Virus record (IMG/VR): IMGVR_UViG_3300031857_000139
Span: 1 to 64,000 of that record
Strand: one strand, 5' to 3'
DNA from: a virus
DNA: 64,000 nucleotides
Shown here: positions 1 through 64,000 of the stretch, in pieces
Numbering within the stretch: position 1 is the stretch's first letter
Layout: every line of letters starts with the position of its first letter
Translations under genes and position numbers: made by a program
Notes under the pieces: model-generated
Databases searched by the model: none
The model's input: only the letters and a program-made list of their open reading frames with translations
Told to the model about the DNA's origin: nothing

Positions 1-278
1 ATCTTTTGACTCATATCATCATCAATAATAAAAGTCATATCAATATCGGTGTATGTGTTGAGATATGGATACTTTTCAATTGGTCCATATGTCTTTTGTT
101 CAGCCGTAGCAAATGTTCTTCCTGGTAATTGTGCATTTTCACAACGATAGGTGAGAGATTTTGCAGATTTAATATAAGGTATCAATGTCAAAGGAATAGG
201 AATATTCACATCAAATTTATGTGGGCGTGATAAATCTTTTTGAAAACTTGCCTTAAAGTCGTTAATATTACCAGGCAT
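1..278 (-). CDS. Tail-tube-type protein (gp54 tube initiator or gp19 tube), partial
   Basis: Reading leftward from an ATG at 278, the frame stays open to the window edge (92 codons seen, C-terminus missing). The start reads MPGNINDFKASF, followed by a SRPHKFDVNI stretch and a C-E-N-A-Q-L-P-G motif. That is the N-terminal pattern of the T4 tube-fold family (gp19 tube, gp54 initiator): a short helix, an (A/S)RP..F.V strand, then a cysteine strand ending in LPG. The family forms hexameric rings of the inner tail tube. gp19 would be expected after the sheath gene gp18 at the other end of the window, whereas gp48, the usual partner of gp54, lies nearby. I therefore lean to gp54, but the sequence seen does not separate the two. 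Confidence 0.6.
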   Translation of the reverse strand, partial: MPGNINDFKASFQKDLSRPHKFDVNIPIPLTLIPYIKSAKSLTYRCENAQLPGRTFATAEQKTYGPIEKYPYLNTYTDIDMTFIIDDDMSQK

Positions 279-287
279 TTTGATTCC

Positions 288-872
288 TTATCGTATCTGT
301 TCTAATGATTCTTGCCACACTTTGGTGGCGCTAGCTTTCCTAAACTGTTGTATTGGCAAGAATGCCGCAATATCCCACTCATTTGGCTGCACGGCAAGTA
401 TTTTTGACTGGACATGGCTCATCAAATACTTTTTGAAGCATGGTTTAAACTCTTTAAACCGTCTGGAGGCGTTTAATATATCATAGGTGACATTCATACG
501 CTGTATGTCTTTATTGCCGTCAACCACCGCAAAATCCATCAATTTATCCAAAAAGGCGACTCGATACTGAATTGGTAAATAATGTAGGTTCAGACCAGTG
601 AAACCATCTGATTCAATGTTTAATACCAATACCAATGGGAATCGGTCATAATATGGTAAGTCTGCTTTTGTTTTTGGATCATAATAGAAGAAATACAGGC
701 CACCATTATGAAAATGATTACCTCTATTTTCTTGTGCAATCGTAGAAGCAATGCCTGTAATATTACCAAGTTGACTAATCTTCTTGGTCATCCAACGATA
801 AGCATCTCGGCCCATCGTTTGAAGTTCCGAAGCAGTCTTTTGTCTTGCGAGTTGAGTTAGTTTAGATGCCAT
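288..872 (-). CDS. Conserved T4-like virion-associated protein, function not established
   Basis: A 194-residue protein, ATG at 872, 11 bases downstream of gp4 on the minus strand and 9 bases before the tube-type gene. It contains a core with YFFYYDPKTKADLPYYDRFP (about residues 60-79) followed by a DGFTGLNLHYLP segment (about 89-100). I recall this pattern from conserved structural or DNA-end-protector (gp2-like) proteins of marine T4-like phages, but I cannot verify it. The N-terminus is basic and helical. In T4, gene 2 lies next to gene 4, so a head-completion or DNA-end role is plausible. A CTAAATA late-promoter-like motif on the minus strand lies only 4 bases before the start codon. Confidence 0.6.
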   Translation of the reverse strand: MASKLTQLARQKTASELQTMGRDAYRWMTKKISQLGNITGIASTIAQENRGNHFHNGGLYFFYYDPKTKADLPYYDRFPLVLVLNIESDGFTGLNLHYLPIQYRVAFLDKLMDFAVVDGNKDIQRMNVTYDILNASRRFKEFKPCFKKYLMSHVQSKILAVQPNEWDIAAFLPIQQFRKASATKVWQESLEQIR

Positions 873-876
873 CTAC

Positions 877-883
877 TATTTAG
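877..883 (-). promoter_or_regulatory. Late-promoter-like CTAAATA motif, minus strand
   Basis: Read on the minus strand as CTAAATA between gp4 and the next gene. It matches the NATAAATA/TATAAATA late promoter core of T4-like phages except for the T-A order at its start. It is so close to the ATG at 872 that a normal late transcript would be nearly leaderless, so it may be chance. Confidence 0.3.
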
Positions 884-1318
884 TTACAGTCCAAGATGGT
901 CTTCCGTGAGAACCTGAAATTCCCAACCACGGTCTAAACAGAATTCGGTTGCGGCTTTCCATTTAGATTGATTGACACCCCATGTGGCCACCTCTTGAAT
1001 ATATTTCTTAGTGATTCTTTTCTGTGGTTCTGGTGGTTGTGATTGTTTCTTTGGTTTGACCTCTATCATCATTGTTTTGAGTTTACCATCTCTGGTTCTC
1101 ATCTTTACAATAAAGTCTGGAAAGTAACGATGCCAACGGCCATCAACTGGTGAGAGATAAGGAACATTCAATTCTTCAGATGCCCACGAGATAATACTTG
1201 GATTCTTGTCAAGCCAGTTCATCACCTTTGCTTCCCATGATGAGCGGTAGATGATATTGTTATAATCCCCAATGTATTTTTGAGGGTTAGAGGGTGTAAA
1301 TCGTCCAGAATATGCCAT
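884..1318 (-). CDS. gp4: Head completion protein gp4, TnsA/PD-(D/E)XK nuclease fold
   Basis: A 144-residue protein (T4 gp4: 150) that completes the head after DNA packaging and has a restriction-endonuclease-like fold. The N-terminal pattern GRFTPSNPQKYIGD...IIYRSSWE and the WHRYFPDF...MIEVKPKK block are diagnostic of the family. Candidate catalytic residues are E29 (SSWE), D68 (FPDF) and E86-x-K88 (EVK), the E-D-ExK arrangement. The C-terminal helix KWKAATEFCLDRGWEFQVLTE is typical as well. It is the first gene of a minus-strand group of three and is divergent from gp48 with 34 bases between them. No NATAAATA motif is seen for this gene. Confidence 0.92.
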   Translation of the reverse strand: MAYSGRFTPSNPQKYIGDYNNIIYRSSWEAKVMNWLDKNPSIISWASEELNVPYLSPVDGRWHRYFPDFIVKMRTRDGKLKTMMIEVKPKKQSQPPEPQKRITKKYIQEVATWGVNQSKWKAATEFCLDRGWEFQVLTEDHLGL

Positions 1319-1323
1319 AAATA
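1316..1323 (+). promoter_or_regulatory. Late-promoter-like CATAAATA
   Basis: CATAAATA on the plus strand, 29 bases before the gp48 start, in the divergent gap between gp4 and gp48. The sequence and spacing suit a T4-type late promoter (sigma-gp55-like recognition of a TATAAATA core). It would drive the gp48-gp53-hub run. Confidence 0.6.
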
Positions 1324-1352
1324 ATATGTATATTCTTTTTTAGGACAACCTA

Positions 1353-2318
1353 ATGGCTATCATTTCAATACCAACATCCATCGGTGGTGTATCAATTCCA
1401 GGTAATATCATTAATGGTCCTCTTGGAGCATTGTTTGGTAATAAATTTGGTCTAAACAGTTTACAGTATCCTAGAGATTTAGGTTCAGCTACAAAAGGTC
1501 ATATTGTTCAGTTTTCAGTCAATGAGATTGAACCTATTACTTATGAAGAAGCCAAAAAGTTCATTGCAAAATCAAGTTCATTAGAAGGTATCAAAGAACA
1601 ATTTAGTTCCGTTAAAAACTTTTTTTCTGGTGATGCACAAAAGACTTTAAATTTCAAACCAAAAAAGAAACGAAAAGTTGCAACAATATCATTATATATT
1701 CCAGATACCTTAAACTTTCAATACAATGCTGGTTATGGTAATTTATCTTTGATGGATGTGGCCAAAGAAGCCACAGGTGCTTTTACATCTGCCACTTCTG
1801 GATTAAATAAAAACGGTGAACGTAAACATCCTATTTTAAATACTTTAGGTAGAATGGGTAGTTTAGGTTTAACAGTTGCACAATCTAATGCAGCCAAGTT
1901 GGCATTATCAACACAAGGCCTTGCCATTAATCCTCAGCAACAATTATTATTTGAAGGTATTGATTTTCGTACCTATCAGATGGCATTCACTTTCACACCA
2001 TATTCTCGTCAAGAGGCTGAAACTGTAAAAGAAATTATCAAACTGTTTCGTTTTCATGCCGCACCACAAATTACAACGGCTGCAGCTGGTATGTTCTTTG
2101 TACCTCCATCAACATTTGATTTAGATTTTCTTTTCAATGGCCAACGAAATGGTAATGTGACACGAGTGGCTGAAAGTGTTATTGAAAGTATTGATGTAAA
2201 CTATGCACCAAATGGTTGGGCTGCATATGATAATGGCGCACCAGTTCAGACAACACTAACGATGAACTTTAAAGAAATCGAACTCATTGACAAAGATAAG
2301 ATTAAGGCAGGTTATTAA
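1353..2318 (+). CDS. gp48: Baseplate tail-tube cap gp48
   Basis: A 321-residue protein (T4 gp48: 364). gp48 rings sit between the baseplate hub and the tail tube initiator. Recognisable are the YPRDLGSATKGHIVQFSVNE segment (about residues 39-58), where the structured tube-like part begins, and a C-terminal tube-fold half with R-T-Y-Q-M-A-F-T-F-T-P-Y-S-R-Q-E-A (about 206-222) and a GWAAYDNGAPVQTTLTMNFKE ending strand. The ATG follows a weak purine-rich site. The stop codon shares bases with the gp53 start (TAATG), indicating translational coupling. Confidence 0.85.
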   Translation: MAIISIPTSIGGVSIPGNIINGPLGALFGNKFGLNSLQYPRDLGSATKGHIVQFSVNEIEPITYEEAKKFIAKSSSLEGIKEQFSSVKNFFSGDAQKTLNFKPKKKRKVATISLYIPDTLNFQYNAGYGNLSLMDVAKEATGAFTSATSGLNKNGERKHPILNTLGRMGSLGLTVAQSNAAKLALSTQGLAINPQQQLLFEGIDFRTYQMAFTFTPYSRQEAETVKEIIKLFRFHAAPQITTAAAGMFFVPPSTFDLDFLFNGQRNGNVTRVAESVIESIDVNYAPNGWAAYDNGAPVQTTLTMNFKEIELIDKDKIKAGY

Positions 2319-2917
2319 TGCAATACTTTGATACATTACCTAAAATAATTCAAACCGATAATGTCGGTATCTCTCGTGTATTTACTAATCTTTTAGCACG
2401 AGCCAGTATTATACCTGATGTATTAAAGAATCCTCTTGTTTATTACTCATATGATATACAAGAAGGTGACACACCAGAAACGATTGCATACAAATATTAT
2501 GGTGATTCATATCGGTATTGGATTGTTTTATTTGCCAATGAACTACTAGACCCACAATGGTCATGGCCAATGGACTCTACAGTATTTGATGCTTACATGG
2601 CAGAAAAGTATCCGTCAGGTAATACAACAACCACAGTTTATAGTTACGAAAAGAAACTAACTCAAACAGATAATTCTACCAATACAATAACAATTAATAC
2701 GATTGATGTAAATCAAACAGAATATAACAGCATTATTGAAAATACACAGACATATACAATTGGTAACTCTACTGTAACTGTTGCAACCACAAAAAGAATC
2801 GTTACTATCTATGATTATGAATTAGAATTAAACGAATCAAAAAGAAAAATTAACATACTCAATTCAATCTACGTTGACCAATTAGAATCACAATTTAAAT
2901 CATTGATGTCACAATAA
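2318..2917 (+). CDS. gp53: Baseplate wedge protein gp53
   Basis: A 199-residue protein (T4 gp53: 196), which clamps adjacent baseplate wedges around the hub. Residues about 42-86 form a LysM-like segment (YYSYDIQEGDTPETIAYKYY then YRYWIVLFANELLDPQWSWP), which is the hallmark of the gp53 family. The C-terminal half is rich in Thr/Asn beta strands followed by a charged helix. The start codon overlaps the gp48 stop by one base, and the hub gene begins two bases after the stop. Confidence 0.92.
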   Translation: MQYFDTLPKIIQTDNVGISRVFTNLLARASIIPDVLKNPLVYYSYDIQEGDTPETIAYKYYGDSYRYWIVLFANELLDPQWSWPMDSTVFDAYMAEKYPSGNTTTTVYSYEKKLTQTDNSTNTITINTIDVNQTEYNSIIENTQTYTIGNSTVTVATTKRIVTIYDYELELNESKRKINILNSIYVDQLESQFKSLMSQ

Positions 2918-2918
2918 T

Positions 2919-4301
2919 ATGGAAAATAATCAACAAGTTCCAGTAGTTGAATCTCCTGGTGCATATTACCCTCAAGACTTTTCGATACAGACACTCAATC
3001 TGTTGACCGCAAGTGGCCAACGGTTTGAGTTGAAAAAGTTATTGGTTGAAATGTCTTATTATGAGGACATTTATAGTTTTGCAGCTTCAGGATATATTAC
3101 ACTCGTAGATGCACAAGGATTCTTGGAGTTGTTTCAATTAAGTGGTAATGAATTTATTGAGGTCAATTTTGGTAAAATACGGACTGGTTCAAACTCAACC
3201 GACCAGTTGTTTAGAGTATATAAGACAAGTGATAGAAAACCTAGTGGTAACATGAATAGTGAAGTTTTTACACTTTACTTTTGTTCTGAAGAATTATTGT
3301 TATCCGAACAAATCAAAATTAGTAAATCGTATTCTATGAAAATCTCTGAGATAGTCAAAGACATTCTTGTAGATAAATTAAAAGTTAAAGAAAAAAATAC
3401 TAGAATAGAAGAAACAACAGGTATCTACAACTTTATAGTACCTCGTTTAAAACCATTTGAAGCTATCAGCTGGATATCACAGTATGCCAGACCCAAACTA
3501 ACTGGTACAGTTGGTGCTGATATGTTATTTTTTGAAACTAAAGATGGTTTTAATTTTAGGTCTTTGCAATCTATGTTTAAAGACCCAATCTATGGTACAT
3601 ATCGTTATCAGGCCAAAAACATTGAAGATACGATTCAAGATTTTCAAGAAAAAACAGTCACCGTGTTGGATTATGAATTTGCTAAAACCTATGATGCACT
3701 TAAAGATATTAATGCTGGTACATTTGCAAACAAGTTAATTACAATTGATACATTGACACGAACATATAAAACAACTGATTTTAATTATAAAGATTACTTT
3801 GAGAAAAAGAAAACATCTTCTCTTAATAAGAATGACGTATTGGTGCCATTAAAGAATCGTGTAGGTAAAACTCAAAATGAAGCGTATGAATCTAGAATTA
3901 AGGTTATGACTTCTAATGCAACACAAAATGATTTGGCATATGTTAAAGAAAGACCTGGTTCAGTTGCAAAAGATGTAGGCGTTGAGAATTATATACCACT
4001 TCGAACTGCACAACTTGGTCTAGCAAACTACACAGTAGTAAAGATTACAATACCTGGAGATCCTGGTATCACGGCTGGTCGAACAATTGATTTTAATTTA
4101 CTAACATTAAAGCCATCAACAAGTAAAAAAGAGTTGGATAGATATTATTCGGGAACATACTTGATAACAGCAGTAAGACATATTATTACATCTGGTGGTG
4201 CATATCAAACAGTTTTAGAAATTACAAAAGATAGTTCACCAACAGCATACTCACAAATTGACAATAATAGTCCTGAGTTTAGAGAAGCAATCAATGGATA
4301 A
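2919..4301 (+). CDS. gp27: Baseplate central hub protein (gp27-like)
   Basis: A 460-residue protein in the position and with the layout of a gp27-type hub: an N-terminal tube-like beta domain (about 1-125, ELKKLLVEMSYYEDIYSFAASGYITL), a middle domain with KISEIVKDILVDKL and an FIVPRLKPFEAISWISQYA segment typical of gp27/gp44 hub proteins, and a second tube-like domain near the C-terminus (about 365-440). In T4 the gp27 trimer holds the gp5 spike. Here the next two genes encode the two halves of gp5. It is somewhat longer than T4 gp27 (391). The final codons overlap the start of the gp5 OB gene by 8 bases. Confidence 0.82.
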   Translation: MENNQQVPVVESPGAYYPQDFSIQTLNLLTASGQRFELKKLLVEMSYYEDIYSFAASGYITLVDAQGFLELFQLSGNEFIEVNFGKIRTGSNSTDQLFRVYKTSDRKPSGNMNSEVFTLYFCSEELLLSEQIKISKSYSMKISEIVKDILVDKLKVKEKNTRIEETTGIYNFIVPRLKPFEAISWISQYARPKLTGTVGADMLFFETKDGFNFRSLQSMFKDPIYGTYRYQAKNIEDTIQDFQEKTVTVLDYEFAKTYDALKDINAGTFANKLITIDTLTRTYKTTDFNYKDYFEKKKTSSLNKNDVLVPLKNRVGKTQNEAYESRIKVMTSNATQNDLAYVKERPGSVAKDVGVENYIPLRTAQLGLANYTVVKITIPGDPGITAGRTIDFNLLTLKPSTSKKELDRYYSGTYLITAVRHIITSGGAYQTVLEITKDSSPTAYSQIDNNSPEFREAING

Positions 4302-5220
4302 TTTTTTAGGTAAAGACGGATTCACATGGTGGTATGGTGTCGTTGAAGATACAAACGACCCATTAAAAGCTGGTCGTGTTCGTGTGCGTGTATTTGGTTG
4401 GCATACTGATAATCTACAAGAGTTACCAACTAAAGATTTACCATGGGCTCAACCAGGTTTATCACCAAGTAATTCTAAATCATTTAGTCCACCAAGACTA
4501 GGTGATTATGTAATGGGTTTCTTCTCTGATGGTGAATCAGCACAGGCGCCAGTATTACTATCAGTATTTCCTGGTTTTGAAGCATCATACGATAAATCAA
4601 AAGGTTTCTCACCACAGAGTTCATTAAAACCTGCCACACCACCGTCAGGTCAAATACAGTATCAAGTTGGTCAACCAACATTGGCACCATTGGCACGAGG
4701 TGTGGTTGCAAATACAGCCATCTCACAAGCAAACTCTAATCTGGCTCATGTGTGTGATATACCTGCCGGCATTAAGTTTGAGATTGCAAAACTAACAATA
4801 TCAGTAAGTGGATTGATTAATACATTACGAACAACAATTGAAGGCCTATGGGCTTCTACAGCTTCTTCACCTTTTGCAGATGAGATTCGTAATGCCATCA
4901 AAACAATCAAAGCAAAAGTAAAACAAATACAAAAGTTTATTCGTGACCAATTAGAGCCATTAAAAGATATACAGGCATTTATACAATCACTACAAGAATT
5001 AATACAGTATATTGCCACATTACCTGCTCGTATTGCAAAGTTTTTAAGTGAATGTTTAAGTGCTGCTACACAAGGTATTTCTGATGCAATTAATGTTGGT
5101 AAAGATATTGCCAAAGAAGTTGAAGGTATACGACAAGACCAATTAGCGATTGCTCAAGATGCACAGTTAGTTATTGAAAATGAAATTGTACCAGCAGTGA
5201 ATACTTTTGAGAGACCTTGA
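4294..5220 (+). CDS. gp5: gp5 N-terminal half: OB-fold spike adaptor, no lysozyme domain
   Basis: The ATG at 4294 is preferred over upstream in-frame codons inside the hub gene because the protein then starts MDNFLGKDGFTWWYGVVED, the classic start of gp5 OB-fold domains. Residues about 1-110 form the OB barrel (GRVRVRVFGWH...DLPWAQPGLSP...PPRLGDYVMGFFSDG). Residues about 150-308 are predicted helical, with many Gln/Ile/Lys. T4 gp5 has a T4-lysozyme-like domain after the OB fold. No lysozyme motif is visible here, and the beta-helix part is in the next gene. The role is hub adaptor between the gp27-like trimer and the spike. Confidence 0.85.
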   Translation: MDNFLGKDGFTWWYGVVEDTNDPLKAGRVRVRVFGWHTDNLQELPTKDLPWAQPGLSPSNSKSFSPPRLGDYVMGFFSDGESAQAPVLLSVFPGFEASYDKSKGFSPQSSLKPATPPSGQIQYQVGQPTLAPLARGVVANTAISQANSNLAHVCDIPAGIKFEIAKLTISVSGLINTLRTTIEGLWASTASSPFADEIRNAIKTIKAKVKQIQKFIRDQLEPLKDIQAFIQSLQELIQYIATLPARIAKFLSECLSAATQGISDAINVGKDIAKEVEGIRQDQLAIAQDAQLVIENEIVPAVNTFERP

Positions 5221-5960
5221 TGACAATATACGCATGGACTGAACCTGAATCAGCAGCTAATACCGATTATCAACCGATATATCCGTATAATACAATTCAG
5301 CAAACTGAAGGTGGTCATTCATTTGAGATGGATGATACACCAACTCGTGAACGGGTTCGACTACAACACCGTTCTGGTTCGTTTATTGAGATGCATCCAA
5401 ATGGTGATGAGGTACATAAGATTATTGGTAAAGGTTATGAAATCATTGCCTCAGATAAAAATGTATTAATTAAAGGTGTCTGTAACATTACAATTGAAGG
5501 TGATTCTGTTTTGAATGTAAAAGGTGATGCCTATACACAGATTGATGGTGACGCTTACGAAAACATTAAAGGTAGTGTTAAACAGGTCGTGCAAGGCGAT
5601 TCACGCCTGATTGTAAATGGTGACATTGATATCGATTCATCTGGTGACATTAATCTTGGTGCCTCAACAGTCAATATCAATGCAGACTTAATGGTTCGTG
5701 GTGATATTGGTTGTTCACAGTCAATACAGGCTGATGGTAATATTACCGCTAAGATTTCATTGTCGGCCACCAAATCAGTTGAAACGATTGGTTATATGAT
5801 TGCTGGTACTACGATTAATGCAGGTGTTTCTATGTTTGCACCAATGGTATCTGATATGTTTGGTTCAGTAGAAATGTTCCGCATGAAAGTCAATACTCAT
5901 GTGCATATTGGTAATAGAGGTTTCCCAACTTCACCACCAACCAAACCAATGGAAATTTAA
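5220..5960 (+). CDS. gp5: gp5 C-terminal half: triple-stranded beta-helix tail spike
   Basis: The ATG at 5220 overlaps the preceding stop (TGATG). A TTG three bases earlier is less likely. Residues about 25-60 (HSFEMDDTPTRERVRLQHRS, then F-I-E-M-H-P-N-G-D) are the family entry to the gp5C/VgrG beta-helix. Residues about 70-165 are short repeats of the VxGDxxxxIxG type, as in the T4 gp5 needle. The C-terminus has H-V-H-I-G-N and ends in a Pro-rich tail, suggesting a metal-binding tip or PAAR attachment site. It forms the membrane-piercing needle. In T4 this is one chain with the OB domain, cleaved after assembly; here it is made as a separate protein. Confidence 0.85.
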   Translation: MTIYAWTEPESAANTDYQPIYPYNTIQQTEGGHSFEMDDTPTRERVRLQHRSGSFIEMHPNGDEVHKIIGKGYEIIASDKNVLIKGVCNITIEGDSVLNVKGDAYTQIDGDAYENIKGSVKQVVQGDSRLIVNGDIDIDSSGDINLGASTVNINADLMVRGDIGCSQSIQADGNITAKISLSATKSVETIGYMIAGTTINAGVSMFAPMVSDMFGSVEMFRMKVNTHVHIGNRGFPTSPPTKPMEI

Positions 5961-5961
5961 G

Positions 5962-6750
5962 ATGAGTATATACGCTAGATTAGGTTTTAATTTTGATACT
6001 GCCAAATTTGATGGTGCAGATACTCTTTCACCTGGAGTTTTAAATTTCCTTGGAAATACATCAATTAATTTATCTCAATGGCAAATTGATGATATCTCAT
6101 CAAATACAGTTTACGGATATTTTCAAAATCCACATAACGATAATTTGGGAGTAATTTCTGTATTTGTAACCGGTATTGCTTCATATGCAAACACAATAAA
6201 TTACAATTATAATAATACAGATTTGGCCAATACGATGGCCAATGTCGCTTTATCTACCTACAGTTCACTACAAAATTTTGCAAATCATACCAATAATCTT
6301 TCTGGTGTAACTGTTTCTACTGATGCAACTTTATATCCTGATTTAAATCTAGCTTTAGCTGTTGGTCGTCAAATGTTGAACATTACAAACAAGAGTGATG
6401 GTGTTCAAAATAACGTTCCTATTCTTGGTAATTTTACAAGTTTGTATATTGGTCCAGATTTGTCTGCACAGGCAAATGTTTTGGCCAATGATTATATTGT
6501 TTTAAGTAATTCTTTTTCTGGTGCAAATAGTAATGTTTCAAATGCCACAATGAATACAATCATTTTTGATATACAAACACTTCAGACATTAATTGATGAT
6601 AGAAGAAATGGTGATATTACTTTTTACACCAATTCAAACGAAATAATGCAAGAATATTTTACTGTATTACAATTCTCAAATCTTGGTGCTACACAAAACT
6701 CATTGATTGAGTTAATAGGCACAGATAAATTAAAAGAAGATTTATCATGA
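5962..6750 (+). CDS. Unknown structural protein after the spike gene
   Basis: A 262-residue protein. The ATG at 5962 follows the spike stop by one base; an upstream in-frame start lies inside the spike gene and is not used here. The sequence begins [18 protein letters not shown] and is rich in Asn, Thr and Ser with no signal peptide or membrane segment. The middle (about 75-200) is mostly helical ([20 protein letters not shown]), with a [13 protein letters not shown] segment. I recognise no family. The stop overlaps the next gene by four bases (ATGA), linking it to the fibre gene that follows, so a baseplate-attached fibre base is a reasonable guess. Confidence 0.6.
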
Positions 6751-7550
6751 GTTACACAATATCTGTTCCTGCCGAATCAATACAAAAAGCAAATCAATAT
6801 AGTCCTACCATTGTTATAGTTAGTGGTGGTGTTAGTTTTGCTAATGGTGTTTCTTTAACATCATACTACACACCATATCCTAGCGGTAGTAATAGTGGAG
6901 GAGGAAACGGCGCAACTGGTGCCACAGGCCCAACTGGACCAACAGGTCCGACAGGACCAGCAGGACCGGCCGGCGGTGCTACTGGTTCAACCGGTCCATT
7001 AGGTGCAACTGGTTCCACAGGACCAACAGGACCTACAGGTCCTGCAGGTGGTGCCACAGGTATACAAGGTGCAACAGGACCAACAGGCCCAACTGGACCT
7101 ACAGGACCAACTGGTGCAACTGGAACACAATATACAACTGCATCAAATGTTCAATTAAATTCTTTGGGTATTGGCACACCTGCATCAGGCACAACTGGTG
7201 AGATTCGTGCAACAAATGAGGTGACTGCTTATTATTCTTCTGATGAACGACTTAAAGAAAACATTAAAGAAATTGGTGCAGCTCTTTACAAACTACGCAA
7301 AGTTCGTGGTGTTATGTTTGACTGGAAAGATGAAGTCATTGAAAAACGAGGTGGTGAAGATAAGTATTTTGTTCGCAAACACGATACAGGCGTAATTGCA
7401 CAAGAAATTGAACAGATATTACCTGAAGTGGTTGCAGTTAGAGAAGATGGATACAAAGCAGTTCGTTATGAAAAACTTGCAGGTATTATTATTCAAGCAA
7501 TTAACGAATTAGCTGATGATGTAGAAGAAATAAAAAAAAGGTTGAAGTAA
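6747..7550 (+). CDS. Collagen-like tail fibre with S74 intramolecular chaperone
   Basis: A 267-residue fibre. Residues 1-54 form a small N-terminal domain ending in a Gly/Ser linker. Residues about 55-127 are collagen-type Gly-X-Y triplets (mostly GPT, GAT, GPA) with two interruptions at GGA. Residues about 163-267 are a peptidase S74 / endosialidase chaperone domain: S165-D166-x-R168-L-K170 keeps the self-cleavage motif, followed by [15 protein letters not shown] and a terminal helix EEIKKRL. The chaperone drives trimer folding and normally cuts itself off. The gene follows the unknown structural gene with an ATGA overlap and precedes a glycine-rich adhesin. Confidence 0.88.
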
Positions 7551-7551
7551 A

Positions 7552-8589
7552 ATGGCATTACCGGCAAATGGCGCAATACGGATGAGCGCTGATATTGGTG
7601 TTGAATTAGGTAATACAGCAACATCAATGATATCGATAGGTGCTACAGCACCACGAGCATTGGCTGGAGTACCTTCAGGTGCAATTCGTGTTGCTGCTGA
7701 TTTTTATGGTAAATCAAGTTTGTTTTCTTTTACTATTTCAGCGAATCAACAAGAAGCCAATTTAAGAACATTGGCATTGGCTGCTGGATGGAACGGTATA
7801 TCATCTGTTACTGCAACAGTTAATGCTGGTGTTTATATTTGGTCAGATAATACAAGCACAGCCGCACTGACAATTAACGGTTCTTGGCCAGGTGGTATAA
7901 CATTAATTAATAATGGATACATTATTGGAAAAGGTGGTTCAGGTGGAGTAGGAAGATACAACACTTCTGGCTCATCATTGTCTGGTAATGCAGGCGGCGC
8001 CGCAATCAGCTTAGGCGTCAACACCACAATCACAAATAATTCAGGCGCATTTATAGCTGGTGGTGGCGGTGGTGGTGCAGCTACAAGTTTTGGAGGCCAA
8101 GGTGGCGCAGGTGGTGGTGGAGCTGGAGGTGGTGCAGGTGGTAATCTAATAATTTTTGACGGTCGCACTACTGCTGGAGGATCAGGAGGTGGTTTAGGAT
8201 CGTCAGGATCCAATGGAGCAGAAGGTCCAGGAGCAGTTGCCGGTTCAGGTGGAGGAGGTGGAAGAATTCTTCCAGGAACAGGAGGAAATGGTGGTAGCAC
8301 CTTTAGTGCTTTTGGTCGAGGTGGTGGATCAGGTGGCGGTGGTGCAGTTGGTGGTACATACTATGAATTCGGTAATGGTGGGGCTGGAGGAAGTGCAGGT
8401 TCAGTTGGTGGCAATGGTTCAGGTGCTTTAGAAGGTGGTTGTGCTGGTGGTGGCGGAGGTTGGGGTGCTAGTGGAGGAACTGGAACCATAGGTGGTGGTA
8501 GCGCAGGTTCAGGTGGACGAGCAATTACATTAAATGGATTTACAGCAACAAGAAGCGGTTCAGGTACAACATATGGAGCGGTAAGTTAA
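7552..8589 (+). CDS. Glycine-rich tail fibre adhesin (gp38-like polyglycine tip)
   Basis: A 345-residue protein. Residues 1-55 hold an attachment module (MALPANGAIRMSADIGVELG...SGAIRVAADFYGKS) seen in many phage adhesins. Residues about 57-125 form a beta-rich linker. Residues about 127-320 are runs of poly-Gly separated by short variable segments (GGGGGGAA, GGAGGGGAGGG and so on). This matches receptor-binding tips such as Salmonella phage S16 gp38, where polyglycine-II helices form a sandwich and the intervening loops touch the receptor (known of that family). The final strand is RSGSGTTYG. It would sit at the distal end of a fibre. Confidence 0.82.
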   Translation: MALPANGAIRMSADIGVELGNTATSMISIGATAPRALAGVPSGAIRVAADFYGKSSLFSFTISANQQEANLRTLALAAGWNGISSVTATVNAGVYIWSDNTSTAALTINGSWPGGITLINNGYIIGKGGSGGVGRYNTSGSSLSGNAGGAAISLGVNTTITNNSGAFIAGGGGGGAATSFGGQGGAGGGGAGGGAGGNLIIFDGRTTAGGSGGGLGSSGSNGAEGPGAVAGSGGGGGRILPGTGGNGGSTFSAFGRGGGSGGGGAVGGTYYEFGNGGAGGSAGSVGGNGSGALEGGCAGGGGGWGASGGTGTIGGGSAGSGGRAITLNGFTATRSGSGTTYGAVS

Positions 8590-8855
8590 TGGAAAAATAT
8601 GGCGTTTTTAATAATAACACAGGTGAGTATACTTTTGTAGAAACTAAAGAAGAAGCATTACAATTGTTTTGGTCAAATGTTGTAGAGGTTGCTCGCACAC
8701 ATTTTCATGGCACAGCTTATGTAACAATTAGACAAAATGAAGATAATACTGAAACATGGATAAATGATTCTGATGAAGAAATTGAAAAACCTAAGACACC
8801 AGAAGAAATAGAAGCTTTAATCAAGAAAAAACCACCTGTTGAGGTATTACCATAA
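8589..8855 (+). CDS. Small protein after the glycine-rich adhesin, possible fibre partner
   Basis: An 88-residue acidic protein. It starts MEKYGVFNNNTGEYTFVETK, with an EEALQLFWSNVVEVARTHFHG helix (about 20-42), a TAYVTIR strand, and a charged Pro/Glu C-terminus ending PPVEVLP. It overlaps the adhesin stop and the cupin start by one base each, so the three are translationally coupled. No family is recognised. By analogy with the small partner genes after other fibre tips in this genome, it could help fold or cap the adhesin (inference). Confidence 0.55.
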   Translation: MEKYGVFNNNTGEYTFVETKEEALQLFWSNVVEVARTHFHGTAYVTIRQNEDNTETWINDSDEEIEKPKTPEEIEALIKKKPPVEVLP

Positions 8856-9259
8856 TGTTGGGTCATATGAACCACATGGGTTATTTTGGTAATGTTTGGG
8901 TTCGCCAAAATATATTAGAAAAAGTTGGTGATACTAATGGTGGTGGTCATAAACACAAGTTTGACCATGTATCGTTATTGACACAAGGCAAACTAAAGGT
9001 AGAAATTGATGGTTATTCACCCAAAGAATTTACTGCGCCTACTTTCATTGTGGTGCGAAAAGAACATAATCACAAGTTTACAGCATTAGAAGATGATACA
9101 ATCTGGTATTGTATTTTTGCGTTACGGGACTTGGATGGTGAACCAATAGAAGAATTGTTTGATCCAGAGAAACATGATCCTATGTGCCACATGGCGGTAT
9201 CAAACGATTATTGGGAGCAAGCAGAAAAACTAGAAAACAGAACGGTTGATGAAAAATAG
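8855..9259 (+). CDS. Cupin-domain protein
   Basis: A 134-residue protein with a single cupin barrel. Motif 1 is G-H32-K-H34-x3-H38 with G45 (a His in place of the usual Glu), and motif 2 holds H71-N-H73. Together they give a plausible four-residue metal site. It starts MLGHMNHMGYFGNVWV and ends in a charged tail after residue 110. Cupins bind small molecules or metals and include sugar isomerases, dioxygenases and regulators; the substrate cannot be told. It is the last gene of the gp48-to-cupin block and is followed by a 96-base non-coding gap. Small cupins are found as accessory genes in cyanophage genomes. Confidence 0.72.
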   Translation: MLGHMNHMGYFGNVWVRQNILEKVGDTNGGGHKHKFDHVSLLTQGKLKVEIDGYSPKEFTAPTFIVVRKEHNHKFTALEDDTIWYCIFALRDLDGEPIEELFDPEKHDPMCHMAVSNDYWEQAEKLENRTVDEK

Positions 9260-9275
9260 AAAATTCGATTTTTTT

Positions 9276-9334
9276 CATTCCGGCCCTAAATTTTTTTGAC
9301 ACGAATTCAAATACTAAAAAAGCGATTTTACTCC
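9276..9334 (+). repeat. Conserved intergenic element, copy 1
   Basis: Shares with 26348-26407 the blocks CATTCCGGCC, an A3-4/T6-7 tract ending in TTTTTTG, and AAAAAAGCGATTTTACT, at the same spacing to within one base. The middle is less conserved. Both copies lie between a fibre-region stop codon and the next structural block. Confidence 0.7.
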
Positions 9335-9342
9335 TAGAGCAG

Positions 9343-9350
9343 AATAAATA
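9343..9350 (+). promoter_or_regulatory. Late-promoter-like AATAAATA before gp25
   Basis: AATAAATA ends five bases before the gp25 ATG. The sequence fits the late core, but the short spacing would leave almost no leader. Confidence 0.4.
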
Positions 9351-9355
9351 AAGAA

Positions 9356-9751
9356 ATGGCACTAACAATAACAAAAATATACTCCGACATCGACTTTACC
9401 TTTACCAAGAAACCGGTAACGGCAGATGTAGCACTCAGTTATGATGACCAAGCGGTCATTCGTTCTATCCGTAACCTATTGTTGACCAATCACTTTGAGA
9501 GACCTTTTAATCCAGATTTAGGTTCTAATCTCAATGCGTTACTGTTTGAATTGGTATCTCCACTTACAGCTGCATCGTTGGAGAGAGAAATCAATACAAT
9601 GATTGATAATTATGAGCCAAGAGCCAGAGTTAATGAAGTGATTGTTACACCTCTACCAGACAATAATGCTTATAATGTCTATCTCAGTTTCTATATTGAG
9701 AATGCCACATTACCGACAACAGTAACCCTACTTTTAGAGAGAAATAGATAA
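9356..9751 (+). CDS. gp25: Baseplate wedge protein gp25
   Basis: A 131-residue protein (T4 gp25: 132). gp25 is the most conserved baseplate wedge protein among contractile systems (TssE in type VI secretion) and joins the inner baseplate ring to the sheath. Seen here are IYSDIDFTFTKKPVTADVAL at the start, an RSIRNLLLTNHFERPFNPDLG core (about 37-57) containing the family's hallmark surface, and a C-terminal EPRARVNEVIVTPLPDNNAY strand pair. The gp6 gene follows after one base. Confidence 0.95.
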   Translation: MALTITKIYSDIDFTFTKKPVTADVALSYDDQAVIRSIRNLLLTNHFERPFNPDLGSNLNALLFELVSPLTAASLEREINTMIDNYEPRARVNEVIVTPLPDNNAYNVYLSFYIENATLPTTVTLLLERNR

Positions 9752-9752
9752 A

Positions 9753-11828
9753 ATGGCAGGCGCAAATTCTAATATCCAAATGACAGATTTGGATTTTAAC
9801 ACAATTAAGAACAACCTTAAAACATACTTACAATCACAAGATGTATTGAAAGATTATAATTATGAAGGTTCTGCTCTTTCTACTCTACTAGACATTCTTG
9901 CATACAATACACAATATAACGCCTACTATCTGAATATGGTGGGTAACGAGATGTTCTTGGATACTGCCATTCAGCGTGGTTCAGTTGTATCTCAAGCCAA
10001 GATGTTAAACTACACACCTCGGTCTGCCATTGCACCAACAGCAACCATTGATTTGATAGTCAATGGTGTAACTCAATCATCTTTGACATTACCAAAGTTT
10101 ACATCTTTCATGTCAGAGGCTATTGAAGGTGTCAACTATAACTTTGTAACGGCAGATGCATATACAGAGAATACTGTTGGTGGTGTAGTTACTTTCAATA
10201 ACATCACCTTAAAACAAGGTCTGGCTACAACACTTAATTTTACCGTTGATTCAATTAACAATCCATCATACACATTTGAAATACCTGATGAGAATGTTGA
10301 TACATCAACTATTGTGGTTACTGTGCAACAATCATCTTCAAATGCAGCCAGTGATGTATATATTTTGGCAACCGATTTTCTTTCTGTAGGTGATGATTCA
10401 AAAGTATACTTCTTACAAGAAAGTTTGAATAACACTTACGAAATCTATTTTGGTGATGGTGTAATTGGTAAACAATTGGTTGATGGAAATATTGTTAATG
10501 TTTCTTATGTTGTTACTTCAGGCACAGGCGCTGCTGACGCAAATAACTTTGTATTGATGGATACAATTGTTGGTTATTCAAATACATCGGTAATTCCTGT
10601 AAGTGCTGCCACATCAGGTAATGAAAGAGAAACAATTGAATCAATCAAGTATCAGGCACCAAAATCATATTCAGCACAAAATCGTGCAGTTAATAAGAAT
10701 GATTACATTACTGCCATTCAGCAGAACAATTTAGGTATTCAATTTGATGCAGTCAATGTGTGGGGTGGTGAAGAAAATGATCCACCTGTCTATGGTCAAG
10801 TGTTTGTTTCGTTAAAACCAACTGGTGCATTTAGTTTAACACAGGTACAGAAACAACGAATTACCGAAGAAATTCTTAAACCAATCTCTGTGTTGACCGT
10901 GACACCTACAATTGTTGATCCTGATTATACATATATTCAACTCAATGTCAATGTAGTCTATGATCCAACCAAGACAACTCAGACATCTACTCAGTTGGCT
11001 GCAGGTATCAAATCAGCCATTCAAACATTTGGTAATGACACACTCAATACATTTAATTCAACATTCAATACCTATGACCTGTTGAATACGGTACAGAATT
11101 ATAGTTCTGCCGTGGTGACGAGTGAGTTTGATTTGAAACTACAGAAGAAGTTTTTACCAAACTTAACTACACCTACAACATATAAACTGTATTACAATTC
11201 TTCACTACAAGCAGGAAGATATTTGTCTGGCACAAGTAGTTCACCAGCATTACAGTTCAGAGATCCGACCAATCTAGCCAATATTATTGACGGTATCTAC
11301 ATCGAAGAAGTTCCATCATCTACCAATGGTGTTGAAAGTTTATCTGTTTTAAATCCAGGTTTTGGCTATCAATCACCACCAACAGTAACAATATTGGGTG
11401 ACGGAACAGGTGCAACGGCAACAGCCGTTATCTCTGGTGGTACAATTAAGAGTATTACAGTAGATACACCAGGAAATGGTTACACGAGTGCATTGGCCAC
11501 AATCACACCAGCTGATGGTGATACAACAGGTCAACTTGGTGCCGCCATTGTAAATCTTGAAGGTCGTTATGGTACACTCAGAAGTTACTACTACGATTCA
11601 AATAATGTAAAGAATATTTTCAATTCAAACATTGGTACAATTGACTATCAAGAAGGTATTATCACACTCAATTCATTTAGTCCAATTCAAGTAGACGATA
11701 CCTTTGGTCAACTTGCAGTGACTACAACACCAACAACATCAATCGTTTCATCTACCTATAATCGAATCATTACAATCGATCCATATGATGTAACAGCAAT
11801 CACAGTTAATGTCACGGCCAGAACATGA
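9753..11828 (+). CDS. gp6: Baseplate wedge protein gp6
   Basis: A 691-residue protein (T4 gp6: 660), the J-family wedge protein that forms the inner baseplate iris. The N-terminus has L-K-T-Y-L-Q-S-Q-D and Y-N-Y-E-G-S-A-L-S-T-L-L-D-I-L-A-Y-N-T (about 28-55), then NAYYLNMVGNEMFLDTAI. A middle dimerisation region contains KSYSAQNRAVNKNDY (about 308-322). Residues about 525-600 hold a double GxGY beta repeat (NPGFGYQSPPTVTI...TPGNGYTSALATI) not present in T4 gp6. The stop overlaps the next gene by four bases. Confidence 0.92.
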   Translation: MAGANSNIQMTDLDFNTIKNNLKTYLQSQDVLKDYNYEGSALSTLLDILAYNTQYNAYYLNMVGNEMFLDTAIQRGSVVSQAKMLNYTPRSAIAPTATIDLIVNGVTQSSLTLPKFTSFMSEAIEGVNYNFVTADAYTENTVGGVVTFNNITLKQGLATTLNFTVDSINNPSYTFEIPDENVDTSTIVVTVQQSSSNAASDVYILATDFLSVGDDSKVYFLQESLNNTYEIYFGDGVIGKQLVDGNIVNVSYVVTSGTGAADANNFVLMDTIVGYSNTSVIPVSAATSGNERETIESIKYQAPKSYSAQNRAVNKNDYITAIQQNNLGIQFDAVNVWGGEENDPPVYGQVFVSLKPTGAFSLTQVQKQRITEEILKPISVLTVTPTIVDPDYTYIQLNVNVVYDPTKTTQTSTQLAAGIKSAIQTFGNDTLNTFNSTFNTYDLLNTVQNYSSAVVTSEFDLKLQKKFLPNLTTPTTYKLYYNSSLQAGRYLSGTSSSPALQFRDPTNLANIIDGIYIEEVPSSTNGVESLSVLNPGFGYQSPPTVTILGDGTGATATAVISGGTIKSITVDTPGNGYTSALATITPADGDTTGQLGAAIVNLEGRYGTLRSYYYDSNNVKNIFNSNIGTIDYQEGIITLNSFSPIQVDDTFGQLAVTTTPTTSIVSSTYNRIITIDPYDVTAITVNVTART

Positions 11829-14629
11829 TAGAATCAGGTCAAAAAACCTCACTATTAATACCATCACAACTTCCTGAATTTGTTCGGGACGACCCAAACT
11901 ATGCAAATTTTGTATTGTTTTTACAGGCATACTATGAATGGATGGAACAAACAGGTCAAGTTACAGACCGAACCAAGAACATATTAAACTATGTTGATAT
12001 TGACCAGACATCTTCTGAGTTTCTGGAATATTTCTATGATGAGTTTCTGCCATATTTTCCACAAGATATCTTAGCTGACAAAGTAAAAGTTGCTAAGGTT
12101 GCTCGTCAACTCTATCAATCAAAAGGCACTCAGGCATCATTTCGGTTTTTATTTAAGACATTATTTAATTCTGATGTAGAGTTTTTTTATACTAAAGATG
12201 CCGTTCTTCGTGCTTCAGCAGGTAAATGGTACATTGCAAAAAGTCTTAGATTAGATTCAGACAATGTAAACTTTTTTGATTGTGTAAACTATAGAATCTT
12301 TGGTGAAACGAGTAAATCAATTGCAACGATTGAAGCGGTAGTTCTTTCTGGTGATAAAATTCAATTATTCATTTCAGATATTCAACGTTTATTTGAATCT
12401 GGTGAAACAGTTCGTGTTGTAGATTCCAATAACCAAGATGTATTAATGGAAGATGGTGAAACTCATACAGCTAAAATTGTAGGTCAGATTAGCCAGATTC
12501 TTATCAGTCCAAATAATCGTGGACTGTTGTATCGTCCAGGCGATCCTGTCATTGTATATGGTGGTCTCAGTTCTAACACAGGCCTTGGTGCTACGGCTAC
12601 TGTAGGTCAAACAACTTCTGGTTCGATTCAGCGTGTGAGTGTGGTATCAGGAGGTTATGGTTATCGAGAAAATCCAAACACAACAATTAATGTGAGTGGT
12701 TCTGCTGGTGTTCTTGTTCAAGTATCATCTCTTGATCCTGCAGCAAACGGTGTTGCCAATGTTGCATTTGTTCCTACTGATACGATAGGTTTAAAATCAT
12801 CAATATTAATTGGTGCAGCTGACTATAATTTTTCAAACATTGCTACATCAAATGCAAACACAACACTAGCAAATGCATTTACGTTTACAAGCTTTGCAGC
12901 TTATCCTATTTCATCCTTGATTGTTTTGAATTCTGGTGCTGGTATTACTTCTATACCAACAATCACAGCAACATCTCTATTCACCACAGAATCAGGCACA
13001 AATAATTTAAAAAATCTTGGTATACTGGCACCAATTCAAATCACAAATGCTGGTACAGGATATGCCGTTAATGATAAAATTGTATTTACTGGTGGATCAG
13101 GTCAAGGTGCAGCTGCCAATGTAACATCTGTTGATGCTAATGGTGTGATTCAGAAAATTGATTATGTTTTCCCACACGGTAGTCTATCTTATCCATTAGG
13201 TGGTTTTGGTTATAGACCAGAGGCTTTACCTACACTTACAATTTCAACATCTGGTGGTGCCAATGGTTCTGTTTATGTACCTGGAATTTTGGGTGATGGT
13301 GCATCATTTTCAACTTCAGTAGACCGTGTTGGTTCTATTACATCAATTAATATTCTTGATCCTGGTGAAGATTATATTGGTGCACCGCAAGTATCACTTA
13401 AAGTTCAAGATGTTGTGATAGCTAATGTATCAATTACTGATTTACCAACTACAGGTGAAATTATATATCAAGGTACCGATTTAGCCAATTCAACCTATCG
13501 TGCTACGGTAGATTCAACGGCTGTATTGGTGCCAAATGGTGACCCATTACAAACACTCTATCGTTTGCGTGTGTTTAATTACAATGCTACACCAGATTAT
13601 AATTTACCAATCAAAATTGATGGTGACATAAACACTATCATTCAAATATCAAATGAGTATAGTTCTTATAATGCAGCTACACGATTCAATTCAACTGGTG
13701 TTATTACATATGGCGATGGTACCGCACAGGCAAATGCAACATTCTTAAATGGTTTGGTTATCAGCCAAGGCCAATACTTAGACACTACAGGTCAACCAAG
13801 TTCATTTGATGTATTGCAATCTGAAATCTATAACAACTTCACCTATCAGATTACACTAGAGGCAGAAATTGCCAAGTACCGTGACACACTATTGAATTTA
13901 GTTCATCCAGCTGGTATGAAGGTTATTGGCCGATATGCCATGAAATCCAATTCTGATGTAAACTTTGCAGCAAGTAGTGGTTTAGAAACTGGTGAACCAT
14001 TAGGTTATTACACTGGTGATCCAGGTTCTTATGTAACCATGGAATCTACATGGACCAATGCAAGTAATAATATTGTTAACTTCTATTCTTTGGTTGGTGC
14101 CAATCTACAAAATTTCATTTTCTCCAACAGTAACTTACTGATTACTTTGACAAATGGATTCCAAATTGCTTCTGATGTTGATACCATTTCTGTTGGTCCA
14201 TCAGGAAATACTGTAACCCTCAAAGATAATGTCTGGTTAACCTATGCAAATGTTGCCTCAGTAACAGCAAATTCTGGAAGTAACCTCATAAATATAGTAT
14301 CGTTAACCAATTCTTATAATATCGTTAATAATGGTCAGTATAGTAATACTCAGTATCCATTAAAAGATATTGTTTTTGCTGGTGACAAAGTTCTTGTTGC
14401 CAATAATACTGAGAAAACGGTTCAGAGTGTTGATTGGGAAGGTGGTACAGTCACATTGACGACCAATCTTGCCAACACAGTCAACTCTTTAATGTCGGTA
14501 CAAAGAACAGTATCAACCACAGATGTAATCATTTATGGTCCAATCGGTTTAATCTCCGTACCAGAATTAGTAACACAAAATAATGAAACGATTATAACAC
14601 AAGATAATGACATACTCTTAATAGGATAA
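11825..14629 (+). CDS. Large baseplate wedge protein in the gp7 position
   Basis: A 934-residue protein directly after gp6. Residues about 1-140 are the conserved wedge part (SLLIPSQLPEFVRDDPNYANFVLFLQAYYEWME..., then A-R-Q-L-Y-Q-S-K-G-T-Q-A-S-F-R-F-L-F-K-T-L-F-N, and TKDAVLRASAGKWY). Residues about 210-560 carry several glycine-rich beta repeats of the GGYGY / GTGY / GGFGY / GEDY type. A segment with GEIIYQGTDLANSTYRATVD follows near residue 540-560. Residues about 660-730 return to a conserved helical part (YQITLEAEIAKYRDTLLNLVHPAGMKV). Position and size match T4 gp7 (1032 residues), but I did not see a direct gp7 signature, so I leave the symbol empty. Confidence 0.75.
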   Translation: MIESGQKTSLLIPSQLPEFVRDDPNYANFVLFLQAYYEWMEQTGQVTDRTKNILNYVDIDQTSSEFLEYFYDEFLPYFPQDILADKVKVAKVARQLYQSKGTQASFRFLFKTLFNSDVEFFYTKDAVLRASAGKWYIAKSLRLDSDNVNFFDCVNYRIFGETSKSIATIEAVVLSGDKIQLFISDIQRLFESGETVRVVDSNNQDVLMEDGETHTAKIVGQISQILISPNNRGLLYRPGDPVIVYGGLSSNTGLGATATVGQTTSGSIQRVSVVSGGYGYRENPNTTINVSGSAGVLVQVSSLDPAANGVANVAFVPTDTIGLKSSILIGAADYNFSNIATSNANTTLANAFTFTSFAAYPISSLIVLNSGAGITSIPTITATSLFTTESGTNNLKNLGILAPIQITNAGTGYAVNDKIVFTGGSGQGAAANVTSVDANGVIQKIDYVFPHGSLSYPLGGFGYRPEALPTLTISTSGGANGSVYVPGILGDGASFSTSVDRVGSITSINILDPGEDYIGAPQVSLKVQDVVIANVSITDLPTTGEIIYQGTDLANSTYRATVDSTAVLVPNGDPLQTLYRLRVFNYNATPDYNLPIKIDGDINTIIQISNEYSSYNAATRFNSTGVITYGDGTAQANATFLNGLVISQGQYLDTTGQPSSFDVLQSEIYNNFTYQITLEAEIAKYRDTLLNLVHPAGMKVIGRYAMKSNSDVNFAASSGLETGEPLGYYTGDPGSYVTMESTWTNASNNIVNFYSLVGANLQNFIFSNSNLLITLTNGFQIASDVDTISVGPSGNTVTLKDNVWLTYANVASVTANSGSNLINIVSLTNSYNIVNNGQYSNTQYPLKDIVFAGDKVLVANNTEKTVQSVDWEGGTVTLTTNLANTVNSLMSVQRTVSTTDVIIYGPIGLISVPELVTQNNETIITQDNDILLIG

Positions 14630-14632
14630 GAA

Positions 14633-17002
14633 ATGCCAACAGTAAAAATATCAGACCTGCCGGTAATATCAACTATAAATGGAAATACAGCTGCAACTAT
14701 TATTCCGGTTGTAGATATATCGACCGATGAAACAGCTAGAATCACCGTTCGGACTTTGGCTGATGGATTGTTTCATAATGATTCTCTAAAAGTTGGACCA
14801 AATGAAATTTTATTGGCTAATACCGTTGCACAATTTACTGGTAATAGTGAAACATTTTTACAGACCAACTTACAAAATTTAAGAGCTAACGGTTCTGCTG
14901 ACTATGTGGCGACAGCCGACATTGGCACCAATGCAAACAACTATGTTGATTTAGGTATCAATAACTCAACTTATAATGATCCAGAATATTCAGCAACAAA
15001 AGCTCTTGATGGTTATCTCTATGTTTCAGGTTCTTTAGATAATTCAACCAATGGTAATTTAGTTATTGGTACTGCTTCTACTGGTGCCAATGTATTGTTT
15101 ATTGCTGGTGGTACAACAACAGAAAATGTAATTGCTAAGATTACTAAGTTTGGTATCACATTAAATAACTCATCTCGTTTAGAATTTACTGATGGTTCAA
15201 TCCAAACTGTTGCGGCTGCACCTGCGTCTTTGTCACAAGGTGCCTATGATACTGCCAACTCAGCATCATCCAATACTATTATTATTCAAGGTGTAAACAT
15301 AACACAAAATAATAATATTACATCAGTAAATCAATATGCACAATCAGCATTTGCCACAGCCAATGATGTAAACGGATACGCTGTATCTGCTTTTGCAACT
15401 GCCAATGGTGCTAATGGTTTGGCTGCTGGTGCTTTCAATACTGCCAACGGTGCCAATGGTTTAGCTGTTGGTGCTTATAATACTGCCAATGCCGTAAACG
15501 GATATGCTATATCAGCCTATGCAACTGCCAATGGTGCCAATGGTTTGGCCGCAGGTGCTTTTGATACTGCTAATGCAGTCAATACATATGCACAGTCGGC
15601 ATATGCCACAGCAAACGGTGCCAATGGTTTGGCTGCTGGTGCTTATAATACTGCTAACGGTGCCAATGGTCTGGCTGCTGGTGCTTTTAATACTGCCAAC
15701 GGCGCCAATGGCCTGGCTAATGGTGCTTTCATTAAAGCTAATAATGCACTTGCAAATACATTCTCAATCACCGTAAACAATAGTATTTACATTCCTGGTT
15801 CATTAGTTGTTGATGGTCTTGTGTTTGCCAATGGTGCAAGTTATGTGGCCAATGTAATGTCAATACCCACCACATACGCTTCACCACAAACCGCCATCAC
15901 ACTTAACTATCAACAAGCCAATATTGTTAAAACAAATATTACCAGTGATTTAATTGTATCACATAGTAATATTGTTCTTGGTAAGTTCATTGATTTGTTT
16001 GTATATAATGATTCAGCAACGACTCAAACAATTACTCACGGCATTTCTGCAAATAACTCTACAACAAAAGGTACAACAATCAAAGTTGCACCATATAATA
16101 CAAAACATTTAAAGTATTTTACAATTGATTCAGATTTAGCAAACACATATGTTATTGAAACAGCTAGTGAAAACTATAACAACGAAGATGTGTATTTTGC
16201 TGGTGATTTAACAATGAATGGTACGGTTACTGTGGCCAATACAAATTTTGCTACATCAGAAGCTGCCTTTAGAATTACGGCCGCAGGAAGTTCACAAACT
16301 CCAACACAAGCCGGCACGTTAATGCAATTGACCAATAAACCAAATGTACCTGCTAGAGTGCTGATTGACTCTTTTGGTACATCAAATTCAGCATACTCTA
16401 TCATTGCTGGTAGAGCTGCCAGAGGTACAGTAGATGCACCAACAGCAACACAGAACAATGATATTCTGTTGCGTATTGCTGGTAACTCTTATGGTGATAC
16501 AGGATATGCACCATTTGGTGATGCAAGAATCGATTTTGTTGCTAGTGAAAATCATACAGACACCGCTCGTGGTTCCAGAATAAGATTTTGGAATACACCA
16601 AATGGTTCAAATGTTGTTAATGAAATTGCTTCATTTAATGCTGATTCTGTTTATTTTACTGGTACCATAACACCAGAAAAAGGATTCATTTATTCACCAA
16701 CAATGTTGATAGGCAATCAAACAGCCTTTACAATTGATTTTGCAACAACATCATTGATTAAAGCAGAACTTATAGCTGATTGCACAATTTCATTTACAAA
16801 CTATCAATATGGTAAAGTGGTTGAAGTTTGGTTAACTAATACTAGTGGTAATCCAAGAATAATTACTCATGGTTGTTCGGCATTAAATTCAACCATTAAC
16901 GCCACAACATTTACTATGTCAGCAACCAGTTCTGCATACCTAAGGTACTTTAGTATTAATGGTGACTTAGCAAATACATTTGTATCTGTTCAAAACGCTT
17001 AA
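14633..17002 (+). CDS. Long tail/neck fibre with Ala-Asn coiled-coil repeats
   Basis: A 789-residue fibre. The N-terminus (MPTVKISDLPVIS) is a short attachment segment common to phage baseplate-attached fibres. Residues about 75-175 form a beta domain (NGSADYVATADIGTN...DGYLYVSGS...NGNLVIGTAS) homologous to part of the fibre at 58393. Residues 239-364 are nine perfect-length 14-residue repeats (consensus AFNTANGANGLAAG), two heptads each, likely an Ala-core trimeric coiled coil. The C-terminal half holds two related beta domains (about 418-510 and 695-789) sharing ...ITHG..A.NST...LKYF.I..DLANT.V. It lies between two wedge genes. Confidence 0.78.
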   Translation: MPTVKISDLPVISTINGNTAATIIPVVDISTDETARITVRTLADGLFHNDSLKVGPNEILLANTVAQFTGNSETFLQTNLQNLRANGSADYVATADIGTNANNYVDLGINNSTYNDPEYSATKALDGYLYVSGSLDNSTNGNLVIGTASTGANVLFIAGGTTTENVIAKITKFGITLNNSSRLEFTDGSIQTVAAAPASLSQGAYDTANSASSNTIIIQGVNITQNNNITSVNQYAQSAFATANDVNGYAVSAFATANGANGLAAGAFNTANGANGLAVGAYNTANAVNGYAISAYATANGANGLAAGAFDTANAVNTYAQSAYATANGANGLAAGAYNTANGANGLAAGAFNTANGANGLANGAFIKANNALANTFSITVNNSIYIPGSLVVDGLVFANGASYVANVMSIPTTYASPQTAITLNYQQANIVKTNITSDLIVSHSNIVLGKFIDLFVYNDSATTQTITHGISANNSTTKGTTIKVAPYNTKHLKYFTIDSDLANTYVIETASENYNNEDVYFAGDLTMNGTVTVANTNFATSEAAFRITAAGSSQTPTQAGTLMQLTNKPNVPARVLIDSFGTSNSAYSIIAGRAARGTVDAPTATQNNDILLRIAGNSYGDTGYAPFGDARIDFVASENHTDTARGSRIRFWNTPNGSNVVNEIASFNADSVYFTGTITPEKGFIYSPTMLIGNQTAFTIDFATTSLIKAELIADCTISFTNYQYGKVVEVWLTNTSGNPRIITHGCSALNSTINATTFTMSATSSAYLRYFSINGDLANTFVSVQNA
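15347..15724 (+). repeat. Nine tandem 42-bp coding repeats
   Basis: Nine in-frame 42-base units encode 14-residue repeats of the form A-[FY]-x-T-A-N-x-x-N-G-x-A-x-[GS]. Units such as the GCCAACGGTGCCAATGG core are nearly identical in DNA. Related units recur at 25665-25832 and around 30905-31170. Confidence 0.9.
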
Positions 17003-17008
17003 TAAATA
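17001..17008 (+). promoter_or_regulatory. Late-promoter-like AATAAATA before gp8
   Basis: AATAAATA overlaps the stop region of the preceding fibre gene and ends four bases before the gp8 ATG. It is a good core match but has very short spacing. Confidence 0.35.
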
Positions 17009-17012
17009 AATC

Positions 17013-18377
17013 ATGGCCAATAAAAATCTATTAACATATAATGCAAAAGTAACTCAGGTAGAACAGGACTATTTTGCGCCTGTTGCCTCTGTTTTTGGTA
17101 CAACCACACCAATCAGCACACTCTATTGCTTCTTATCTCGTGTTGTTCCATGGCCAAATGAAACAAATCCAACACAACCTACACAAGACCAAAAAGCCAT
17201 CAAATCAGTATACAAGAATATGTTTGTGGCTAAACTAATTAATTCATCTAATATTAGTCCAGTTATTCAGCGTATTGATTGGATTTCTGGTGATGTGTAT
17301 GATTATTATCAAGATGATGTAGATATGTTTGAACTTAATTCAGCAGGTAATTTGGTTAGACGATTCTATGTTCGTAACAAATACGACCAGGTATTCAAAT
17401 GCCTTTGGAATAACAACGATGCTGATGCAACTGATGAACCTTTCTTTCAACCAGGAAGTTATGGTACAAATAACATCTACAAAGGTTCCGATGGTTACAA
17501 ATGGAAGTATATGTATACCATTGATGTTGGTTCTAAAACAAAATTTATGGACTCCGCTTGGATTCCTGTGCCTGTTGGTTCTGTTATTTTAAATCCTATT
17601 GGTTCAACAGCAGGTTATGGTGACATTGAAGCAATCAATGTGGTCAATGGTGGAAATGGTTATGATCCAGCCAATGCAGCCATTACGGTAGTTATTACAG
17701 GTGATGGTTCTGGTGCCACAGGAACGGCAAGTGTAACCGCTGGTGAGATTACCGATATTGTCGTAACAAACACAGGTTCAGATTATACCTTTGCAAACGT
17801 AGCGGTGACTTCATCACTAGGTTCAAACGCAACCTTCATCGCTCCAATCTCTCCTATTGGCGGCCATGCCTATGACCCAATTGATGAACTTGGTACCAGC
17901 CATACAATGGTAACGGTAGAGTTCAATTCAGATGAATCTGGTAATTTACCAACTGACATTGACTACAGACAGGTTGGATTGTTGGTGAATCCTACAGCGC
18001 TAAGTACCTATCCAGCACCAGCAAACGGAGCCATCTACAGAACAACCACAGATGTTGTGGTGGCTCCAGGTTTTGGTGTGTTTGCAGAAGATGAAACAGT
18101 TTATCAAGGTGCTTCTTTGGCCACAGCCACATTCACTGCAACTGTATTGAATTTTGATCCAGCATCCAATCTAATTAGGCTCATAAATACAGTAGGAGAT
18201 TATACAGTAAATGCTCCTATTTTTGGTAGTTCATCTTTAACTGCAAGAACCGTATTAACTGTTAGCACACCAGACTTTGTATTATTCTCAGGCTACTTGA
18301 CATACATTGAGAATAGAGAGAGTGTTCAGAGAAGTGCTGATGGTATTGAACAATTTAAATTTGTATTAGGATACTAA
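17013..18377 (+). CDS. gp8: Baseplate wedge protein gp8
   Basis: A 454-residue protein (T4 gp8: 334). The N-terminal part shows the family landmarks STLYCFLSRVVPWPNE (compare TIFITFGRSEPW in T4), QRIDWISGDVYDYY, FKCLWNNN...DGYKWKYMYTIDVG and WIPVP. The C-terminus has YRQVGLLVNPT and ends LFSGYLTYIENRESVQRSADGIEQFKFVLGY, close to T4 gp8 'GEMIYMENRPPI'. The extra length is a GxGY beta insertion (about 210-275, VNGGNGYDPANAAITV) and a VYQG domain (about 365-425). gp8 dimers link gp6, gp7 and gp10 in the wedge. Confidence 0.88.
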   Translation: MANKNLLTYNAKVTQVEQDYFAPVASVFGTTTPISTLYCFLSRVVPWPNETNPTQPTQDQKAIKSVYKNMFVAKLINSSNISPVIQRIDWISGDVYDYYQDDVDMFELNSAGNLVRRFYVRNKYDQVFKCLWNNNDADATDEPFFQPGSYGTNNIYKGSDGYKWKYMYTIDVGSKTKFMDSAWIPVPVGSVILNPIGSTAGYGDIEAINVVNGGNGYDPANAAITVVITGDGSGATGTASVTAGEITDIVVTNTGSDYTFANVAVTSSLGSNATFIAPISPIGGHAYDPIDELGTSHTMVTVEFNSDESGNLPTDIDYRQVGLLVNPTALSTYPAPANGAIYRTTTDVVVAPGFGVFAEDETVYQGASLATATFTATVLNFDPASNLIRLINTVGDYTVNAPIFGSSSLTARTVLTVSTPDFVLFSGYLTYIENRESVQRSADGIEQFKFVLGY

Positions 18378-18380
18378 AAA

Positions 18381-21300
18381 ATGCCGCTTAATTTTAACGT
18401 TGATCCATATTATGACGACTTTGATCCTGCTAAGAACTTTCATCGAATTCTTTTTAAGCCAGGATTTGCGGTTCAAGCACGAGAGTTAACTCAATCTCAA
18501 AGTATTCTTCAGGATCAAATCACTAAGTTTGCTGATAACATCTTCAAACAAAACTCACCAGTTACAGGCGGCCAAGTAACAACCAATTTTAATTGTTCTT
18601 ATATTAAATTACAACCAACTTATAATGATGCAGCAATTGATATCAATGCATTTGCAAACAAATTAGTTCGTAATGCCACAGGTACTGTTCTTGCACAAGT
18701 GATTGCTATTGTGGCTGCCACAGGTACTACAGGTGCTGGTGACCCACCAACACTAATCGTATCTTATAAATCTGGTGACCAGTTTCAAGATGATGATGTT
18801 GTCTATGATGTAACATCTAATTTAACTGCTCAAGCACAGGCACTAGATGCCACAGGTCTTTCATCGGTTGCTTCGATTGCACAAGGTGTATTCTATGTGT
18901 CAAGCAACTATACTCGTTCAGATGGTATCACCATTTCTGATGGTCTTTTTGTTCAAGTAAATCCTCAGACTGTTGTTGTTGATAAGTATGATAATACACC
19001 AACAAAACGTATTGGTCTAAACATTGATGAAACTATTACAGACTATGTAAACGATACATCATTATTGGATCCTGCTGTTGGTGCATCTAACTATCAGGCA
19101 CCAGGTGCAGACCGATATAAGGTTACTCTCACACTAGAAAGCCGACCAATTACATTTGGTGATGATGATGGCTTCATTGAGTTAGTTCGTGTAGAAGATG
19201 GTAACACAGTCAAGTTGGTTGATGGTTCTGTCTATGGTGTCATTGATGATTACTTTGCCAAGCGTGACTATGAAACCAATGGTGACTATGTTGTATCTGA
19301 TTTCAAACTAACACCAAGAGCCAACACATCCGATCCAGATGCCTACATTATGAATGTGGGTAAAGGCCTGGCATATGTTCATGGTTATCGTTTAGAGAAC
19401 TTCACAAGTATTGATTTAAACTCTGCTCGTGCTAGAACAACTGAAACACAAAATAATAATCCAGTCTTTATCAACTTTGGTAGTTATTTCTATGTTGATA
19501 ATGTTAATGGTGCCAACTCATCTTACTTTGACACCACATCTTATTCACAAGTAGATTTACATTGTGTTGATTCTGGTGCCGTATCCTTTGCCAATTCAAA
19601 CACATACAATGCAACCGTTGTGGCCACGGCCAATGTTCGTGCCTTGATATATGATAGCTCTACAGCAAGCAATGCAAACAGTTATGTGTATAAGGCTTAC
19701 GTTGCCAACATTCAAAATCAAACACAAGTTGCAACCGCCAATGGTGGTTCTTCATCAACAATTACATTACCAAGTTACTTCTCAAATTTAACTGATGCAT
19801 ATCTTGGTGTAAACATTACAATTAATTCAGGACCTGGTGCAGGTGATTTTAGAACAATCACAGCATACAATGGCACAACAAAGGTTGCAACAGTTAATCA
19901 AAACTGGACAGCCACACCAACAACAGCTTCAGTATTCACATTAAACTTTGACACCAAAGATATTGAATCAATCATCTATGCAAACAAGAGTTCATATCCA
20001 GCTTCAATGTATGCTCGTGCTGACATTGATGCAGAGCAAGGTAAAGTAGGTGGTCTAGAAACTGGTGATACTGTTTTACAAAATCCAAATGTACCTGAAC
20101 TTGTGTTCACCATTGGTAATCCTTATGTTGAAACAATCACCGATACATCATATACAACACAACAAGTATGGCGTAGTGTATCATTTACACCTTCTGGTGG
20201 TGCTTTCGTTGCAACATTGCCATACACAGGTGATTACAATGGTGTGATTCGCCATTTTGGTACACCAAGCACCACACTTTCTGCTGACCTTGTAAAACAA
20301 AACTTTACTATTGTTGTTACAAATGCCGGCAGTTCTACACTTAATGTGGGTGACAATGTTATTTGGACTACTGGTGGTAGAACGGTTACATTGAATGCTA
20401 GTGGTTCTACTGCTACACTATCGGCTTCTGATGTTGGTGGCACATTTACTGCCACAGTTTATGCAAAAGTATTTGTTGAGAATGCTCAAGATACAGGTCG
20501 TATTTTAAAGAACAAGTATCTCATTCAAGCTAACACAAGTGTAATCAATAGTAGTAATACACAAATTGCTACCTATACATTTGTTGATGATACAAGTTTG
20601 ACATCTACAGGCCAAGTTTATATTCAAAATGCTGGCCTTGTTGCACCAGGAAATATTCAAAGTTTATATCTCTCTGATGTAAAACAAATCGTTAAAATTA
20701 TTGACACAAAGAATGCAAATACCGTTCCAACGGTAGCAATGATAAGCAATCCTTTGTATGATGTTACAAACAATTATAACTTTGATAATGGCCAACGAGA
20801 TTCATACTATGACCATGCTAGCATCACATTAAAACCTGGTGCCTCTCAACCCATTGGTAATCTTCTTGTATTAGTTGATTACTATCAGGCTTCTGGTGGT
20901 GATGGATATTTTAGTATATTATCGTATGCAAACGAACAATATCAAGAGATACCACAATACACCAGCACATACGGAACACTTTATTATCTAAGAGATTGTA
21001 TAGATTTCCGACCAACTCGTGTCAATGCAACAACTGTGTTTGAGTTCCGTTATTCTAACTCAGGCACCAATCGTGGTGTATTTTTACCTGTTGATTTAAC
21101 CACATTCTTAGGTGATTATTCTTATTACCTTGGTCGTAAAGACAAATTAGTATTGAGTAAAGATAGAAGCTTCCAAATTGTTGAAGGTGCTCCATCTCTC
21201 AATCCAATTTACCCAACAGAACCAGATGGTTCATTGGTCATTGCACAGTTAATTCACAACCCATACACAGGTTATATTCCAACAGAAGCACCTCCTGGAA

Positions 21301-24300
21301 CACTTGCTGACCTATCAATTCAAAAGGTCAAACACAAGCGTTACACAATGCAAGACATTGCTGGTTTAGAGAATCGTATTAATCAGATTGAATACTATGC
21401 ATCATTGAACCTGTTAGAACAGAAAGCCAGTTCGTTACAAATTACCGATTCATTTGGTCTCAATCGATTTAAGAATGGTATTGTTGTTGATGACTTCTCT
21501 AGTTACGCAACAGCTGATACACAGAATCTAGATTACTTTGCTACTATCAATCGCCGTGAGCGCAAGATGACGGCAACACAGAATGTTCGTAACTTTCCAT
21601 TGAAGTCATTAGCGTTGGCATACAATATGAATATGCCTTCTGCTGATACATCAACAGCATTAGGTTACAACATCAGTACCGATAGTTACATCAACTACTT
21701 TACATTACCATACACAACAGCCAATGCAATTACACAACGTATCGCATCACGCACAGTCAATGTAAATCCATTTGCTTTCAATACAAAAGAAGGTGTTGTA
21801 AGTCTATCACCAAACGTAGACAATTGGGTTGATACAAACTATGCACCTGCTCTGTTGATTACTGATCCAAACTTACAAGTATTCCGTGCAAATCAAGGAC
21901 AGATTAATGTTCTTTCTGCTGGTGACTGGCAAGCTATCTCTGGTACATCATTCAGTTCTACACAATGGGGTAGAAACTGGAATCTCACAACGACTGTTCA
22001 AACAACCAACTTTGCAGCTAGTGATATCGTAGGTCCATATGACCGTATTGGTAACACATATGCACTTGACAATGGTTACATTACTGACATCAGTATTTTA
22101 CCATATATTCGTTCACAAGAAGTTGTTGTTCGTACCAAAGGTTTATTAATCAATACATTGGTCACAGGCCAGTTTGATAACATTGATGTTACAAATTACA
22201 TTCGTAAAGGTAATCGTATTGAATTAACTGGTGTTTCTGGTACATTCAATGAGAATGATATCATTGGTTACTTTAGTTCTGGTGTATTCACACCAACAGG
22301 CCGTGTATTAGGTGTCTATCGTTATCCAGGAACAAGTAATGTTCGTCTGTATATTGCAGGTGATGCCACTTCAACACAGTATAGTAACTCATCTGTATTA
22401 CAAAACGGTTTCTATAACACTGCTGGTGTATATCAGAACTCTACAGCACAAGGTACGATTGCATCTACTTCACATCTAGGTGGTCGTATTGTTAACTACG
22501 AAGCTACCAATAAGATTAAATTGTCTGCCTTGGCTAGCACAACAAACAATTACTATACAAGTAATACAATCTATATCAATGCTGGTACAGGTGCAGGTCA
22601 ATCAGCAACCATCTCAGCATACTATGGTGCCAATCAAACTGCATTGTTATCAAGCACCGTAACGGCAGCCAATGGTGACATCTATTCTATTGGCACATTA
22701 AGAACTGATGAGTCTGGTGCTCTGTATGGTGTATTCATTATTCCAGAGAATACATTCCATACAGGTGAGCGTGTTCTGAATATCAATAACGGCATCAATG
22801 GCAATATTGATAGTGCTACCACATTTGCAGAAGCAACATACTACGCACAAGGATTACAAGCAACATCTCAGCGTATGGATTTTGGTGCTTCACCATCAGG
22901 TGCAAAAGGAACATTTACATCAACTAGAACTGCTTCGACAACAACTATCTCAACAGTATTCAATGTATGGGATCCTGTTGCACAGACAATCATCATTTCT
23001 AAAGACAATTATCCAAATGGTATGTTCTTGAATTCTGTCAAAGTATTTTTTAGAGGCAAACCAGCTAACGACAGTTCACCAGTCAGCCTGTATATGGTTG
23101 GTACATTGAATGGTTATCCAAACGGTGATGTCATCGACAACTCTGTTGTTACATTGACACCAGACCAAGTAGTAGTATCTGAGAATCCACAATATTTGGA
23201 TCCAACAACATACACAGAGTTTACTTTCAATGCACCAGTATACATTCAACCTGGTTTATTGTATGCTTTCATTGTTAAATCAAATAGCAATGAGTATGTT
23301 TTATGGACAGCATTTAATGGTGATACTGCCGTAGCATCTTCTACAAAGAATCTACCAACTGATCCAACTCCATCAACTGTTACTAAAGTTGGTGGTGCAC
23401 CTTCTGTTGGTGCTCTGTTTATTTCTCAGAACTCACAGACATGGACTGCTGACCAAAATCAATCGTTAATGTTTGTAATTGACCGTTGTGTATTCAACAC
23501 GGCTGCATCACCATCAATTCAATTTGTTGTACCTAAAAAATTACCACAAAGAACATTGGTTGATGAATCAGTTGAATACTTCTTAAACGCCAATGCAATA
23601 CCAGACATTACAAACACCGTGGCAAATACTAATGTGCTTGTTGATGCCTTTAACGTAACAACAACTGATTTGGTACCTACAACAACAAGTATTAATTACT
23701 CATACAATGCTTCGTTGACCAATGGTACACTCACAACAACGACACCAATTAATCCTGGTAAGTTTGCTACATCGGCTTCTGATAACATCTATCTGAATGA
23801 TGGTAATGGCCAACGAGTATTGGTGGCCAACTCAACGGCATCATTCTCAGTATTGGCTCAGTTATCTTCTTCTGATGATGCTGTATCACCAATGATTTCT
23901 GATGCTGGCCTAACTGCCTATGCTATTACATGGAATGTAAACAACTGTGAACTATCCAATTCATTGATTACTGTTGTGAATGGTGGAACAGGATACAATG
24001 TGGCTTGCACATCTGTTACAATATCAGCACCAACAGGTGAAGGTGGTATTCAGGCTACGGCAGCTGCCAATATTTCTAGTGGTGTAATTCAATCTGTATA
24101 CTTGATTAATCCAGGTTCTGGTTACATTGAAACACCTACAGTAACGGTGACTGACGCAAACACATCACCAGGTACTGGTGCTTCTGTAACAATTACAGGT
24201 GAAACATCTCCTGCTGGTGGTCCAGGTCTTTCTAAGTATCTCACCAAGAAAGTTGTATTGGATGCTGGCTTTGATTCTGGTGATTTGATTGTTTATACAA

Positions 24301-24650
24301 CAGCATATCGTCCAGTTGATACTGATATTAAAGTATACTACAAGATATTGAATCGTAATGACACACAAGTATTAGATGATTCTTCATGGCAGTTAATGAC
24401 GATGATTAATAATTCTGAATCATTATACTCTCAGACAAGAGACCAATATTATGAATATAGTTTTGCTCCTGGTTCAAGTAATGTTGGTCAAGGTTATGTT
24501 GAATATACTTCCATAAACGGACAAACATATACCACATTTAGCCAGTTTGCAATCAAGATTGTTCTTACAACAACAGATAACACAGCAGTACCTGTTCTGA
24601 TTGACATGAGAGCAATCGCTTTACCACCTAACGTAAACGTAACGCTATGA
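18381..24650 (+). CDS. Very large DUF4815 baseplate/tail structural protein
   Basis: A 2089-residue protein, the largest in the window. Residues about 1-60 (MPLNFNVDPYYDDFDPAKNFHRILFKPGFAVQARELTQ..., QDQITKF) are the DUF4815 signature of cyanophage-type large virion proteins. The body is beta-rich with many Thr/Asn strands. A conserved helical stretch occurs near 970-1040 (KHKRYTMQDIAGLENRINQIEYYASLNLLEQKASSL). A GxGY repeat pair lies near 1865-1930 (GGTGYNVACTSVTI, NPGSGYIETPTVTV). It sits after gp8 where T4 has gp9/gp10/gp11, so it may take the place of the outer wedge and its fibre connector (inference). The stop overlaps the next start by four bases. Confidence 0.78.
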   Translation: MPLNFNVDPYYDDFDPAKNFHRILFKPGFAVQARELTQSQSILQDQITKFADNIFKQNSPVTGGQVTTNFNCSYIKLQPTYNDAAIDINAFANKLVRNATGTVLAQVIAIVAATGTTGAGDPPTLIVSYKSGDQFQDDDVVYDVTSNLTAQAQALDATGLSSVASIAQGVFYVSSNYTRSDGITISDGLFVQVNPQTVVVDKYDNTPTKRIGLNIDETITDYVNDTSLLDPAVGASNYQAPGADRYKVTLTLESRPITFGDDDGFIELVRVEDGNTVKLVDGSVYGVIDDYFAKRDYETNGDYVVSDFKLTPRANTSDPDAYIMNVGKGLAYVHGYRLENFTSIDLNSARARTTETQNNNPVFINFGSYFYVDNVNGANSSYFDTTSYSQVDLHCVDSGAVSFANSNTYNATVVATANVRALIYDSSTASNANSYVYKAYVANIQNQTQVATANGGSSSTITLPSYFSNLTDAYLGVNITINSGPGAGDFRTITAYNGTTKVATVNQNWTATPTTASVFTLNFDTKDIESIIYANKSSYPASMYARADIDAEQGKVGGLETGDTVLQNPNVPELVFTIGNPYVETITDTSYTTQQVWRSVSFTPSGGAFVATLPYTGDYNGVIRHFGTPSTTLSADLVKQNFTIVVTNAGSSTLNVGDNVIWTTGGRTVTLNASGSTATLSASDVGGTFTATVYAKVFVENAQDTGRILKNKYLIQANTSVINSSNTQIATYTFVDDTSLTSTGQVYIQNAGLVAPGNIQSLYLSDVKQIVKIIDTKNANTVPTVAMISNPLYDVTNNYNFDNGQRDSYYDHASITLKPGASQPIGNLLVLVDYYQASGGDGYFSILSYANEQYQEIPQYTSTYGTLYYLRDCIDFRPTRVNATTVFEFRYSNSGTNRGVFLPVDLTTFLGDYSYYLGRKDKLVLSKDRSFQIVEGAPSLNPIYPTEPDGSLVIAQLIHNPYTGYIPTEAPPGTLADLSIQKVKHKRYTMQDIAGLENRINQIEYYASLNLLEQKASSLQITDSFGLNRFKNGIVVDDFSSYATADTQNLDYFATINRRERKMTATQNVRNFPLKSLALAYNMNMPSADTSTALGYNISTDSYINYFTLPYTTANAITQRIASRTVNVNPFAFNTKEGVVSLSPNVDNWVDTNYAPALLITDPNLQVFRANQGQINVLSAGDWQAISGTSFSSTQWGRNWNLTTTVQTTNFAASDIVGPYDRIGNTYALDNGYITDISILPYIRSQEVVVRTKGLLINTLVTGQFDNIDVTNYIRKGNRIELTGVSGTFNENDIIGYFSSGVFTPTGRVLGVYRYPGTSNVRLYIAGDATSTQYSNSSVLQNGFYNTAGVYQNSTAQGTIASTSHLGGRIVNYEATNKIKLSALASTTNNYYTSNTIYINAGTGAGQSATISAYYGANQTALLSSTVTAANGDIYSIGTLRTDESGALYGVFIIPENTFHTGERVLNINNGINGNIDSATTFAEATYYAQGLQATSQRMDFGASPSGAKGTFTSTRTASTTTISTVFNVWDPVAQTIIISKDNYPNGMFLNSVKVFFRGKPANDSSPVSLYMVGTLNGYPNGDVIDNSVVTLTPDQVVVSENPQYLDPTTYTEFTFNAPVYIQPGLLYAFIVKSNSNEYVLWTAFNGDTAVASSTKNLPTDPTPSTVTKVGGAPSVGALFISQNSQTWTADQNQSLMFVIDRCVFNTAASPSIQFVVPKKLPQRTLVDESVEYFLNANAIPDITNTVANTNVLVDAFNVTTTDLVPTTTSINYSYNASLTNGTLTTTTPINPGKFATSASDNIYLNDGNGQRVLVANSTASFSVLAQLSSSDDAVSPMISDAGLTAYAITWNVNNCELSNSLITVVNGGTGYNVACTSVTISAPTGEGGIQATAAANISSGVIQSVYLINPGSGYIETPTVTVTDANTSPGTGASVTITGETSPAGGPGLSKYLTKKVVLDAGFDSGDLIVYTTAYRPVDTDIKVYYKILNRNDTQVLDDSSWQLMTMINNSESLYSQTRDQYYEYSFAPGSSNVGQGYVEYTSINGQTYTTFSQFAIKIVLTTTDNTAVPVLIDMRAIALPPNVNVTL

Positions 24651-24886
24651 GTCTAGTTCAAATACCAGAAACCACTTTTGTTCGTGATACGGCATCCATG
24701 GCTCTTATCAATCAAGATAAAGGTGGACTGGATGCCTACATGAAACAACGTAATGTTTTATTGGCTCAAAAACAAGAAATAAATAATATAAAATCAGAAA
24801 TTGATAGCATCAGAAGTGATATGCAAGACATTAAAAAACTGATGATGCAACTAATAGATAAAGGTTCAAATGGCCAACACAGTTAA
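24647..24886 (+). CDS. Small coiled-coil structural protein
   Basis: A 79-residue protein. Residues about 20-70 are a continuous charged helix (KGGLDAYMKQRNVLLAQKQE..., SIRSDMQDIKKLMMQLIDKG) with heptad Ile/Leu/Met spacing, i.e. a coiled coil. The N-terminus is SLVQIPETTFVRDTASMAL. It overlaps the DUF4815 stop by four bases and the next fibre start by 17 bases, so it is tightly coupled to both. Short proteins of this layout follow the DUF4815 gene in related phages as far as I recall. The function is unknown, possibly a clamp between wedge and fibre. Confidence 0.7.
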   Translation: MSLVQIPETTFVRDTASMALINQDKGGLDAYMKQRNVLLAQKQEINNIKSEIDSIRSDMQDIKKLMMQLIDKGSNGQHS

Positions 24887-26333
24887 TTATCTCACCTTTG
24901 CCAATACATTTGGCGATTGGGTCGTTACAACAAACAATCTCGCAAGAGAGAACAATGACTTGGCGGCCAACAACTATATTAAACCAACAGGAACATTATA
25001 TCTTAATGATCCAACTTTAGGTCTACAGGTTGCAAACAATGCAATTATTGCTGGTCAATTACAGGTACAAGGTATTGGTTCGTCTGCCTATATTCAAAAT
25101 AACCTACAAGTAGGCACACAAGTATACTTTAGTAACTCTGTTTTAGGTCTGACCAACTCAGGTGATATGATTGTTGGTGGTAGTTTATCTGTTGGTGGTA
25201 ACTTTGTTATCAATGGTTCTACTGTTAATAGTTCTAACAACTTCACTTTAAATTCTAATAATACTGTTGGTATTAATAGCACATTCAATGTCTATCGTGG
25301 TTCTAGTGGTGCCAATGCTTCTATTTTATGGAATGAAACAGTAGACCAATGGCAGTTACTAAACAATGCTGATTCTACCTATTACAGAATTCTAACAACC
25401 AATGAAGTAACATCTTCATTAGTTTCTACAAGTTCAAACACAGCGGCTTCAGCGGCAGCTGCCAACGCATTGAGTTCTGCAATCACTACTGCAAACACCT
25501 CAATGAAGTCTTATGTTGATACAGCCAATACTTCGATGAAGTCTTATGTGGATACGGCCAACACCTCAATGAAGTCATATGTTGATGCCAATGTGGCATT
25601 AAATGCTGGTATCAATAATACACAAAATACTAATATTACATTAGTCAATCAGTTTGCTGGTGGTGCCTATAATACTGCTAACGGTGCCAATGGTTTGGCA
25701 GCCGGTGCTTATAATGCCGCTAACGGTGCCAACGGACTGGCTGCTGGTGCTTTCAATACTGCCAACGGTGCCAATGGTCTGGCTGCTGGTGCTTATAATA
25801 CTGCTAACGCAGTTAATTCATATGCACAATCGATTTACAATTCATCAAACACTAAAGTTTCTTCTATCACAGGAACAACCAATCAGATTACTGTAACTGG
25901 TACAACCACACCAACACTATCTTTACCACAAAATATTAATACTGGTGCATCCGTTCAGTTCGGTTCGTTTGGTGTAGGTACAGCCGCATCTGGTACGACT
26001 GGTGAAATTCGTGCTACCAATAACATTACTGCTTACTACTCAGATGATAGACTTAAAACCAAATTAGGCAACATTGAAAGTGCTTTAGATAAAGTAATGT
26101 CATTAAATGGTTTCTATCATGAAGCCAACGAAACGGCACAGGCACTAGGCTATGAAGTAGTTCGTGAGGTTGGTGTGTCAGCACAAGAGGTTAATGCAGT
26201 TCTACCAGAGGTTGTGGCACCTGCACCAATTGATCCTCAGTATATGACAGTTCGGTATGAGAGGTTAGTTCCTTTGTTGATTGAAGCAATCAAGGAATTG
26301 AAGTCTGAAATAGATAGTTTGAAGAAATCCTAA
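24870..26333 (+). CDS. Tail fibre with coiled-coil repeats and S74 chaperone
   Basis: A 487-residue fibre. Residues about 1-160 are beta-rich (YIKPTGTLYLND, then SVGGNFVINGSTV) with a Y-R-G-S-S-G-A-N-A-S-I-L-W-N-E domain. Residues about 190-255 contain three near-identical NTSMKSYVDTA units. Residues 266-321 contain four 14-residue repeats of the same Ala-Asn type as the fibre at 14633. Residues about 389-487 are the S74 chaperone: S391-D-D-R-L-K keeps the self-cleavage site, followed by VSAQEVNAVLPEVV and a C-terminal helix. The [10 protein letters not shown].(I/V)TAYYS lead-in is shared with the S74 fibre at 6747. Confidence 0.85.
   Translation: MANTVNYLTFANTFGDWVVTTNNLARENNDLAANNYIKPTGTLYLNDPTLGLQVANNAIIAGQLQVQGIGSSAYIQNNLQVGTQVYFSNSVLGLTNSGDMIVGGSLSVGGNFVINGSTVNSSNNFTLNSNNTVGINSTFNVYRGSSGANASILWNETVDQWQLLNNADSTYYRILTTNEVTSSLVSTSSNTAASAAAANALSSAITTANTSMKSYVDTANTSMKSYVDTANTSMKSYVDANVALNAGINNTQNTNITLVNQFAGGAYNTANGANGLAAGAYNAANGANGLAAGAFNTANGANGLAAGAYNTANAVNSYAQSIYNSSNTKVSSITGTTNQITVTGTTTPTLSLPQNINTGASVQFGSFGVGTAASGTTGEIRATNNITAYYSDDRLKTKLGNIESALDKVMSLNGFYHEANETAQALGYEVVREVGVSAQEVNAVLPEVVAPAPIDPQYMTVRYERLVPLLIEAIKELKSEIDSLKKS
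25665..25832 (+). repeat. Four tandem 42-bp coding repeats
   Basis: Four in-frame 42-base units encode AYNTANGANGLAAG-type repeats. They are nearly identical in DNA to units at 15347-15724, pointing to recombination between the two fibre genes. Confidence 0.88.
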
Positions 26334-26347
26334 AATTCAAAATTTGG

Positions 26348-26407
26348 CATTCCGGCCTCAAAATTTTTTGTCGCCAAACCAAAGTTTAAAAAAAGCGATT
26401 TTACTTC
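26348..26407 (+). repeat. Conserved intergenic element, copy 2
   Basis: A 60-base counterpart of 9276-9334. The outer blocks CATTCCGGCC and AAAAAAGCGATTTTACT are identical and the central block is divergent. A short dyad follows both copies. Confidence 0.7.
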
Positions 26408-26422
26408 ATGAAGTTAGACTAA

Positions 26423-26429
26423 CTAAATA
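26423..26429 (+). promoter_or_regulatory. Late-promoter-like CTAAATA
   Basis: CTAAATAC with 29 bases to the start at 26459. The same CTAAATACaGGATAT-like context precedes gp13 at 55578, which supports function. Confidence 0.5.
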
Positions 26430-26458
26430 CCTAAGAAAGATTATACACAGGATATAAG

Positions 26459-26800
26459 ATGGCAGCAGCATATCAAGAACTATTTCTAGAACAAGGTACG
26501 ACATTTACCACCAATATTACATTAGATGATATTGATGGTGTTCCATATAATTTGACTGATGTTATCGCCAAAAGTCAGATTCGTAAGTCATATTATTCAG
26601 CCAACACAACCGCTGAATTTACCACCACCATCAATTCTCCTAATACAGGAGTTATTCTATTGTCTTTAACAGCACCAGTCACAGCCAATATTGCTGCTGG
26701 ACGATATGTGTATGATGTGGCAATTAAAGATACCGCTAATACCGTGACTAGGGTGTTAGAAGGAATCGTGAATGTTATTCCTCAAGTCACTAAGTTTTAA
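26459..26800 (+). CDS. Small Ig-like virion protein
   Basis: A 113-residue protein, first gene of a run of fibre genes behind a promoter motif. The pattern LEQGTTFTTNITLDDIDGVPYNLTDV...AKSQIRKSYYS (about 10-48) is a beta-sandwich opening. It resembles both cyanophage small structural proteins and the N-terminal domain of phage receptor-binding proteins of the BppU type. The second half (GVILLSLTAPVTANIAAGRYVYDVAIKD) gives further strands. No catalytic feature is seen. It probably connects the following fibres to the tail or neck (inference). Confidence 0.65.
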   Translation: MAAAYQELFLEQGTTFTTNITLDDIDGVPYNLTDVIAKSQIRKSYYSANTTAEFTTTINSPNTGVILLSLTAPVTANIAAGRYVYDVAIKDTANTVTRVLEGIVNVIPQVTKF

Positions 26801-26809
26801 GGAACTTTC

Positions 26810-27031
26810 ATGCCAGGACAAGTAATCGGAACAGTCAATGTTCAAGTAAACAAACAACAAAACCAAACTGTTCGCCAGTTAAACTATGGTATACGGTCAC
26901 TCAAAGGTTCTACAGACCTTTCTTTGGTCGATGTTCAAAACGATGATGTGATTGTTTATCAAGCAAATACGGATAGTTTCATTGTTAAATCTGTTCAAGA
27001 TGCTGTGGACCTAGATGCAGGATTCTTCTGA
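26810..27031 (+). CDS. Small structural protein ending in DAGFF
   Basis: A 73-residue beta-rich protein (MPGQVIGTVNVQVN...NQTVRQLNYGIRSLKGSTDLSLVDVQNDDVIVYQ). The C-terminus DAVDLDAGFF belongs to the short D-[AG]-G-x-F ending shared by neighbouring genes. The stop overlaps the next ATG by one base. It has no recognised domain family; cyanophage genomes carry similar short genes next to fibres. A role as adaptor within the fibre complex is likely but unproven. Confidence 0.65.
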   Translation: MPGQVIGTVNVQVNKQQNQTVRQLNYGIRSLKGSTDLSLVDVQNDDVIVYQANTDSFIVKSVQDAVDLDAGFF

Positions 27032-27228
27032 TGGCCAATACAGTCATACAGATTCTTCGTTCATATGCCAATACAGCACCAGCCAATTTAGCGGATGGTG
27101 AATTAGCGTATTCATTTGTTTCCAATACACTTTTTATTGGAACAGCGAACAGTCAGATTGTTCAAATAGGCGGTCCGAATTTCATTGCCAACGTTACCAT
27201 TAATACGGTAGACGGTGGTGGATTTTAA
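27031..27228 (+). CDS. Minimal fibre-head protein with DGGGF ending
   Basis: A 65-residue protein that is a miniature of the next gene. The N-terminal domain VIQILRSYANTAPANLADGELAYSF followed by SNTLFIG is of the type that opens phage tropism-determinant fibres (Mtd N-terminal-like: basic strand, then GELAYS, then L-(F/Y)-I-G). It runs straight into NTVDGGGF, without any shaft. Compare the fibre at 27273, with the same head and the ending LDGGQF. It looks like a capping subunit or the remnant of a deleted fibre. Confidence 0.65.
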   Translation: MANTVIQILRSYANTAPANLADGELAYSFVSNTLFIGTANSQIVQIGGPNFIANVTINTVDGGGF

Positions 27229-27234
27229 TAAATA
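27227..27234 (+). promoter_or_regulatory. Late-promoter-like AATAAATA
   Basis: AATAAATA overlaps the stop of the 65-residue gene, 38 bases before the 27273 start. A 10-base palindrome ATGGTACCAT follows at 27241-27250. Confidence 0.5.
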
Positions 27235-27272
27235 GAACTGATGGTACCATAATAATAATAAGAGAGAAATAA

Positions 27273-29045
27273 ATGGCCAATACTAATATTTTAATTAAAC
27301 GCTCAACCACAACTGGCGTTCCCGTCAGTCTACAAGCTGGTGAGTTAGCGTATTCTTATCTATCCAATACAATTTTTATTGGAACACCAGGTGGTAATGG
27401 TGTTGTTAATGTTGGTGGTCAATACTACACCGCTCAAGTAGATGCAGCTACCAGTTCAAATACTGCTAGCACATTAGTCAAGCGTGATGCCAATGGCCAA
27501 TTCTCTGGTCGACTAGATGGTATTGCTGGTAAAGCTGATGTAATTACCAATGCAAGAAACTTCTCTATCTCTGGCGGTGATATTACTGCCACAGCACAAA
27601 GTTTTGATGGTTCGGCTGCCGTTACTTTAAGTGCTTCTCTCAATGCAGTACCTTCTCTTGGTGCTGGTACTTACGGTTCTCAAACAGAAATTCCAGTCAT
27701 TCAAGTGGCCGCCAACGGCCGTGTAATGAATGTTACAACCTCTACAATTTCAACAACTCTCTCTACATCTGCTGATTCTGGTACTGGTTCTGTTAACCTT
27801 CTCAATGATACATTAAACTTTGTTGGTGCTCAAGGTATCACCACATCTGATTCTGGTAATACAGTCACATTTAATGTTGATGACACAGTTGTTCGTGCCA
27901 ATGCCTTTACTGGTGGTGAACAAACAATTAATACAAACTTAGTTATTGGTGCAAATAATGATTTGACCGTTACAGGTAACTTATTTGTATTTGGTAATAC
28001 AACAACATTAAACATTGACCAGTTTGAACTTGGCGACCCATTACTTCTTTTAGGTGTTGGTAATTATTTCTCTGATACATTTGATATTGGTTTTACCGCT
28101 CACTACAATGATGGTTCTAATGCTCAAACCGGTTTAATTCGTGATGTAGGAACAAAAGAATATCATTTCTTCAAAGATTATACAGGCATTTTAGATGCCA
28201 ACAACAACATTAATCTAAGTGATCCTTCGTACCGAGAAGCAAATGTTTATGCATCATATTTCAAAGGCAATGTAATTGCCACAACAGTTGCAGCCAATTC
28301 AATCACCACAACAGGTAATGTAACAGTTGGTGGTAATTTAGTAGTTACTGGTGACATTGTAATTGATGACTTACAAGTTGATACAATCACCGCAAATACA
28401 TTAACACTCACCAATGCTCTCACAGTACCAAATGGTGGTACAGGTAAAACATCATTCAATACTGGCCAAATTGTTATTGGTTCTGGTGTAAATGGTCTTA
28501 CACAGATTGCTAACTCTAGTGTTGCTGTCAATCAAACATTTGGTTCTGCTTCTGCTGTTGCTGCATTTGAAACTGATGTATATGGTCGTGTAGTTGCTGT
28601 TACAAATACTTCAATCAGTATCGATACATCACAGATTACTTCTGGTACATTACCTTATACTCGTGGCGGTACAGGTTCTACAACTTACACAACGGGTGGT
28701 TTGTTAATTGCTGGTGCTTCTGGTTTTGAATCACTTGCTAATACAACTTATACATTAACTGGTGCTCTTGCATCTAATAATACAATCACAAGTATTACTG
28801 TTGATGCATATGGAAGATTCACAGCTGCAACTGGTGCCGCAATCGCTGGTCTAACTGTAGGCCAAGGTGGTACAGGTCTCTCAACAATTACACAAAACGG
28901 TATTACATACGGTAACGGAACAGGAAATCTAGGTGTAACAGCTGCTGCTGGTGGTGCCGACCAAACTTGGTCAAATCAAATACTGACAGTTACTAATGCT
29001 GGTGTACCTGTATGGACAACAGCCTTAGATGGAGGCCAGTTCTAA
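27273..29045 (+). CDS. Long tail fibre, tropism-determinant-like head, DGGQF ending
   Basis: A 590-residue fibre. The head (about 1-50) reads NILIKRSTTTGVPVSLQAGELAYS...NTIFIGTPGG. Then come beta-repeat modules: KRDANGQFSGRLDGIAGKA (a typical fibre shaft motif), a central module at about 225-345 (NNDLTVTGNLFVFGNTTTLN, GDPLLLLGVGNYFSDTFDIGF, SYFKGNVIAT) homologous to the fibre at 30677, and several VPNGGTGKTSFNTGQIVIG / RGGTGSTTYTTGG / GQGGTGLSTIT repeats. These GGTG-x-(S/T) repeats are common in phage side-tail fibres. The chain ends ALDGGQF. It is preceded by a promoter motif. Confidence 0.82.
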   Translation: MANTNILIKRSTTTGVPVSLQAGELAYSYLSNTIFIGTPGGNGVVNVGGQYYTAQVDAATSSNTASTLVKRDANGQFSGRLDGIAGKADVITNARNFSISGGDITATAQSFDGSAAVTLSASLNAVPSLGAGTYGSQTEIPVIQVAANGRVMNVTTSTISTTLSTSADSGTGSVNLLNDTLNFVGAQGITTSDSGNTVTFNVDDTVVRANAFTGGEQTINTNLVIGANNDLTVTGNLFVFGNTTTLNIDQFELGDPLLLLGVGNYFSDTFDIGFTAHYNDGSNAQTGLIRDVGTKEYHFFKDYTGILDANNNINLSDPSYREANVYASYFKGNVIATTVAANSITTTGNVTVGGNLVVTGDIVIDDLQVDTITANTLTLTNALTVPNGGTGKTSFNTGQIVIGSGVNGLTQIANSSVAVNQTFGSASAVAAFETDVYGRVVAVTNTSISIDTSQITSGTLPYTRGGTGSTTYTTGGLLIAGASGFESLANTTYTLTGALASNNTITSITVDAYGRFTAATGAAIAGLTVGQGGTGLSTITQNGITYGNGTGNLGVTAAAGGADQTWSNQILTVTNAGVPVWTTALDGGQF

Positions 29046-29082
29046 GTAGTAACTATATAATTTTTTATAATAGGAGTTTGAA

Positions 29083-29604
29083 ATGGGCAATGAAAAGTAT
29101 TTGAATTATTATGTTGAAATATTGACTGGCACAATGACTGATGCCGTAATTAGAAATATTTCATTACAAGCTAATGCAAGAGTTACTGAAGATGTGATTG
29201 ATGAACAATCAAAAACGATTGAGAAATTAAAAAGTGATTTAGAAAATGTGAATTCTGGTAAAGACGGTACAATTAAAGGTCATTTAGATACGATTAATAG
29301 TTTAAATAACCAACTGTCTGAATTAAACAGAATGAAAGGTGAATATGAAACTGTTAAACATCAAGTTGACCATGTGAATACTTTTAGAAGTGAATTGATT
29401 AAAGAACGAGCAGAACATTCAAAAACTCGTGAAGAATTTGAAAAAAGAATTAAAGAATTAAACGAACAGATTGAATATTTGCAATTAACTCCTGCCAAGC
29501 GTAAGAAGATTGACGAAGAAAAAAACAAACAAGTGGAAGTTGTTGAAGAAATCGTTTCAGTTTTACCACTTGATGACATAACGAAAGATGGCGGAAGTTT
29601 TTAA
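29083..29604 (+). CDS. Coiled-coil structural protein with DGGSF ending
   Basis: A 173-residue protein with a good ribosome site (AGGAG, 29072-29076). Residues about 1-35 (NEKYLNYYVEILTGTMTDAV..., then NISLQANARVTEDVI) are a conserved start known to me from cyanophage virion proteins. Residues about 40-145 form a long charged coiled coil. The tail is a flexible acidic stretch ending DDITKDGGSF, again the shared ending. It may form a rod or a chaperone for the adjacent fibres. Confidence 0.72.
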   Translation: MGNEKYLNYYVEILTGTMTDAVIRNISLQANARVTEDVIDEQSKTIEKLKSDLENVNSGKDGTIKGHLDTINSLNNQLSELNRMKGEYETVKHQVDHVNTFRSELIKERAEHSKTREEFEKRIKELNEQIEYLQLTPAKRKKIDEEKNKQVEVVEEIVSVLPLDDITKDGGSF

Positions 29605-29608
29605 ATAG

Positions 29609-30637
29609 ATGGCAAATACAACCTTACAGTTAAAAAAATCAGGCGCAACAGGTAATGTACCGCCCTCACTAGCATATGGTGAGTTGGCGTTAAACTACGC
29701 CGATGGAAAACTGTATTACAAAGCCGCTAACGGCACTATCACTTATATTCAAAGTGGTACAGACACAGATTCGTTTGCAACTATTAATGCAAACAGTTCT
29801 TTAATCCTTGCTACATCACCGACTGATACACTTTCAATACTTCCTGGTAATAATATTACCATCTCTGCGGATACAGTTGGTAAATCAATCACAATTAATT
29901 CTACTGCAACTGGTGGTTCTGGTGCAGACCAGTTTGCTCGTGATACAGCTAATGCAGCCTTTGTTCAAGCCAATGCGGCGATTGATTTAGCACAGTCTGC
30001 CTATGATTATGCAAACACAATTCCTGGTGGCGGTGGTGGTTCATTAGTCATCAGCAATGACACTGCTAACACAGCAGAAAGATTCATTAGTTTCACCGAT
30101 AAAACTTCTGGTGCCGCTAATACACTTTTTACATCTAACAACAATTTAACCTACACACCTTCATTAGGTAAGATAAAGTTAAATCAGTTAGCTGTAACAT
30201 CCAATACCAATATTTCAGCGAATAGTGCAACTGTAATTGGTACTAGTCCAACAGTCTTGGATAGTTTTTCAACTACTTTATTCCGTGGTGCTTTCTATCA
30301 AGTTCAGATGGAAAGTGGTGGTAGTTTTCATGTCATCAATATTAACATTGTAAACTCAGAAGGTTCAGCACAGGTTACTACATATGGTAGTATCTACAAC
30401 GGACCATCATTAGCCACATTCTCGGCTAATGTTTCTGGTGGCTTTGTTAATTTGATTATCACAGCAACACAGGCATCAACCACCGTATCGTTCATTCGAT
30501 ATGGTTTGAATAAGTTAACTGCTGGTATTCCAGTTGGTGACTTAGGTTGGGTTGATGAGGCCACAACGGCTGAATTTGATGCTGGATTTGACTTAGATGC
30601 AACTACAAGCACCTTCGACTATGGTTATTTGAGTTGA
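29609..30637 (+). CDS. Tail fibre with tropism-determinant-like head and jelly-roll-like C-terminus
   Basis: A 342-residue fibre. The head (1-45) is TLQLKKSGATGNVPPSLAYGELALNYADGKLYYKAANG, the same type as 27031 and 27273 but more divergent. Residues about 100-140 are a coiled coil (ARDTANAAFVQANAAIDLAQSAYDYAN). Residues about 210-300 are a beta domain (FRGAFYQVQMESGGSFHVININIVN...GPSLATFSANVSGGFVNLIITA) shared with the C-terminus of the fibre at 30677. The C-terminus has FDAGFDLDATTSTFDYGYLS, a variant of the D-[AG]-G-x-F ending. Confidence 0.78.
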   Translation: MANTTLQLKKSGATGNVPPSLAYGELALNYADGKLYYKAANGTITYIQSGTDTDSFATINANSSLILATSPTDTLSILPGNNITISADTVGKSITINSTATGGSGADQFARDTANAAFVQANAAIDLAQSAYDYANTIPGGGGGSLVISNDTANTAERFISFTDKTSGAANTLFTSNNNLTYTPSLGKIKLNQLAVTSNTNISANSATVIGTSPTVLDSFSTTLFRGAFYQVQMESGGSFHVININIVNSEGSAQVTTYGSIYNGPSLATFSANVSGGFVNLIITATQASTTVSFIRYGLNKLTAGIPVGDLGWVDEATTAEFDAGFDLDATTSTFDYGYLS

Positions 30638-30644
30638 ATAAATA
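30637..30644 (+). promoter_or_regulatory. Late-promoter-like AATAAATA
   Basis: AATAAATA overlaps the stop of the preceding fibre gene, 32 bases before the start at 30677. Confidence 0.55.
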
Positions 30645-30676
30645 CAAAGATAAAACGAATATTTTAGGGTAAAACA

Positions 30677-32224
30677 ATGGCCACACAATTACAACTGAGA
30701 AAAGGTAATACAGCACAGACCGCCGTGTTCACGGGTGCTCTTGCTGAAGTTACTGTTGATATCGACCAAGATACCGTTGTTGTCCATGACGGCACAACAG
30801 TTGGCGGTAATTATATTGTCACCAAAGCACAGTTAGAAAGTAATGTTTCTATACTACAAGGTATCAACACCACACAAAATACTAATATTACGGCAGTTAA
30901 TGGATTTGCCGCTGGTGCTTTCAATACTGCTAACGGTGCCAATGGTTTGGCTGCCGGTGCTTATAATACTGCCAATACTAACGCTACAAATATCTCAATC
31001 ATTCAAGGTGTCGACCTTACTCAGAACACCAACATTACAGCAGTAAACAACTATGCCGTTTCTGCATACAATCAAGCCAATACCAATGCAACCAACATTA
31101 CAGCAGTAAATGGTTTTGCTCAGAGTGCTTTCAATACTGCCAACGGTGCCAATGGTCTGGCTGCTGGTGCCTATAATCAGGCAAACTCAGCTTATTCTTA
31201 TACTACACAAGTAGAAGCCATTGCACAGAACGCATACAATAAAGCCAATTCGGCCTTTGATTCTTCTAATGCAGTAAATGGTTTTGCCATCTCTGCTTTC
31301 AACAAAGCCAATTCGGCCAACATTTTAGCTCAAGCAGCCTTCGATACAGCAAACTTAAAGTTTGATACTTCTGGTGGTAATATTAATGGTGATGTTGTCA
31401 TTACTGCTAACAATGATTTAACTGTTACTGGTAACTTATATGTTTTAGGTAACACAGTTTCATTTGGTACACAGACCTTAGAAGTTGTTGACCCAATGAT
31501 TTTGTTGGCAACAGGAAACTATTCAACTGATTTATTAGATATTGGTTTTGCTGGAAGTTATAATGATGGTGCAAATGCTCATACAGGTTTGTTCCGAGAT
31601 GCAACAGGCAATAAAGACTGGTACTTCTTTGAAGGTTATACTCCTGAAGTTAGTGGTAATAATAACATTATTATTGCTGATCCATCATTTAGAACTTCAA
31701 ATGTCAATGTTAATTATTTAAAAGGTAACCTAATTGCTACGACAGCAGTTGTTGGTGACCGAAACATACTAACCTATACACAAGCAGCTTTTGATACTGC
31801 TAATACTGCGAACACACGAGCAAATGATTCTGTATTAAAGTCTGGTGACACAATGACCGGTTCGTTGACAGGTGTAACAACACTTGGTGCAACTACAATT
31901 AGTTTGGCACAAGTAGATGCAACAAGTAATACATTTACAACAGGATCTACTTCACAAGTTTCTATTGATGCATGGCCAACAGCCTCATATCGTTCTGCCA
32001 AATACTTTGTTCAAGTTTCTTCTGGTACTGATTTTCATATCATTGAATTAAATCTAGTTCATGATGGCACCACAGTATTTTTGGCACAATATGGTGAAGT
32101 ATTAACCAGTTCTTCTCTAGGAACATTTGATGCTGATATTTCTGGTTCAACAGTTCGTTTATTGTTTACTGGTGTAAATGCAGTATCAACAGTCAAAGTT
32201 TTAAGAACTGTGGTGGATGCATAA
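30677..32224 (+). CDS. Long tail fibre with TQNTNI coiled-coil repeats
   Basis: A 515-residue fibre. The head (about 1-50) reads ATQLQLRKGNTAQTAVFTGALAEVTVD...VVHDGTTVGG, the tropism-determinant N-terminal type. Residues about 55-230 are a long trimeric coiled coil built from ILQGINTTQNTNITAVNGFA units and AFNTANGANGLAAG repeats. Residues about 240-350 are the NDLTVTGNLYV...VDPMILLATGNYSTDLLDIGF module shared with 27273. Residues about 420-515 are the C-terminal domain (SYRSAKYFVQVSSGTDFHIIELNLVHDG...STVKVLRTV) found in many cyanophage fibres and in the gene at 29609. It is the last fibre before the oxygenase gene. Confidence 0.82.
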   Translation: MATQLQLRKGNTAQTAVFTGALAEVTVDIDQDTVVVHDGTTVGGNYIVTKAQLESNVSILQGINTTQNTNITAVNGFAAGAFNTANGANGLAAGAYNTANTNATNISIIQGVDLTQNTNITAVNNYAVSAYNQANTNATNITAVNGFAQSAFNTANGANGLAAGAYNQANSAYSYTTQVEAIAQNAYNKANSAFDSSNAVNGFAISAFNKANSANILAQAAFDTANLKFDTSGGNINGDVVITANNDLTVTGNLYVLGNTVSFGTQTLEVVDPMILLATGNYSTDLLDIGFAGSYNDGANAHTGLFRDATGNKDWYFFEGYTPEVSGNNNIIIADPSFRTSNVNVNYLKGNLIATTAVVGDRNILTYTQAAFDTANTANTRANDSVLKSGDTMTGSLTGVTTLGATTISLAQVDATSNTFTTGSTSQVSIDAWPTASYRSAKYFVQVSSGTDFHIIELNLVHDGTTVFLAQYGEVLTSSSLGTFDADISGSTVRLLFTGVNAVSTVKVLRTVVDA

Positions 32225-32230
32225 TAAATA
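32223..32230 (+). promoter_or_regulatory. Late-promoter-like AATAAATA before the oxygenase gene
   Basis: AATAAATAG overlaps the stop of the fibre gene, 29 bases before the oxygenase start, the same spacing as for gp48. It suggests that the oxygenase/glycosyltransferase pair is transcribed late, with the fibres. Confidence 0.55.
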
Positions 32231-32259
32231 GTTTTATCATGTAAATAAGTGAGGTTGTT

Positions 32260-32838
32260 ATGAAAGGTGAGTGGTGTTATTTTAAGAATTATTTTACGCC
32301 TGAACAATGCGATAAAATATTACGAGATGGATTAGAACTGCCAGCACAAGACGCCAAACTTGGTGTCGCTGGCATGAGTGAATACAGCAATGATGATTAC
32401 CGTAAATCTAAAATACGGTTCATTCAACAAGCAAATCATCCTCAGTTTTCATGGCTCTTCGATGAGCTATGGAAAATGGGTATGCAAGCCAATCGTGATT
32501 GGTTTAATTTTCATATTACCAATCTGTCTTTTGTTCAACTAGCCGAATACGATGAATCATATCAAGGTGAATACAAGAAACACCATGATGTGTTTTGGAT
32601 TAACAATGATAATTACCATCGTAAACTCACCTGTGTAATTCAATTAACTGACCCATCTACATATGAAGGTGGTGATTTTGAGATGTATGATTTGAATGAA
32701 GGACCAAACAAAGAAGAACTACGCACACAAGGTACAGTAATCTTTTTGCCATCGTTTATTAATCATGCGGCTTTACCAGTGACCAAAGGTACACGATATA
32801 GTTTGGCAGTATGGTTTGAGGGGCCAAAATGGGTATAA
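32260..32838 (+). CDS. 2-oxoglutarate/Fe(II)-dependent oxygenase, prolyl-4-hydroxylase type
   Basis: A 192-residue enzyme of the double-stranded beta-helix dioxygenase superfamily. The iron site is H108-x-D110 (in KKHHDVF) and H169 (INHAALPV), and R179 (GTRYSLAVW) is placed to bind 2-oxoglutarate. YEGGDFEMYD (about 135-144) is the usual strand before the core, and FLPSFINHA matches the family. These enzymes couple decarboxylation of 2-oxoglutarate to hydroxylation of a substrate, often proline in proteins. The gene overlaps the glycosyltransferase by 10 bases, has its own promoter motif, and lies directly before collagen-like fibre genes. Substrate by inference: Gly-Pro-Thr fibres. Alternatives are a nucleotide, lipid or other protein substrate. 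Confidence 0.88.
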   Translation: MKGEWCYFKNYFTPEQCDKILRDGLELPAQDAKLGVAGMSEYSNDDYRKSKIRFIQQANHPQFSWLFDELWKMGMQANRDWFNFHITNLSFVQLAEYDESYQGEYKKHHDVFWINNDNYHRKLTCVIQLTDPSTYEGGDFEMYDLNEGPNKEELRTQGTVIFLPSFINHAALPVTKGTRYSLAVWFEGPKWV

Positions 32839-33974
32839 AACATAGATACCATATTCTTGGCCTTCCTCACACAGTTACATCAAAAGAATACAATGCGTGT
32901 GCCTATACTCAGAAGGTCTATAAGTTTGGTAAGATGATGACGGCTCGTGGTCATGAAGTGATTCACTATGGCCATGAAGAATCGGATTTACCATGCACAG
33001 AACACGTTACAGTTATCACTAATGATGACCTAAAGATTGCTTATGGTAACTATGACTGGCGTAAGAACTTCTTTAAGTTTGACACCAACGACCATGCATA
33101 CAAAACATTTTATGCCAATGCAATTCGTGAAGTAGGTAAGCGTAAACAAAAGAATGATTTTATATTACCTTTTTGGGGTGCAGGTACACGACCAGTTTGT
33201 GATGCACATCCAGATATGATTACTGTTGAACCAGGAATTGGGTATGCAGGTGGTCATTGGGCTCGATTTAAAATCTTTGAATCTTATGCCATATACCACG
33301 CATACTATGGTTTAGAATCTGTTGGTACCTGTAAACAAGATTGGTACGACACGGTGATACCTAACTATTTTGATCCAGAAGATTTTACATACAACGATAA
33401 GAAAGATGATTACTTTTTATTTCTAGGTCGTGTGTATGAAGGTAAAGGTGTAAACATAGCGGTACAGGCTACCGAAGCCATTGGTGCCAAACTGATTATT
33501 GCCGGTCAGAATTCATTGAAACAAATGGGTTATACCAAAACACCAGCTCATGTTACCGAATTAGGATATGCAGATGTGGAAACAAGGCGTAAACTAATGG
33601 CAAATGCCAAAGGTGCCTTTGTTGCTTCGTTATATACCGAACCTTTTGGAGGCGTTCAGGTCGAGTGTTTGTTCTCAGGTACACCCACGATAACAACGAA
33701 TTGGGGTTCGTTCACGGAGAACAACATCCATGGTGTTACGGGGTATCGGTGCACCACCTTTGAACAGTTCACATGGGCTGCCAAGAATATTGGTAATATT
33801 AAGCCAGAAGCCTGTAGGGACTTTGCACTAAATAACTTTAGTTTGGATGTGGTAGCACAGAAATATGAGGAATATTTCCAATCGGTACTCAATGTATATA
33901 ATGGTAATGGATGGTATGAAAAAAATGATACCCGTACCGAATTGAACTGGTTAAACAAATACATTCCGGCATAA
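32829..33974 (+). CDS. GT-B glycosyltransferase (GT4-like)
   Basis: A 381-residue enzyme with two Rossmann-type halves. The N-terminal half begins with a KHRYHILGLPHT strand and has EPGIGYAGG (about 134-142). The C-terminal donor-binding half has FLGRVYEGKGVNIAVQA (about 198-214), KLIIAGQ, and the E-x7-E motif E271-PFGGVQV-E279 followed by CLFSGTPTI, as in GT4 retaining transferases. The donor sugar cannot be told. It overlaps the 2-oxoglutarate oxygenase gene by 10 bases, and a late-promoter motif plus collagen-like fibre follows. Inferred role: sugar transfer to hydroxylated residues or threonines of the fibres. Modification of DNA or host surface sugars is the alternative. Confidence 0.87.
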   Translation: MGIKHRYHILGLPHTVTSKEYNACAYTQKVYKFGKMMTARGHEVIHYGHEESDLPCTEHVTVITNDDLKIAYGNYDWRKNFFKFDTNDHAYKTFYANAIREVGKRKQKNDFILPFWGAGTRPVCDAHPDMITVEPGIGYAGGHWARFKIFESYAIYHAYYGLESVGTCKQDWYDTVIPNYFDPEDFTYNDKKDDYFLFLGRVYEGKGVNIAVQATEAIGAKLIIAGQNSLKQMGYTKTPAHVTELGYADVETRRKLMANAKGAFVASLYTEPFGGVQVECLFSGTPTITTNWGSFTENNIHGVTGYRCTTFEQFTWAAKNIGNIKPEACRDFALNNFSLDVVAQKYEEYFQSVLNVYNGNGWYEKNDTRTELNWLNKYIPA

Positions 33975-33977
33975 ATA
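33970..33977 (+). promoter_or_regulatory. Late-promoter-like CATAAATA
   Basis: CATAAATA overlaps the glycosyltransferase stop, 30 bases before the TTG start of the collagen-like fibre. This is the best-spaced match along with the one at 1316. Confidence 0.6.
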
Positions 33978-34007
33978 TAAAGATAAACCAACGGGGATAT
34001 GTGAACC

Positions 34008-34120
34008 TTGGCAACAAATTCTAATTTCATAATCAAAAATGGCCTAACTGTAGGCTCAAATACTGTAATTGCCGCAAACGGTATGTGGGTTGGTGCGAAC
34101 ACCAATCTGATAGGTGCTAC
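34008..34120 (+). repeat. Fibre docking segment, copy 1 of 3
   Basis: Nearly identical DNA and protein start shared with 39202 and 45432: [16 protein letters not shown], then (S/A)[17 protein letters not shown]. It probably marks the part that attaches to a common tail site and serves as a site for recombination. Confidence 0.85.
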
Positions 34121-35159
34121 TGGCCTTACTGGTGCCACCGGTCCTACAGGACCAACAGGTGCGACAGGTGTTGGTGCCACAGGTTCTACAGGTGTCATCG
34201 CACCGTGGGTCTACATCACAACCAATACCAATGCAGTAGCCAATTCTCAATACATCGCCAATACAGTAGGCGGTGCTTTCACTCTCACACTTCCAGCCAG
34301 TCCAGTTTTAGGTACCACAGTTATCGTAACTGATGGTGGTAATTGGGCTAATAATAATCTCACAATCGGTCGTAATGGTAAGACGATTGAGGGAGATGCT
34401 TCTGATTTGATTTGTGATGTAGGTCAGACAACGATTCAGTTAATCTATGACAACATTACATGGCAGACCACGGCTACCATCGGTTCTCGTGGTGCCACCG
34501 GTATTACAGGAGCCACGGGTGCTCCGGCTGCATGGACATATATCACCGCCAATACAACAGCTGGTGCCAATACACAATACATCGCCAATACAAATGGTGG
34601 TGCGTTTACATTAACACTACCAGCCACACCAGTTACAGGTACCACAGTAACGATTACTGATGGTGGTAATTGGGGTGCCAATAATCTTACCGTAGCACGC
34701 AATGGTTCTACGATTGAAGGTGTTGTGGATGATGTATTACTCAATCTACCACAGACATTAGTATACTTTATCTACACCAATAATACATGGCAGGTTGTTA
34801 CGACAGCCGGTTCACAAGGTGCTACTGGTGCAACAGGTACAGCTGGTGCAAATGGTGCCACAGGCCCAACAGGTCCTACAGGACCTACAGGTCCTACCGG
34901 TCCGACAGGCCCAGCTGGCGCCACAGGTGTTACAGGACCAAGTGGGCCAACTGGTGCTACCGGTGTGGCTGGACCATCTACAATTTCTTCAGGAGTTTTG
35001 ACACTTTCGACATCAACTCCTTTTGTTTTGTATGCAAATTCAATTACAGCAAACTATACGATACCAACAGGTTACAATGCATTAGTCGCTGGACCAATCA
35101 CCATAAATACTGGCGTTGATGTCAATATTGCAAATGGTGCAGCTCTTGTAATTGTATAA
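34008..35159 (+). CDS. Collagen-like tail fibre with docking head and connector tail
   Basis: A 383-residue fibre. The start is a TTG, supported by paralogs at 39202 and 45432, which begin with ATG at the same point ([16 protein letters not shown]), and by CGGGGA upstream. Layout: docking head 1-35; short Gly-X-Y run (about 36-62); beta domain ([20 protein letters not shown]...GKTIEG); second short run; a near copy of the beta domain (about 177-265); long GPT/GAT run (about 272-326); and a C-terminal connector [17 protein letters not shown]...GAALVIV, which recurs as separate genes at 42018 and 51716. It is a candidate substrate of the adjacent modification enzymes. Confidence 0.85.
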
Positions 35160-35167
35160 GGATAAAA

Positions 35168-35557
35168 ATGGCCGGTAGATTAACTCTTAGCACACTCAAT
35201 AACGATACAGGACCATTGGCTACTCAGAATGGCATGACTGGTATTGCTAAGGCATGGGCAACATTTAATAATAGTGGCACTATTTCTAGTTCATTTAATG
35301 TTTCAAGCATTACTGTAAACAATACAGGGTATTACACAGTTAATTTAACAACTGCTATGCCTAATGCAAATTATTCAGCAATAGCAACGGCAACATCATC
35401 AACTGGTTCAAACGGAAATATTGTTGCAACTGTATTTACAGATACGGCTAGCACTAATATAGCGCCAACTACTACTACTTACACAATTCATACAGGCGTT
35501 TACGGTGTTGGAAGTTTTGCAACTAGATTTGTTTGCACCGCAGTATTTGCTTCATAA
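35168..35557 (+). CDS. Fibre-tip protein, 'AWATFNNSG' type
   Basis: A 129-residue beta-rich tip domain. It begins MAGRLTLSTLNNDTG, with GIAKAWATFNNSGTISSSFNVSSITVNNTGYYTVNLTTAMPNANYSA, the widespread tail-fibre C-terminal domain in which 'A.AW..FN....I..S.NVSSI...GTG.Y.VNF..AM...NY' recurs. The next gene is a paralog with the same start. The ribosome site is AAGGATAAAA. It is a likely receptor-binding knob attached to the preceding collagen-like shaft through protein-protein docking. Which sugars or proteins it binds is unknown. Confidence 0.75.
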   Translation: MAGRLTLSTLNNDTGPLATQNGMTGIAKAWATFNNSGTISSSFNVSSITVNNTGYYTVNLTTAMPNANYSAIATATSSTGSNGNIVATVFTDTASTNIAPTTTTYTIHTGVYGVGSFATRFVCTAVFAS

Positions 35558-35566
35558 GGATAAATC

Positions 35567-35956
35567 GTGGCAGGCTCACTAACACTCTCGACACTTTCTG
35601 ATGGCACTAATAGCACAAATGCCACAGATGTTATTCGTGGTTCTGCAAGAGCATGGGTGAACTATAATGCTGTATCACAAAGCATTCGTGGTTCATATAA
35701 TGTAAGTTCTGTAGTTATTAATGGCACCGGAGATATTAGTGTAAATTTTACTACCGCCATGGCTGATACCAATTATTCTTGGTTTATTTCTCAGCAATTA
35801 AATGGTACAGGAAATAATGATCCAGGAGCAGCCAGCACAGCAAGAAATTTAGGAACAGGTTCTTGGGCATCCAATTCTATAAGAATTAATGTTATGTCTA
35901 ATACAAATCTTAGCCAAGAAAATCCATTAGTTTTAACAGTTGTAATATTCAGATAA
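35567..35956 (+). CDS. Fibre-tip protein, 'AWVNYN' type, GTG start
   Basis: A 129-residue paralog of the preceding gene. The GTG at 35567 is chosen because it aligns with the paralog's ATG (AGGATAAATCGTGGCAGG versus AGGATAAAAATGGCCGG) and gives MAGSLTLSTLSDG. The core GSARAWVNYNAVSQSIRGSY followed by NVSSVVINGTGDISVNF matches the tip of the long fibre at 53933. The chain ends LVLTVVIFR. It is followed by a family C partner gene, as is the tip at 53933. Confidence 0.75.
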   Translation: MAGSLTLSTLSDGTNSTNATDVIRGSARAWVNYNAVSQSIRGSYNVSSVVINGTGDISVNFTTAMADTNYSWFISQQLNGTGNNDPGAASTARNLGTGSWASNSIRINVMSNTNLSQENPLVLTVVIFR

Positions 35957-35975
35957 TTTTTTAAAGGAAACAAAA

Positions 35976-36392
35976 ATGAGTCAGGTAATTATTTTTAGAA
36001 ATGATAATGGTGGTGTGGCTACCTGTATTCCAACAGGTGAACTCTCCATCGAAGCAGTATTAGAAAAAGATGTGCCAAAAGGCCGTGGTGGTCGTATTGT
36101 CGAGCAGACATCTTTACCAAATCAATACAATGATTTCTATGATGCTTGGGAGATGGATTCTACCAGCGTTACAGTTAATCTTACAAAGGCCAAAGAGTTA
36201 ACCAAAACTCGTTTGCGTTTAGAGCGAGCACCTTTATTGGCCGCACAAGATGTATTGTTTCAAAGAGCTCAAGAAGCCAATGCAGATACAACAGCAATCG
36301 TAGCAGAAAAAAATCGTCTGCGTGATATTACTGATTTGGCTGATGCAGCTACCACACTAGAACAACTCAGAGCATTGAAAGCAGAAGCCTAA
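35976..36392 (+). CDS. Fibre-associated partner protein, family C (fused form)
   Basis: A 138-residue protein with two parts. Residues about 1-65 form a small alpha/beta domain (VIIFRNDNGGVATCIPTGELSIEAVLEKDVPKGR...DAWEMDS). Residues about 66-138 form a helical part (KAKELTKTRLRLERAPLLAA, then ADTTAIVAEKNRLRDIT). Two separate overlapping genes at 55085 and 55336 encode the same two parts. Both versions follow an 'AWVNFN' tip, which suggests an assembly chaperone or cap dedicated to that tip type. The helical part recalls tail fibre assembly proteins, but I cannot assign a family. Confidence 0.72.
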   Translation: MSQVIIFRNDNGGVATCIPTGELSIEAVLEKDVPKGRGGRIVEQTSLPNQYNDFYDAWEMDSTSVTVNLTKAKELTKTRLRLERAPLLAAQDVLFQRAQEANADTTAIVAEKNRLRDITDLADAATTLEQLRALKAEA

Positions 36393-36393
36393 T

Positions 36394-36834
36394 ATGTCAG
36401 TAACTATTTCGGGTAATAGTAATATTGTTTTGCAAGTGGTTCAAGGAACAATATCGGGGCAAGGTTCAACTACATCTACAAGTTATACAGATACAGGATT
36501 GACTGTTTCTATTACTCCAACAAGTTCTTCTAGCAAAGTGTTAGTTTTAGTTAATTTAAATGGATGTTTAACATTAAATGGAAGCACTGCAATGTTAGTA
36601 GATTTATTAAGAGGAAGCACTAGCGTTTGTAAATTTGGCGAAGCTGGGTTAAATGGCGGAACAAATAGAAATGATTTTGGAGATTTTGCTGTATCTTTTT
36701 TAGATTCACCAGCAACAACTTCTTCAACCACTTATAAAGTTCAAGCAAAATCTAGTGGCGGCGGTCAAGTGTATTGGTGCAATCAAACTAATAATTCAAT
36801 TTCTACAATTACAGTATTGGAGATTGCAGCATGA
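36394..36834 (+). CDS. Fibre-tip protein, 'ITPTS...LMEIAA' type
   Basis: A 146-residue beta-sandwich tip. Landmarks are LQVVQGTISG, TSYTDTGLTVSITPTSSSSKVLVLV, FLDSPATTSSTTYKVQA and the ending ISTITVLEIAA. Four further genes here share the same layout (38178, 42340, 43184, 53159), each followed by a family A partner. The fold may be a jelly roll; I cannot name the ligand. The stop overlaps the partner start by four bases. Confidence 0.75.
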   Translation: MSVTISGNSNIVLQVVQGTISGQGSTTSTSYTDTGLTVSITPTSSSSKVLVLVNLNGCLTLNGSTAMLVDLLRGSTSVCKFGEAGLNGGTNRNDFGDFAVSFLDSPATTSSTTYKVQAKSSGGGQVYWCNQTNNSISTITVLEIAA

Positions 36835-37100
36835 ACCACGAAGCTATTTACAAATTAAATCCTTCTGTTGTAACCATTCGTGGTGATGTTGCTTATGATA
36901 AAGATGATGTTGAAGTTGCATACAATAAAGACGCTGTGCAAGATTATGTGAATGCTCATGATTATATTGCTAAGAGAGCATCAGAATACCCACCCATCAC
37001 GGACTACCTTGATGGTATTGTAAAAGGTGATACAGAACAAGTGCAGGCTTACATTGATGCCTGTCTGGCCGTCAAAGCTAAATATCCAAAACCAGAATAA
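36831..37100 (+). CDS. Fibre partner protein, family A
   Basis: An 89-residue protein (MNHEAIYKLNPSVVTIRGD...). The C-terminal part EYPPITDYLDGIVKGDTEQVQAYIDACLAVKAKYPKPE is the family A signature: EYP-x3-(D/E)-x-L-D, a helix with Q/E-A, and a final (V)K-x-K-(Y/F)-P-K. Such endings occur in phage tail fibre assembly or tail assembly chaperone-like genes. It overlaps the tip gene before it by four bases. It probably folds or stabilises that tip (inference from five repeated pairings). Confidence 0.7.
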   Translation: MNHEAIYKLNPSVVTIRGDVAYDKDDVEVAYNKDAVQDYVNAHDYIAKRASEYPPITDYLDGIVKGDTEQVQAYIDACLAVKAKYPKPE

Positions 37101-37105
37101 ATTAA

Positions 37106-38170
37106 ATGCCAATAACACAAAGTTCAATCGCTAGTAATGTAATCTCAGGTGCAACAGGCCTGACAGGACCTACTGGCCCTACAGGACCAAATGGACCAAC
37201 TGGCGCAACAGGTCCTACAGGTCCTACTGGACCAAATGGACCTACGGGACCTACCGGTGCTACTGGTGGTACACCGTGGTTGTTAAATGGAACAAGTGCT
37301 TATTATAATTCAGGTAGTGTTGGAATTGGTACTTCTACTCCTAATGATAAATTAGATGTAAACGGCACAGACGCTTTTGTTCGAATTGATAGGTCTAATG
37401 GTGAGCCGGGAATTACCATGAGGTATGCTGGTTCAACAACCAATCGTGGTGACATTCTTCTTACTACTGGTGGTGCAATGTATTTTACTTCTGGTGGCAC
37501 CACAGAACGGATGCGTATTGACTCTAGTGGGAACGTAGGTATTGGTACCACTACCGCTGGCGGTGCAAGATTACAGTTATTCATAAACAAGTCTAATACA
37601 ACAACGACTGATATGACGGATAACTCAACCTTAAGCCTTGCCAACTCTGGTACAGGTAACGGTGTGTTTAACTGTATTAAATTTGCTGCTAATCAGCAGG
37701 ATATGTTTATTTCTTCATTTAATAACAATACCCAAGCAAATAGAAGAATTGGTTTTTTTGTTGGTAGCGTAGCTGGTAATGCTACAACTGATGAACAAGT
37801 AAGTATTTACGGTAATGGTAACTTTGCCTTTAACTCAGGCTATGGTTCAACAGCTGTTGCATATGGCTGTCGTGCATGGGTAATGTTTAATGGTACGAAT
37901 GGAGCTATCAGCGCTTCTGGAAATATAAGTTATGTTACTAGAAACGGAACAGGCGATTACACAATAGGATTCTCTAACGGTATGCCAGATGGTGCTTATG
38001 TAATTTCAGGAATGTTAAAACCAACATCTGGCCAAGCAGGTAATAATTCAAGGTCTGTAAATATTGCATACGATACAACTCCATCTACCTCTTCATTTAG
38101 AGTTAGAACTGCAACTTCTAGTGCTGGTTATGAGGATCCTCAGTATGTTTATTTAACTGTTCACAGATAA
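37106..38170 (+). CDS. Collagen-like fibre with 'VGIGT' shaft and 'AWVMFN' tip
   Basis: A 354-residue fibre. The N-terminus is [18 protein letters not shown]. Residues about 15-55 are Gly-X-Y triplets (GPT, GPN, GAT). Residues about 57-235 form a beta shaft with [20 protein letters not shown] and [20 protein letters not shown], motifs usually found before S74 chaperones. Residues about 245-354 are a tip domain ([36 protein letters not shown]...GMPDGAYV). Close DNA similarity to 53933 around the GGCTGTCGTGCATGGG segment points to exchange of tips. No family C partner follows this copy. Confidence 0.8.
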
Positions 38171-38177
38171 AAAATAA

Positions 38178-38888
38178 ATGCCAAATTTAAGTAATCTAAT
38201 CTCGTCAGCTATCTCAGGTGCCACAGGTGCGGTGGGTCCTACAGGACCAACAGGACCAAATGGCGCTACAGGTATTACTGGTTCTACAGGCCCAACAGGA
38301 CCAGGTGGTCCAACAGGACCAGTAGGTGCAACAGGATTAACTGGCGGTCAAGGTGCCACAGGTGTTACAGGTCCTACAGGACCAGGTGGTCCAACAGGAC
38401 CTACGGGGCCAATTGGTGCTACAGGTGTTACAGGAACAGGTGCAGTTAAACAAGTTGTAAGTGTTACAAAACAAGATCCTTTCACAACAACAAATACAGG
38501 TTACATTGATATTACTGGCATGGCTGCAACAATTACACCAACAAGTGCAACAAGTAAAATATTAGTTTCTGTTCAATTAAGTCTTGCTGGTACAAACAAT
38601 ACCTATCATTGTTATATACGATTAAATAGAAATGGTTCCAATATTTCAGGAAGTAATGGAACATGGAGTACCAATTTATCCATGATGCATAAAAATATTA
38701 ACGACTCTCGTGATTTGGATACTCATGCAATGAATTATTTGGATTCTCCTGGAACAACTTCTGCTGTTACATATCAATTACAAATAGCTGTTCAAGGAAA
38801 TACATTTTTTGTAAATCGTGGTGGTAATACTGAAAGTTTTTCAGCTTCAAATATTTCCACAATTACACTTATGGAGATTGCAGCATGA
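38178..38888 (+). CDS. Collagen-like fibre with 'LMEIAA' tip
   Basis: A 236-residue protein. The N-terminus [17 protein letters not shown] is followed by a long uninterrupted Gly-X-Y run (about 14-88; [12 protein letters not shown]). Then comes a tip domain of the type seen at 36394 ([13 protein letters not shown]...[17 protein letters not shown]...[20 protein letters not shown]...[10 protein letters not shown]). This fuses a collagen shaft and a tip that are separate genes elsewhere. It overlaps its family A partner by four bases. Confidence 0.8.
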
Positions 38889-39196
38889 TTTCTGATGCAA
38901 TATTATCTCTTAGACCTGGCGCCAAATGGAGCATCAATGGTGAAGATTATGACCAATTGGTTTGGGCAGATACAGAACAAACCAAACCAACCAAATCTGA
39001 AGTTATGGTTGAAGTTGAGCGATTAAAAATTGAAGTAGAAAGAAACAAATATCAAAATCAAAGATACTATGAGTATCCATCAGTTCGTGAGCAACTTGAT
39101 GCATTGTATCACGATATTAAAACAGGTAACTTGGAATCAGGCACATGGATTGCAGCAATCGAAGCCGTTAAAGAAAAATATCCTAAACCAGAATAA
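38885..39196 (+). CDS. Fibre partner protein, family A
   Basis: A 103-residue protein. The N-terminal half differs from the other family A members ([27 protein letters not shown]), with a charged helix ([20 protein letters not shown]). The C-terminal half has [20 protein letters not shown]...[14 protein letters not shown]. It overlaps the tip gene (ATGA). The variable front and conserved back would suit a chaperone that reads a variable tip and docks to a shared site. Confidence 0.7.
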
Positions 39197-39201
39197 ATTA
39201 A

Positions 39202-39314
39202 ATGGCAACCAATTCTAACTTTATAATCAAGAATGGCCTCACAGTAGGCTCCAATACCGTTATTGCTGCCAATGGTATGTGGGTTGGTGCCAATACAAAT
39301 CTTGTAGGCGCCAC
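39202..39314 (+). repeat. Fibre docking segment, copy 2 of 3
   Basis: Counterpart of 34008-34120 and 45432-45544. Most differences are at third codon positions. Confidence 0.85.
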
Positions 39315-40053
39315 AGGTCCTACAGGTCCCACCGGTCCAACAGGACCACAAGGTGCAACAGGACTGGGTGCAACAGGTGCCACAGGTATCATTGCACCAT
39401 GGATTGTTATCTCTGCAAATACAAATCTCATAGCGAATACTCAGTATCTTGCTAACACACAAGGCGGTGCATTTACAGCCACACTACCTGCCACACCATC
39501 GATTGGTACGATTGAAGTATTACAAGATTCTAGTGGTACATGGGGTAATAATAATTTAACGATTGCTCGTAATGGTTCACTTATTGAAGGTGTTGCAGAT
39601 GATTTAATCTTAAACATCGGTAGCTCATTAGTATATTTGATATACGATGGTACTTCATGGCAGTTATCATCAACCGCAGGTCCAGCCGGTGCAACAGGTG
39701 CCACAGGACCACAAGGTGCTACTGGTGCTGGTGCAACAGGTGCTACGGGTGTTTCTGGTCCAATCGGACCAGGAGGTCCTGCCGGCCCATCAGGACCTAC
39801 AGGCCCAACTGGTGCAACAGGTCTTACAGGACCAACAGGACCATCAGGTACAGCAGGTGCAACTGGTGTTACAGGACCAATTGGTGCCACAGGAACTACA
39901 GTAACGGATAACGGAATCATTGTGCAAGGTGCCACGATATCATCAAATGTAACTATTCTATCAGGCAACAATGCGTTCTCAGTTGGACCAATCACACAAG
40001 CAAATAATGTTGTGGTGACATTGGGTGATAATTCTCGTTGGATAGTAATTTAA
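39202..40053 (+). CDS. Collagen-like tail fibre with docking head and connector tail
   Basis: A 283-residue paralog of 34008. It has the docking head [16 protein letters not shown] with a [15 protein letters not shown] run, one beta domain ([20 protein letters not shown]...[14 protein letters not shown]), a long Gly-X-Y region (about 160-232; includes GPG, GPS, GLT) and the connector [27 protein letters not shown]. The duplicated beta domain of the 34008 version is single here, consistent with internal duplication or deletion. It follows its upstream neighbour by five bases with an AATTAAATG start context. Confidence 0.83.
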
Positions 40054-40062
40054 GGAATAACA

Positions 40063-40866
40063 ATGACAATTATATTTGACGGTACACAAGGAATCACAAC
40101 GCCAGCTGAAACAGCAAACAATTCAGTTACTACTCCTGTGGTTAAATCAGGTTCAGCATTGACATTGCAAACCAATGGTAGCACAACAGCAGTAACGATT
40201 GACACAAGCCAGAATGTGGGTATTGGTACTGTAAGTCCACAAATGAGAGTAGATGTAAATGGTGGTGTTAGAGTTCAGAGTATTACTAATCCAACATCCG
40301 GTTCAGGAATGGAATTAGCTTACGATGGCACACAAGGTATTATTCAAGCATATTCAAATAGAACAACTTTGGCTTCGGTACCGGTATATCTTGTAACTGG
40401 CCAACTCAAATTTCCTCCTACACAAAATCCTTCAAGCGATGCGAATACACTCGATGATTATGAAGAAGGGACTTGGACACCAGTGCTAGCTGCTAGCAAT
40501 TCTGGTCCTACTGTAACTTATACAGTTCAACAAGGCAGATATACAAAAATTGGTAGAACTGTTTTTATTGAATGTTATTTAAGGCTTACATCTTATTCTG
40601 GTGGTTCAGGTAATGCAAAAGTTGGAGGATTACCATTTACTTCCGCTGGGCAACCTTATGGTTACATGGTAGTGGGTGAAAATACCGGAATTACTGTAAG
40701 TGGAACATATTATACTTTACAAGGTGGTGTGGATGCCAGCGGAACAACAGTTACTTTGCTTAAAGCAGCGCCAAACGCAGCTACTACAGCTGTTAATTTA
40801 ACAGAAATTGGTTCATCAACAACCGTATATCTTATTTTTTCTGGAACTTATACTGCATCAGCTTAA
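40063..40866 (+). CDS. Fibre with 'VGIGT' shaft and 'DDYEEGTWTP' tip
   Basis: A 267-residue protein. Residues 1-30 (MTIIFDGTQGITTPAETANN) are an attachment segment. Residues about 40-125 are a beta shaft (GSTTAVTIDTSQNVGIGTVSPQMRVDVNGG). From about 128, N-T-L-D-D-Y-E-E-G-T-W-T-P-V introduces the tip domain with GRYTKIGRTVFIECYLRLTS and a SGGSGNAKVGGLPFTS loop. This start is common in phage fibre tips. The gene at 41177 has the same tip type. A terminator-like hairpin overlaps its stop, and a small family D partner follows. Confidence 0.75.
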   Translation: MTIIFDGTQGITTPAETANNSVTTPVVKSGSALTLQTNGSTTAVTIDTSQNVGIGTVSPQMRVDVNGGVRVQSITNPTSGSGMELAYDGTQGIIQAYSNRTTLASVPVYLVTGQLKFPPTQNPSSDANTLDDYEEGTWTPVLAASNSGPTVTYTVQQGRYTKIGRTVFIECYLRLTSYSGGSGNAKVGGLPFTSAGQPYGYMVVGENTGITVSGTYYTLQGGVDASGTTVTLLKAAPNAATTAVNLTEIGSSTTVYLIFSGTYTASA

Positions 40867-40895
40867 CTAGACCAGATTAGTCTAGTCGGATTTTT
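40866..40895 (+). terminator. Possible rho-independent terminator or mRNA hairpin
   Basis: Perfect 7-bp inverted repeat ACTAGAC / GTCTAGT with a 7-base loop (stem arms 40866-40872 and 40880-40886), followed by CGGATTTTT. It starts at the last base of the preceding stop codon and leaves an AAAGGAG ribosome site for the next gene intact. The stem is short and has only three G-C pairs, so it may be a processing hairpin rather than a strong terminator. Confidence 0.45.
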
Positions 40896-40911
40896 AAAAA
40901 GGAGAATTAAA

Positions 40912-41163
40912 ATGGCATTAACAAAAGAAATCGCAGTAGACCAAATCACCGTGGTAGAAAACGGTATCGTATTGTATCGTGAAGCAACCACAATCAAAGA
41001 AGATGGTGAAGAAATTTCCAAAAAATATCACCGCACTTCACTTACACCTGGCCAAAACCTTACAGGCCAACCAGAAAAAGTGGTGGCCATTTGCAATGTT
41101 GCATGGACACCAGAAGTGATTGCAGCCTATGAGGCACAATTAGAAGCTAACCGAACAGTCTAA
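40912..41163 (+). CDS. Fibre-associated small protein, family D
   Basis: An 83-residue protein with a strong ribosome site (AAAGGAG, 40899-40905). MALTKEIAVDQITVVENGIVLYREATTIKEDGEEISKKYHRTSLTPGQ is a beta-hairpin domain I recall from many phage fibre loci; the rest (NVAWTPEVIAAYEAQLEAN) is a helix. It follows the 'DDYEEGTWTP' tip. Its presence once for two such tip genes suggests it could serve both, but this is a guess. Confidence 0.7.
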   Translation: MALTKEIAVDQITVVENGIVLYREATTIKEDGEEISKKYHRTSLTPGQNLTGQPEKVVAICNVAWTPEVIAAYEAQLEANRTV

Positions 41164-41169
41164 TAAATA
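41162..41169 (+). promoter_or_regulatory. Late-promoter-like AATAAATA
   Basis: AATAAATA overlaps the family D stop and ends seven bases before the start at 41177. The spacing is too short for a normal leader. Confidence 0.35.
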
Positions 41170-41176
41170 ATCCACT

Positions 41177-42001
41177 ATGAGTATTATATCCGCAGGCACA
41201 AGCAATACAAGCACTCTCGTATACACAGGTGATACGACAGGTGCAATGGTGTTCCAAACTAATGGAACTACCGAGGCTATGCGGATTACTTCTGCTGGTC
41301 TTGTTGGAATTGGAACATCTAATCCTAGCAGTAATGTAACTGTTAGCGGAACAGGAACAGTAATTCAATCTATAATATCCACAAGCGGTACAGGTAAAAA
41401 ATGGGATTTAATGTCCCATACTGATGGTAGATTTTTAGTTAGGCAAGGTACAATTGGTTATGCACCAATGGAAATTGATCCAACAACATACACCGTTGGA
41501 TTTAATGGAACTTCACCATCTTTAATCATTCAAGGTGGCATTCAATTTCCGTCTACTCAGGTATCTTCAGCTGATGTAAACACATTAGATGATTATGAAG
41601 AAGGAACTTGGACACCAGCTTTTAGTGGATCATCATCAAATCCAACTGTTTCATATAATTTTAGACTTGGAACTTATGTAAAGGTTGGTCGCTTAGTTAC
41701 ATTGAATGGTCATTTAAGAACATCATCCGTAAGCGGTGGTAGTGGGGATGTTTTAATTACTGGATTACCTTTTGCAGTAGATAATACAAGTAATTACACA
41801 ACTGTTGGTGTGTGTTATATGTTTAACACATCAACAGGTAAATACCCTTACTATGTCCGTTTGGACAATGGCGGTACTTCTCTTTCCCTTTATTATGGAA
41901 GTGGAACTGCTCAATCTACATCATTTGTTGTTTCTGATTTAGGTGCAAGTGCATTTAATAATGAAACAGCATTTACTATAAATTATTTAGCATCTGCTTA
42001 A
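41177..42001 (+). CDS. Fibre with 'DDYEEGTWTP' tip, second copy
   Basis: A 274-residue paralog of 40063. The N-terminus is MSIISAGTSNTSTLVYTGDTTGAMVFQTNGTTEAMRITSAGLVGIGT. The shaft includes a TPS-like element (GKKWDLMSHTDGRFLVRQG). The tip starts with N-T-L-D-D-Y-E-E-G-T-W-T-P-A (about 135-148) and continues LGTYVKVGRLVTLNGHLRTSSVSGGSGDVLITGLPF. Upper parts differ from the other copy while the tip start is nearly identical, as expected when tips and shafts are exchanged. The gene ends INYLASA, compared with FSGTYTASA in the paralog. Confidence 0.75.
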   Translation: MSIISAGTSNTSTLVYTGDTTGAMVFQTNGTTEAMRITSAGLVGIGTSNPSSNVTVSGTGTVIQSIISTSGTGKKWDLMSHTDGRFLVRQGTIGYAPMEIDPTTYTVGFNGTSPSLIIQGGIQFPSTQVSSADVNTLDDYEEGTWTPAFSGSSSNPTVSYNFRLGTYVKVGRLVTLNGHLRTSSVSGGSGDVLITGLPFAVDNTSNYTTVGVCYMFNTSTGKYPYYVRLDNGGTSLSLYYGSGTAQSTSFVVSDLGASAFNNETAFTINYLASA

Positions 42002-42017
42002 AGGTAAAAAAAATTAA

Positions 42018-42338
42018 ATGCCAGCGATTATAAATGCAGACAATGGGATAGCATCAGGTTCAGTAGGACTTAAATACTCCTCTGACAATAGCGGTGTATT
42101 GGCTTTACAATCAAACAATAATACATTGGTCGCTATTAGCAATACCAATGTATCGATGACAACCAATACGAGTGCTACCACAGTTACAGCAACGAATGGA
42201 TTGTTCTTAAATTCCAACACCATAAATACAAGTTATACGATACCTGATGGTTACAATGCAGGATCTTTTGGGCCAGTTTCAGTAGCAAACAATGCTATTG
42301 TTACAGTATCTAACACAGCCGTATGGACGATAGTATAA
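42018..42338 (+). CDS. Stand-alone fibre connector protein
   Basis: A 106-residue protein. The first 65 residues are a small beta segment (MPAIINADNGIASGSVGLKYSSDNSGVLALQSNN). The last 35 are the connector YTIPDGYNAGSFGPVSVANNAIVTVSNTAVWTIV that forms the C-terminus of the collagen-like fibres at 34008 and 39202. It starts after a 16-base gap with AAATTAAATG and is followed by the next gene after one base. It may bridge a fibre shaft to the tips encoded downstream (inference). Confidence 0.7.
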   Translation: MPAIINADNGIASGSVGLKYSSDNSGVLALQSNNNTLVAISNTNVSMTTNTSATTVTATNGLFLNSNTINTSYTIPDGYNAGSFGPVSVANNAIVTVSNTAVWTIV

Positions 42339-42339
42339 A

Positions 42340-42897
42340 ATGACAGTTAAGATTGATGGAATAGCCGGACTTACCTTTGCTGACAATTCTACACAGAATG
42401 TCACGGCTCTCAACGCATCTAATATTACCGCTGGTACATTAGGCAGGGGAAGAATGTTTGCTGGTGCCGTGTTACAAGTTGTATCAACACAAGTAGTTGG
42501 ATCTTTTAATACAAGTAGCTCAAGTTATGTTCACGCCACTAATCAATCTATTAGTATAACAAGCACGATAGCCAATAGTAAATTTTTAGTAATGGATTTT
42601 ACTCCGGTTCAATTGGGTGATTCAGATGTTCAAGCATCAACAACATTAAGGTCAAGTGTAGATAGCTACGTATCAGACTTATGCGAGCATTTACACGTTG
42701 GTTATAGTACCGCAAATGACGGATGGAGAATGACTGCTCCTCTCACGGTGCTACATTCTCCATCACAACCAGCGTCTACTACAATTACATACAGAGCATA
42801 TGTAAAAAGATATACCGGATCGGATGGTGTTTATTATCCAGATCCATGGGGTCGAGCTTTTGCTTTTGGATTTTATGTAATGGAAATTGCACCATGA
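42340..42897 (+). CDS. Fibre-tip protein, 'MEIAP' variant
   Basis: A 185-residue protein. It has an N-terminal MTVKIDGIAGLTFADNSTQN attachment segment, then GAVLQVVSTQVVGSF and a jelly-roll-like domain with SISITSTIANSKFLVMDFTP and VLHSPSQPASTTITYRAYVK, and ends FAFGFYVMEIAP. This is the same layout as 36394 but more divergent. The ATGA overlap with its family A partner supports the pairing. The body contains DLCEHLHVGYSTANDGWRM, unlike its paralogs, so the binding surface has changed. Confidence 0.72.
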   Translation: MTVKIDGIAGLTFADNSTQNVTALNASNITAGTLGRGRMFAGAVLQVVSTQVVGSFNTSSSSYVHATNQSISITSTIANSKFLVMDFTPVQLGDSDVQASTTLRSSVDSYVSDLCEHLHVGYSTANDGWRMTAPLTVLHSPSQPASTTITYRAYVKRYTGSDGVYYPDPWGRAFAFGFYVMEIAP

Positions 42898-43184
42898 TTA
42901 GAAAAATTAATGCTATTTTATCTTTAGTTCCTAATGCAGAAGTTTCTGTAACTGATACAGAAGTCATTTGGCACAATCCTTCTACACCGCCTATAACCGA
43001 TGCAGAGATAAATGCTGAACTTGCTCGACTACAAGCCGAGTATAATGCTAATGAATACCAACGCAAACGTGCTGCTGAATACCCACCAATCACAGAGCAG
43101 TTAGATAAAATATTTCATGATGGTATAGAAGAATGGAAAAAAGAAATACAAGCAGTCAAAGACAAATATCCTAAAGGCGAATAA
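42894..43184 (+). CDS. Fibre partner protein, family A
   Basis: A 96-residue protein. The ATG at 42894 overlaps the tip stop (ATGA); longer frames upstream are shadows of the tip gene. The front reads MIRKINAILSLVPNAEVSVTDTEVIWHNPSTPPITDAEINAE, with a helix LARLQAEYNANEYQRKR, then the family A back AAEYPPITEQLDKIFHDG...IQAVKDKYPKGE. It overlaps the next tip gene by one base. Confidence 0.72.
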   Translation: MIRKINAILSLVPNAEVSVTDTEVIWHNPSTPPITDAEINAELARLQAEYNANEYQRKRAAEYPPITEQLDKIFHDGIEEWKKEIQAVKDKYPKGE

Positions 43185-43780
43185 TGGCAGTTAAACTTTT
43201 ATCTTCTTCTAATGGATCAGTAACACTTGATGTGCCAGTTACATCGAGTAACTTTGCTCTGACTTTGCCTGCGGCTAATGGTACGGTGATTACAACTGGC
43301 TCTACAGGTCAAGTTATTCCTAAGGCTGCATTACCAACTGGTAGTGTGTTGCAAGTAATTCAGGCTACAACAGCATCTCCAACAAGCACAGGAGTAAATG
43401 ATTCAACTTATATAGCTACAGGTTTATCTGCAACAATAACACCAACTAGTGCTACCAGTAAAATTTTAATTTTAATAATGGCAAGAATTATTATATATGA
43501 ACCTAATGCTAACGGAGAAACAGGAACTGGATTTGCAATTTTTAGAAATGGTTCCTCTGTATTTCAAGATGCAAGTGGTTATATGGGAATGTATATAAAT
43601 GCTGCTTCTTCAAGTAATATTAGCAATATTCGCACAACAGTGCCAATTAATTATCTGGATAGTCCTTCATCTACTTCTGCATTAACTTATGTTTTTAGGA
43701 TAAATTCATACTTAGGTAGAACTGCTCTTAATACAGACGGACAAACTTCAGTAATCATTTTAATGGAGATTGCGGCATGA
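43184..43780 (+). CDS. Fibre-tip protein, 'LMEIAA' type
   Basis: A 198-residue protein. The front MAVKLLSSSNGSVTLDVPVTSSNFALTLPAANGTVITTGS is the 'TLPaanGtvittg' shaft end common in phage fibres. Residues about 55-198 are the tip (GSVLQVIQATTASPT...[20 protein letters not shown]...NYLDSPSSTSALTYVFRIN...VIILMEIAA). It overlaps its family A partner by four bases. Confidence 0.75.
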   Translation: MAVKLLSSSNGSVTLDVPVTSSNFALTLPAANGTVITTGSTGQVIPKAALPTGSVLQVIQATTASPTSTGVNDSTYIATGLSATITPTSATSKILILIMARIIIYEPNANGETGTGFAIFRNGSSVFQDASGYMGMYINAASSSNISNIRTTVPINYLDSPSSTSALTYVFRINSYLGRTALNTDGQTSVIILMEIAA

Positions 43781-44085
43781 GTATTGAAAAACTCCATAAA
43801 GCTGTTTTTGCTTTATATCCAAATATCATTGCTGTTCATGGTGGTGATATTGATTCTTTAGAAGCAATAGATAAAACAGAAAAAAATATTGTTATCGACA
43901 AAAATGCGGTACTTAATTGGCAAGACCCAAATGAATACAAGTATCAAAGAGCCAAAGAGTACCCATCACTTGCTGACTTTGCTGATGCCTATTACTGGAT
44001 GCAAAAAGGTCAAACTGATTTGATGGATGAATATGTGGCCAAATGTGATGCCGTTAAAAATAAATTTCCTAAGGAAACAACATAA
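43777..44085 (+). CDS. Fibre partner protein, family A
   Basis: A 102-residue protein (MSIEKLHKAVFALYPNIIAVHGGD...). It shares LNWQDPNEYKYQRAKEYPSLADFADAY with the partner at 53656 (AWQDPNEYKYNRKSEYPSIGDQLDAL) and ends CDAVKNKFPKETT. It overlaps both its tip gene (4 bases) and the next fibre (1 base). This indicates cassette insertion into a continuous, coupled reading order. Confidence 0.72.
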   Translation: MSIEKLHKAVFALYPNIIAVHGGDIDSLEAIDKTEKNIVIDKNAVLNWQDPNEYKYQRAKEYPSLADFADAYYWMQKGQTDLMDEYVAKCDAVKNKFPKETT

Positions 44086-45197
44086 TGCCAATCGCAGTTA
44101 GTGGATCTAATATTGTATTTGCCGATGGTTCTTCTATCGCAAGTGGCTTTACTGGCTTCAAGAATAAGATAATTAACGGAGCCATGACGATTGACCAGCG
44201 TAATGCTGGTGCTAGTGTTACTCCTACTTCAAGCACTTATATAGTAGATAGATTTCAAACTATCCTTAGTGTTGCATCCAAATTAAGTTTTCAGCAAACA
44301 AGCACAGCACCTGTAGGATTTTCTAACAGTTTAAAAATTACATCTACTTCAGCATATAGTTTGGGTGCTGCTGATTATTTTCAGGTTGAACAATCAATTG
44401 AAGGATTTAACACTGCCGACCTTAACTGGGGAACTGCAAACGCTAAGACTGTAACATTATCGTTTTGGGTTCAATCCAGTTTAACTGGAACTTTTGGAAT
44501 GTTTTTTGCAAATGGTGCTAATGATAGGCGTTATCCAGCAACATATACAATTTCTTCTGCAAATACTTGGGAATATAAAACTATTACGCTAGTTGGCGAT
44601 ACAACTGGCACATGGAATACAACTAATTCAACTGGATTAAGGATTGTTTGGCCATTAGGTTATGGGTCAAACTATACTAGTGGAACTGCTGGTGCGTGGG
44701 TTAATTCTACTAGTTCTAATTTTATTCCAGCTGGATGCGTTTCCGTAGTCGGCACAAACGGAGCAACCTTCTATATCACCGGCGTTCAGCTGGAAGCCGG
44801 CTCTTCGGCTACAAGTTTTGAATACCGTGATTACGGAAATGAATTGAGAATGTGTCAGCGGTATTACTACAGAAAAAGCACACAAATAGCTAACAGCGAT
44901 ATGAGATATGGAATGGGATTTAGTGGAAGCGGAAGTACCACTACTGCTTATATTGATGTTACTCTACCTGTAAATATGAGGGTAGGTCCAACATCGGTTG
45001 ATTGGACCAATACAATCGCTTTGTGGGCAGGTGCTACTAATTTTCAAGTTACCGCTATAAGTGTTTATACATCTGGTGCTGGTACAACAAGTTGTTTATT
45101 GCAATGCACATCTAGTGGTTTAACTGGTGAAAAACCATATCAATTAGTAGGATACGCTAGTGGTGGTGCTTCTCTTGGTTTAAGTGCGGAATTATAA
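44085..45197 (+). CDS. Fibre with carbohydrate-binding-like tip ('FKNKIINGAM' type)
   Basis: A 370-residue protein. Residues about 20-45 (GFTGFKNKIINGAMTIDQRNAGAS) open a beta-sandwich domain of a type very common in phage fibres that resembles galactose-binding/CBM folds. Further landmarks are YIVDRFQ, QSIEGFNTADLNWGTANAKTVTLSFWVQSSLTG, NTWEYKTITLVGDTTGTW, TNGATFYITGVQLEAGS and FEYRDYGNELRMCQRYYY. The remainder (about 265-370) is a variable distal domain. The paralog at 50445 shares the front, including the FEYRDYGNELRMCQRYY hinge, but not the distal part. A family B partner follows. Confidence 0.78.
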   Translation: MPIAVSGSNIVFADGSSIASGFTGFKNKIINGAMTIDQRNAGASVTPTSSTYIVDRFQTILSVASKLSFQQTSTAPVGFSNSLKITSTSAYSLGAADYFQVEQSIEGFNTADLNWGTANAKTVTLSFWVQSSLTGTFGMFFANGANDRRYPATYTISSANTWEYKTITLVGDTTGTWNTTNSTGLRIVWPLGYGSNYTSGTAGAWVNSTSSNFIPAGCVSVVGTNGATFYITGVQLEAGSSATSFEYRDYGNELRMCQRYYYRKSTQIANSDMRYGMGFSGSGSTTTAYIDVTLPVNMRVGPTSVDWTNTIALWAGATNFQVTAISVYTSGAGTTSCLLQCTSSGLTGEKPYQLVGYASGGASLGLSAEL

Positions 45198-45199
45198 AA

Positions 45200-45424
45200 A
45201 TGAACAAAATATTTATTAATAAAAATTTAAAAGGTCAGGATACCTTGCATATTATTCGCCAAACTGGTGAAGAATCATTTACGTCTTTTCCAATACAAAC
45301 AGACAATCCAAATTGGGTATCATTAAAAGCACAAATCCTTGTTGACAGAGCCACACTACAAGACGCTGATGGTAACACAATGACAGCAGAAGAAGCAAAA
45401 CAATTTATTGCAACACTACCATAA
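45200..45424 (+). CDS. Fibre partner protein, family B
   Basis: A 74-residue protein. The front is a beta-rich part (NKIFINKNLKGQDTLHIIRQTGEESF) and the back is ATLQDADGNTMTAEEAKQFIATLP. The back is nearly identical to that of the partner at 51503, which follows the paralogous carbohydrate-binding-like fibre. Two of two such fibres have this partner. The fronts differ, again a variable-front, constant-back design. Confidence 0.7.
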   Translation: MNKIFINKNLKGQDTLHIIRQTGEESFTSFPIQTDNPNWVSLKAQILVDRATLQDADGNTMTAEEAKQFIATLP

Positions 45425-45431
45425 AAAATAA

Positions 45432-45544
45432 ATGGCAACCAATTCTAACTTCATAATTAAAAATGGCCTGACAGTAGGCGCTAACACCGTTATTGCTGCC
45501 AATGGTATGTGGGTTGGTGCAAACACAAATCTAATTGGTGCTAC
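45432..45544 (+). repeat. Fibre docking segment, copy 3 of 3
   Basis: Counterpart of 34008-34120 and 39202-39314. It ends at the beginning of the collagen-like run. Confidence 0.85.
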
Positions 45545-46013
45545 AGGTCCACAAGGCGCTAGCGGTCCAACAGGACCTACAGGCCTCACAGGTCCTACAG
45601 GTCCAGGTGGTCCTGCCGGTCCTACAGGTCCTACTGGTGCAACAGGTATTGGTGCTACAGGTGCCACAGGTCCTGATGGTCCAATCGGTCCTACAGGCGC
45701 AACAGGTCCAGCCGGTCCAACAGGACCTCAAGGCGCAACAGGTGTAACAGGTCCTACCGGCCCAGCAGGACCAATCGGACCAGGAGGCCCAACAGGACCA
45801 ACTGGACCTGCAGGTGCTACAGGAGTATTCTCTGGCACCACAACAGAACAAATTATTACAAGCAACACAACAGTATCTACATCAAACACAACAGGTGCTT
45901 TGATTGTTGCTGGCGGTGCAGGTATTTCTGGTAATGTATATGCCAATGCCGTGTATGCCAATAATGTAGACATCATTAATACCAGCATCGTATACTCTAT
46001 GGTGCTCGGATAA
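45432..46013 (+). CDS. Collagen-like tail fibre with docking head
   Basis: A 193-residue protein. It has the docking head of 34008/39202 ([29 protein letters not shown]), directly followed by the longest continuous Gly-X-Y run in the window (about 36-134; [15 protein letters not shown]), and a C-terminal beta segment [31 protein letters not shown]. It lacks the internal beta domains and the connector of its paralogs. With the Pro and Thr content of about 33 triplets it is the simplest candidate substrate for hydroxylation/glycosylation. Confidence 0.83.
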
Positions 46014-46016
46014 ATA
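46009..46016 (+). promoter_or_regulatory. Late-promoter-like GATAAATA
   Basis: GATAAATATG overlaps the stop of the collagen-like gene, 18 bases before the start at 46035. Confidence 0.45.
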
Positions 46017-46034
46017 TGTAATTAGGAATACAAT

Positions 46035-46364
46035 ATGCCAAATACCCTTACCTCATACGTCAACAAAGATGTGCCAACGACAAACGCTACGGTTGTCACA
46101 GCATCTACTGGTTCACAAACGACCATCATTGGTCTAAGTTGCACCAATACATCAGTTGCAAATAACATCACTGCTAACGTATACATCACTCGTTCAGGTG
46201 TTGATTACTTTGTGGCACGATTTGCACCAATACCAACAGGTGGTTCTCTTGTTGTGGTAGGTGGTGACCAAAAATTGGTTCTCAATGCAGGAGATATATT
46301 GCGTGTATCATCTTCTGCAAACACCTCGATGGATGTTATTACATCTGCTCTTGTAATTACTTAA
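46035..46364 (+). CDS. Small beta-sandwich tail protein
   Basis: A 109-residue protein. The pattern TTIIGLSCTNTSVANNITANVYITRSGVDYFVARFAPIPTGGSLVVVGGDQKLVLNAGDILRVSS is a small beta sandwich that I recall from many phage tail loci ('P.GGSL...GGDQKLVL..GD.L.V'). No catalytic residue is evident. It sits behind a promoter motif and 9 bases before the long S74 fibre. It may be an adaptor that fixes that fibre to the tail. Confidence 0.7.
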   Translation: MPNTLTSYVNKDVPTTNATVVTASTGSQTTIIGLSCTNTSVANNITANVYITRSGVDYFVARFAPIPTGGSLVVVGGDQKLVLNAGDILRVSSSANTSMDVITSALVIT

Positions 46365-46373
46365 AGGTAAACC

Positions 46374-48206
46374 ATGGGTTATTTGGGTAATAGCAATGTC
46401 GTTCAAAATTTTACACCTGCTGTTGATTACTTTAACGGCAATGGTTCAACTACTGCCTTTACATTAAGTCGCACAGTTGGCTCTGCATTTGATTTGCAGG
46501 CATTTATTGAAAATGTACCACAAAATCCATCTTCTGCATTTACGGTAGCAGGTAATGTAATCACATTTACTTCTGCACCACCTAGCGGAACAAATAACAT
46601 CTATGTTCGCTACACATCTCCAGTAACTCAATTGGTGAAGCCGGCTCCTGGTACGGTAGGTACAACAGAAATAGCTAGTAGTGTTACACTTACAACACCA
46701 TCAATTTCAGGCAATCTCACTTTCACAGGCACAGGTGTTCGTATTACTGGTGATTTTAGTAACGCTACTGTTGCTAATCGGGTATTGTTTCAATCCAGCA
46801 CTACTAATGGATCAACAACTGTTGGATTAATTCCTAATGGAACAGGAACGCAATGTGCATGGAACGCATATAACGGAACTGATACAGCAAATGCTGGTGT
46901 AGGTGCATTTATTATTAATACCAATGAATTGCGTATTCAATCTAATGCTGTTGGTACAGGCTCTTATGTGCCTCTCACAATGTATACAGGCGGTAGCGAA
47001 AGACTACGCATAGATACTAGTGGTAATGTTGGAATTGGAACAACTAGTCCTGCAGCTACTTTAGATGTTGGATCTTCAGTTGCTAGAAGTGGTGCAGCTC
47101 AAAATAACATTTATGCAGACTATAGAATTACCGCCGCAACTACTGGAGTAGTTAGTTCTTTTGCATCACGAATTGTTGGTATTGGTGGTTCAACTTATAC
47201 AATTCCTGATGCCGCTGTTTATAAAGCCGATCCTATTGTTGCTCAAACAGGCGTCACAATTACCAATTCGTATGGTTTATACATTGGCAATATGTCAGAC
47301 CCAATAAGCGGTGGCTCAGTAACTAATCCTTGGGGTATTTACCAAGCAACTTCTAGTAATAAAAATTATTTTGCTGGCGATGTTGGTATTGGTACTAACA
47401 ATCCTCAATATCCATTAACACTTGTTAACTCAACAGCAAATAAAGAAATTCTTTTTGTTAAAGGATCCAATACAAATACTGGTACCGGTCTTGCTGGTGA
47501 AGGACCAGTTGCGATTCAGAATACCAATAATACCGTTGGTAATATGGCAGCTATCTCTAATTTTGATTCTGGTGGAAACATTAATGGTCAAATAAATTTT
47601 ATTAATACAGACCAAGCTGCTGGTGGAGCAATAGGATTTACTACTCGTACCAACGGAGGCGCTTCGTATGGTGAACGGATGCGTGTTACACAAAATGGCG
47701 GTACAAGATTTCAATGTGAAAACTATAATGCTCAGCCTAGTTCAACAAATGGCGGCGTTGAAATTAACAATACAAACGCTAGCTCAACATTTTTTGGGTT
47801 TGGAACAGGAACAGAAACACATATAAACTTTGGTAATAGAAATGGTATTCGTGGTTCTATTCAAACAACAAGCGGTGGGACTTCATACAACACAACTTCT
47901 GACTACCGATTAAAAGAAAATATTGTACCTATGACTGGTGCATTGGCAAAAGTTTCACAACTTAATCCAGTTACTTACAATTGGAAAATAGGTGGAAACG
48001 GTCAAGGATTTATTGCTCATGAATTACAAGAAGTTGTTCCTGAAGCTGTTACTGGTGAAAAAGATGCTGTAGATGAAAATGATGAACCAAAATATCAGAT
48101 GGTTGATACATCATTCCTAGTAGCCACATTGACTGCTGCTATACAAGAACAACAAGCAATCATAGAGAATTTAAAAGCTCGCATTGAAATACTGGAGGAT
48201 AAATGA
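46374..48206 (+). CDS. Long tail fibre with S74 chaperone
   Basis: A 610-residue fibre. Residues about 1-85 (MGYLGNSNVVQNFTPAVDYFNGNGSTTAFTLSRTVG..., TFTSAPPSGTNNIYVRYTS) form the attachment domain shared with the gene at 49456. Residues about 100-230 hold beta repeats with [30 protein letters not shown] central module (about 235-350) has YGLYIGNMSDPISGGSVTNPWGIYQ. Residues about 508-610 are the S74 chaperone: S509-D-Y-R-L-K, then GFIAHELQEVVPEAVTGEKDAVDE and a C-terminal coiled helix. Self-cleavage is expected at S509. The family E partner overlaps by four bases. Confidence 0.85.
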   Translation: MGYLGNSNVVQNFTPAVDYFNGNGSTTAFTLSRTVGSAFDLQAFIENVPQNPSSAFTVAGNVITFTSAPPSGTNNIYVRYTSPVTQLVKPAPGTVGTTEIASSVTLTTPSISGNLTFTGTGVRITGDFSNATVANRVLFQSSTTNGSTTVGLIPNGTGTQCAWNAYNGTDTANAGVGAFIINTNELRIQSNAVGTGSYVPLTMYTGGSERLRIDTSGNVGIGTTSPAATLDVGSSVARSGAAQNNIYADYRITAATTGVVSSFASRIVGIGGSTYTIPDAAVYKADPIVAQTGVTITNSYGLYIGNMSDPISGGSVTNPWGIYQATSSNKNYFAGDVGIGTNNPQYPLTLVNSTANKEILFVKGSNTNTGTGLAGEGPVAIQNTNNTVGNMAAISNFDSGGNINGQINFINTDQAAGGAIGFTTRTNGGASYGERMRVTQNGGTRFQCENYNAQPSSTNGGVEINNTNASSTFFGFGTGTETHINFGNRNGIRGSIQTTSGGTSYNTTSDYRLKENIVPMTGALAKVSQLNPVTYNWKIGGNGQGFIAHELQEVVPEAVTGEKDAVDENDEPKYQMVDTSFLVATLTAAIQEQQAIIENLKARIEILEDK

Positions 48207-48553
48207 GTCATTTTGCGAAAGTCTTAGATGGTAAAGTTACACAAGTGATTGTGGCTGAACCAGATTTTTTTAATACATTTGTTGATACAAGTCCGGGTGA
48301 ATGGATTCAAACGAGTTATAACACCCATGGCAATCAACATACTCAAGGCGGTACTCCGCTTCGTGGCAACTATGCAGGTATTGGTTACACATACGACAGA
48401 ACAAATGATGTGTTCTATGCACCACGACCATTTGCAAGTTGGATACTAAATGAAACTACATGGCTATGGGAAGCACCAACACCATATCCAAATGATGATA
48501 AAAGATATGAGTGGGACGAAGCAACAATTTCTTGGAAAGAAGTAACAGAATAA
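48203..48553 (+). CDS. Fibre-associated protein, family E
   Basis: A 116-residue protein (SHFAKVLDGKVTQVIVAEPDFF..., GEWIQTSYNTHGNQHTQGGTPLRG, NYAGIGYTYDRTNDVF, PRPFASWILNETTWLWEAP). I recall this highly conserved small family from many marine phages, typically as a free-standing gene next to fibres, with no known function. The many aromatic residues and a Y-x-W-D-E ending suggest a compact folded domain. Overlap with the S74 fibre stop indicates coupling. Confidence 0.75.
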   Translation: MSHFAKVLDGKVTQVIVAEPDFFNTFVDTSPGEWIQTSYNTHGNQHTQGGTPLRGNYAGIGYTYDRTNDVFYAPRPFASWILNETTWLWEAPTPYPNDDKRYEWDEATISWKEVTE

Positions 48554-48554
48554 T

Positions 48555-49445
48555 ATGCCAATTAGTCAGATACCTGCTGTAGGTCTATCTCAAAATGGAA
48601 GTGTATCGTCTTATCACATTCAACATTTAACTGTTGCTGGTGGAGGTGGCGGTGGTAGCGGCAATGGCGGTGGTGGAGGCGGCGGTGGTGTAATTCAAGG
48701 ATATTTAACTTTAACATCCGGTTCTACTTACACAGTTACCGTTGGTGCTGGAGGATCTGGAACTCCACAAAATACGGCTGCTGTTGGTTCAAATGGCACC
48801 AACTCAGTTATATCAGGATCAGGAATAACAACACAAACCGCTATTGGTGGTGGTGGCGGTGGATCTGGTTACGGTTCAGGAGCTTTTAATACCGGTGCTT
48901 CTGGCGGTTCTGGTGGCGGTGGCGGTACAAACGCTCAAGGTGGTAATAATGACGGAACATTAAATCAAGGATGTGTTGCTGGTGCTGGTGGCGGATCATC
49001 TGCTAGTAGTTGGTTTGGTGGCGGTGGTGGTGGAGCTGGCGGTACAGGATTTGCCGGAAATCAAGCATCAATTGGTTCTAAAACATTAGGCGGCACAGGC
49101 GGTAATGCATTAGCAAGTTTCATTTCAGGAACACAAGTATTTTATGCTGGTGGCGGTGGTGGTGGGTGTGCTAACGGGCAATTAGGTGGTCAAGGCGGTT
49201 CTAAAGTTGGTGGCAACGGACAAGCTGGTGCTGCTGGTTCTTCAGCTGTATCCAACACAGGCGGCGGTGGTGGCGGTGGTGGTTACGTTCAAAGTGGTGA
49301 TACAGGATACGCTGGAGGTAACGGCGGTTCAGGTGTTGTAATTATTTCCTATCTTGGTGCTCAACGAGGCACAGGTGGTACAATAACATCTGTTGGTGGA
49401 TATACTATACATACATTCACTTCAAGTGGATCTTATATAGCTTAA
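48555..49445 (+). CDS. Second glycine-rich adhesin
   Basis: A 296-residue protein. A short front (MPISQIPAVGLSQNGSVSSYHIQHLTVAG) leads at once into poly-Gly runs (GGGGGGSGNGGGGGGGGVIQGYLTL, then GGGGGSGYGSGAF and others) separated by short segments with Ser, Thr, Asn and single Cys residues. The end is GGSGVVIISYLGAQRG...YTIHTFTSSGSYIA, the usual close of glycine-rich phage fibre domains. It differs from the adhesin at 7552 in front and end, so the two are not recent duplicates. It is probably a polyglycine-based receptor-binding tip. Confidence 0.78.
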   Translation: MPISQIPAVGLSQNGSVSSYHIQHLTVAGGGGGGSGNGGGGGGGGVIQGYLTLTSGSTYTVTVGAGGSGTPQNTAAVGSNGTNSVISGSGITTQTAIGGGGGGSGYGSGAFNTGASGGSGGGGGTNAQGGNNDGTLNQGCVAGAGGGSSASSWFGGGGGGAGGTGFAGNQASIGSKTLGGTGGNALASFISGTQVFYAGGGGGGCANGQLGGQGGSKVGGNGQAGAAGSSAVSNTGGGGGGGGYVQSGDTGYAGGNGGSGVVIISYLGAQRGTGGTITSVGGYTIHTFTSSGSYIA

Positions 49446-49455
49446 AGGTTAATTA

Positions 49456-50445
49456 ATGTCATATATCGGAAATAGTCCCTCGCAATCAGCATTTGTCACC
49501 GATTTATTTAACGGTGATAATAGCACGACTGCATTTACCATGTCGGTTTCACCGGCTAATCCAGCTTCTATACTTGTAGCGGTATCTGGTGTTCTACAAT
49601 CTCCTGACACATACTCTGTTTCAGGCCGCACACTTAACTTCTCAGCGGCACCACCAAGTGCCACAGGAAATATTTCTGTAAGATATTTGGGAATACCTGC
49701 ATCAGGTGTTACTACAACGGCATACAGAACTCTTACAGAATATACTGCAACGGCTGGTCAAACCACATTTACACCACCAAGTTACACAGTAGGATTTATT
49801 AATGTGTTTCGTAATGGCGTCATGTTAGGCACAGCAGATTACACAGCAAGTAATGGTACAAGTGTTGTATTAGCCAATGCGTGTTCTTCTGGTGATTTAG
49901 TGGTCGTAGAAAGTTTCTATGTAAGCTCGGTACTCAATGCAATACCGGCTACAGCCAATGCAGTAAATACTTTGTTGATTTCTGATGGTGCAATTACACA
50001 AAACAAATTGGCAACAGGAGTATCATCAACTGGTCCTGCTTTTTATGCATATACAACAGGTAGTCAAACTATTTCTAGTGGAGTATTGACCAAAGTATTA
50101 TTAGATACAGAAAAATATGACACAAATAGTAATTTTGCATCCTCTACTTTTACACCAACTGTTGCTGGTTATTATCAAATAAATGGTTCTATCAGGTTTG
50201 ATGGTGGGTCAGGGACAAGAGCAGTAATAGGCATTTATAAAAACGGATCTGCGTATTCTTTTTCTTCAGACTTATCTTACTCAATGTCACAGGTAACTAT
50301 ACTTGTTTCAACTTTAGTTTACATGAACGGCACTACCGATTACATTGATTTGTATGGTGCTTATACTAACGGAAGTACCTCAGCTATTGGTGTTGGTAGA
50401 GCGTATGATACTTACATGAACGGTTTCTTAGCGAGGGCTGCATAA
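49456..50445 (+). CDS. Fibre with C1q-like tip
   Basis: A 329-residue protein. Residues about 1-80 are the attachment domain shared with 46374 (MSYIGNSPSQSAFVTDLFNGDNSTTAFTMS...FSAAPPSATGNISVRYLG), followed by a second such unit (about 90-155, ATAGQTTFTPPSYTVGFINVFRNGVML). Residues about 190-329 are a C1q/TNF-like jelly roll ([33 protein letters not shown]...FTPTVAGYYQINGSIRF...ARAA). The tip is paralogous to those of the two genes at 51916 and 52467. It overlaps the next gene by one base. Confidence 0.8.
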   Translation: MSYIGNSPSQSAFVTDLFNGDNSTTAFTMSVSPANPASILVAVSGVLQSPDTYSVSGRTLNFSAAPPSATGNISVRYLGIPASGVTTTAYRTLTEYTATAGQTTFTPPSYTVGFINVFRNGVMLGTADYTASNGTSVVLANACSSGDLVVVESFYVSSVLNAIPATANAVNTLLISDGAITQNKLATGVSSTGPAFYAYTTGSQTISSGVLTKVLLDTEKYDTNSNFASSTFTPTVAGYYQINGSIRFDGGSGTRAVIGIYKNGSAYSFSSDLSYSMSQVTILVSTLVYMNGTTDYIDLYGAYTNGSTSAIGVGRAYDTYMNGFLARAA

Positions 50446-51500
50446 TGACACAAGCAATTCAAGTAGCTCAATACGGTTCATCAGGTGTTTCTCTTGGCTT
50501 CAAGAATAGGATTATTAACGGAGCCATGGTAATAGACCAGAGGAATGGTGGTGCAAGTGTTACATTACCAAGTGGCACCACAAGAACACTGGATAGGTGG
50601 ACTTTATATTCCGCAGAATCATCAAAATATTCTTGCCAACAAAATGCTGGTTCTGTAACTCCTCCGGCAGGATTTGTTAATTACCTAGGAATAACTTCAT
50701 TAGCTGCTACTACACCAGCCACAGAAGATGTTTATGTTGTTCGGCAATATATCGAGGGATTTAATATTGCTGATTTGGCATGGGGAACCGCAAATGCTAA
50801 AACTATTACCTTATCTTTTTGGGTTCGTTCTTCATTAACAGGAACTTTTGGTGGCGCATTAAAAAATGGTGCCGGTGATTACTCATACCCATTTACATAC
50901 ACAATATCTCAAGCAAATACTTGGGAATATAAAACTCTTACCGTACCTGGTTCAACAAGCGGAACTTGGTTAACAACTAATGGCCTTGGATTGTCTTTAG
51001 TATTTTCATTAGGATCAGGATCTTTTTATGCCGGTTCAGCCGGATCTTGGTCAAATAATTCTTATTTTACCGCAACAGGATCCACCAATGTTGTTGGCAC
51101 GAATGGTGCTACATGGTATATTACTGGAGTCCAGGTGGAAGTAGGTTCTTTATCCACAACTTTTGAATATAGGGATTATGGAAATGAATTGAGAATGTGT
51201 CAGCGGTATTATGAGAGTGGTTCTGCTAACCCATCATGTTTTGCGGATCAGTTTGGAAATGCTGTTTGGGAAGGATTTTATAAAGTTGATAAACGGGCAG
51301 CAGGAACATTTACCTATAATGATGCAAACGGCAATACTGGAAAAATTGCAAGATGGTTTACTGGTTCATATTCTTCTAATGTTACTCCTTCTGGATTATC
51401 AGCTGATGGTACAAAAAGATTTTCTGGAAATATTACAGGTTTATCCGCAGGAACATTAGTAAAAGTTGGGTTTAACTGGTTTCAAGACTCGGAGATATAA
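50445..51500 (+). CDS. Fibre with carbohydrate-binding-like tip, second copy
   Basis: A 351-residue paralog of 44085: LGFKNRIINGAMVIDQRNGGAS, TLDRWTLYSAES, QYIEGFNIADLAWGTANAKTITLSFWVRSSLTG, TNGATWYITGVQVEVGS, FEYRDYGNELRMCQRYYE. After this hinge (about residue 252) the distal domain (FADQFGNAVWEGFYKVDKRAAGTF...) has no similarity to that of 44085. The sharp change suggests that distal domains are swapped at this hinge. A family B partner follows after two bases. Confidence 0.78.
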   Translation: MTQAIQVAQYGSSGVSLGFKNRIINGAMVIDQRNGGASVTLPSGTTRTLDRWTLYSAESSKYSCQQNAGSVTPPAGFVNYLGITSLAATTPATEDVYVVRQYIEGFNIADLAWGTANAKTITLSFWVRSSLTGTFGGALKNGAGDYSYPFTYTISQANTWEYKTLTVPGSTSGTWLTTNGLGLSLVFSLGSGSFYAGSAGSWSNNSYFTATGSTNVVGTNGATWYITGVQVEVGSLSTTFEYRDYGNELRMCQRYYESGSANPSCFADQFGNAVWEGFYKVDKRAAGTFTYNDANGNTGKIARWFTGSYSSNVTPSGLSADGTKRFSGNITGLSAGTLVKVGFNWFQDSEI

Positions 51501-51502
51501 AA

Positions 51503-51706
51503 ATGTATGAATTAATTAAAAAATTTGACAATACAGAATACATTAAACGACAATCTGATGGAGCATCTATTTCAATCGAATCAACTAATCCTGATTATCA
51601 AAACTTTAAAAAGCAAATCAATACTGACGAAGCCACACTACAAGATGCTGATGGTGATACCATGACTGCCGCTGAAGCCAAAGCATATATAGCGACATTA
51701 CCATAG
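51503..51706 (+). CDS. Fibre partner protein, family B
   Basis: A 67-residue protein. The front (MYELIKKFDNTEYIKRQSDGASISIE) differs from that of the other family B gene, while the back (ATLQDADGDTMTAAEAKAYIATLP) is nearly the same. It sits immediately after the carbohydrate-binding-like fibre, as in the first copy. A tail-assembly or tip-folding helper is possible. Confidence 0.7.
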   Translation: MYELIKKFDNTEYIKRQSDGASISIESTNPDYQNFKKQINTDEATLQDADGDTMTAAEAKAYIATLP

Positions 51707-51708
51707 AG

Positions 51709-51716
51709 AATAAATA
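51709..51716 (+). promoter_or_regulatory. Late-promoter-like AATAAATA overlapping a start codon
   Basis: AATAAATATG: the last A of the motif is the A of the next ATG. If used as a promoter it could not serve that gene with a leader, so it may be a chance match or serve the genes farther downstream. Confidence 0.25.
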
Positions 51717-51919
51717 TGCCATTAACTAAAATACAAAATGCAATGGTGGGTAATAGTAGTAATATTGCTTTTACTCCTGCTGTTCCTATTATTGAGAACA
51801 CACAGAATGTTACCAGTGCATATACAATTACAGCCAATAACTCGGCAATGTCGGTAGGTCCGGTTACATTATCGGCCAACGTAACTATTAATTCAGGAAG
51901 TAGGTGGGTAATCCTATGA
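51716..51919 (+). CDS. Stand-alone fibre connector protein, short form
   Basis: A 67-residue protein. MPLTKIQNAMVGNSSNIAFTPAVPIIENTQN is followed by the connector (TSAYTITANNSAMSVGPVTLSANVTINSGSRWVIL) found at the C-termini of the collagen-like fibres at 34008 and 39202 and in the gene at 42018. The stop overlaps the next gene (ATGA). It may be a hinge subunit between a shaft and the C1q-like tips that follow. Confidence 0.7.
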   Translation: MPLTKIQNAMVGNSSNIAFTPAVPIIENTQNVTSAYTITANNSAMSVGPVTLSANVTINSGSRWVIL

Positions 51920-52467
51920 GTTCATTAATCATCAAAGGTGATACATCAGGAGCAATTACATTATCTGCACCGAATGCTGCAGGTGATAGCACATATACTT
52001 TACCGGCAGTCAATGGTAGTGTGATGGTGAGTGGTAATATGCCAGCGTTTTTTGCTTATAAAAATGGTGTTCCTCAATCTATAACAAATGCCACTTTTAC
52101 TAAAATAACATTTAATGCTTTTGATTATAATACTGCTGGATCTATGTTTTCTTCTTCCACATTTACACCTACTATTGCTGGTTATTATCAGATAAGCGCA
52201 GGAATATCCAATTTAGCCGGTAACACACCAACAAGAACCATTGTTTCAATTTTTAAAAACGGATCTGGTTATGCTGGTTTTGGAGATTATACAAATTCAA
52301 GTTCATATAGAACTTATGGATCAGTTTTAGTTTATTGTAATGGAACAACCGATTACATTGAATTGTATGCATATTTGGCGGGTTCAAGTTTATCTGTTGA
52401 TTATGGTCAAAGCACAGGTGTTGGTTATAATACCTATATGTCTGGTGTTTTAGTGAGGGCCGCATAA
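51916..52467 (+). CDS. Fibre-tip protein, C1q-like
   Basis: A 183-residue protein. The ATG at 51916 (ATGA overlap with the connector gene) is preferred to an in-frame GTG 12 bases upstream. The front MSSLIIKGDTSGAITLSAPNAAGDSTYTLPAVNGSVMVSG is a fibre-shaft end. The rest is the C1q-like jelly roll: PAFFAYKNGVPQSITNATFTKITFNAFDYNTAGSMFSSSTFTPTIAGYYQISAGIS...YMSGVLVRAA. It is paralogous to 49456 and 52467. Confidence 0.77.
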   Translation: MSSLIIKGDTSGAITLSAPNAAGDSTYTLPAVNGSVMVSGNMPAFFAYKNGVPQSITNATFTKITFNAFDYNTAGSMFSSSTFTPTIAGYYQISAGISNLAGNTPTRTIVSIFKNGSGYAGFGDYTNSSSYRTYGSVLVYCNGTTDYIELYAYLAGSSLSVDYGQSTGVGYNTYMSGVLVRAA

Positions 52468-52964
52468 TGCCAGTAACGATTAATGCTTCAACTTCTAGTG
52501 GCGTAGTAATTACTCCTGATTACTCAGGTAATATTCAGTTACAGTATAATGGTGTGGCTGCACCAGCATTTAGTGCTCAAATGACCACAACAAGTGTTTC
52601 AAATACCACTTGGACAAAAGTTCTTTATGGTACTGAAAACTTTGATACTAACAACAATTTTACTTCTAGTAGATTTACACCAACAGTAGCTGGGTATTAT
52701 CAGATAAATGCAAACCTAAGATATGCAGACTCAATAGCTGGTACAGTTGTGCAGATGGCTATATACAAAAATGGTAATCTGTATGCATATGTTTCAAACG
52801 GAGTGCAAAACGTTACCAGAGCGTTATGTGTATCAACTTTACTTTACTGTAATGGTTCAAGTGATTATGTTGAAATCTATACATATCAAAATTCAGGAAG
52901 TTCTGCAAACACCGATGCAGCAGACTATTACACATTCTCAGGATGTTTATTGCGTGGCGCTTAA
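52467..52964 (+). CDS. Fibre-tip protein, C1q-like
   Basis: A 165-residue protein, third of the C1q-like set. The front is MPVTINASTSSGVVITPDYSGNIQLQYNG. The tip reads PAFSAQMTTTSVSNTTWTKVLYGTENFDTNNNFTSSRFTPTVAGYYQINANLRY...TFSGCLLRGA. The start overlaps the preceding stop by one base. Loops between strands differ between the three paralogs, where a ligand-binding surface would be expected in this fold. Confidence 0.77.
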   Translation: MPVTINASTSSGVVITPDYSGNIQLQYNGVAAPAFSAQMTTTSVSNTTWTKVLYGTENFDTNNNFTSSRFTPTVAGYYQINANLRYADSIAGTVVQMAIYKNGNLYAYVSNGVQNVTRALCVSTLLYCNGSSDYVEIYTYQNSGSSANTDAADYYTFSGCLLRGA

Positions 52965-52979
52965 TTAAAAGGAAACAAA

Positions 52980-53159
52980 ATGACTTTATATGAAAAAATT
53001 AAACAAATTTATCCAGAATTAACTTCTGATGATTTTGAACCGATGCGTGGTACAATTACACTTCAGAATGATTCAGATGGCCGTGGTGATTATATTCGGT
53101 CTTGGACTCATGCAACATTGGCTCAGCCAACAGAAGAGCAGTTAGCTGCTATTGAATAA
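52980..53159 (+). CDS. Small fibre-associated protein (59 residues)
   Basis: A short gene easily missed: ATG at 52980 after an AAAGGAAAC ribosome site, stop at 53157-53159 overlapping the next ATG by one base. The protein starts MTLYEKIKQIYPELTSDDFEP, with a strand GTITLQNDSDGRGDYIRSW and an acidic end PTEEQLAAIE. It follows a C1q-like tip in the same way that other partners follow their tips. No family is recognised. Confidence 0.7.
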   Translation: MTLYEKIKQIYPELTSDDFEPMRGTITLQNDSDGRGDYIRSWTHATLAQPTEEQLAAIE

Positions 53160-53659
53160 TGGCTATTACACTTAACGGTACTAACAACCAAATACTTGGA
53201 GTATCAGGACAGGTATTGCAGGTGGTCAGCACTATAAAAACCGATAGGTTTAGTCATACTGGTTCTGGTTATCAAGATGTTACGGGTTTGTCAGCTGTTA
53301 TTACTCCAACGTCAGCATCAAGTAAAATATTAATTATGGCAAGTATTATGTATGCAACAACTAATACAACATATGGTACACTATGTGGACTAAGACTAAA
53401 AAGAAATTCTACACTTGTTGGAATAGGAGGAGATGATTTTAGTTCTGGTGTTGCATCTACTCCTGCACCAGACAACCAAAGTTCTTACGCAACAGTTCCA
53501 ATTATGTTTTTGGATTCACCAGGTTCAACAAGTGCTTTAACTTATCAAGTTCAAATAGCACAACGTATTGGTGGTTCGGTAACTGTATATGTAAATGGAC
53601 AAATGAGTGGAGGTAATATAGGGTCATCAACAATTACACTTATGGAAATATCAGCATGA
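53159..53659 (+). CDS. Fibre-tip protein, 'LMEISA' type
   Basis: A 166-residue protein. MAITLNGTNNQILGVSGQVLQVVSTIKTDRF leads to the jelly-roll-like tip (GYQDVTGLSAVITPTSASSKILIMASI...MFLDSPGSTSALTYQVQIAQ...[10 protein letters not shown]). It is the fifth gene of the type first seen at 36394 and overlaps its family A partner by four bases. The insert GGDDFSSGVASTPAPDNQSS is unique to this copy. Confidence 0.76.
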   Translation: MAITLNGTNNQILGVSGQVLQVVSTIKTDRFSHTGSGYQDVTGLSAVITPTSASSKILIMASIMYATTNTTYGTLCGLRLKRNSTLVGIGGDDFSSGVASTPAPDNQSSYATVPIMFLDSPGSTSALTYQVQIAQRIGGSVTVYVNGQMSGGNIGSSTITLMEISA

Positions 53660-53922
53660 ACCATAACGCTATATACGCACTATATCCACAAGTCACTACT
53701 ATCGATGATACAGCTGGTGCTTTCGATAAAGACGGCAACAAAGTTGAAATTAATTTAGATTTAGTCAATGCTTGGCAAGATCCAAACGAATACAAATACA
53801 ATCGTAAATCTGAATACCCATCCATTGGTGACCAACTAGATGCTCTGTTTCATGCAGGTGTATTTCCTGAAGAAATGGCAGAGAAGATTCAGGCCGTTAA
53901 AAATAAATATCCAAAAAGTTAA
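53656..53922 (+). CDS. Fibre partner protein, family A
   Basis: An 88-residue protein (MNHNAIYALYPQVTTIDDTAGAFDKDGNKVEINLDLVNAW...). The back SEYPSIGDQLDALFHAGVFP...IQAVKNKYPKS is the clearest example of family A and is a form I recall next to fibre genes in many cyanophages. The start MNH(E/N)AIY is shared with the partner at 36831. Overlap with the tip gene by four bases. Confidence 0.73.
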   Translation: MNHNAIYALYPQVTTIDDTAGAFDKDGNKVEINLDLVNAWQDPNEYKYNRKSEYPSIGDQLDALFHAGVFPEEMAEKIQAVKNKYPKS

Positions 53923-53932
53923 TTAGAAAAAA

Positions 53933-55072
53933 ATGCCAATCTATCAAAGTTTCGTTGCAGGCTCAGGAATATCAGGTGCTACAGGACCTACGGGGCCAAA
54001 TGGACCAAATGGACCTACGGGACCTAATGGACCAACAGGACCTACAGGACCAGCTGGTGCAACAGGTGTAACTGGTCCCACAGGACCAACAGGTGCTACT
54101 GGTTCTGCACCATGGGTTACAAGTGGTTCAGACATTTATTATAATAATGGAAATGTTGGAATTGGTACTAGTAGTCCTGCTGTTACATTAGATATGCTTG
54201 GAACTTATATTCAAGGCGGAAGTAGTAGAACAGACAGTGCAACTAAAGTTTCTAGTTATAGGGTTGTAAATTGTTTCAATGCAACAAATCCATTAAATAT
54301 TATTGCTGGTTTGTCTACCACCAGTGTCAACCAAGTTTATATTGGTGGAAATGATACAAATTTTGCTGGAACTGCTGCAACCAATATTTTATTTTATACA
54401 GGAGCAAGCAGCAATACTGCAAACGGTACAGAGCGTATGCGTATTACCTCTGCTGGTAATGTTGGTATTGGTACTAGTAGTCCTGATAGACCATTAGTAG
54501 TTAGTTCTTCTTCTGATGCTATGACAATTCAGCAAACAGGTGGCGGAGTTGGTTTACAGATGTCCCAATCTTCTGTAAATGATGTTTTATTAAGAATGAC
54601 TAATAACTCTGGTCATTATTGGGACATTCGTAATCAAGGTTCAGGAAGCCAATTTTTAATTGGTGGTTTTTTTGGTGATACTTTAAGACTTGGTACTACT
54701 GGCAACCTTCAATTCAACTCAGGTTACGGCTCGGTCGCTACTGCATACGGCTGTCGTGCATGGGTAAACTTTAATGGTTCTGGTACTATTTCAATTCGTG
54801 CTAGTGGTAATGTTTCTAGTATTTCAGATGCAGGAGAAATGTATTATGGTATAAGTTTTTCTTCTGCAATGCCTGATGCTAATTATGCATGGTTTGCAAA
54901 TGGATCAAATGTTAATAACGATGTTGGTACAAATTATACGGGGTATAGCACCACATCTCCTGGCAATAACCAAACTACAGGATATTTGTTTATTAGAGGA
55001 TTAAATATTTACAATGGTGGAGCAAATCAAAGTGGCGATCCTCCACTAGTTACAGTAGGCATTATTCGTTAA
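53933..55072 (+). CDS. Collagen-like fibre with 'VGIGT' shaft and 'AWVNFN' tip
   Basis: A 379-residue paralog of 37106. [18 protein letters not shown] precedes Gly-X-Y triplets (about 14-60, rich in GPN and GPT). The shaft has [43 protein letters not shown] and [20 protein letters not shown]. The tip from about 265 reads [37 protein letters not shown]...[11 protein letters not shown] and ends VTVGIIR. A split family C partner pair follows. The Pro in the triplets is in the X position throughout. Confidence 0.82.
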
Positions 55073-55084
55073 AAAGGATATATT

Positions 55085-55339
55085 ATGGAAAAAAGAATTA
55101 TTTACTCAACAGTTGAAGGCGGCGTAGTTATTGTTATTCCTGCTCCAGAGTGTTTGTTGGAACATACAATTGAAGAAATTGCTCTTAAAGATGTGCCGGC
55201 TGGTAGACCATTTAAGATTGTTGATATTTCTGATATTCCAACAGATAGAACTTTTCGTAATGCGTGGGAAGTTGATGAATCTATTTTAACAGATGGTGTT
55301 GGAGCTGAATCAAATGAATTTCCTGAGGTTACAAAATGA
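55085..55339 (+). CDS. Fibre partner family C, front half as a separate gene
   Basis: An 84-residue protein (MEKRIIYSTVEGGVVIVIPAPECLLEHTIEEIALKDVPAGRPFKIVDISDI...NAWEVDES). It matches residues 1-65 of the fused family C protein at 35976. It ends EFPEVTK, and its TGA stop overlaps the ATG of the next gene (AAAATGA). In the fused version the reading frame continues. Either this is a true split with coupled re-initiation or a -1 shift at the A-run joins the halves. Confidence 0.7.
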   Translation: MEKRIIYSTVEGGVVIVIPAPECLLEHTIEEIALKDVPAGRPFKIVDISDIPTDRTFRNAWEVDESILTDGVGAESNEFPEVTK

Positions 55340-55557
55340 TTACAATTAATATTAATAAAGCCAAAAACATTACCAAAGACCGTTTAAGAATCGAGAGAGC
55401 ACCTTTACTACAAGCACAGGATGTAGCTTTTCAGAGAGCTTTAGAATCTAACTCAGACACCTCTGATATTGTGGCAGAGAAACAACGACTTAGGGATATT
55501 ACTAAGTTGGTTGATGAAGCCACCACATTAGAAGAACTAAAAACAATTACTTGTTAA
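55336..55557 (+). CDS. Fibre partner family C, back half as a separate gene
   Basis: A 73-residue helical protein (MITININKAKNITKDRLRIERAPLLQA..., SDTSDIVAEKQRLRDITKLVDEATTLEELKTI). It matches residues about 66-138 of the fused protein at 35976 over its whole length. It is the last gene of the fibre array before gp13. Confidence 0.72.
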   Translation: MITININKAKNITKDRLRIERAPLLQAQDVAFQRALESNSDTSDIVAEKQRLRDITKLVDEATTLEELKTITC

Positions 55558-55577
55558 ATAATTAATATCCTCATCAC

Positions 55578-55584
55578 CTAAATA
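55578..55584 (+). promoter_or_regulatory. Late-promoter-like CTAAATA before gp13
   Basis: CTAAATACAGGATAT with 27 bases to the gp13 start; ribosome site TGAGGA follows. The same CTAAATAC core precedes the gene at 26459. Confidence 0.5.
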
Positions 55585-55611
55585 CAGGATATCTATAATG
55601 TTGAGGACAAC

Positions 55612-56385
55612 ATGGCAACAGTTACCAATCGAGACCAATTTACAGACTACTGCCTACGCAAGCTTGGCTTTCCAGTCATAGAGATAAATGTCGATCCAGA
55701 CCAAGTTCAGGATCGTGTTGATGATGCTCTACAATATTTTCAAGACTATCATTTTGATGGCCTACAAAAGACTTATTACATCCACGAAATTACACAACAA
55801 GATATTGATAACAAGTATCTTGATTTAAGTAATGTGACTGATAATGCCAACGCAGCTACACAAATTGTAGGTGTTACTCGTATATTCCCACTTAATGATT
55901 CACAAGCAAGTGTTGATATGTTTGACTTGCGGTATCAGTTAAGACTGAATGAGTTATATGACTTCACTTCAGCATCATACATCAACTACACCATGACAAT
56001 GCAGCATCTTCGTATGCTTGAACAATTGTTTACTGGTGAAGTTCCAATTCGTTATCAACGCCACATGGAAAAATTGTTTATTGATTGGGCATGGGGAGAC
56101 CAAGAAGCTCCGGTTGGCCAAATAGTTATTGTTGATTGTTATACTATTGTTAATCCAAATGTATACAGCCGAGTATGGAATGACCGTTGGTTAAAACGAT
56201 ATGCGACTGCTTTGATTAAACGCCAATGGGGTGAAAATCTTAAAAAGTTTGGTGGTATACAATTACCAGGTGGTGTTGTTCTAAATGGTGATAAAATCTT
56301 TGAAGAGGCTATGCAAGAAATTGATGACCTTGAAAAAGATATGGAGAACAATTACGGTGGCGTTTTAGAATTCTTTATGAATTAA
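55612..56385 (+). CDS. gp13: Neck protein gp13
   Basis: A 257-residue protein (T4 gp13: 309). gp13 and gp14 rings close the filled head and accept the tail. Family landmarks are TNRDQFTDYCLRKLGFPVIEINVDPDQVQDRVDDALQYFQDYHFDG at the N-terminus, a central Y-T-M-T-M-Q-H-L-R-M-L-E-Q-L-F segment, and VYSRVWNDRWLKRYATALIKRQWGENLKKFGGIQLPGGVVLNG near the C-terminus. The protein is shorter than in T4, as in other marine T4-like phages. It opens the neck-terminase-sheath block and has its own promoter motif. Confidence 0.93.
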   Translation: MATVTNRDQFTDYCLRKLGFPVIEINVDPDQVQDRVDDALQYFQDYHFDGLQKTYYIHEITQQDIDNKYLDLSNVTDNANAATQIVGVTRIFPLNDSQASVDMFDLRYQLRLNELYDFTSASYINYTMTMQHLRMLEQLFTGEVPIRYQRHMEKLFIDWAWGDQEAPVGQIVIVDCYTIVNPNVYSRVWNDRWLKRYATALIKRQWGENLKKFGGIQLPGGVVLNGDKIFEEAMQEIDDLEKDMENNYGGVLEFFMN

Positions 56386-56387
56386 TT

Positions 56388-57290
56388 ATGCCAACCAGCC
56401 AATATTTCAACAACTACAATTCTCGATTCCAAGAGCAACGGCTCGTGGAAGACCTTATCGTTGAATCCATAAAGATTATGGGTTTTGACGGAATGTATCT
56501 TCCGAATGACAATGATGCGGCTCGTGACCTTTTGTATGGTGAAGATCCAGTTAAAAAATTTCAATCGGCATTTCCTGTCGAGTTCTATCTATCTGAAGCA
56601 CTCAACTATACTGGCGAAAAAGAATTCTTTTCTAAGTTTGGTCTTGAAATTAAAAACCATACTAAAGTTCTTATTACTAAAAGGTCTTTTTCACAACGAG
56701 TACCACAAAATACATTTCAGAATCCAAGAGAAGGTGATTTAATTTGGATTCCATTTTTAAATGGTACAGGTGAATTGTATGAGATTACCTTTACTGACCA
56801 AGACCGAGATTTCTATATGCTTGGTCGACCAGCACCATACTTCTATGAATTACATTTAGAGAAGTTCAAATTCTCCAGTGAACTTATTGCTACTGGTGTT
56901 AGAGATATTGACGATGCGGCCACACAGGCAACATATACTATCGAACTCAATCTTGGTGCTGGCACAGGCAATTACCAGTTTGGTGAAATTGTATATCAAT
57001 CAACTGCCAATACACAGGCCAATGCAACTGCCGTGGCCATTGTTCAATCATGGGTTCGTGGTGCCAACACCTCTACAGCCAATACATTAACTGTTTCTAA
57101 TATTGCTGGTGAGTTTATTGAAGGTTCTATTAAGATTACTGGTGCCACAAGTAATGCACAATATGTATTATCTTCATACGATCCATTAAGTGATAATGTA
57201 GAAGATGATACTTATGATAATTACATCATTGAGCAAAATGCAAATTCAATTGTCAACTTTGCTGAAACAAATCCTTTTGGTAGTATCTAA
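56388..57290 (+). CDS. gp14: Neck protein gp14
   Basis: A 300-residue protein (T4 gp14: 256). The N-terminal two thirds carry family marks: YFNNYNSRFQEQRLVEDLIVESIKIMGFDGMYLPN, FLSKFGLEIK-type strand, and RPREGDLIW-like 'NPREGDLIWIPF'. The last 110 residues (about 190-275) are an added domain with GEIVYQSTANTQANATAVAIVQSW...NTLTVSNIAGEFIEGSIKITGATS. The same kind of domain is found near the end of gp15 and gp8. It starts two bases after gp13 and overlaps gp15 by one base. Confidence 0.92.
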   Translation: MPTSQYFNNYNSRFQEQRLVEDLIVESIKIMGFDGMYLPNDNDAARDLLYGEDPVKKFQSAFPVEFYLSEALNYTGEKEFFSKFGLEIKNHTKVLITKRSFSQRVPQNTFQNPREGDLIWIPFLNGTGELYEITFTDQDRDFYMLGRPAPYFYELHLEKFKFSSELIATGVRDIDDAATQATYTIELNLGAGTGNYQFGEIVYQSTANTQANATAVAIVQSWVRGANTSTANTLTVSNIAGEFIEGSIKITGATSNAQYVLSSYDPLSDNVEDDTYDNYIIEQNANSIVNFAETNPFGSI

Positions 57291-58381
57291 TGGCTAATAT
57301 ATTTTACAATCGTGCATTAAGAAAATATGTGATAGGTTTTGGTAACTTATTCAATGATATTACTTTGGTGCGATATAATCCAGATTACTCTGAAGCACAG
57401 CGTATGATTGTGCCAATTGTGTATGCACCAAAAGAAGATTATGTAACTCGTATAGAAACTGACCCACACTTAGATAAGAAAACGCAGATTACATTACCAA
57501 GAATGTCTTTTGAATTACTTGGTTTTAATTATGATTCTTCTCGTAAACAAAATACCAATGTTAAGAATTTTGCACAGACGGCCACAGGATTAGTTTCACA
57601 ATACAATCCGGTGCCATATAACTTTGATTTCAATTTATATCTATATGTAAGAAACATTGAAGATGGTACACAAATCATTGAACACATTCTTTCTTACTTT
57701 ACACCAGACTATACAATGAAACTCAATATGATACCTGAGATGGGTATTGTTAAAGAGGTACCTGTGATTCTTAATTCAACATCACAAGATATTGACTATG
57801 AAGGTAATTTTGAGCGTGATACTCGTGTTATCATTTGGACACTAACCTTTACTGTTAAAGGTTACATTTATGGTAAAATATCTGATGCAGGTGGACCAAT
57901 TACACATTCAATTACATCCATCTATAATCAAATCACCGAAGATGATGTAATACAATTCACAATGAATCCTAATTCAGGTGTAGGAACATATCAGATTGGT
58001 GAAACAGTATATCAAGGTTTCTCTGCACCATTGGCAATTGCATCAGGTAAAGTAGTTTCATTTAATAATAACTTGTTACAATTAAAAAATATTAACGGCA
58101 ATTTTGTTTCTAATTTGCCTATTCAAGCAACCAGTTCAAGTACCAATTATATATTTACATCATTCTCTCCTGTTCCACAAAAACTGGTTCAGATAGATAC
58201 CACACCAATGCCAACAGATGCAAATGTAAATACACCTTACATTATAACAACAGAAATATCAGAGGCACCATTTATTGAAGAAGGATTATTATTGCCAGAG
58301 AATTTTGCTGGTGATGCATTAGAACAATTAGGCAGAGATGACCTACATATAGAACAAGAGAACCCAACAGATTTACAGTAA
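57290..58381 (+). CDS. gp15: Tail terminator / sheath stabiliser gp15
   Basis: A 363-residue protein (T4 gp15: 272). gp15 caps the finished tail and joins it to the neck. Landmarks are NIFYNRALRKYVIGFGNLFNDITLVRY, IVPIVYAPKEDYVTRIETDP, TLPRMSFELLGFNYDSSRK, PVPYNFDFNLYLYVRNIEDG and FTVKGYIYG. After about residue 225 an added domain follows (GTYQIGETVYQGFSAPLAIASGKVVSF...LLQLKNINGNF), then an acidic tail. The addition explains the extra length. Confidence 0.92.
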   Translation: MANIFYNRALRKYVIGFGNLFNDITLVRYNPDYSEAQRMIVPIVYAPKEDYVTRIETDPHLDKKTQITLPRMSFELLGFNYDSSRKQNTNVKNFAQTATGLVSQYNPVPYNFDFNLYLYVRNIEDGTQIIEHILSYFTPDYTMKLNMIPEMGIVKEVPVILNSTSQDIDYEGNFERDTRVIIWTLTFTVKGYIYGKISDAGGPITHSITSIYNQITEDDVIQFTMNPNSGVGTYQIGETVYQGFSAPLAIASGKVVSFNNNLLQLKNINGNFVSNLPIQATSSSTNYIFTSFSPVPQKLVQIDTTPMPTDANVNTPYIITTEISEAPFIEEGLLLPENFAGDALEQLGRDDLHIEQENPTDLQ

Positions 58382-58392
58382 AGGTAATTAAA

Positions 58393-59595
58393 ATGTCCCG
58401 CACATTACAATTTAGACGATACAACTCTGCAACCATAGCCAATACAACAGGTGCTAATGGTGAATTAATTATCAACTCAACAAATCAAACAATAACGGTG
58501 CATGATGGTGTAACACCTGGTGGGTATGCAACATTAAATTCTGTAACAGATAATAACATTGACCAATTTGCTCGCAATACGGCTAATACTGCTACAAGTG
58601 ATATTACAATTATTCAAGGTGTTAACACGACACAAAATTCAAGTATTAGTATTCTTCAAGGTGTTAATACAACACAAAACACCAATATTACATCAGCAAC
58701 TAGTTTAGCACAAGCTGCTTATAACAATTCAAATACAAAATTTAGTTCTTCTGGTGGAACAGTTACAGGTAATGTTACAATCTCTAATAATCTTAGTGTT
58801 ACAAACAATACATTTATATCAAATACCGTTGAGGCAAACAACGCTATTTTTGATGGCACACTACTAACAGGCCTTGCCGCTAGAAGTTCTGTTACATTGC
58901 CACATTTGGTGGCACAGTTTGCAAGTAACTCTGCAACATACATTCAAACAAATTCACAAAATATTAATCCAGCGGGTTCTGCCGACTATGTTGTTACTGC
59001 TGATAACGGTACCGATACTGATTTTTATCTTGATTTAGGTTTACACAACTCACAATCTTACGATAAAATTTTGGCACCATATGATGGATATTTGTATGTG
59101 CAAGGCAGTACCATTGGCCAAGCAGGCGGCAACTTAATTATTGGTACGACATCCAGTTATGCTGGTTTAGAAACCAAGTTTGTTGCTGGTGGTTACGAAG
59201 CAAACAATGTTGTAATGAAACTTGGTACTTATGGTGCCAATGTTGTTGGTGATTTAATTGTTACTGGTGAAATCTACCTGAACAACGGTATTGAAAATGC
59301 TTTAACCTTTGACCAATTTGGTATCAGAGCCAATACTCAAATGACCTTGGGTGCTGAAAATTTTGCAACGGGCAACAACTCAACCATATTGTTTGATAAG
59401 AATGGTAGCGGTATCGTATTCAGATTAGAAAATACTACTCCTGTATCTAAGAATTGGGGATTCTATCAAAACAATTTATTGTTTCCAAACAGCACAACAC
59501 AAACCGGTGCAGCGATTTCAATTGTTGAACTGAAAGCATTAGTAGCCAACTGTGCAACATATGCTGCCTTTCAGTCTGCAATAGCAGCACTATAA
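58393..59595 (+). CDS. Fibre between gp15 and gp16, possible neck fibre
   Basis: A 400-residue fibre. The head (about 1-48) reads MSRTLQFRRYNSATIANTTGANGELIINSTNQTITVHDGVTPGG, the tropism-determinant N-terminal type. Residues about 60-120 are a coiled coil with two ILQGVNTTQN.(N/S)I units. Residues about 175-275 form a beta domain (QTNSQNINPAGSADYVVTADNGTD..., DGYLYVQGS, GGNLIIGTTSS) homologous to residues 75-175 of the fibre at 14633. The C-terminus (LKALVANCATYAAFQSAIAAL) is helical. T4 has no gene here. Its place among neck genes suggests a collar or whisker-like fibre (inference). Confidence 0.78.
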   Translation: MSRTLQFRRYNSATIANTTGANGELIINSTNQTITVHDGVTPGGYATLNSVTDNNIDQFARNTANTATSDITIIQGVNTTQNSSISILQGVNTTQNTNITSATSLAQAAYNNSNTKFSSSGGTVTGNVTISNNLSVTNNTFISNTVEANNAIFDGTLLTGLAARSSVTLPHLVAQFASNSATYIQTNSQNINPAGSADYVVTADNGTDTDFYLDLGLHNSQSYDKILAPYDGYLYVQGSTIGQAGGNLIIGTTSSYAGLETKFVAGGYEANNVVMKLGTYGANVVGDLIVTGEIYLNNGIENALTFDQFGIRANTQMTLGAENFATGNNSTILFDKNGSGIVFRLENTTPVSKNWGFYQNNLLFPNSTTQTGAAISIVELKALVANCATYAAFQSAIAAL

Positions 59596-59614
59596 ACAAA
59601 CACTATATAATTAT

Positions 59615-60031
59615 ATGAATGACTTGAATAAAACTTTAGCAGATGTGTTTGACATTGCACCAATACCAGAAGATAAAAAAGAAAAACTTCCTACGGTATC
59701 GGTCAAGTATAATGAACCTGATTTAAAACAGGACCTCACAGACGCCTATCAACAATCAAAAGAAAATCTACAAGGTATTATTGACCAAGGCCAAGAAGCC
59801 ATGGAAGAAATACTCAATATTGCCAAAGCAGGCCAACATCCACGAGCATTTGAAGTCTATGGTACTCTACTGAAAAACATGGTAGATGCCAATAAAGAAC
59901 TTTTAAATATACAGAAACAGATGCGTGATATGGATGAAGAAAAGAAAAAGAATGCTGGTACCAATATTGATAAAGCTATCTTTGTAGGTTCTACTGCTGA
60001 ACTTAATAAACTTCTCAAAGGAAAAGAATGA
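59615..60031 (+). CDS. gp16: Terminase small subunit gp16
   Basis: A 138-residue protein (T4 gp16: 164) that recognises DNA and stimulates the packaging ATPase. Helical landmarks are DAYQQSKENLQGIIDQGQEAMEEILNIAKAGQHPRAFEVYGTLLKNMVDANKELLNIQKQMRDM, the central antiparallel coiled coil of the family, followed by NAGTNIDKAIFVGSTAELNKLL. It overlaps the probable glycosyltransferase gene by four bases, an insertion between the two terminase genes. Confidence 0.9.
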   Translation: MNDLNKTLADVFDIAPIPEDKKEKLPTVSVKYNEPDLKQDLTDAYQQSKENLQGIIDQGQEAMEEILNIAKAGQHPRAFEVYGTLLKNMVDANKELLNIQKQMRDMDEEKKKNAGTNIDKAIFVGSTAELNKLLKGKE

Positions 60032-60750
60032 AACTTTGGGTGAATGTTTGTTTTTATTATGTAGAAGAACGGTTAGAGCAGTTTAAAGAAGTAATAAAAA
60101 CATTATCTGATATACCAAATATCAAACTTATTATTAACAGCAATGTTAATTTTGATTCTAATTTGCCCATTCATGTGGCAGAACTAAATGACCCATATCA
60201 TCATACATGGGAACACAAGAAGTATATGTCAGAATTCTTAGAATCAGACTATACACACTTTGCCTATCTTGAAGGTAATATTCGTGTTGAAAGAAAAACA
60301 TTTGATTATTGGATAAAAACACGAGAACTCTTTCAACGCAATAATCTCAATTTTATACCTGCCACTCATCGTGTTCAAGTGAATGAAGGTCAAGTGTATT
60401 CTTTAGATTGCACACACTATCAACAACATCGGCCAACAATTACAGTAGAAGAACAGAAATTTATTTCTTTATCTGAACCATATCAAGGTATGTTTATTAT
60501 GGATAAAGAACTGGTCAAAGAACATATTGAATCAGATTATTATAAGTTTGGCCAAAAAGGATCATGGGGTATTCGTGAGTCAGCCAATTTAGGCAATATG
60601 TTTGTCAATATACCTGTAGGATTTGGCCATAGGTATATGTTACCACTAAATAATTTCTCCGACACATGGGTTACACACTTTGGTACCAACTATCACGGTG
60701 ATAAAAATTCACCTCACGCCAAGATAAAAATAGAAGATTTATTTCGATGA
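60028..60750 (+). CDS. Probable GT-A-type glycosyltransferase inserted between terminase genes
   Basis: A 240-residue protein. It starts KLWVNVCFYYVEERLEQFKEVIKTLSDIPNIKLIINSN, the opening strand and helix of a nucleotide-sugar-binding fold. HKKYMSEFLESDYTHFAYLEGNIRV (about 74-98) is placed where GT-A enzymes have 'Y.EDDI', here with E-G-N in place of a DxD. F-I-P-A-T-H-R-V, Y-Q-G-M-F-I-M-D, and R-E-S-A-N-L-G-N-M-F follow, as in uncharacterised viral and bacterial transferases I recall. A metal-binding DxD is not obvious, so activity is uncertain. It overlaps gp16 and gp17 by four bases each. Confidence 0.65.
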   Translation: MKLWVNVCFYYVEERLEQFKEVIKTLSDIPNIKLIINSNVNFDSNLPIHVAELNDPYHHTWEHKKYMSEFLESDYTHFAYLEGNIRVERKTFDYWIKTRELFQRNNLNFIPATHRVQVNEGQVYSLDCTHYQQHRPTITVEEQKFISLSEPYQGMFIMDKELVKEHIESDYYKFGQKGSWGIRESANLGNMFVNIPVGFGHRYMLPLNNFSDTWVTHFGTNYHGDKNSPHAKIKIEDLFR

Positions 60751-62426
60751 ACCAAAAAGATTCTTACCGTGATAACCCCCTACTCAAAAAGGTAGGTGTT
60801 GACCACCAATATACCAAAGAACAGATTGAAGAATATGTAAAGTGTTCTAAGGATCCTGTTTACTTCTGCAAGAACTACATTAAGATTGTGAACGTGGATG
60901 AAGGCCTTATCAATTTTAATATGTGGCCTTTTCAAGAAGAAATGTTAAATCTTTTTAAAGATAATCGTTTCGTCATCACCAAATGTCCTCGTCAGGTTGG
61001 TAAAACTACCACAACAGTTGGTTACCTTCTTTGGGCAACTATCTTCACCGATTCTCAGAATGTGGCAGTTCTGGCAAACAAAGGTTCTTTGGCTCGTGAT
61101 ATTCTAGCCAAGTATCAACTGGCATATGAGAATTTACCACAATGGCTCCAACAAGGTGTGGTGACATGGAACAAGGGTAATGTAGAACTAGAGAACGGGT
61201 CTAAGGTTATTGCGGCCTCCACCAGTTCTTCAGCAATCCGAGGCGGTTCGTTTAACATTGTATTCTTAGACGAATTCGCTTTCGTCCCAAACAATATTGC
61301 CAATGAGTTCTTTAACTCAGTCTATCCTGTAATCTCATCTGGTAAGTCCTCAAAGATTATCATTGTTTCCACACCAAATGGTATGAATCTATTCTATAAA
61401 CTATGGATGGATTCTTTAGAGAAACGAAACAATTACAAAAATTTTGAGATTCATTGGTCTCATGTACCAGGTCGTGATGATGCGTGGAAAGAAGAAACTA
61501 TTCGAAACACCTCAGAACGGCAGTTTGCACAAGAGTTTGAAACTGAATTCTTAGGTTCGTCTAATACTCTTATCTCTGGTTATAAACTACAACAATTGAG
61601 GTACATGAACCCAATTGTAGAACACGATAAGATGAAAATCTATGAACATCCTATCAAAGAAGGTGTCAATGGTTCTCTAACCGACCACATTTATTGTATT
61701 TCGGTTGATGTATCGGAAGGTAAAAACTTAGACTCCTCGGCTTTCTCTGTGATAGATATATCAACCACACCATATAAACAGGTTGCCACCTATTCAAGTT
61801 CATCCATTTCACCCATATTGTTTCCAACGGTGATTGTTAATGCAGCTCGTTTATACAATGATGCTTACGTTTTGGTAGAAATAAACAATAATCCACAGGT
61901 GGCAGACTTCATACATTCAGATTTAGAGTATGAGAACCTATTGAAAATCTTTACTGGTAATAAGAAACCACAACAACTGTCTGCTGGATTTGCTCGTGGT
62001 GTGCAGATGGGTCTAAAGATGTCACCTCAGGTGAAGGCTGTAGGTTGTTCTAACCTTAAAACATTAATAGAAGGTGATAAGTTACTAATCAATGACTTTG
62101 ATACCTATTCAGAGTTAACCACATTTGAGCAATATAAGACATCATTTGCGGCCGCAGAAGGTGCCAATGATGATATGGCAATGACTTTAGTGATTTTTGC
62201 ATGGGCAACCACACAGAAATACTTTAGAGAAATAGTAAATCATGATTTAAGAAAGCAGATTCAGTTGGAAAACATGAATCAATTGGATGAAGAAGTTCTA
62301 CCTGCACCTATTATAGAAGATGGTCTAAAGACCGATTTCATGGTGGAAGGTGGTGATGTATGGGAAGTGGCAGACGGTGGCGATACTTATGCGGCCTACA
62401 CTAGAGATTTCTTTAGGAGTATGTAA
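60747..62426 (+). CDS. gp17: Terminase large subunit gp17
   Basis: A 559-residue protein (T4 gp17: 610), the ATP-driven DNA packaging motor and headful nuclease. ATPase part: Q motif region near NFNMWPFQEEML (about 57-68), Walker A RQVGKTT (82-88), Walker B IVFLDEFAF with catalytic E176 (171-179) and coupling motif VSTPNG (207-212). Nuclease part (RNase H fold): SVDVSEGKNLDSSAF with D321, VEINNN with E378, and a final acidic DDMAMTL cluster. All key residues are present. A headful packaging mode is expected from the family. Confidence 0.96.
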   Translation: MNQKDSYRDNPLLKKVGVDHQYTKEQIEEYVKCSKDPVYFCKNYIKIVNVDEGLINFNMWPFQEEMLNLFKDNRFVITKCPRQVGKTTTTVGYLLWATIFTDSQNVAVLANKGSLARDILAKYQLAYENLPQWLQQGVVTWNKGNVELENGSKVIAASTSSSAIRGGSFNIVFLDEFAFVPNNIANEFFNSVYPVISSGKSSKIIIVSTPNGMNLFYKLWMDSLEKRNNYKNFEIHWSHVPGRDDAWKEETIRNTSERQFAQEFETEFLGSSNTLISGYKLQQLRYMNPIVEHDKMKIYEHPIKEGVNGSLTDHIYCISVDVSEGKNLDSSAFSVIDISTTPYKQVATYSSSSISPILFPTVIVNAARLYNDAYVLVEINNNPQVADFIHSDLEYENLLKIFTGNKKPQQLSAGFARGVQMGLKMSPQVKAVGCSNLKTLIEGDKLLINDFDTYSELTTFEQYKTSFAAAEGANDDMAMTLVIFAWATTQKYFREIVNHDLRKQIQLENMNQLDEEVLPAPIIEDGLKTDFMVEGGDVWEVADGGDTYAAYTRDFFRSM

Positions 62427-62437
62427 ATCCGATGTTT

Positions 62438-62445
62438 GATAAATA
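62438..62445 (+). promoter_or_regulatory. Late-promoter-like GATAAATA before the sheath gene
   Basis: GATAAATATC, 52 bases before the sheath ATG, in a 71-base gap. A strong ribosome site AAGGAGAA (62487-62494) follows, fitting the high expression needed for the sheath. Confidence 0.55.
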
Positions 62446-62497
62446 TCAGTATGGTATTTTAACTGCCAAGAACACATAATAATTCAAGGAGAATAAA

Positions 62498-64000
62498 ATG
62501 GCGTTTCAAATCTCTCCAGGCGTAAATGTTTCCGAAGTTGACTTAACAACAGTCGTTCCTTCGGTTCTAACTACGGCCGGTGCTTATGCTGGAAACTTTT
62601 CGTGGGGTCCAGCACGACAAGTAATTCTGGTTGACAACGAAATCACACTAACCAATTACTTTGGTAAACCAGATTCAAACTCAGCAATTTCGTTTTTTAC
62701 ATCTGCTTCTTTCTTAGCCTATGGTAACAACCTAAGTGTTGTTCGTGCTGTCGATGCTAACTCAAATAATGCAGCTGCAAACACAGCATTTCAAATTCCT
62801 AATTCAGACGAATTTGAATATCTTTATTTAAACACAGACAACAATAATTTCTTTGGTGCATTTATGGCCAAATATCCAGGCGTTCTTGGTAACTCGTTAT
62901 CGGTAGCTGTTTGTGCCAATACAAGTTTGTTTAGTAGCTGGTCTTATAGTTCTTACTTTACTTCTGCTCCTGGTACTTCAGATTATGCATCTGCTGTTGG
63001 TGGTTCAAATGATGAAATGCACGTTGTTGTAATTGATGCAGGTGGATTATTTACTGGCCAACAAGGTACAGTATTGGAAGTTTATCCATTCTTATCTAAA
63101 GCTTCTGATGCAAGTATTAATGGAGTATCAAACTTTTATAAACAAGTTATTTTTGATAACTCACAATACATCTATGCTACCGATCCAGTAAACTATGCAA
63201 CAACAAGTTCTACTTGGGATAATCCAGCAGCTAATACAAACTTCACGACACTAACAACCAATCCAACAATCACATTAGCAGGTGGTTCAGAATTCACACC
63301 AACAAATGGTGATATTCAAACTGCTTATGATTTATTTGCAAATAAAGAAACAATTGATATTTCATTGGTGTTAACTGGTAATGCAAACACAACAGTTCAA
63401 CAATATGTTATTGATAATATTGTTAACTCTCGTAAAGACTGTGTAGCATTTATTTCGCCTCCAAGAACATCAGTTGATGGTATTAATACTACACCAACAG
63501 CTGGTATTCAATCTTGGTTATCAAGTTTGGCTCGCTCTAGTTCATATGTTGTAGCTGATTCTGGTTACAAATATATGTATGACAAGTATAACAATGTCTA
63601 TCGTTACATTCCATTAAACGGTGATGTGGCCGGTCTGTGTGTTAATACTGATACAGTTCGTGATCCATGGTTCTCACCTGCTGGTTTCAACCGTGGTCAA
63701 ATCAAAAATGCTATTAAGTTGGCATGGAATCCAAATAAGACACAACGAGATGTATTGTATGCCGCAGGTGTAAATCCTGTTGTATCTTTCCCTGGTCAAG
63801 GTATTGTTCTGTTTGGTGATAAGACACTACAAAACAAGCCATCTGCATTTGACCGTATCAATGTTCGTAGATTGTTTATTGTTCTTGAAAAGGCAATTTC
63901 TCAGGCGGCTCAGTTCTCATTGTTTGAATTCAATGACGAATTTACTCGTGCTCAGTTCGTAGCATTGGTAACTCCGTTCCTACGAGATGTTCAAGGTCGC
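62498..64000 (+). CDS. gp18: Tail sheath protein gp18, C-terminus beyond the window
   Basis: Starts at ATG 62498 after AAGGAGAA and stays open to the window edge (501 codons; T4 gp18 has 659). Family landmarks are SPGVNVSEVDLTTVVPSVLTTAGAYAGNFSWGPARQVILVDNE at the N-terminus, then SFFTSASFLAYGNNLSVVRA, AKYPGVLGNSLSVAV, a central ETIDISLVLTGNANTTVQQY...RKDCVAFISPP segment, DTVRDPWFSPAGFNRG, and FPGQGIVLFGDKTLQNKPSAFDRINVRRLFIVLEKAI, the conserved C-terminal core. Hexamers of this protein form the contractile tube around the tail. Confidence 0.96.
   Translation, partial: MAFQISPGVNVSEVDLTTVVPSVLTTAGAYAGNFSWGPARQVILVDNEITLTNYFGKPDSNSAISFFTSASFLAYGNNLSVVRAVDANSNNAAANTAFQIPNSDEFEYLYLNTDNNNFFGAFMAKYPGVLGNSLSVAVCANTSLFSSWSYSSYFTSAPGTSDYASAVGGSNDEMHVVVIDAGGLFTGQQGTVLEVYPFLSKASDASINGVSNFYKQVIFDNSQYIYATDPVNYATTSSTWDNPAANTNFTTLTTNPTITLAGGSEFTPTNGDIQTAYDLFANKETIDISLVLTGNANTTVQQYVIDNIVNSRKDCVAFISPPRTSVDGINTTPTAGIQSWLSSLARSSSYVVADSGYKYMYDKYNNVYRYIPLNGDVAGLCVNTDTVRDPWFSPAGFNRGQIKNAIKLAWNPNKTQRDVLYAAGVNPVVSFPGQGIVLFGDKTLQNKPSAFDRINVRRLFIVLEKAISQAAQFSLFEFNDEFTRAQFVALVTPFLRDVQGR

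Follow-up and report, generated by a model that had tools for sequence, protein, structure and literature searches.

A predicted prolyl-hydroxylase-like oxygenase and a glycosyltransferase encoded beside collagen-like fibre genes of a T4-like phage: a candidate collagen-modification module

Introduction

Hydroxylation and glycosylation of collagen are known in animals and in giant and algal viruses. The collagen-like protein BclA of the Bacillus exosporium has Gly-Pro-Thr triplets that are glycosylated on threonine, and the viral DNA described here similarly encodes Gly-Pro-Thr repeats in which threonine is a candidate sugar acceptor. In a study of phage collagens, bacteria and viruses were considered to be without the prolyl hydroxylases that hydroxylation at the Y position requires (PMC3368898), and a survey of Baltic viruses found prolyl 4-hydroxylase genes but called their use cryptic (PMC9301287), statements that make visible a gap in what is known of viral collagen hydroxylation. 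Several 2-oxoglutarate (2OG) oxygenases are encoded in 14 of 16 cyanophage genomes (PMC3037559), and a role in DNA repair has been put forward for cyanophage oxygenases, some of which are encoded beside uvsY/uvsX (PMC2984593). A search of the open-access literature found no report of a phage collagen module with a prolyl hydroxylase, a lysyl hydroxylase or a glycosyltransferase. The comparison of many viruses presented here suggests that the virus in question hydroxylates and glycosylates its own collagen.

The gene pair and the collagen-like genes of the window

The DNA analysed (the window) is a stretch of 64,000 nucleotides, positions 1 to 64,000 of the 66-kb IMG/VR virus record IMGVR_UViG_3300031857_000139. 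The source is a T4-like phage; tail tube cap, baseplate wedge, tail fibre, head closure, sheath stabiliser and terminase families were detected in the window, and the terminase is closest to those of Synechococcus phages, with ~55% identity. An oxygenase gene (OX), a glycosyltransferase gene (GT) and the adjoining Gly-X-Y gene are positioned inside the tail-fibre region. The relevant features, all on the + strand, are:

6747..7550, +, collagen-like protein with a Peptidase_S74 (endosialidase chaperone) domain, a distant candidate substrate
32224..32230, +, ATAAATA, a possible late promoter without statistical support, 29 bp upstream of the OX start
32260..32838, +, OX, 192-aa 2OG/Fe(II) oxygenase with a predicted prolyl-hydroxylase fold and invariant H108-x-D110, H169 and R179
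32829..33974, +, GT, 381-aa predicted GT-B, GT4-like retaining glycosyltransferase (phrog_3408) with invariant E271-x7-E279, R201 and K206; 10-bp overlap with OX
34008..35159, +, collagen-like fibre gene after OX and GT, separated by 33 bp; its strict Pro-containing run has 19 triplets, with X=Pro 47%, Y=Thr 63% and Y=Pro 0
37106..38170, +, collagen-like fibre gene with 14 triplets, scoring 24.1 bits where the Pfam Collagen cut-off is 27.2
38178..38888, +, collagen-like fibre gene, 25 triplets
39202..40053, +, collagen-like fibre gene, 31 triplets; almost the same N-terminus as the gene at 34008
45432..46013, +, collagen-like fibre gene, 32 triplets
53933..55072, +, collagen-like fibre gene, 16 triplets

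A preliminary description of this DNA was partly confirmed by the analysis: the genes, the catalytic residues and the collagen set that it had listed are present, whereas its late promoter and its account of X-position proline are not sustained. Both enzyme ORFs exist with their 10-bp overlap, a collagen-like ORF does start directly after the pair, 33 bp past the GT stop codon, and each of the seven Gly-X-Y ORFs, with 14 to 32 triplets, was recovered, six of them passing the Pfam Collagen cut-off. The pair had also been credited with a late-promoter motif of its own, but TATAAATA is absent from the window and ATAAATA is not above chance, with 18 matches versus 27 expected. Of these 18 matches, 17 lie on the coding strand, and a second match near the pair is located at 33971.

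Triplets were counted in strict Pro-containing runs of at least 6 triplets, which gave 162 triplets in the seven genes. Proline occupies the X position in 89 of these (55%), and the description of proline at X in nearly all triplets was therefore overstated. Threonine predominates at Y (103 of 162), where proline is absent (0/162), and lysine is not among the commonest triplets of the window. Given this absence of Y-position proline, an animal-type Y-site hydroxylase (C-P4H) does not fit the repeats, and the doubt already voiced about animal-type prolyl-4-hydroxylation is upheld. In loci with both OX and GT, proline accounts for 0.9% of the Y positions in 2001 triplets.

Predicted structures of OX and GT

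The iron-binding triad HxD...H of OX (H108, D110 and H169) is unchanged across 46 alignment rows, as is R179, an arginine in 46/46 rows at the basic 2OG-binding position that follows the distal histidine. This basic residue is a lysine in collagen P4H and an arginine in the PHD type; R179 is ten residues past the distal histidine, the spacing of the PHD type, and OX is PHD-like in this respect. OX matches the Pfam family 2OG-FeII_Oxy_3 (59 bits) and is assigned to phrog_61. An AF2 model was obtained with a pLDDT of 93.6, and its top VIA matches to solved structures are prolyl hydroxylases throughout, with Z scores of 18-19.7: Pseudomonas putida P4H (19.7), algal P4H-1 (18.8), PHD2 (up to 18.5) and the PBCV-1 viral collagen prolyl hydroxylase (18.1). 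Scores are lower for PiuC (Z 16.8) and human LH3 (Z 15.7). The predicted fold of OX is nearest to peptidyl prolyl hydroxylases, the chlorovirus collagen enzyme included. A sequence profile search of the PDB ranked PiuC/PKHD first, with P4H and collagen P3H1 below, and the PiuC/PKHD alignment includes only residues ~117-187 of OX, leaving the C-terminal part of the ~225-aa chains outside. OX is a single domain of 192 aa, and does not have the large alpha subunit or the peptide-substrate-binding domain of animal C-P4H.

In GT, the residues E271 and E279, both named in the preliminary description, and also R201 and K206, are unchanged across 37 alignment rows. GT matches Glycos_transf_1 (PF00534; 54 bits) and phrog_3408 (620 bits), and its predicted model has a pLDDT of 86. 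The best Foldseek matches are GT-B enzymes that use UDP-glucose, several of them cyanobacterial, a match that does not indicate the acceptor. From its sequence and model, GT is predicted to be a GT-B, GT4-like retaining enzyme of the UDP-sugar type. Neither OX nor GT of the window has a Pfam match to a PLOD GT or GT25 domain.

Linkage of OX and GT to collagen genes across viruses

Homologues were fetched from viral contigs with the OX and GT proteins as queries, and the counts are among the matches listed. Proximity was scored as a Gly-X-Y gene within 4 kb, at loci with flanks of at least 4 kb. Such a gene is present at 40 of 47 OX loci, compared to 0 of 19 loci of a control phage 2OG oxygenase that is uvsW-linked (7 of these with 4-kb flanks), and the co-occurrence of enzyme and collagen genes anticipated in the preliminary description is thus borne out for the oxygenase. 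When OX homologues are clustered at 80% identity, 39 clusters are decidable, of which 33 have a Gly-X-Y gene within 5 kb and 6 lack one. Five further clusters are undecidable. Three of the six misses (L101, L152 and L154) show PF01391 matches on their own record, and the L084/L088 cluster and L105 stand as clear exceptions, with collagen not detected on the OX-bearing contigs L088 (39.7 kb) and L105 (77 kb). At L169, an LH-like locus scored as having no collagen, the repeat is interrupted by an in-frame stop codon. With near-duplicates kept, 36 OX records are 20 kb or longer; 32 of these have a PF01391 match, and in two of the four misses OX is <1 kb from a contig end. T4-like control records anchored on a gp14-like neck gene carry collagen in 4 of 15 cases without OX and in 3 of 3 with OX. 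The adjacency of OX and collagen genes is found in differing phage gene orders, and both the 10-bp OX/GT overlap and a GT-to-collagen gap of 29-50 bp recur across phages.

The converse does not hold. Starting from collagens fetched by DNA pattern, OX is nearby in 8 of 111 GPT stretches and 1 of 87 GAT stretches, and repeats that are rich in Thr and contain Pro are common where neither OX nor GT is present. Most phage collagens thus have no OX nearby, OX being a minority companion of GPT collagens, and the claim is limited accordingly: OX implies collagen and Pro-rich repeats, but not the reverse. The scan of genome contigs identified one bacterial chromosomal OX, in Aquariibacter (L278), with no collagen gene adjoining. 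A candidate collagen-like frame is present elsewhere in the Aquariibacter genome.

GT is tied to collagen less tightly than OX. A strict Gly-X-Y detector that required at least 30% Pro made loci with GT but no OX appear collagen-free, a result overturned by whole-record PF01391 searches that revealed Pro-poor collagens on such records; the detector was therefore relaxed and all counts redone. For the transferase, the anticipated co-occurrence is borne out less well: of 23 GT-only records of 20 kb or longer (near-duplicates kept), 19 have collagen genes, but only 16 of 36 GT-only loci have collagen within 4 kb and in more than half GT is far from collagen.

Collagen composition covaries with enzyme content

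The composition of the collagen repeats differs with the enzymes encoded nearby. Loci with OX and GT have medians of 0.54 for X=Pro and 0.75 for Y=Thr, those with GT only 0.08 and 0.51, and those with OX only 0.37 and 0.32, with Y=Gln at 0.37. Where OX is accompanied by an LH-like protein, X=Pro is 0.52 and Y=Lys/Arg is 0.18-0.44. In a linear model of collagen composition on enzyme content that included GC content, the effect of OX on X-Pro has t = 10.9, that of GT on Y-Thr t = 12.5 and that of LH on Y-Lys t = 25, values that, like the p values, are descriptive only and overstate significance, as the loci are phylogenetically non-independent. After GC correction, X-Pro therefore tracks OX, Y-Thr tracks GT and Y-Lys tracks the LH-like protein. 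GC bias was considered as the source of the Pro difference and rejected, since GT-only loci are slightly GC-richer than those with OX and GT. The GT tree shows at least 4 gains or losses of OX on well-supported branches, and X-Pro shifts alongside, as exemplified by L108 (OX present, X-Pro 57%) among GT-only rows of 0-31%. Judged by these repeats, X-position proline is the likely target of OX and Y-position threonine the likely target of GT.

Cultured phages and the transferases found in place of GT

Cultured phages lend the proposed module independent support. In Synechococcus phages S-CAM9 and S-PRM1, an OX homologue is encoded after a Gly-X-Y fibre gene of 1.8 kaa and adjoins both a second oxygenase and a 613-aa protein annotated as hypothetical, parts of which match procollagen galactosyltransferase (GT25), the glucosyltransferase domain of LH3 (PLOD) and a lysyl hydroxylase domain. 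S-CAM9 thus has the PLOD GT/GT25 match that OX and GT of the window lack. The neighbouring collagen in both phages is of a rare kind, with 41-44% Lys/Arg at Y. The gene order in ACG-2014f is a collagen gene, a GT homologue and another oxygenase, and in S-CAM7 two Gly-X-Y genes are followed by GT and then by an oxygenase. At other OX loci without GT, for example L139, GT2-type proteins and a second oxygenase fill the place of GT. The occurrence of unrelated transferases in one slot argues for a shared role.

A wider generalisation, to which we give slightly less than an even chance, is that phages run modular, collagen-specific modification: a near-constant prolyl-hydroxylase-like enzyme would be combined with transferases that are unrelated and can stand in for one another (a GT-B enzyme where Y is Thr, GT2 types where the repeats are of the Gln/Thr type and a fused galactosyltransferase-glucosyltransferase-lysyl hydroxylase where Y is Lys), the collagen co-evolving with the enzymes and proline being hydroxylated at X rather than at Y.

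Proposed function and alternative explanations

Intact catalytic residues, the predicted fold, the conserved operon geometry, the linkage of OX to collagen and the covariation of composition together make it fairly probable that OX and GT constitute a collagen-maturation module, in which OX hydroxylates and GT glycosylates the Gly-X-Y fibres of the phage itself. The preliminary description had raised this reading as a possibility, and it is now supported by OX linkage, composition covariation and the OX fold; the case is a genetic and evolutionary one, from which we infer catalysis on the fibres. Presumably late in infection, OX, a predicted 2OG/Fe(II) peptidyl hydroxylase, would act on the Gly-X-Y fibre proteins that the phage encodes, with their X-position prolines as the most likely sites. 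GT would add a sugar to the same proteins, most likely at threonines in the Y position of G-P-T and G-A-T triplets. The triple-helical fibres would be stabilised or decorated as a result, with possible effects on fibre stability or host binding. The OX half of this reading is more secure than the GT half.

The strongest competitor, although unlikely, retains the OX half: OX would modify the fibres whereas GT would have a different acceptor, for example a glycan of the host surface or some other virion protein, and would only share the hypervariable tail region. The sparse proximity of collagen at GT-only loci (16/36) is consistent with this, as are the solved structures nearest GT, which are glucosyltransferases of small molecules or of polysaccharides and other glycans, and the usual interpretation of tail-region phage glycosyltransferases as surface-glycan modifiers (PMC7029224). 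It is countered by the collagen genes on 19 of the 23 long GT-only records, by a Y-Thr of 0.75 with GT versus 0.32 without GT among OX loci, by the conserved OX/GT overlap and GT-to-collagen spacing, and by S-CAM9-type loci, where the transferase that replaces GT is a homologue of collagen glycosyltransferases.

That OX hydroxylates a fibre residue other than proline (Thr, Gln or one outside the repeats), perhaps creating a hydroxyl used by GT, is a still less probable alternative. OX-only loci do have Y=Gln and Y=Thr repeats besides X-Pro, and the OX sequence profile is nearest PiuC/PKHD rather than collagen P4H. X-Pro is, however, the feature of composition that shifts with OX, both on the GT tree and in the regression, and the predicted fold is nearest to peptidyl prolyl hydroxylases; moreover, threonine already bears a hydroxyl, and GT would not therefore require OX.

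Much more improbable are the roles considered for cyanophage 2OG oxygenases in general, AlkB-like DNA repair or a 2-oxoglutarate drain that steers host nitrogen signalling. Adjacency to uvsY/uvsX (PMC2984593) and the several oxygenases in 14/16 genomes (PMC3037559) speak for such roles, but these older views were drawn from other subfamilies or from gene counts. Repair suits the uvsW-linked type, which scores 78 bits compared to 273-320 for the OX subfamily and has collagen neighbours at 0/19 loci, whereas the OX subfamily is encoded in the tail-fibre region beside collagen. Least probable, and by a small step only, is a chance neighbourhood in a gene-dense, hypervariable tail-fibre zone that mixes collagen and cargo genes without functional link: most phage collagens have no OX nearby and the tail region is hypervariable in related phages (PMC7029224), but OX-collagen adjacency in 33 of 39 decidable clusters with differing gene orders, the covariation of composition with enzyme content, and the absence of any such pattern in control oxygenase or gp14-anchored records argue against it.

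If the collagen-maturation reading is correct, a role would be found for one subfamily of the 2OG oxygenases, enzymes that are abundant in cyanophages and have hitherto been assigned to DNA repair or nitrogen signalling, and small enzymes would be on offer for the production of modified recombinant collagen. As cultured phages carry such modules, the reading is testable now.

Comparison with known systems

The best structural matches to OX, Pseudomonas putida prolyl-4-hydroxylase (4iw3; Z 19.7) and HIF PHD2 (Z 18.5), have EF-Tu and HIF as substrates and are 16-20% identical to OX, whereas OX genes accompany collagen fibres. The PHROG 61 oxygenases of cyanophages that are uvsW/uvsY-linked belong to the same superfamily as OX but, by score, to a separate subfamily, with no collagen neighbours and a proposed role in DNA repair. 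Bacillus BclA differs from the window system in being a spore (exosporium) protein modified by different enzymes. PBCV-1 vCPH (PDB 5c5t; Z 18.1) shares with OX the single-domain viral 2OG prolyl hydroxylase fold and the HxD...H motif; this enzyme is, however, from an algal giant virus and ~19% identical, whereas OX is from a T4-like phage and tied to fibre genes. In animal LH3/COLGALT1 and mimivirus L230-R699, a hydroxylase and a transferase act on the organism's own or virus-encoded collagen, as proposed here. The window's own OX and GT have no match to a PLOD/GT25 model and the Y positions of the window collagen are Thr-rich, not Lys-rich, but homologues of the three activities of the LH3 type are combined in one protein in S-CAM9 and S-PRM1, encoded beside the OX homologue.

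Genomic context of OX and GT homologues

Homologues of OX, the 2OG/Fe(II) oxygenase of the window, and of GT, the adjoining GT-B glycosyltransferase, occur in several settings, with the following features at the loci (L) that carry OX or its homologues.

Window 30677-32224: fibre gene immediately upstream of OX, N-terminal major-tropism-determinant domain (PF18454)
L088:10001-10576: OX homologue, 40-kb contig
L105:10001-10576: OX homologue, 77-kb contig
L278:10001-10573: OX homologue (59% identity), chromosome of the bacterium Aquariibacter albus
L139:10551-14255: second 2OG oxygenase, GT2+DUF6445 protein, GT2+methyltransferase protein
L162:16414-18255, + strand: 613-aa protein annotated 'hypothetical', Synechococcus phage S-CAM9 (NC_031922)
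L163:14961-16805: its counterpart, Synechococcus phage S-PRM1

Collagen was undetectable on both the L088 and L105 contigs, and in L088 the neighbours of the OX homologue are apparent head genes together with fibre-like genes of non-collagen type. There is no collagen gene within 10 kb of the A. albus homologue; a putative collagen-like repeat lies elsewhere in that genome.

In four loci with a GT but no OX homologue (L023, L028, L029, L052), the collagen-like fibres adjoining or near GT are very proline-poor (proline at 0-1% of X positions in Gly-X-Y) and consist mostly of G-A-T/G-A-S triplets. Glycosylated threonine is a candidate source of triple-helix stability without proline in these fibres.

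The L139 enzyme set recurs in L109, L110 and L154, all four adjoining collagens with glutamine-rich Y positions. In S-CAM9 and S-PRM1, lysine or arginine occupies 41-44% of Y positions in the collagen-like fibre adjoining the 613-aa protein, which joins parts resembling a GT25 collagen galactosyltransferase, a PLOD glucosyltransferase and a lysyl hydroxylase and is, as predicted from sequence, the entire animal-type collagen lysine pathway in a single polypeptide.
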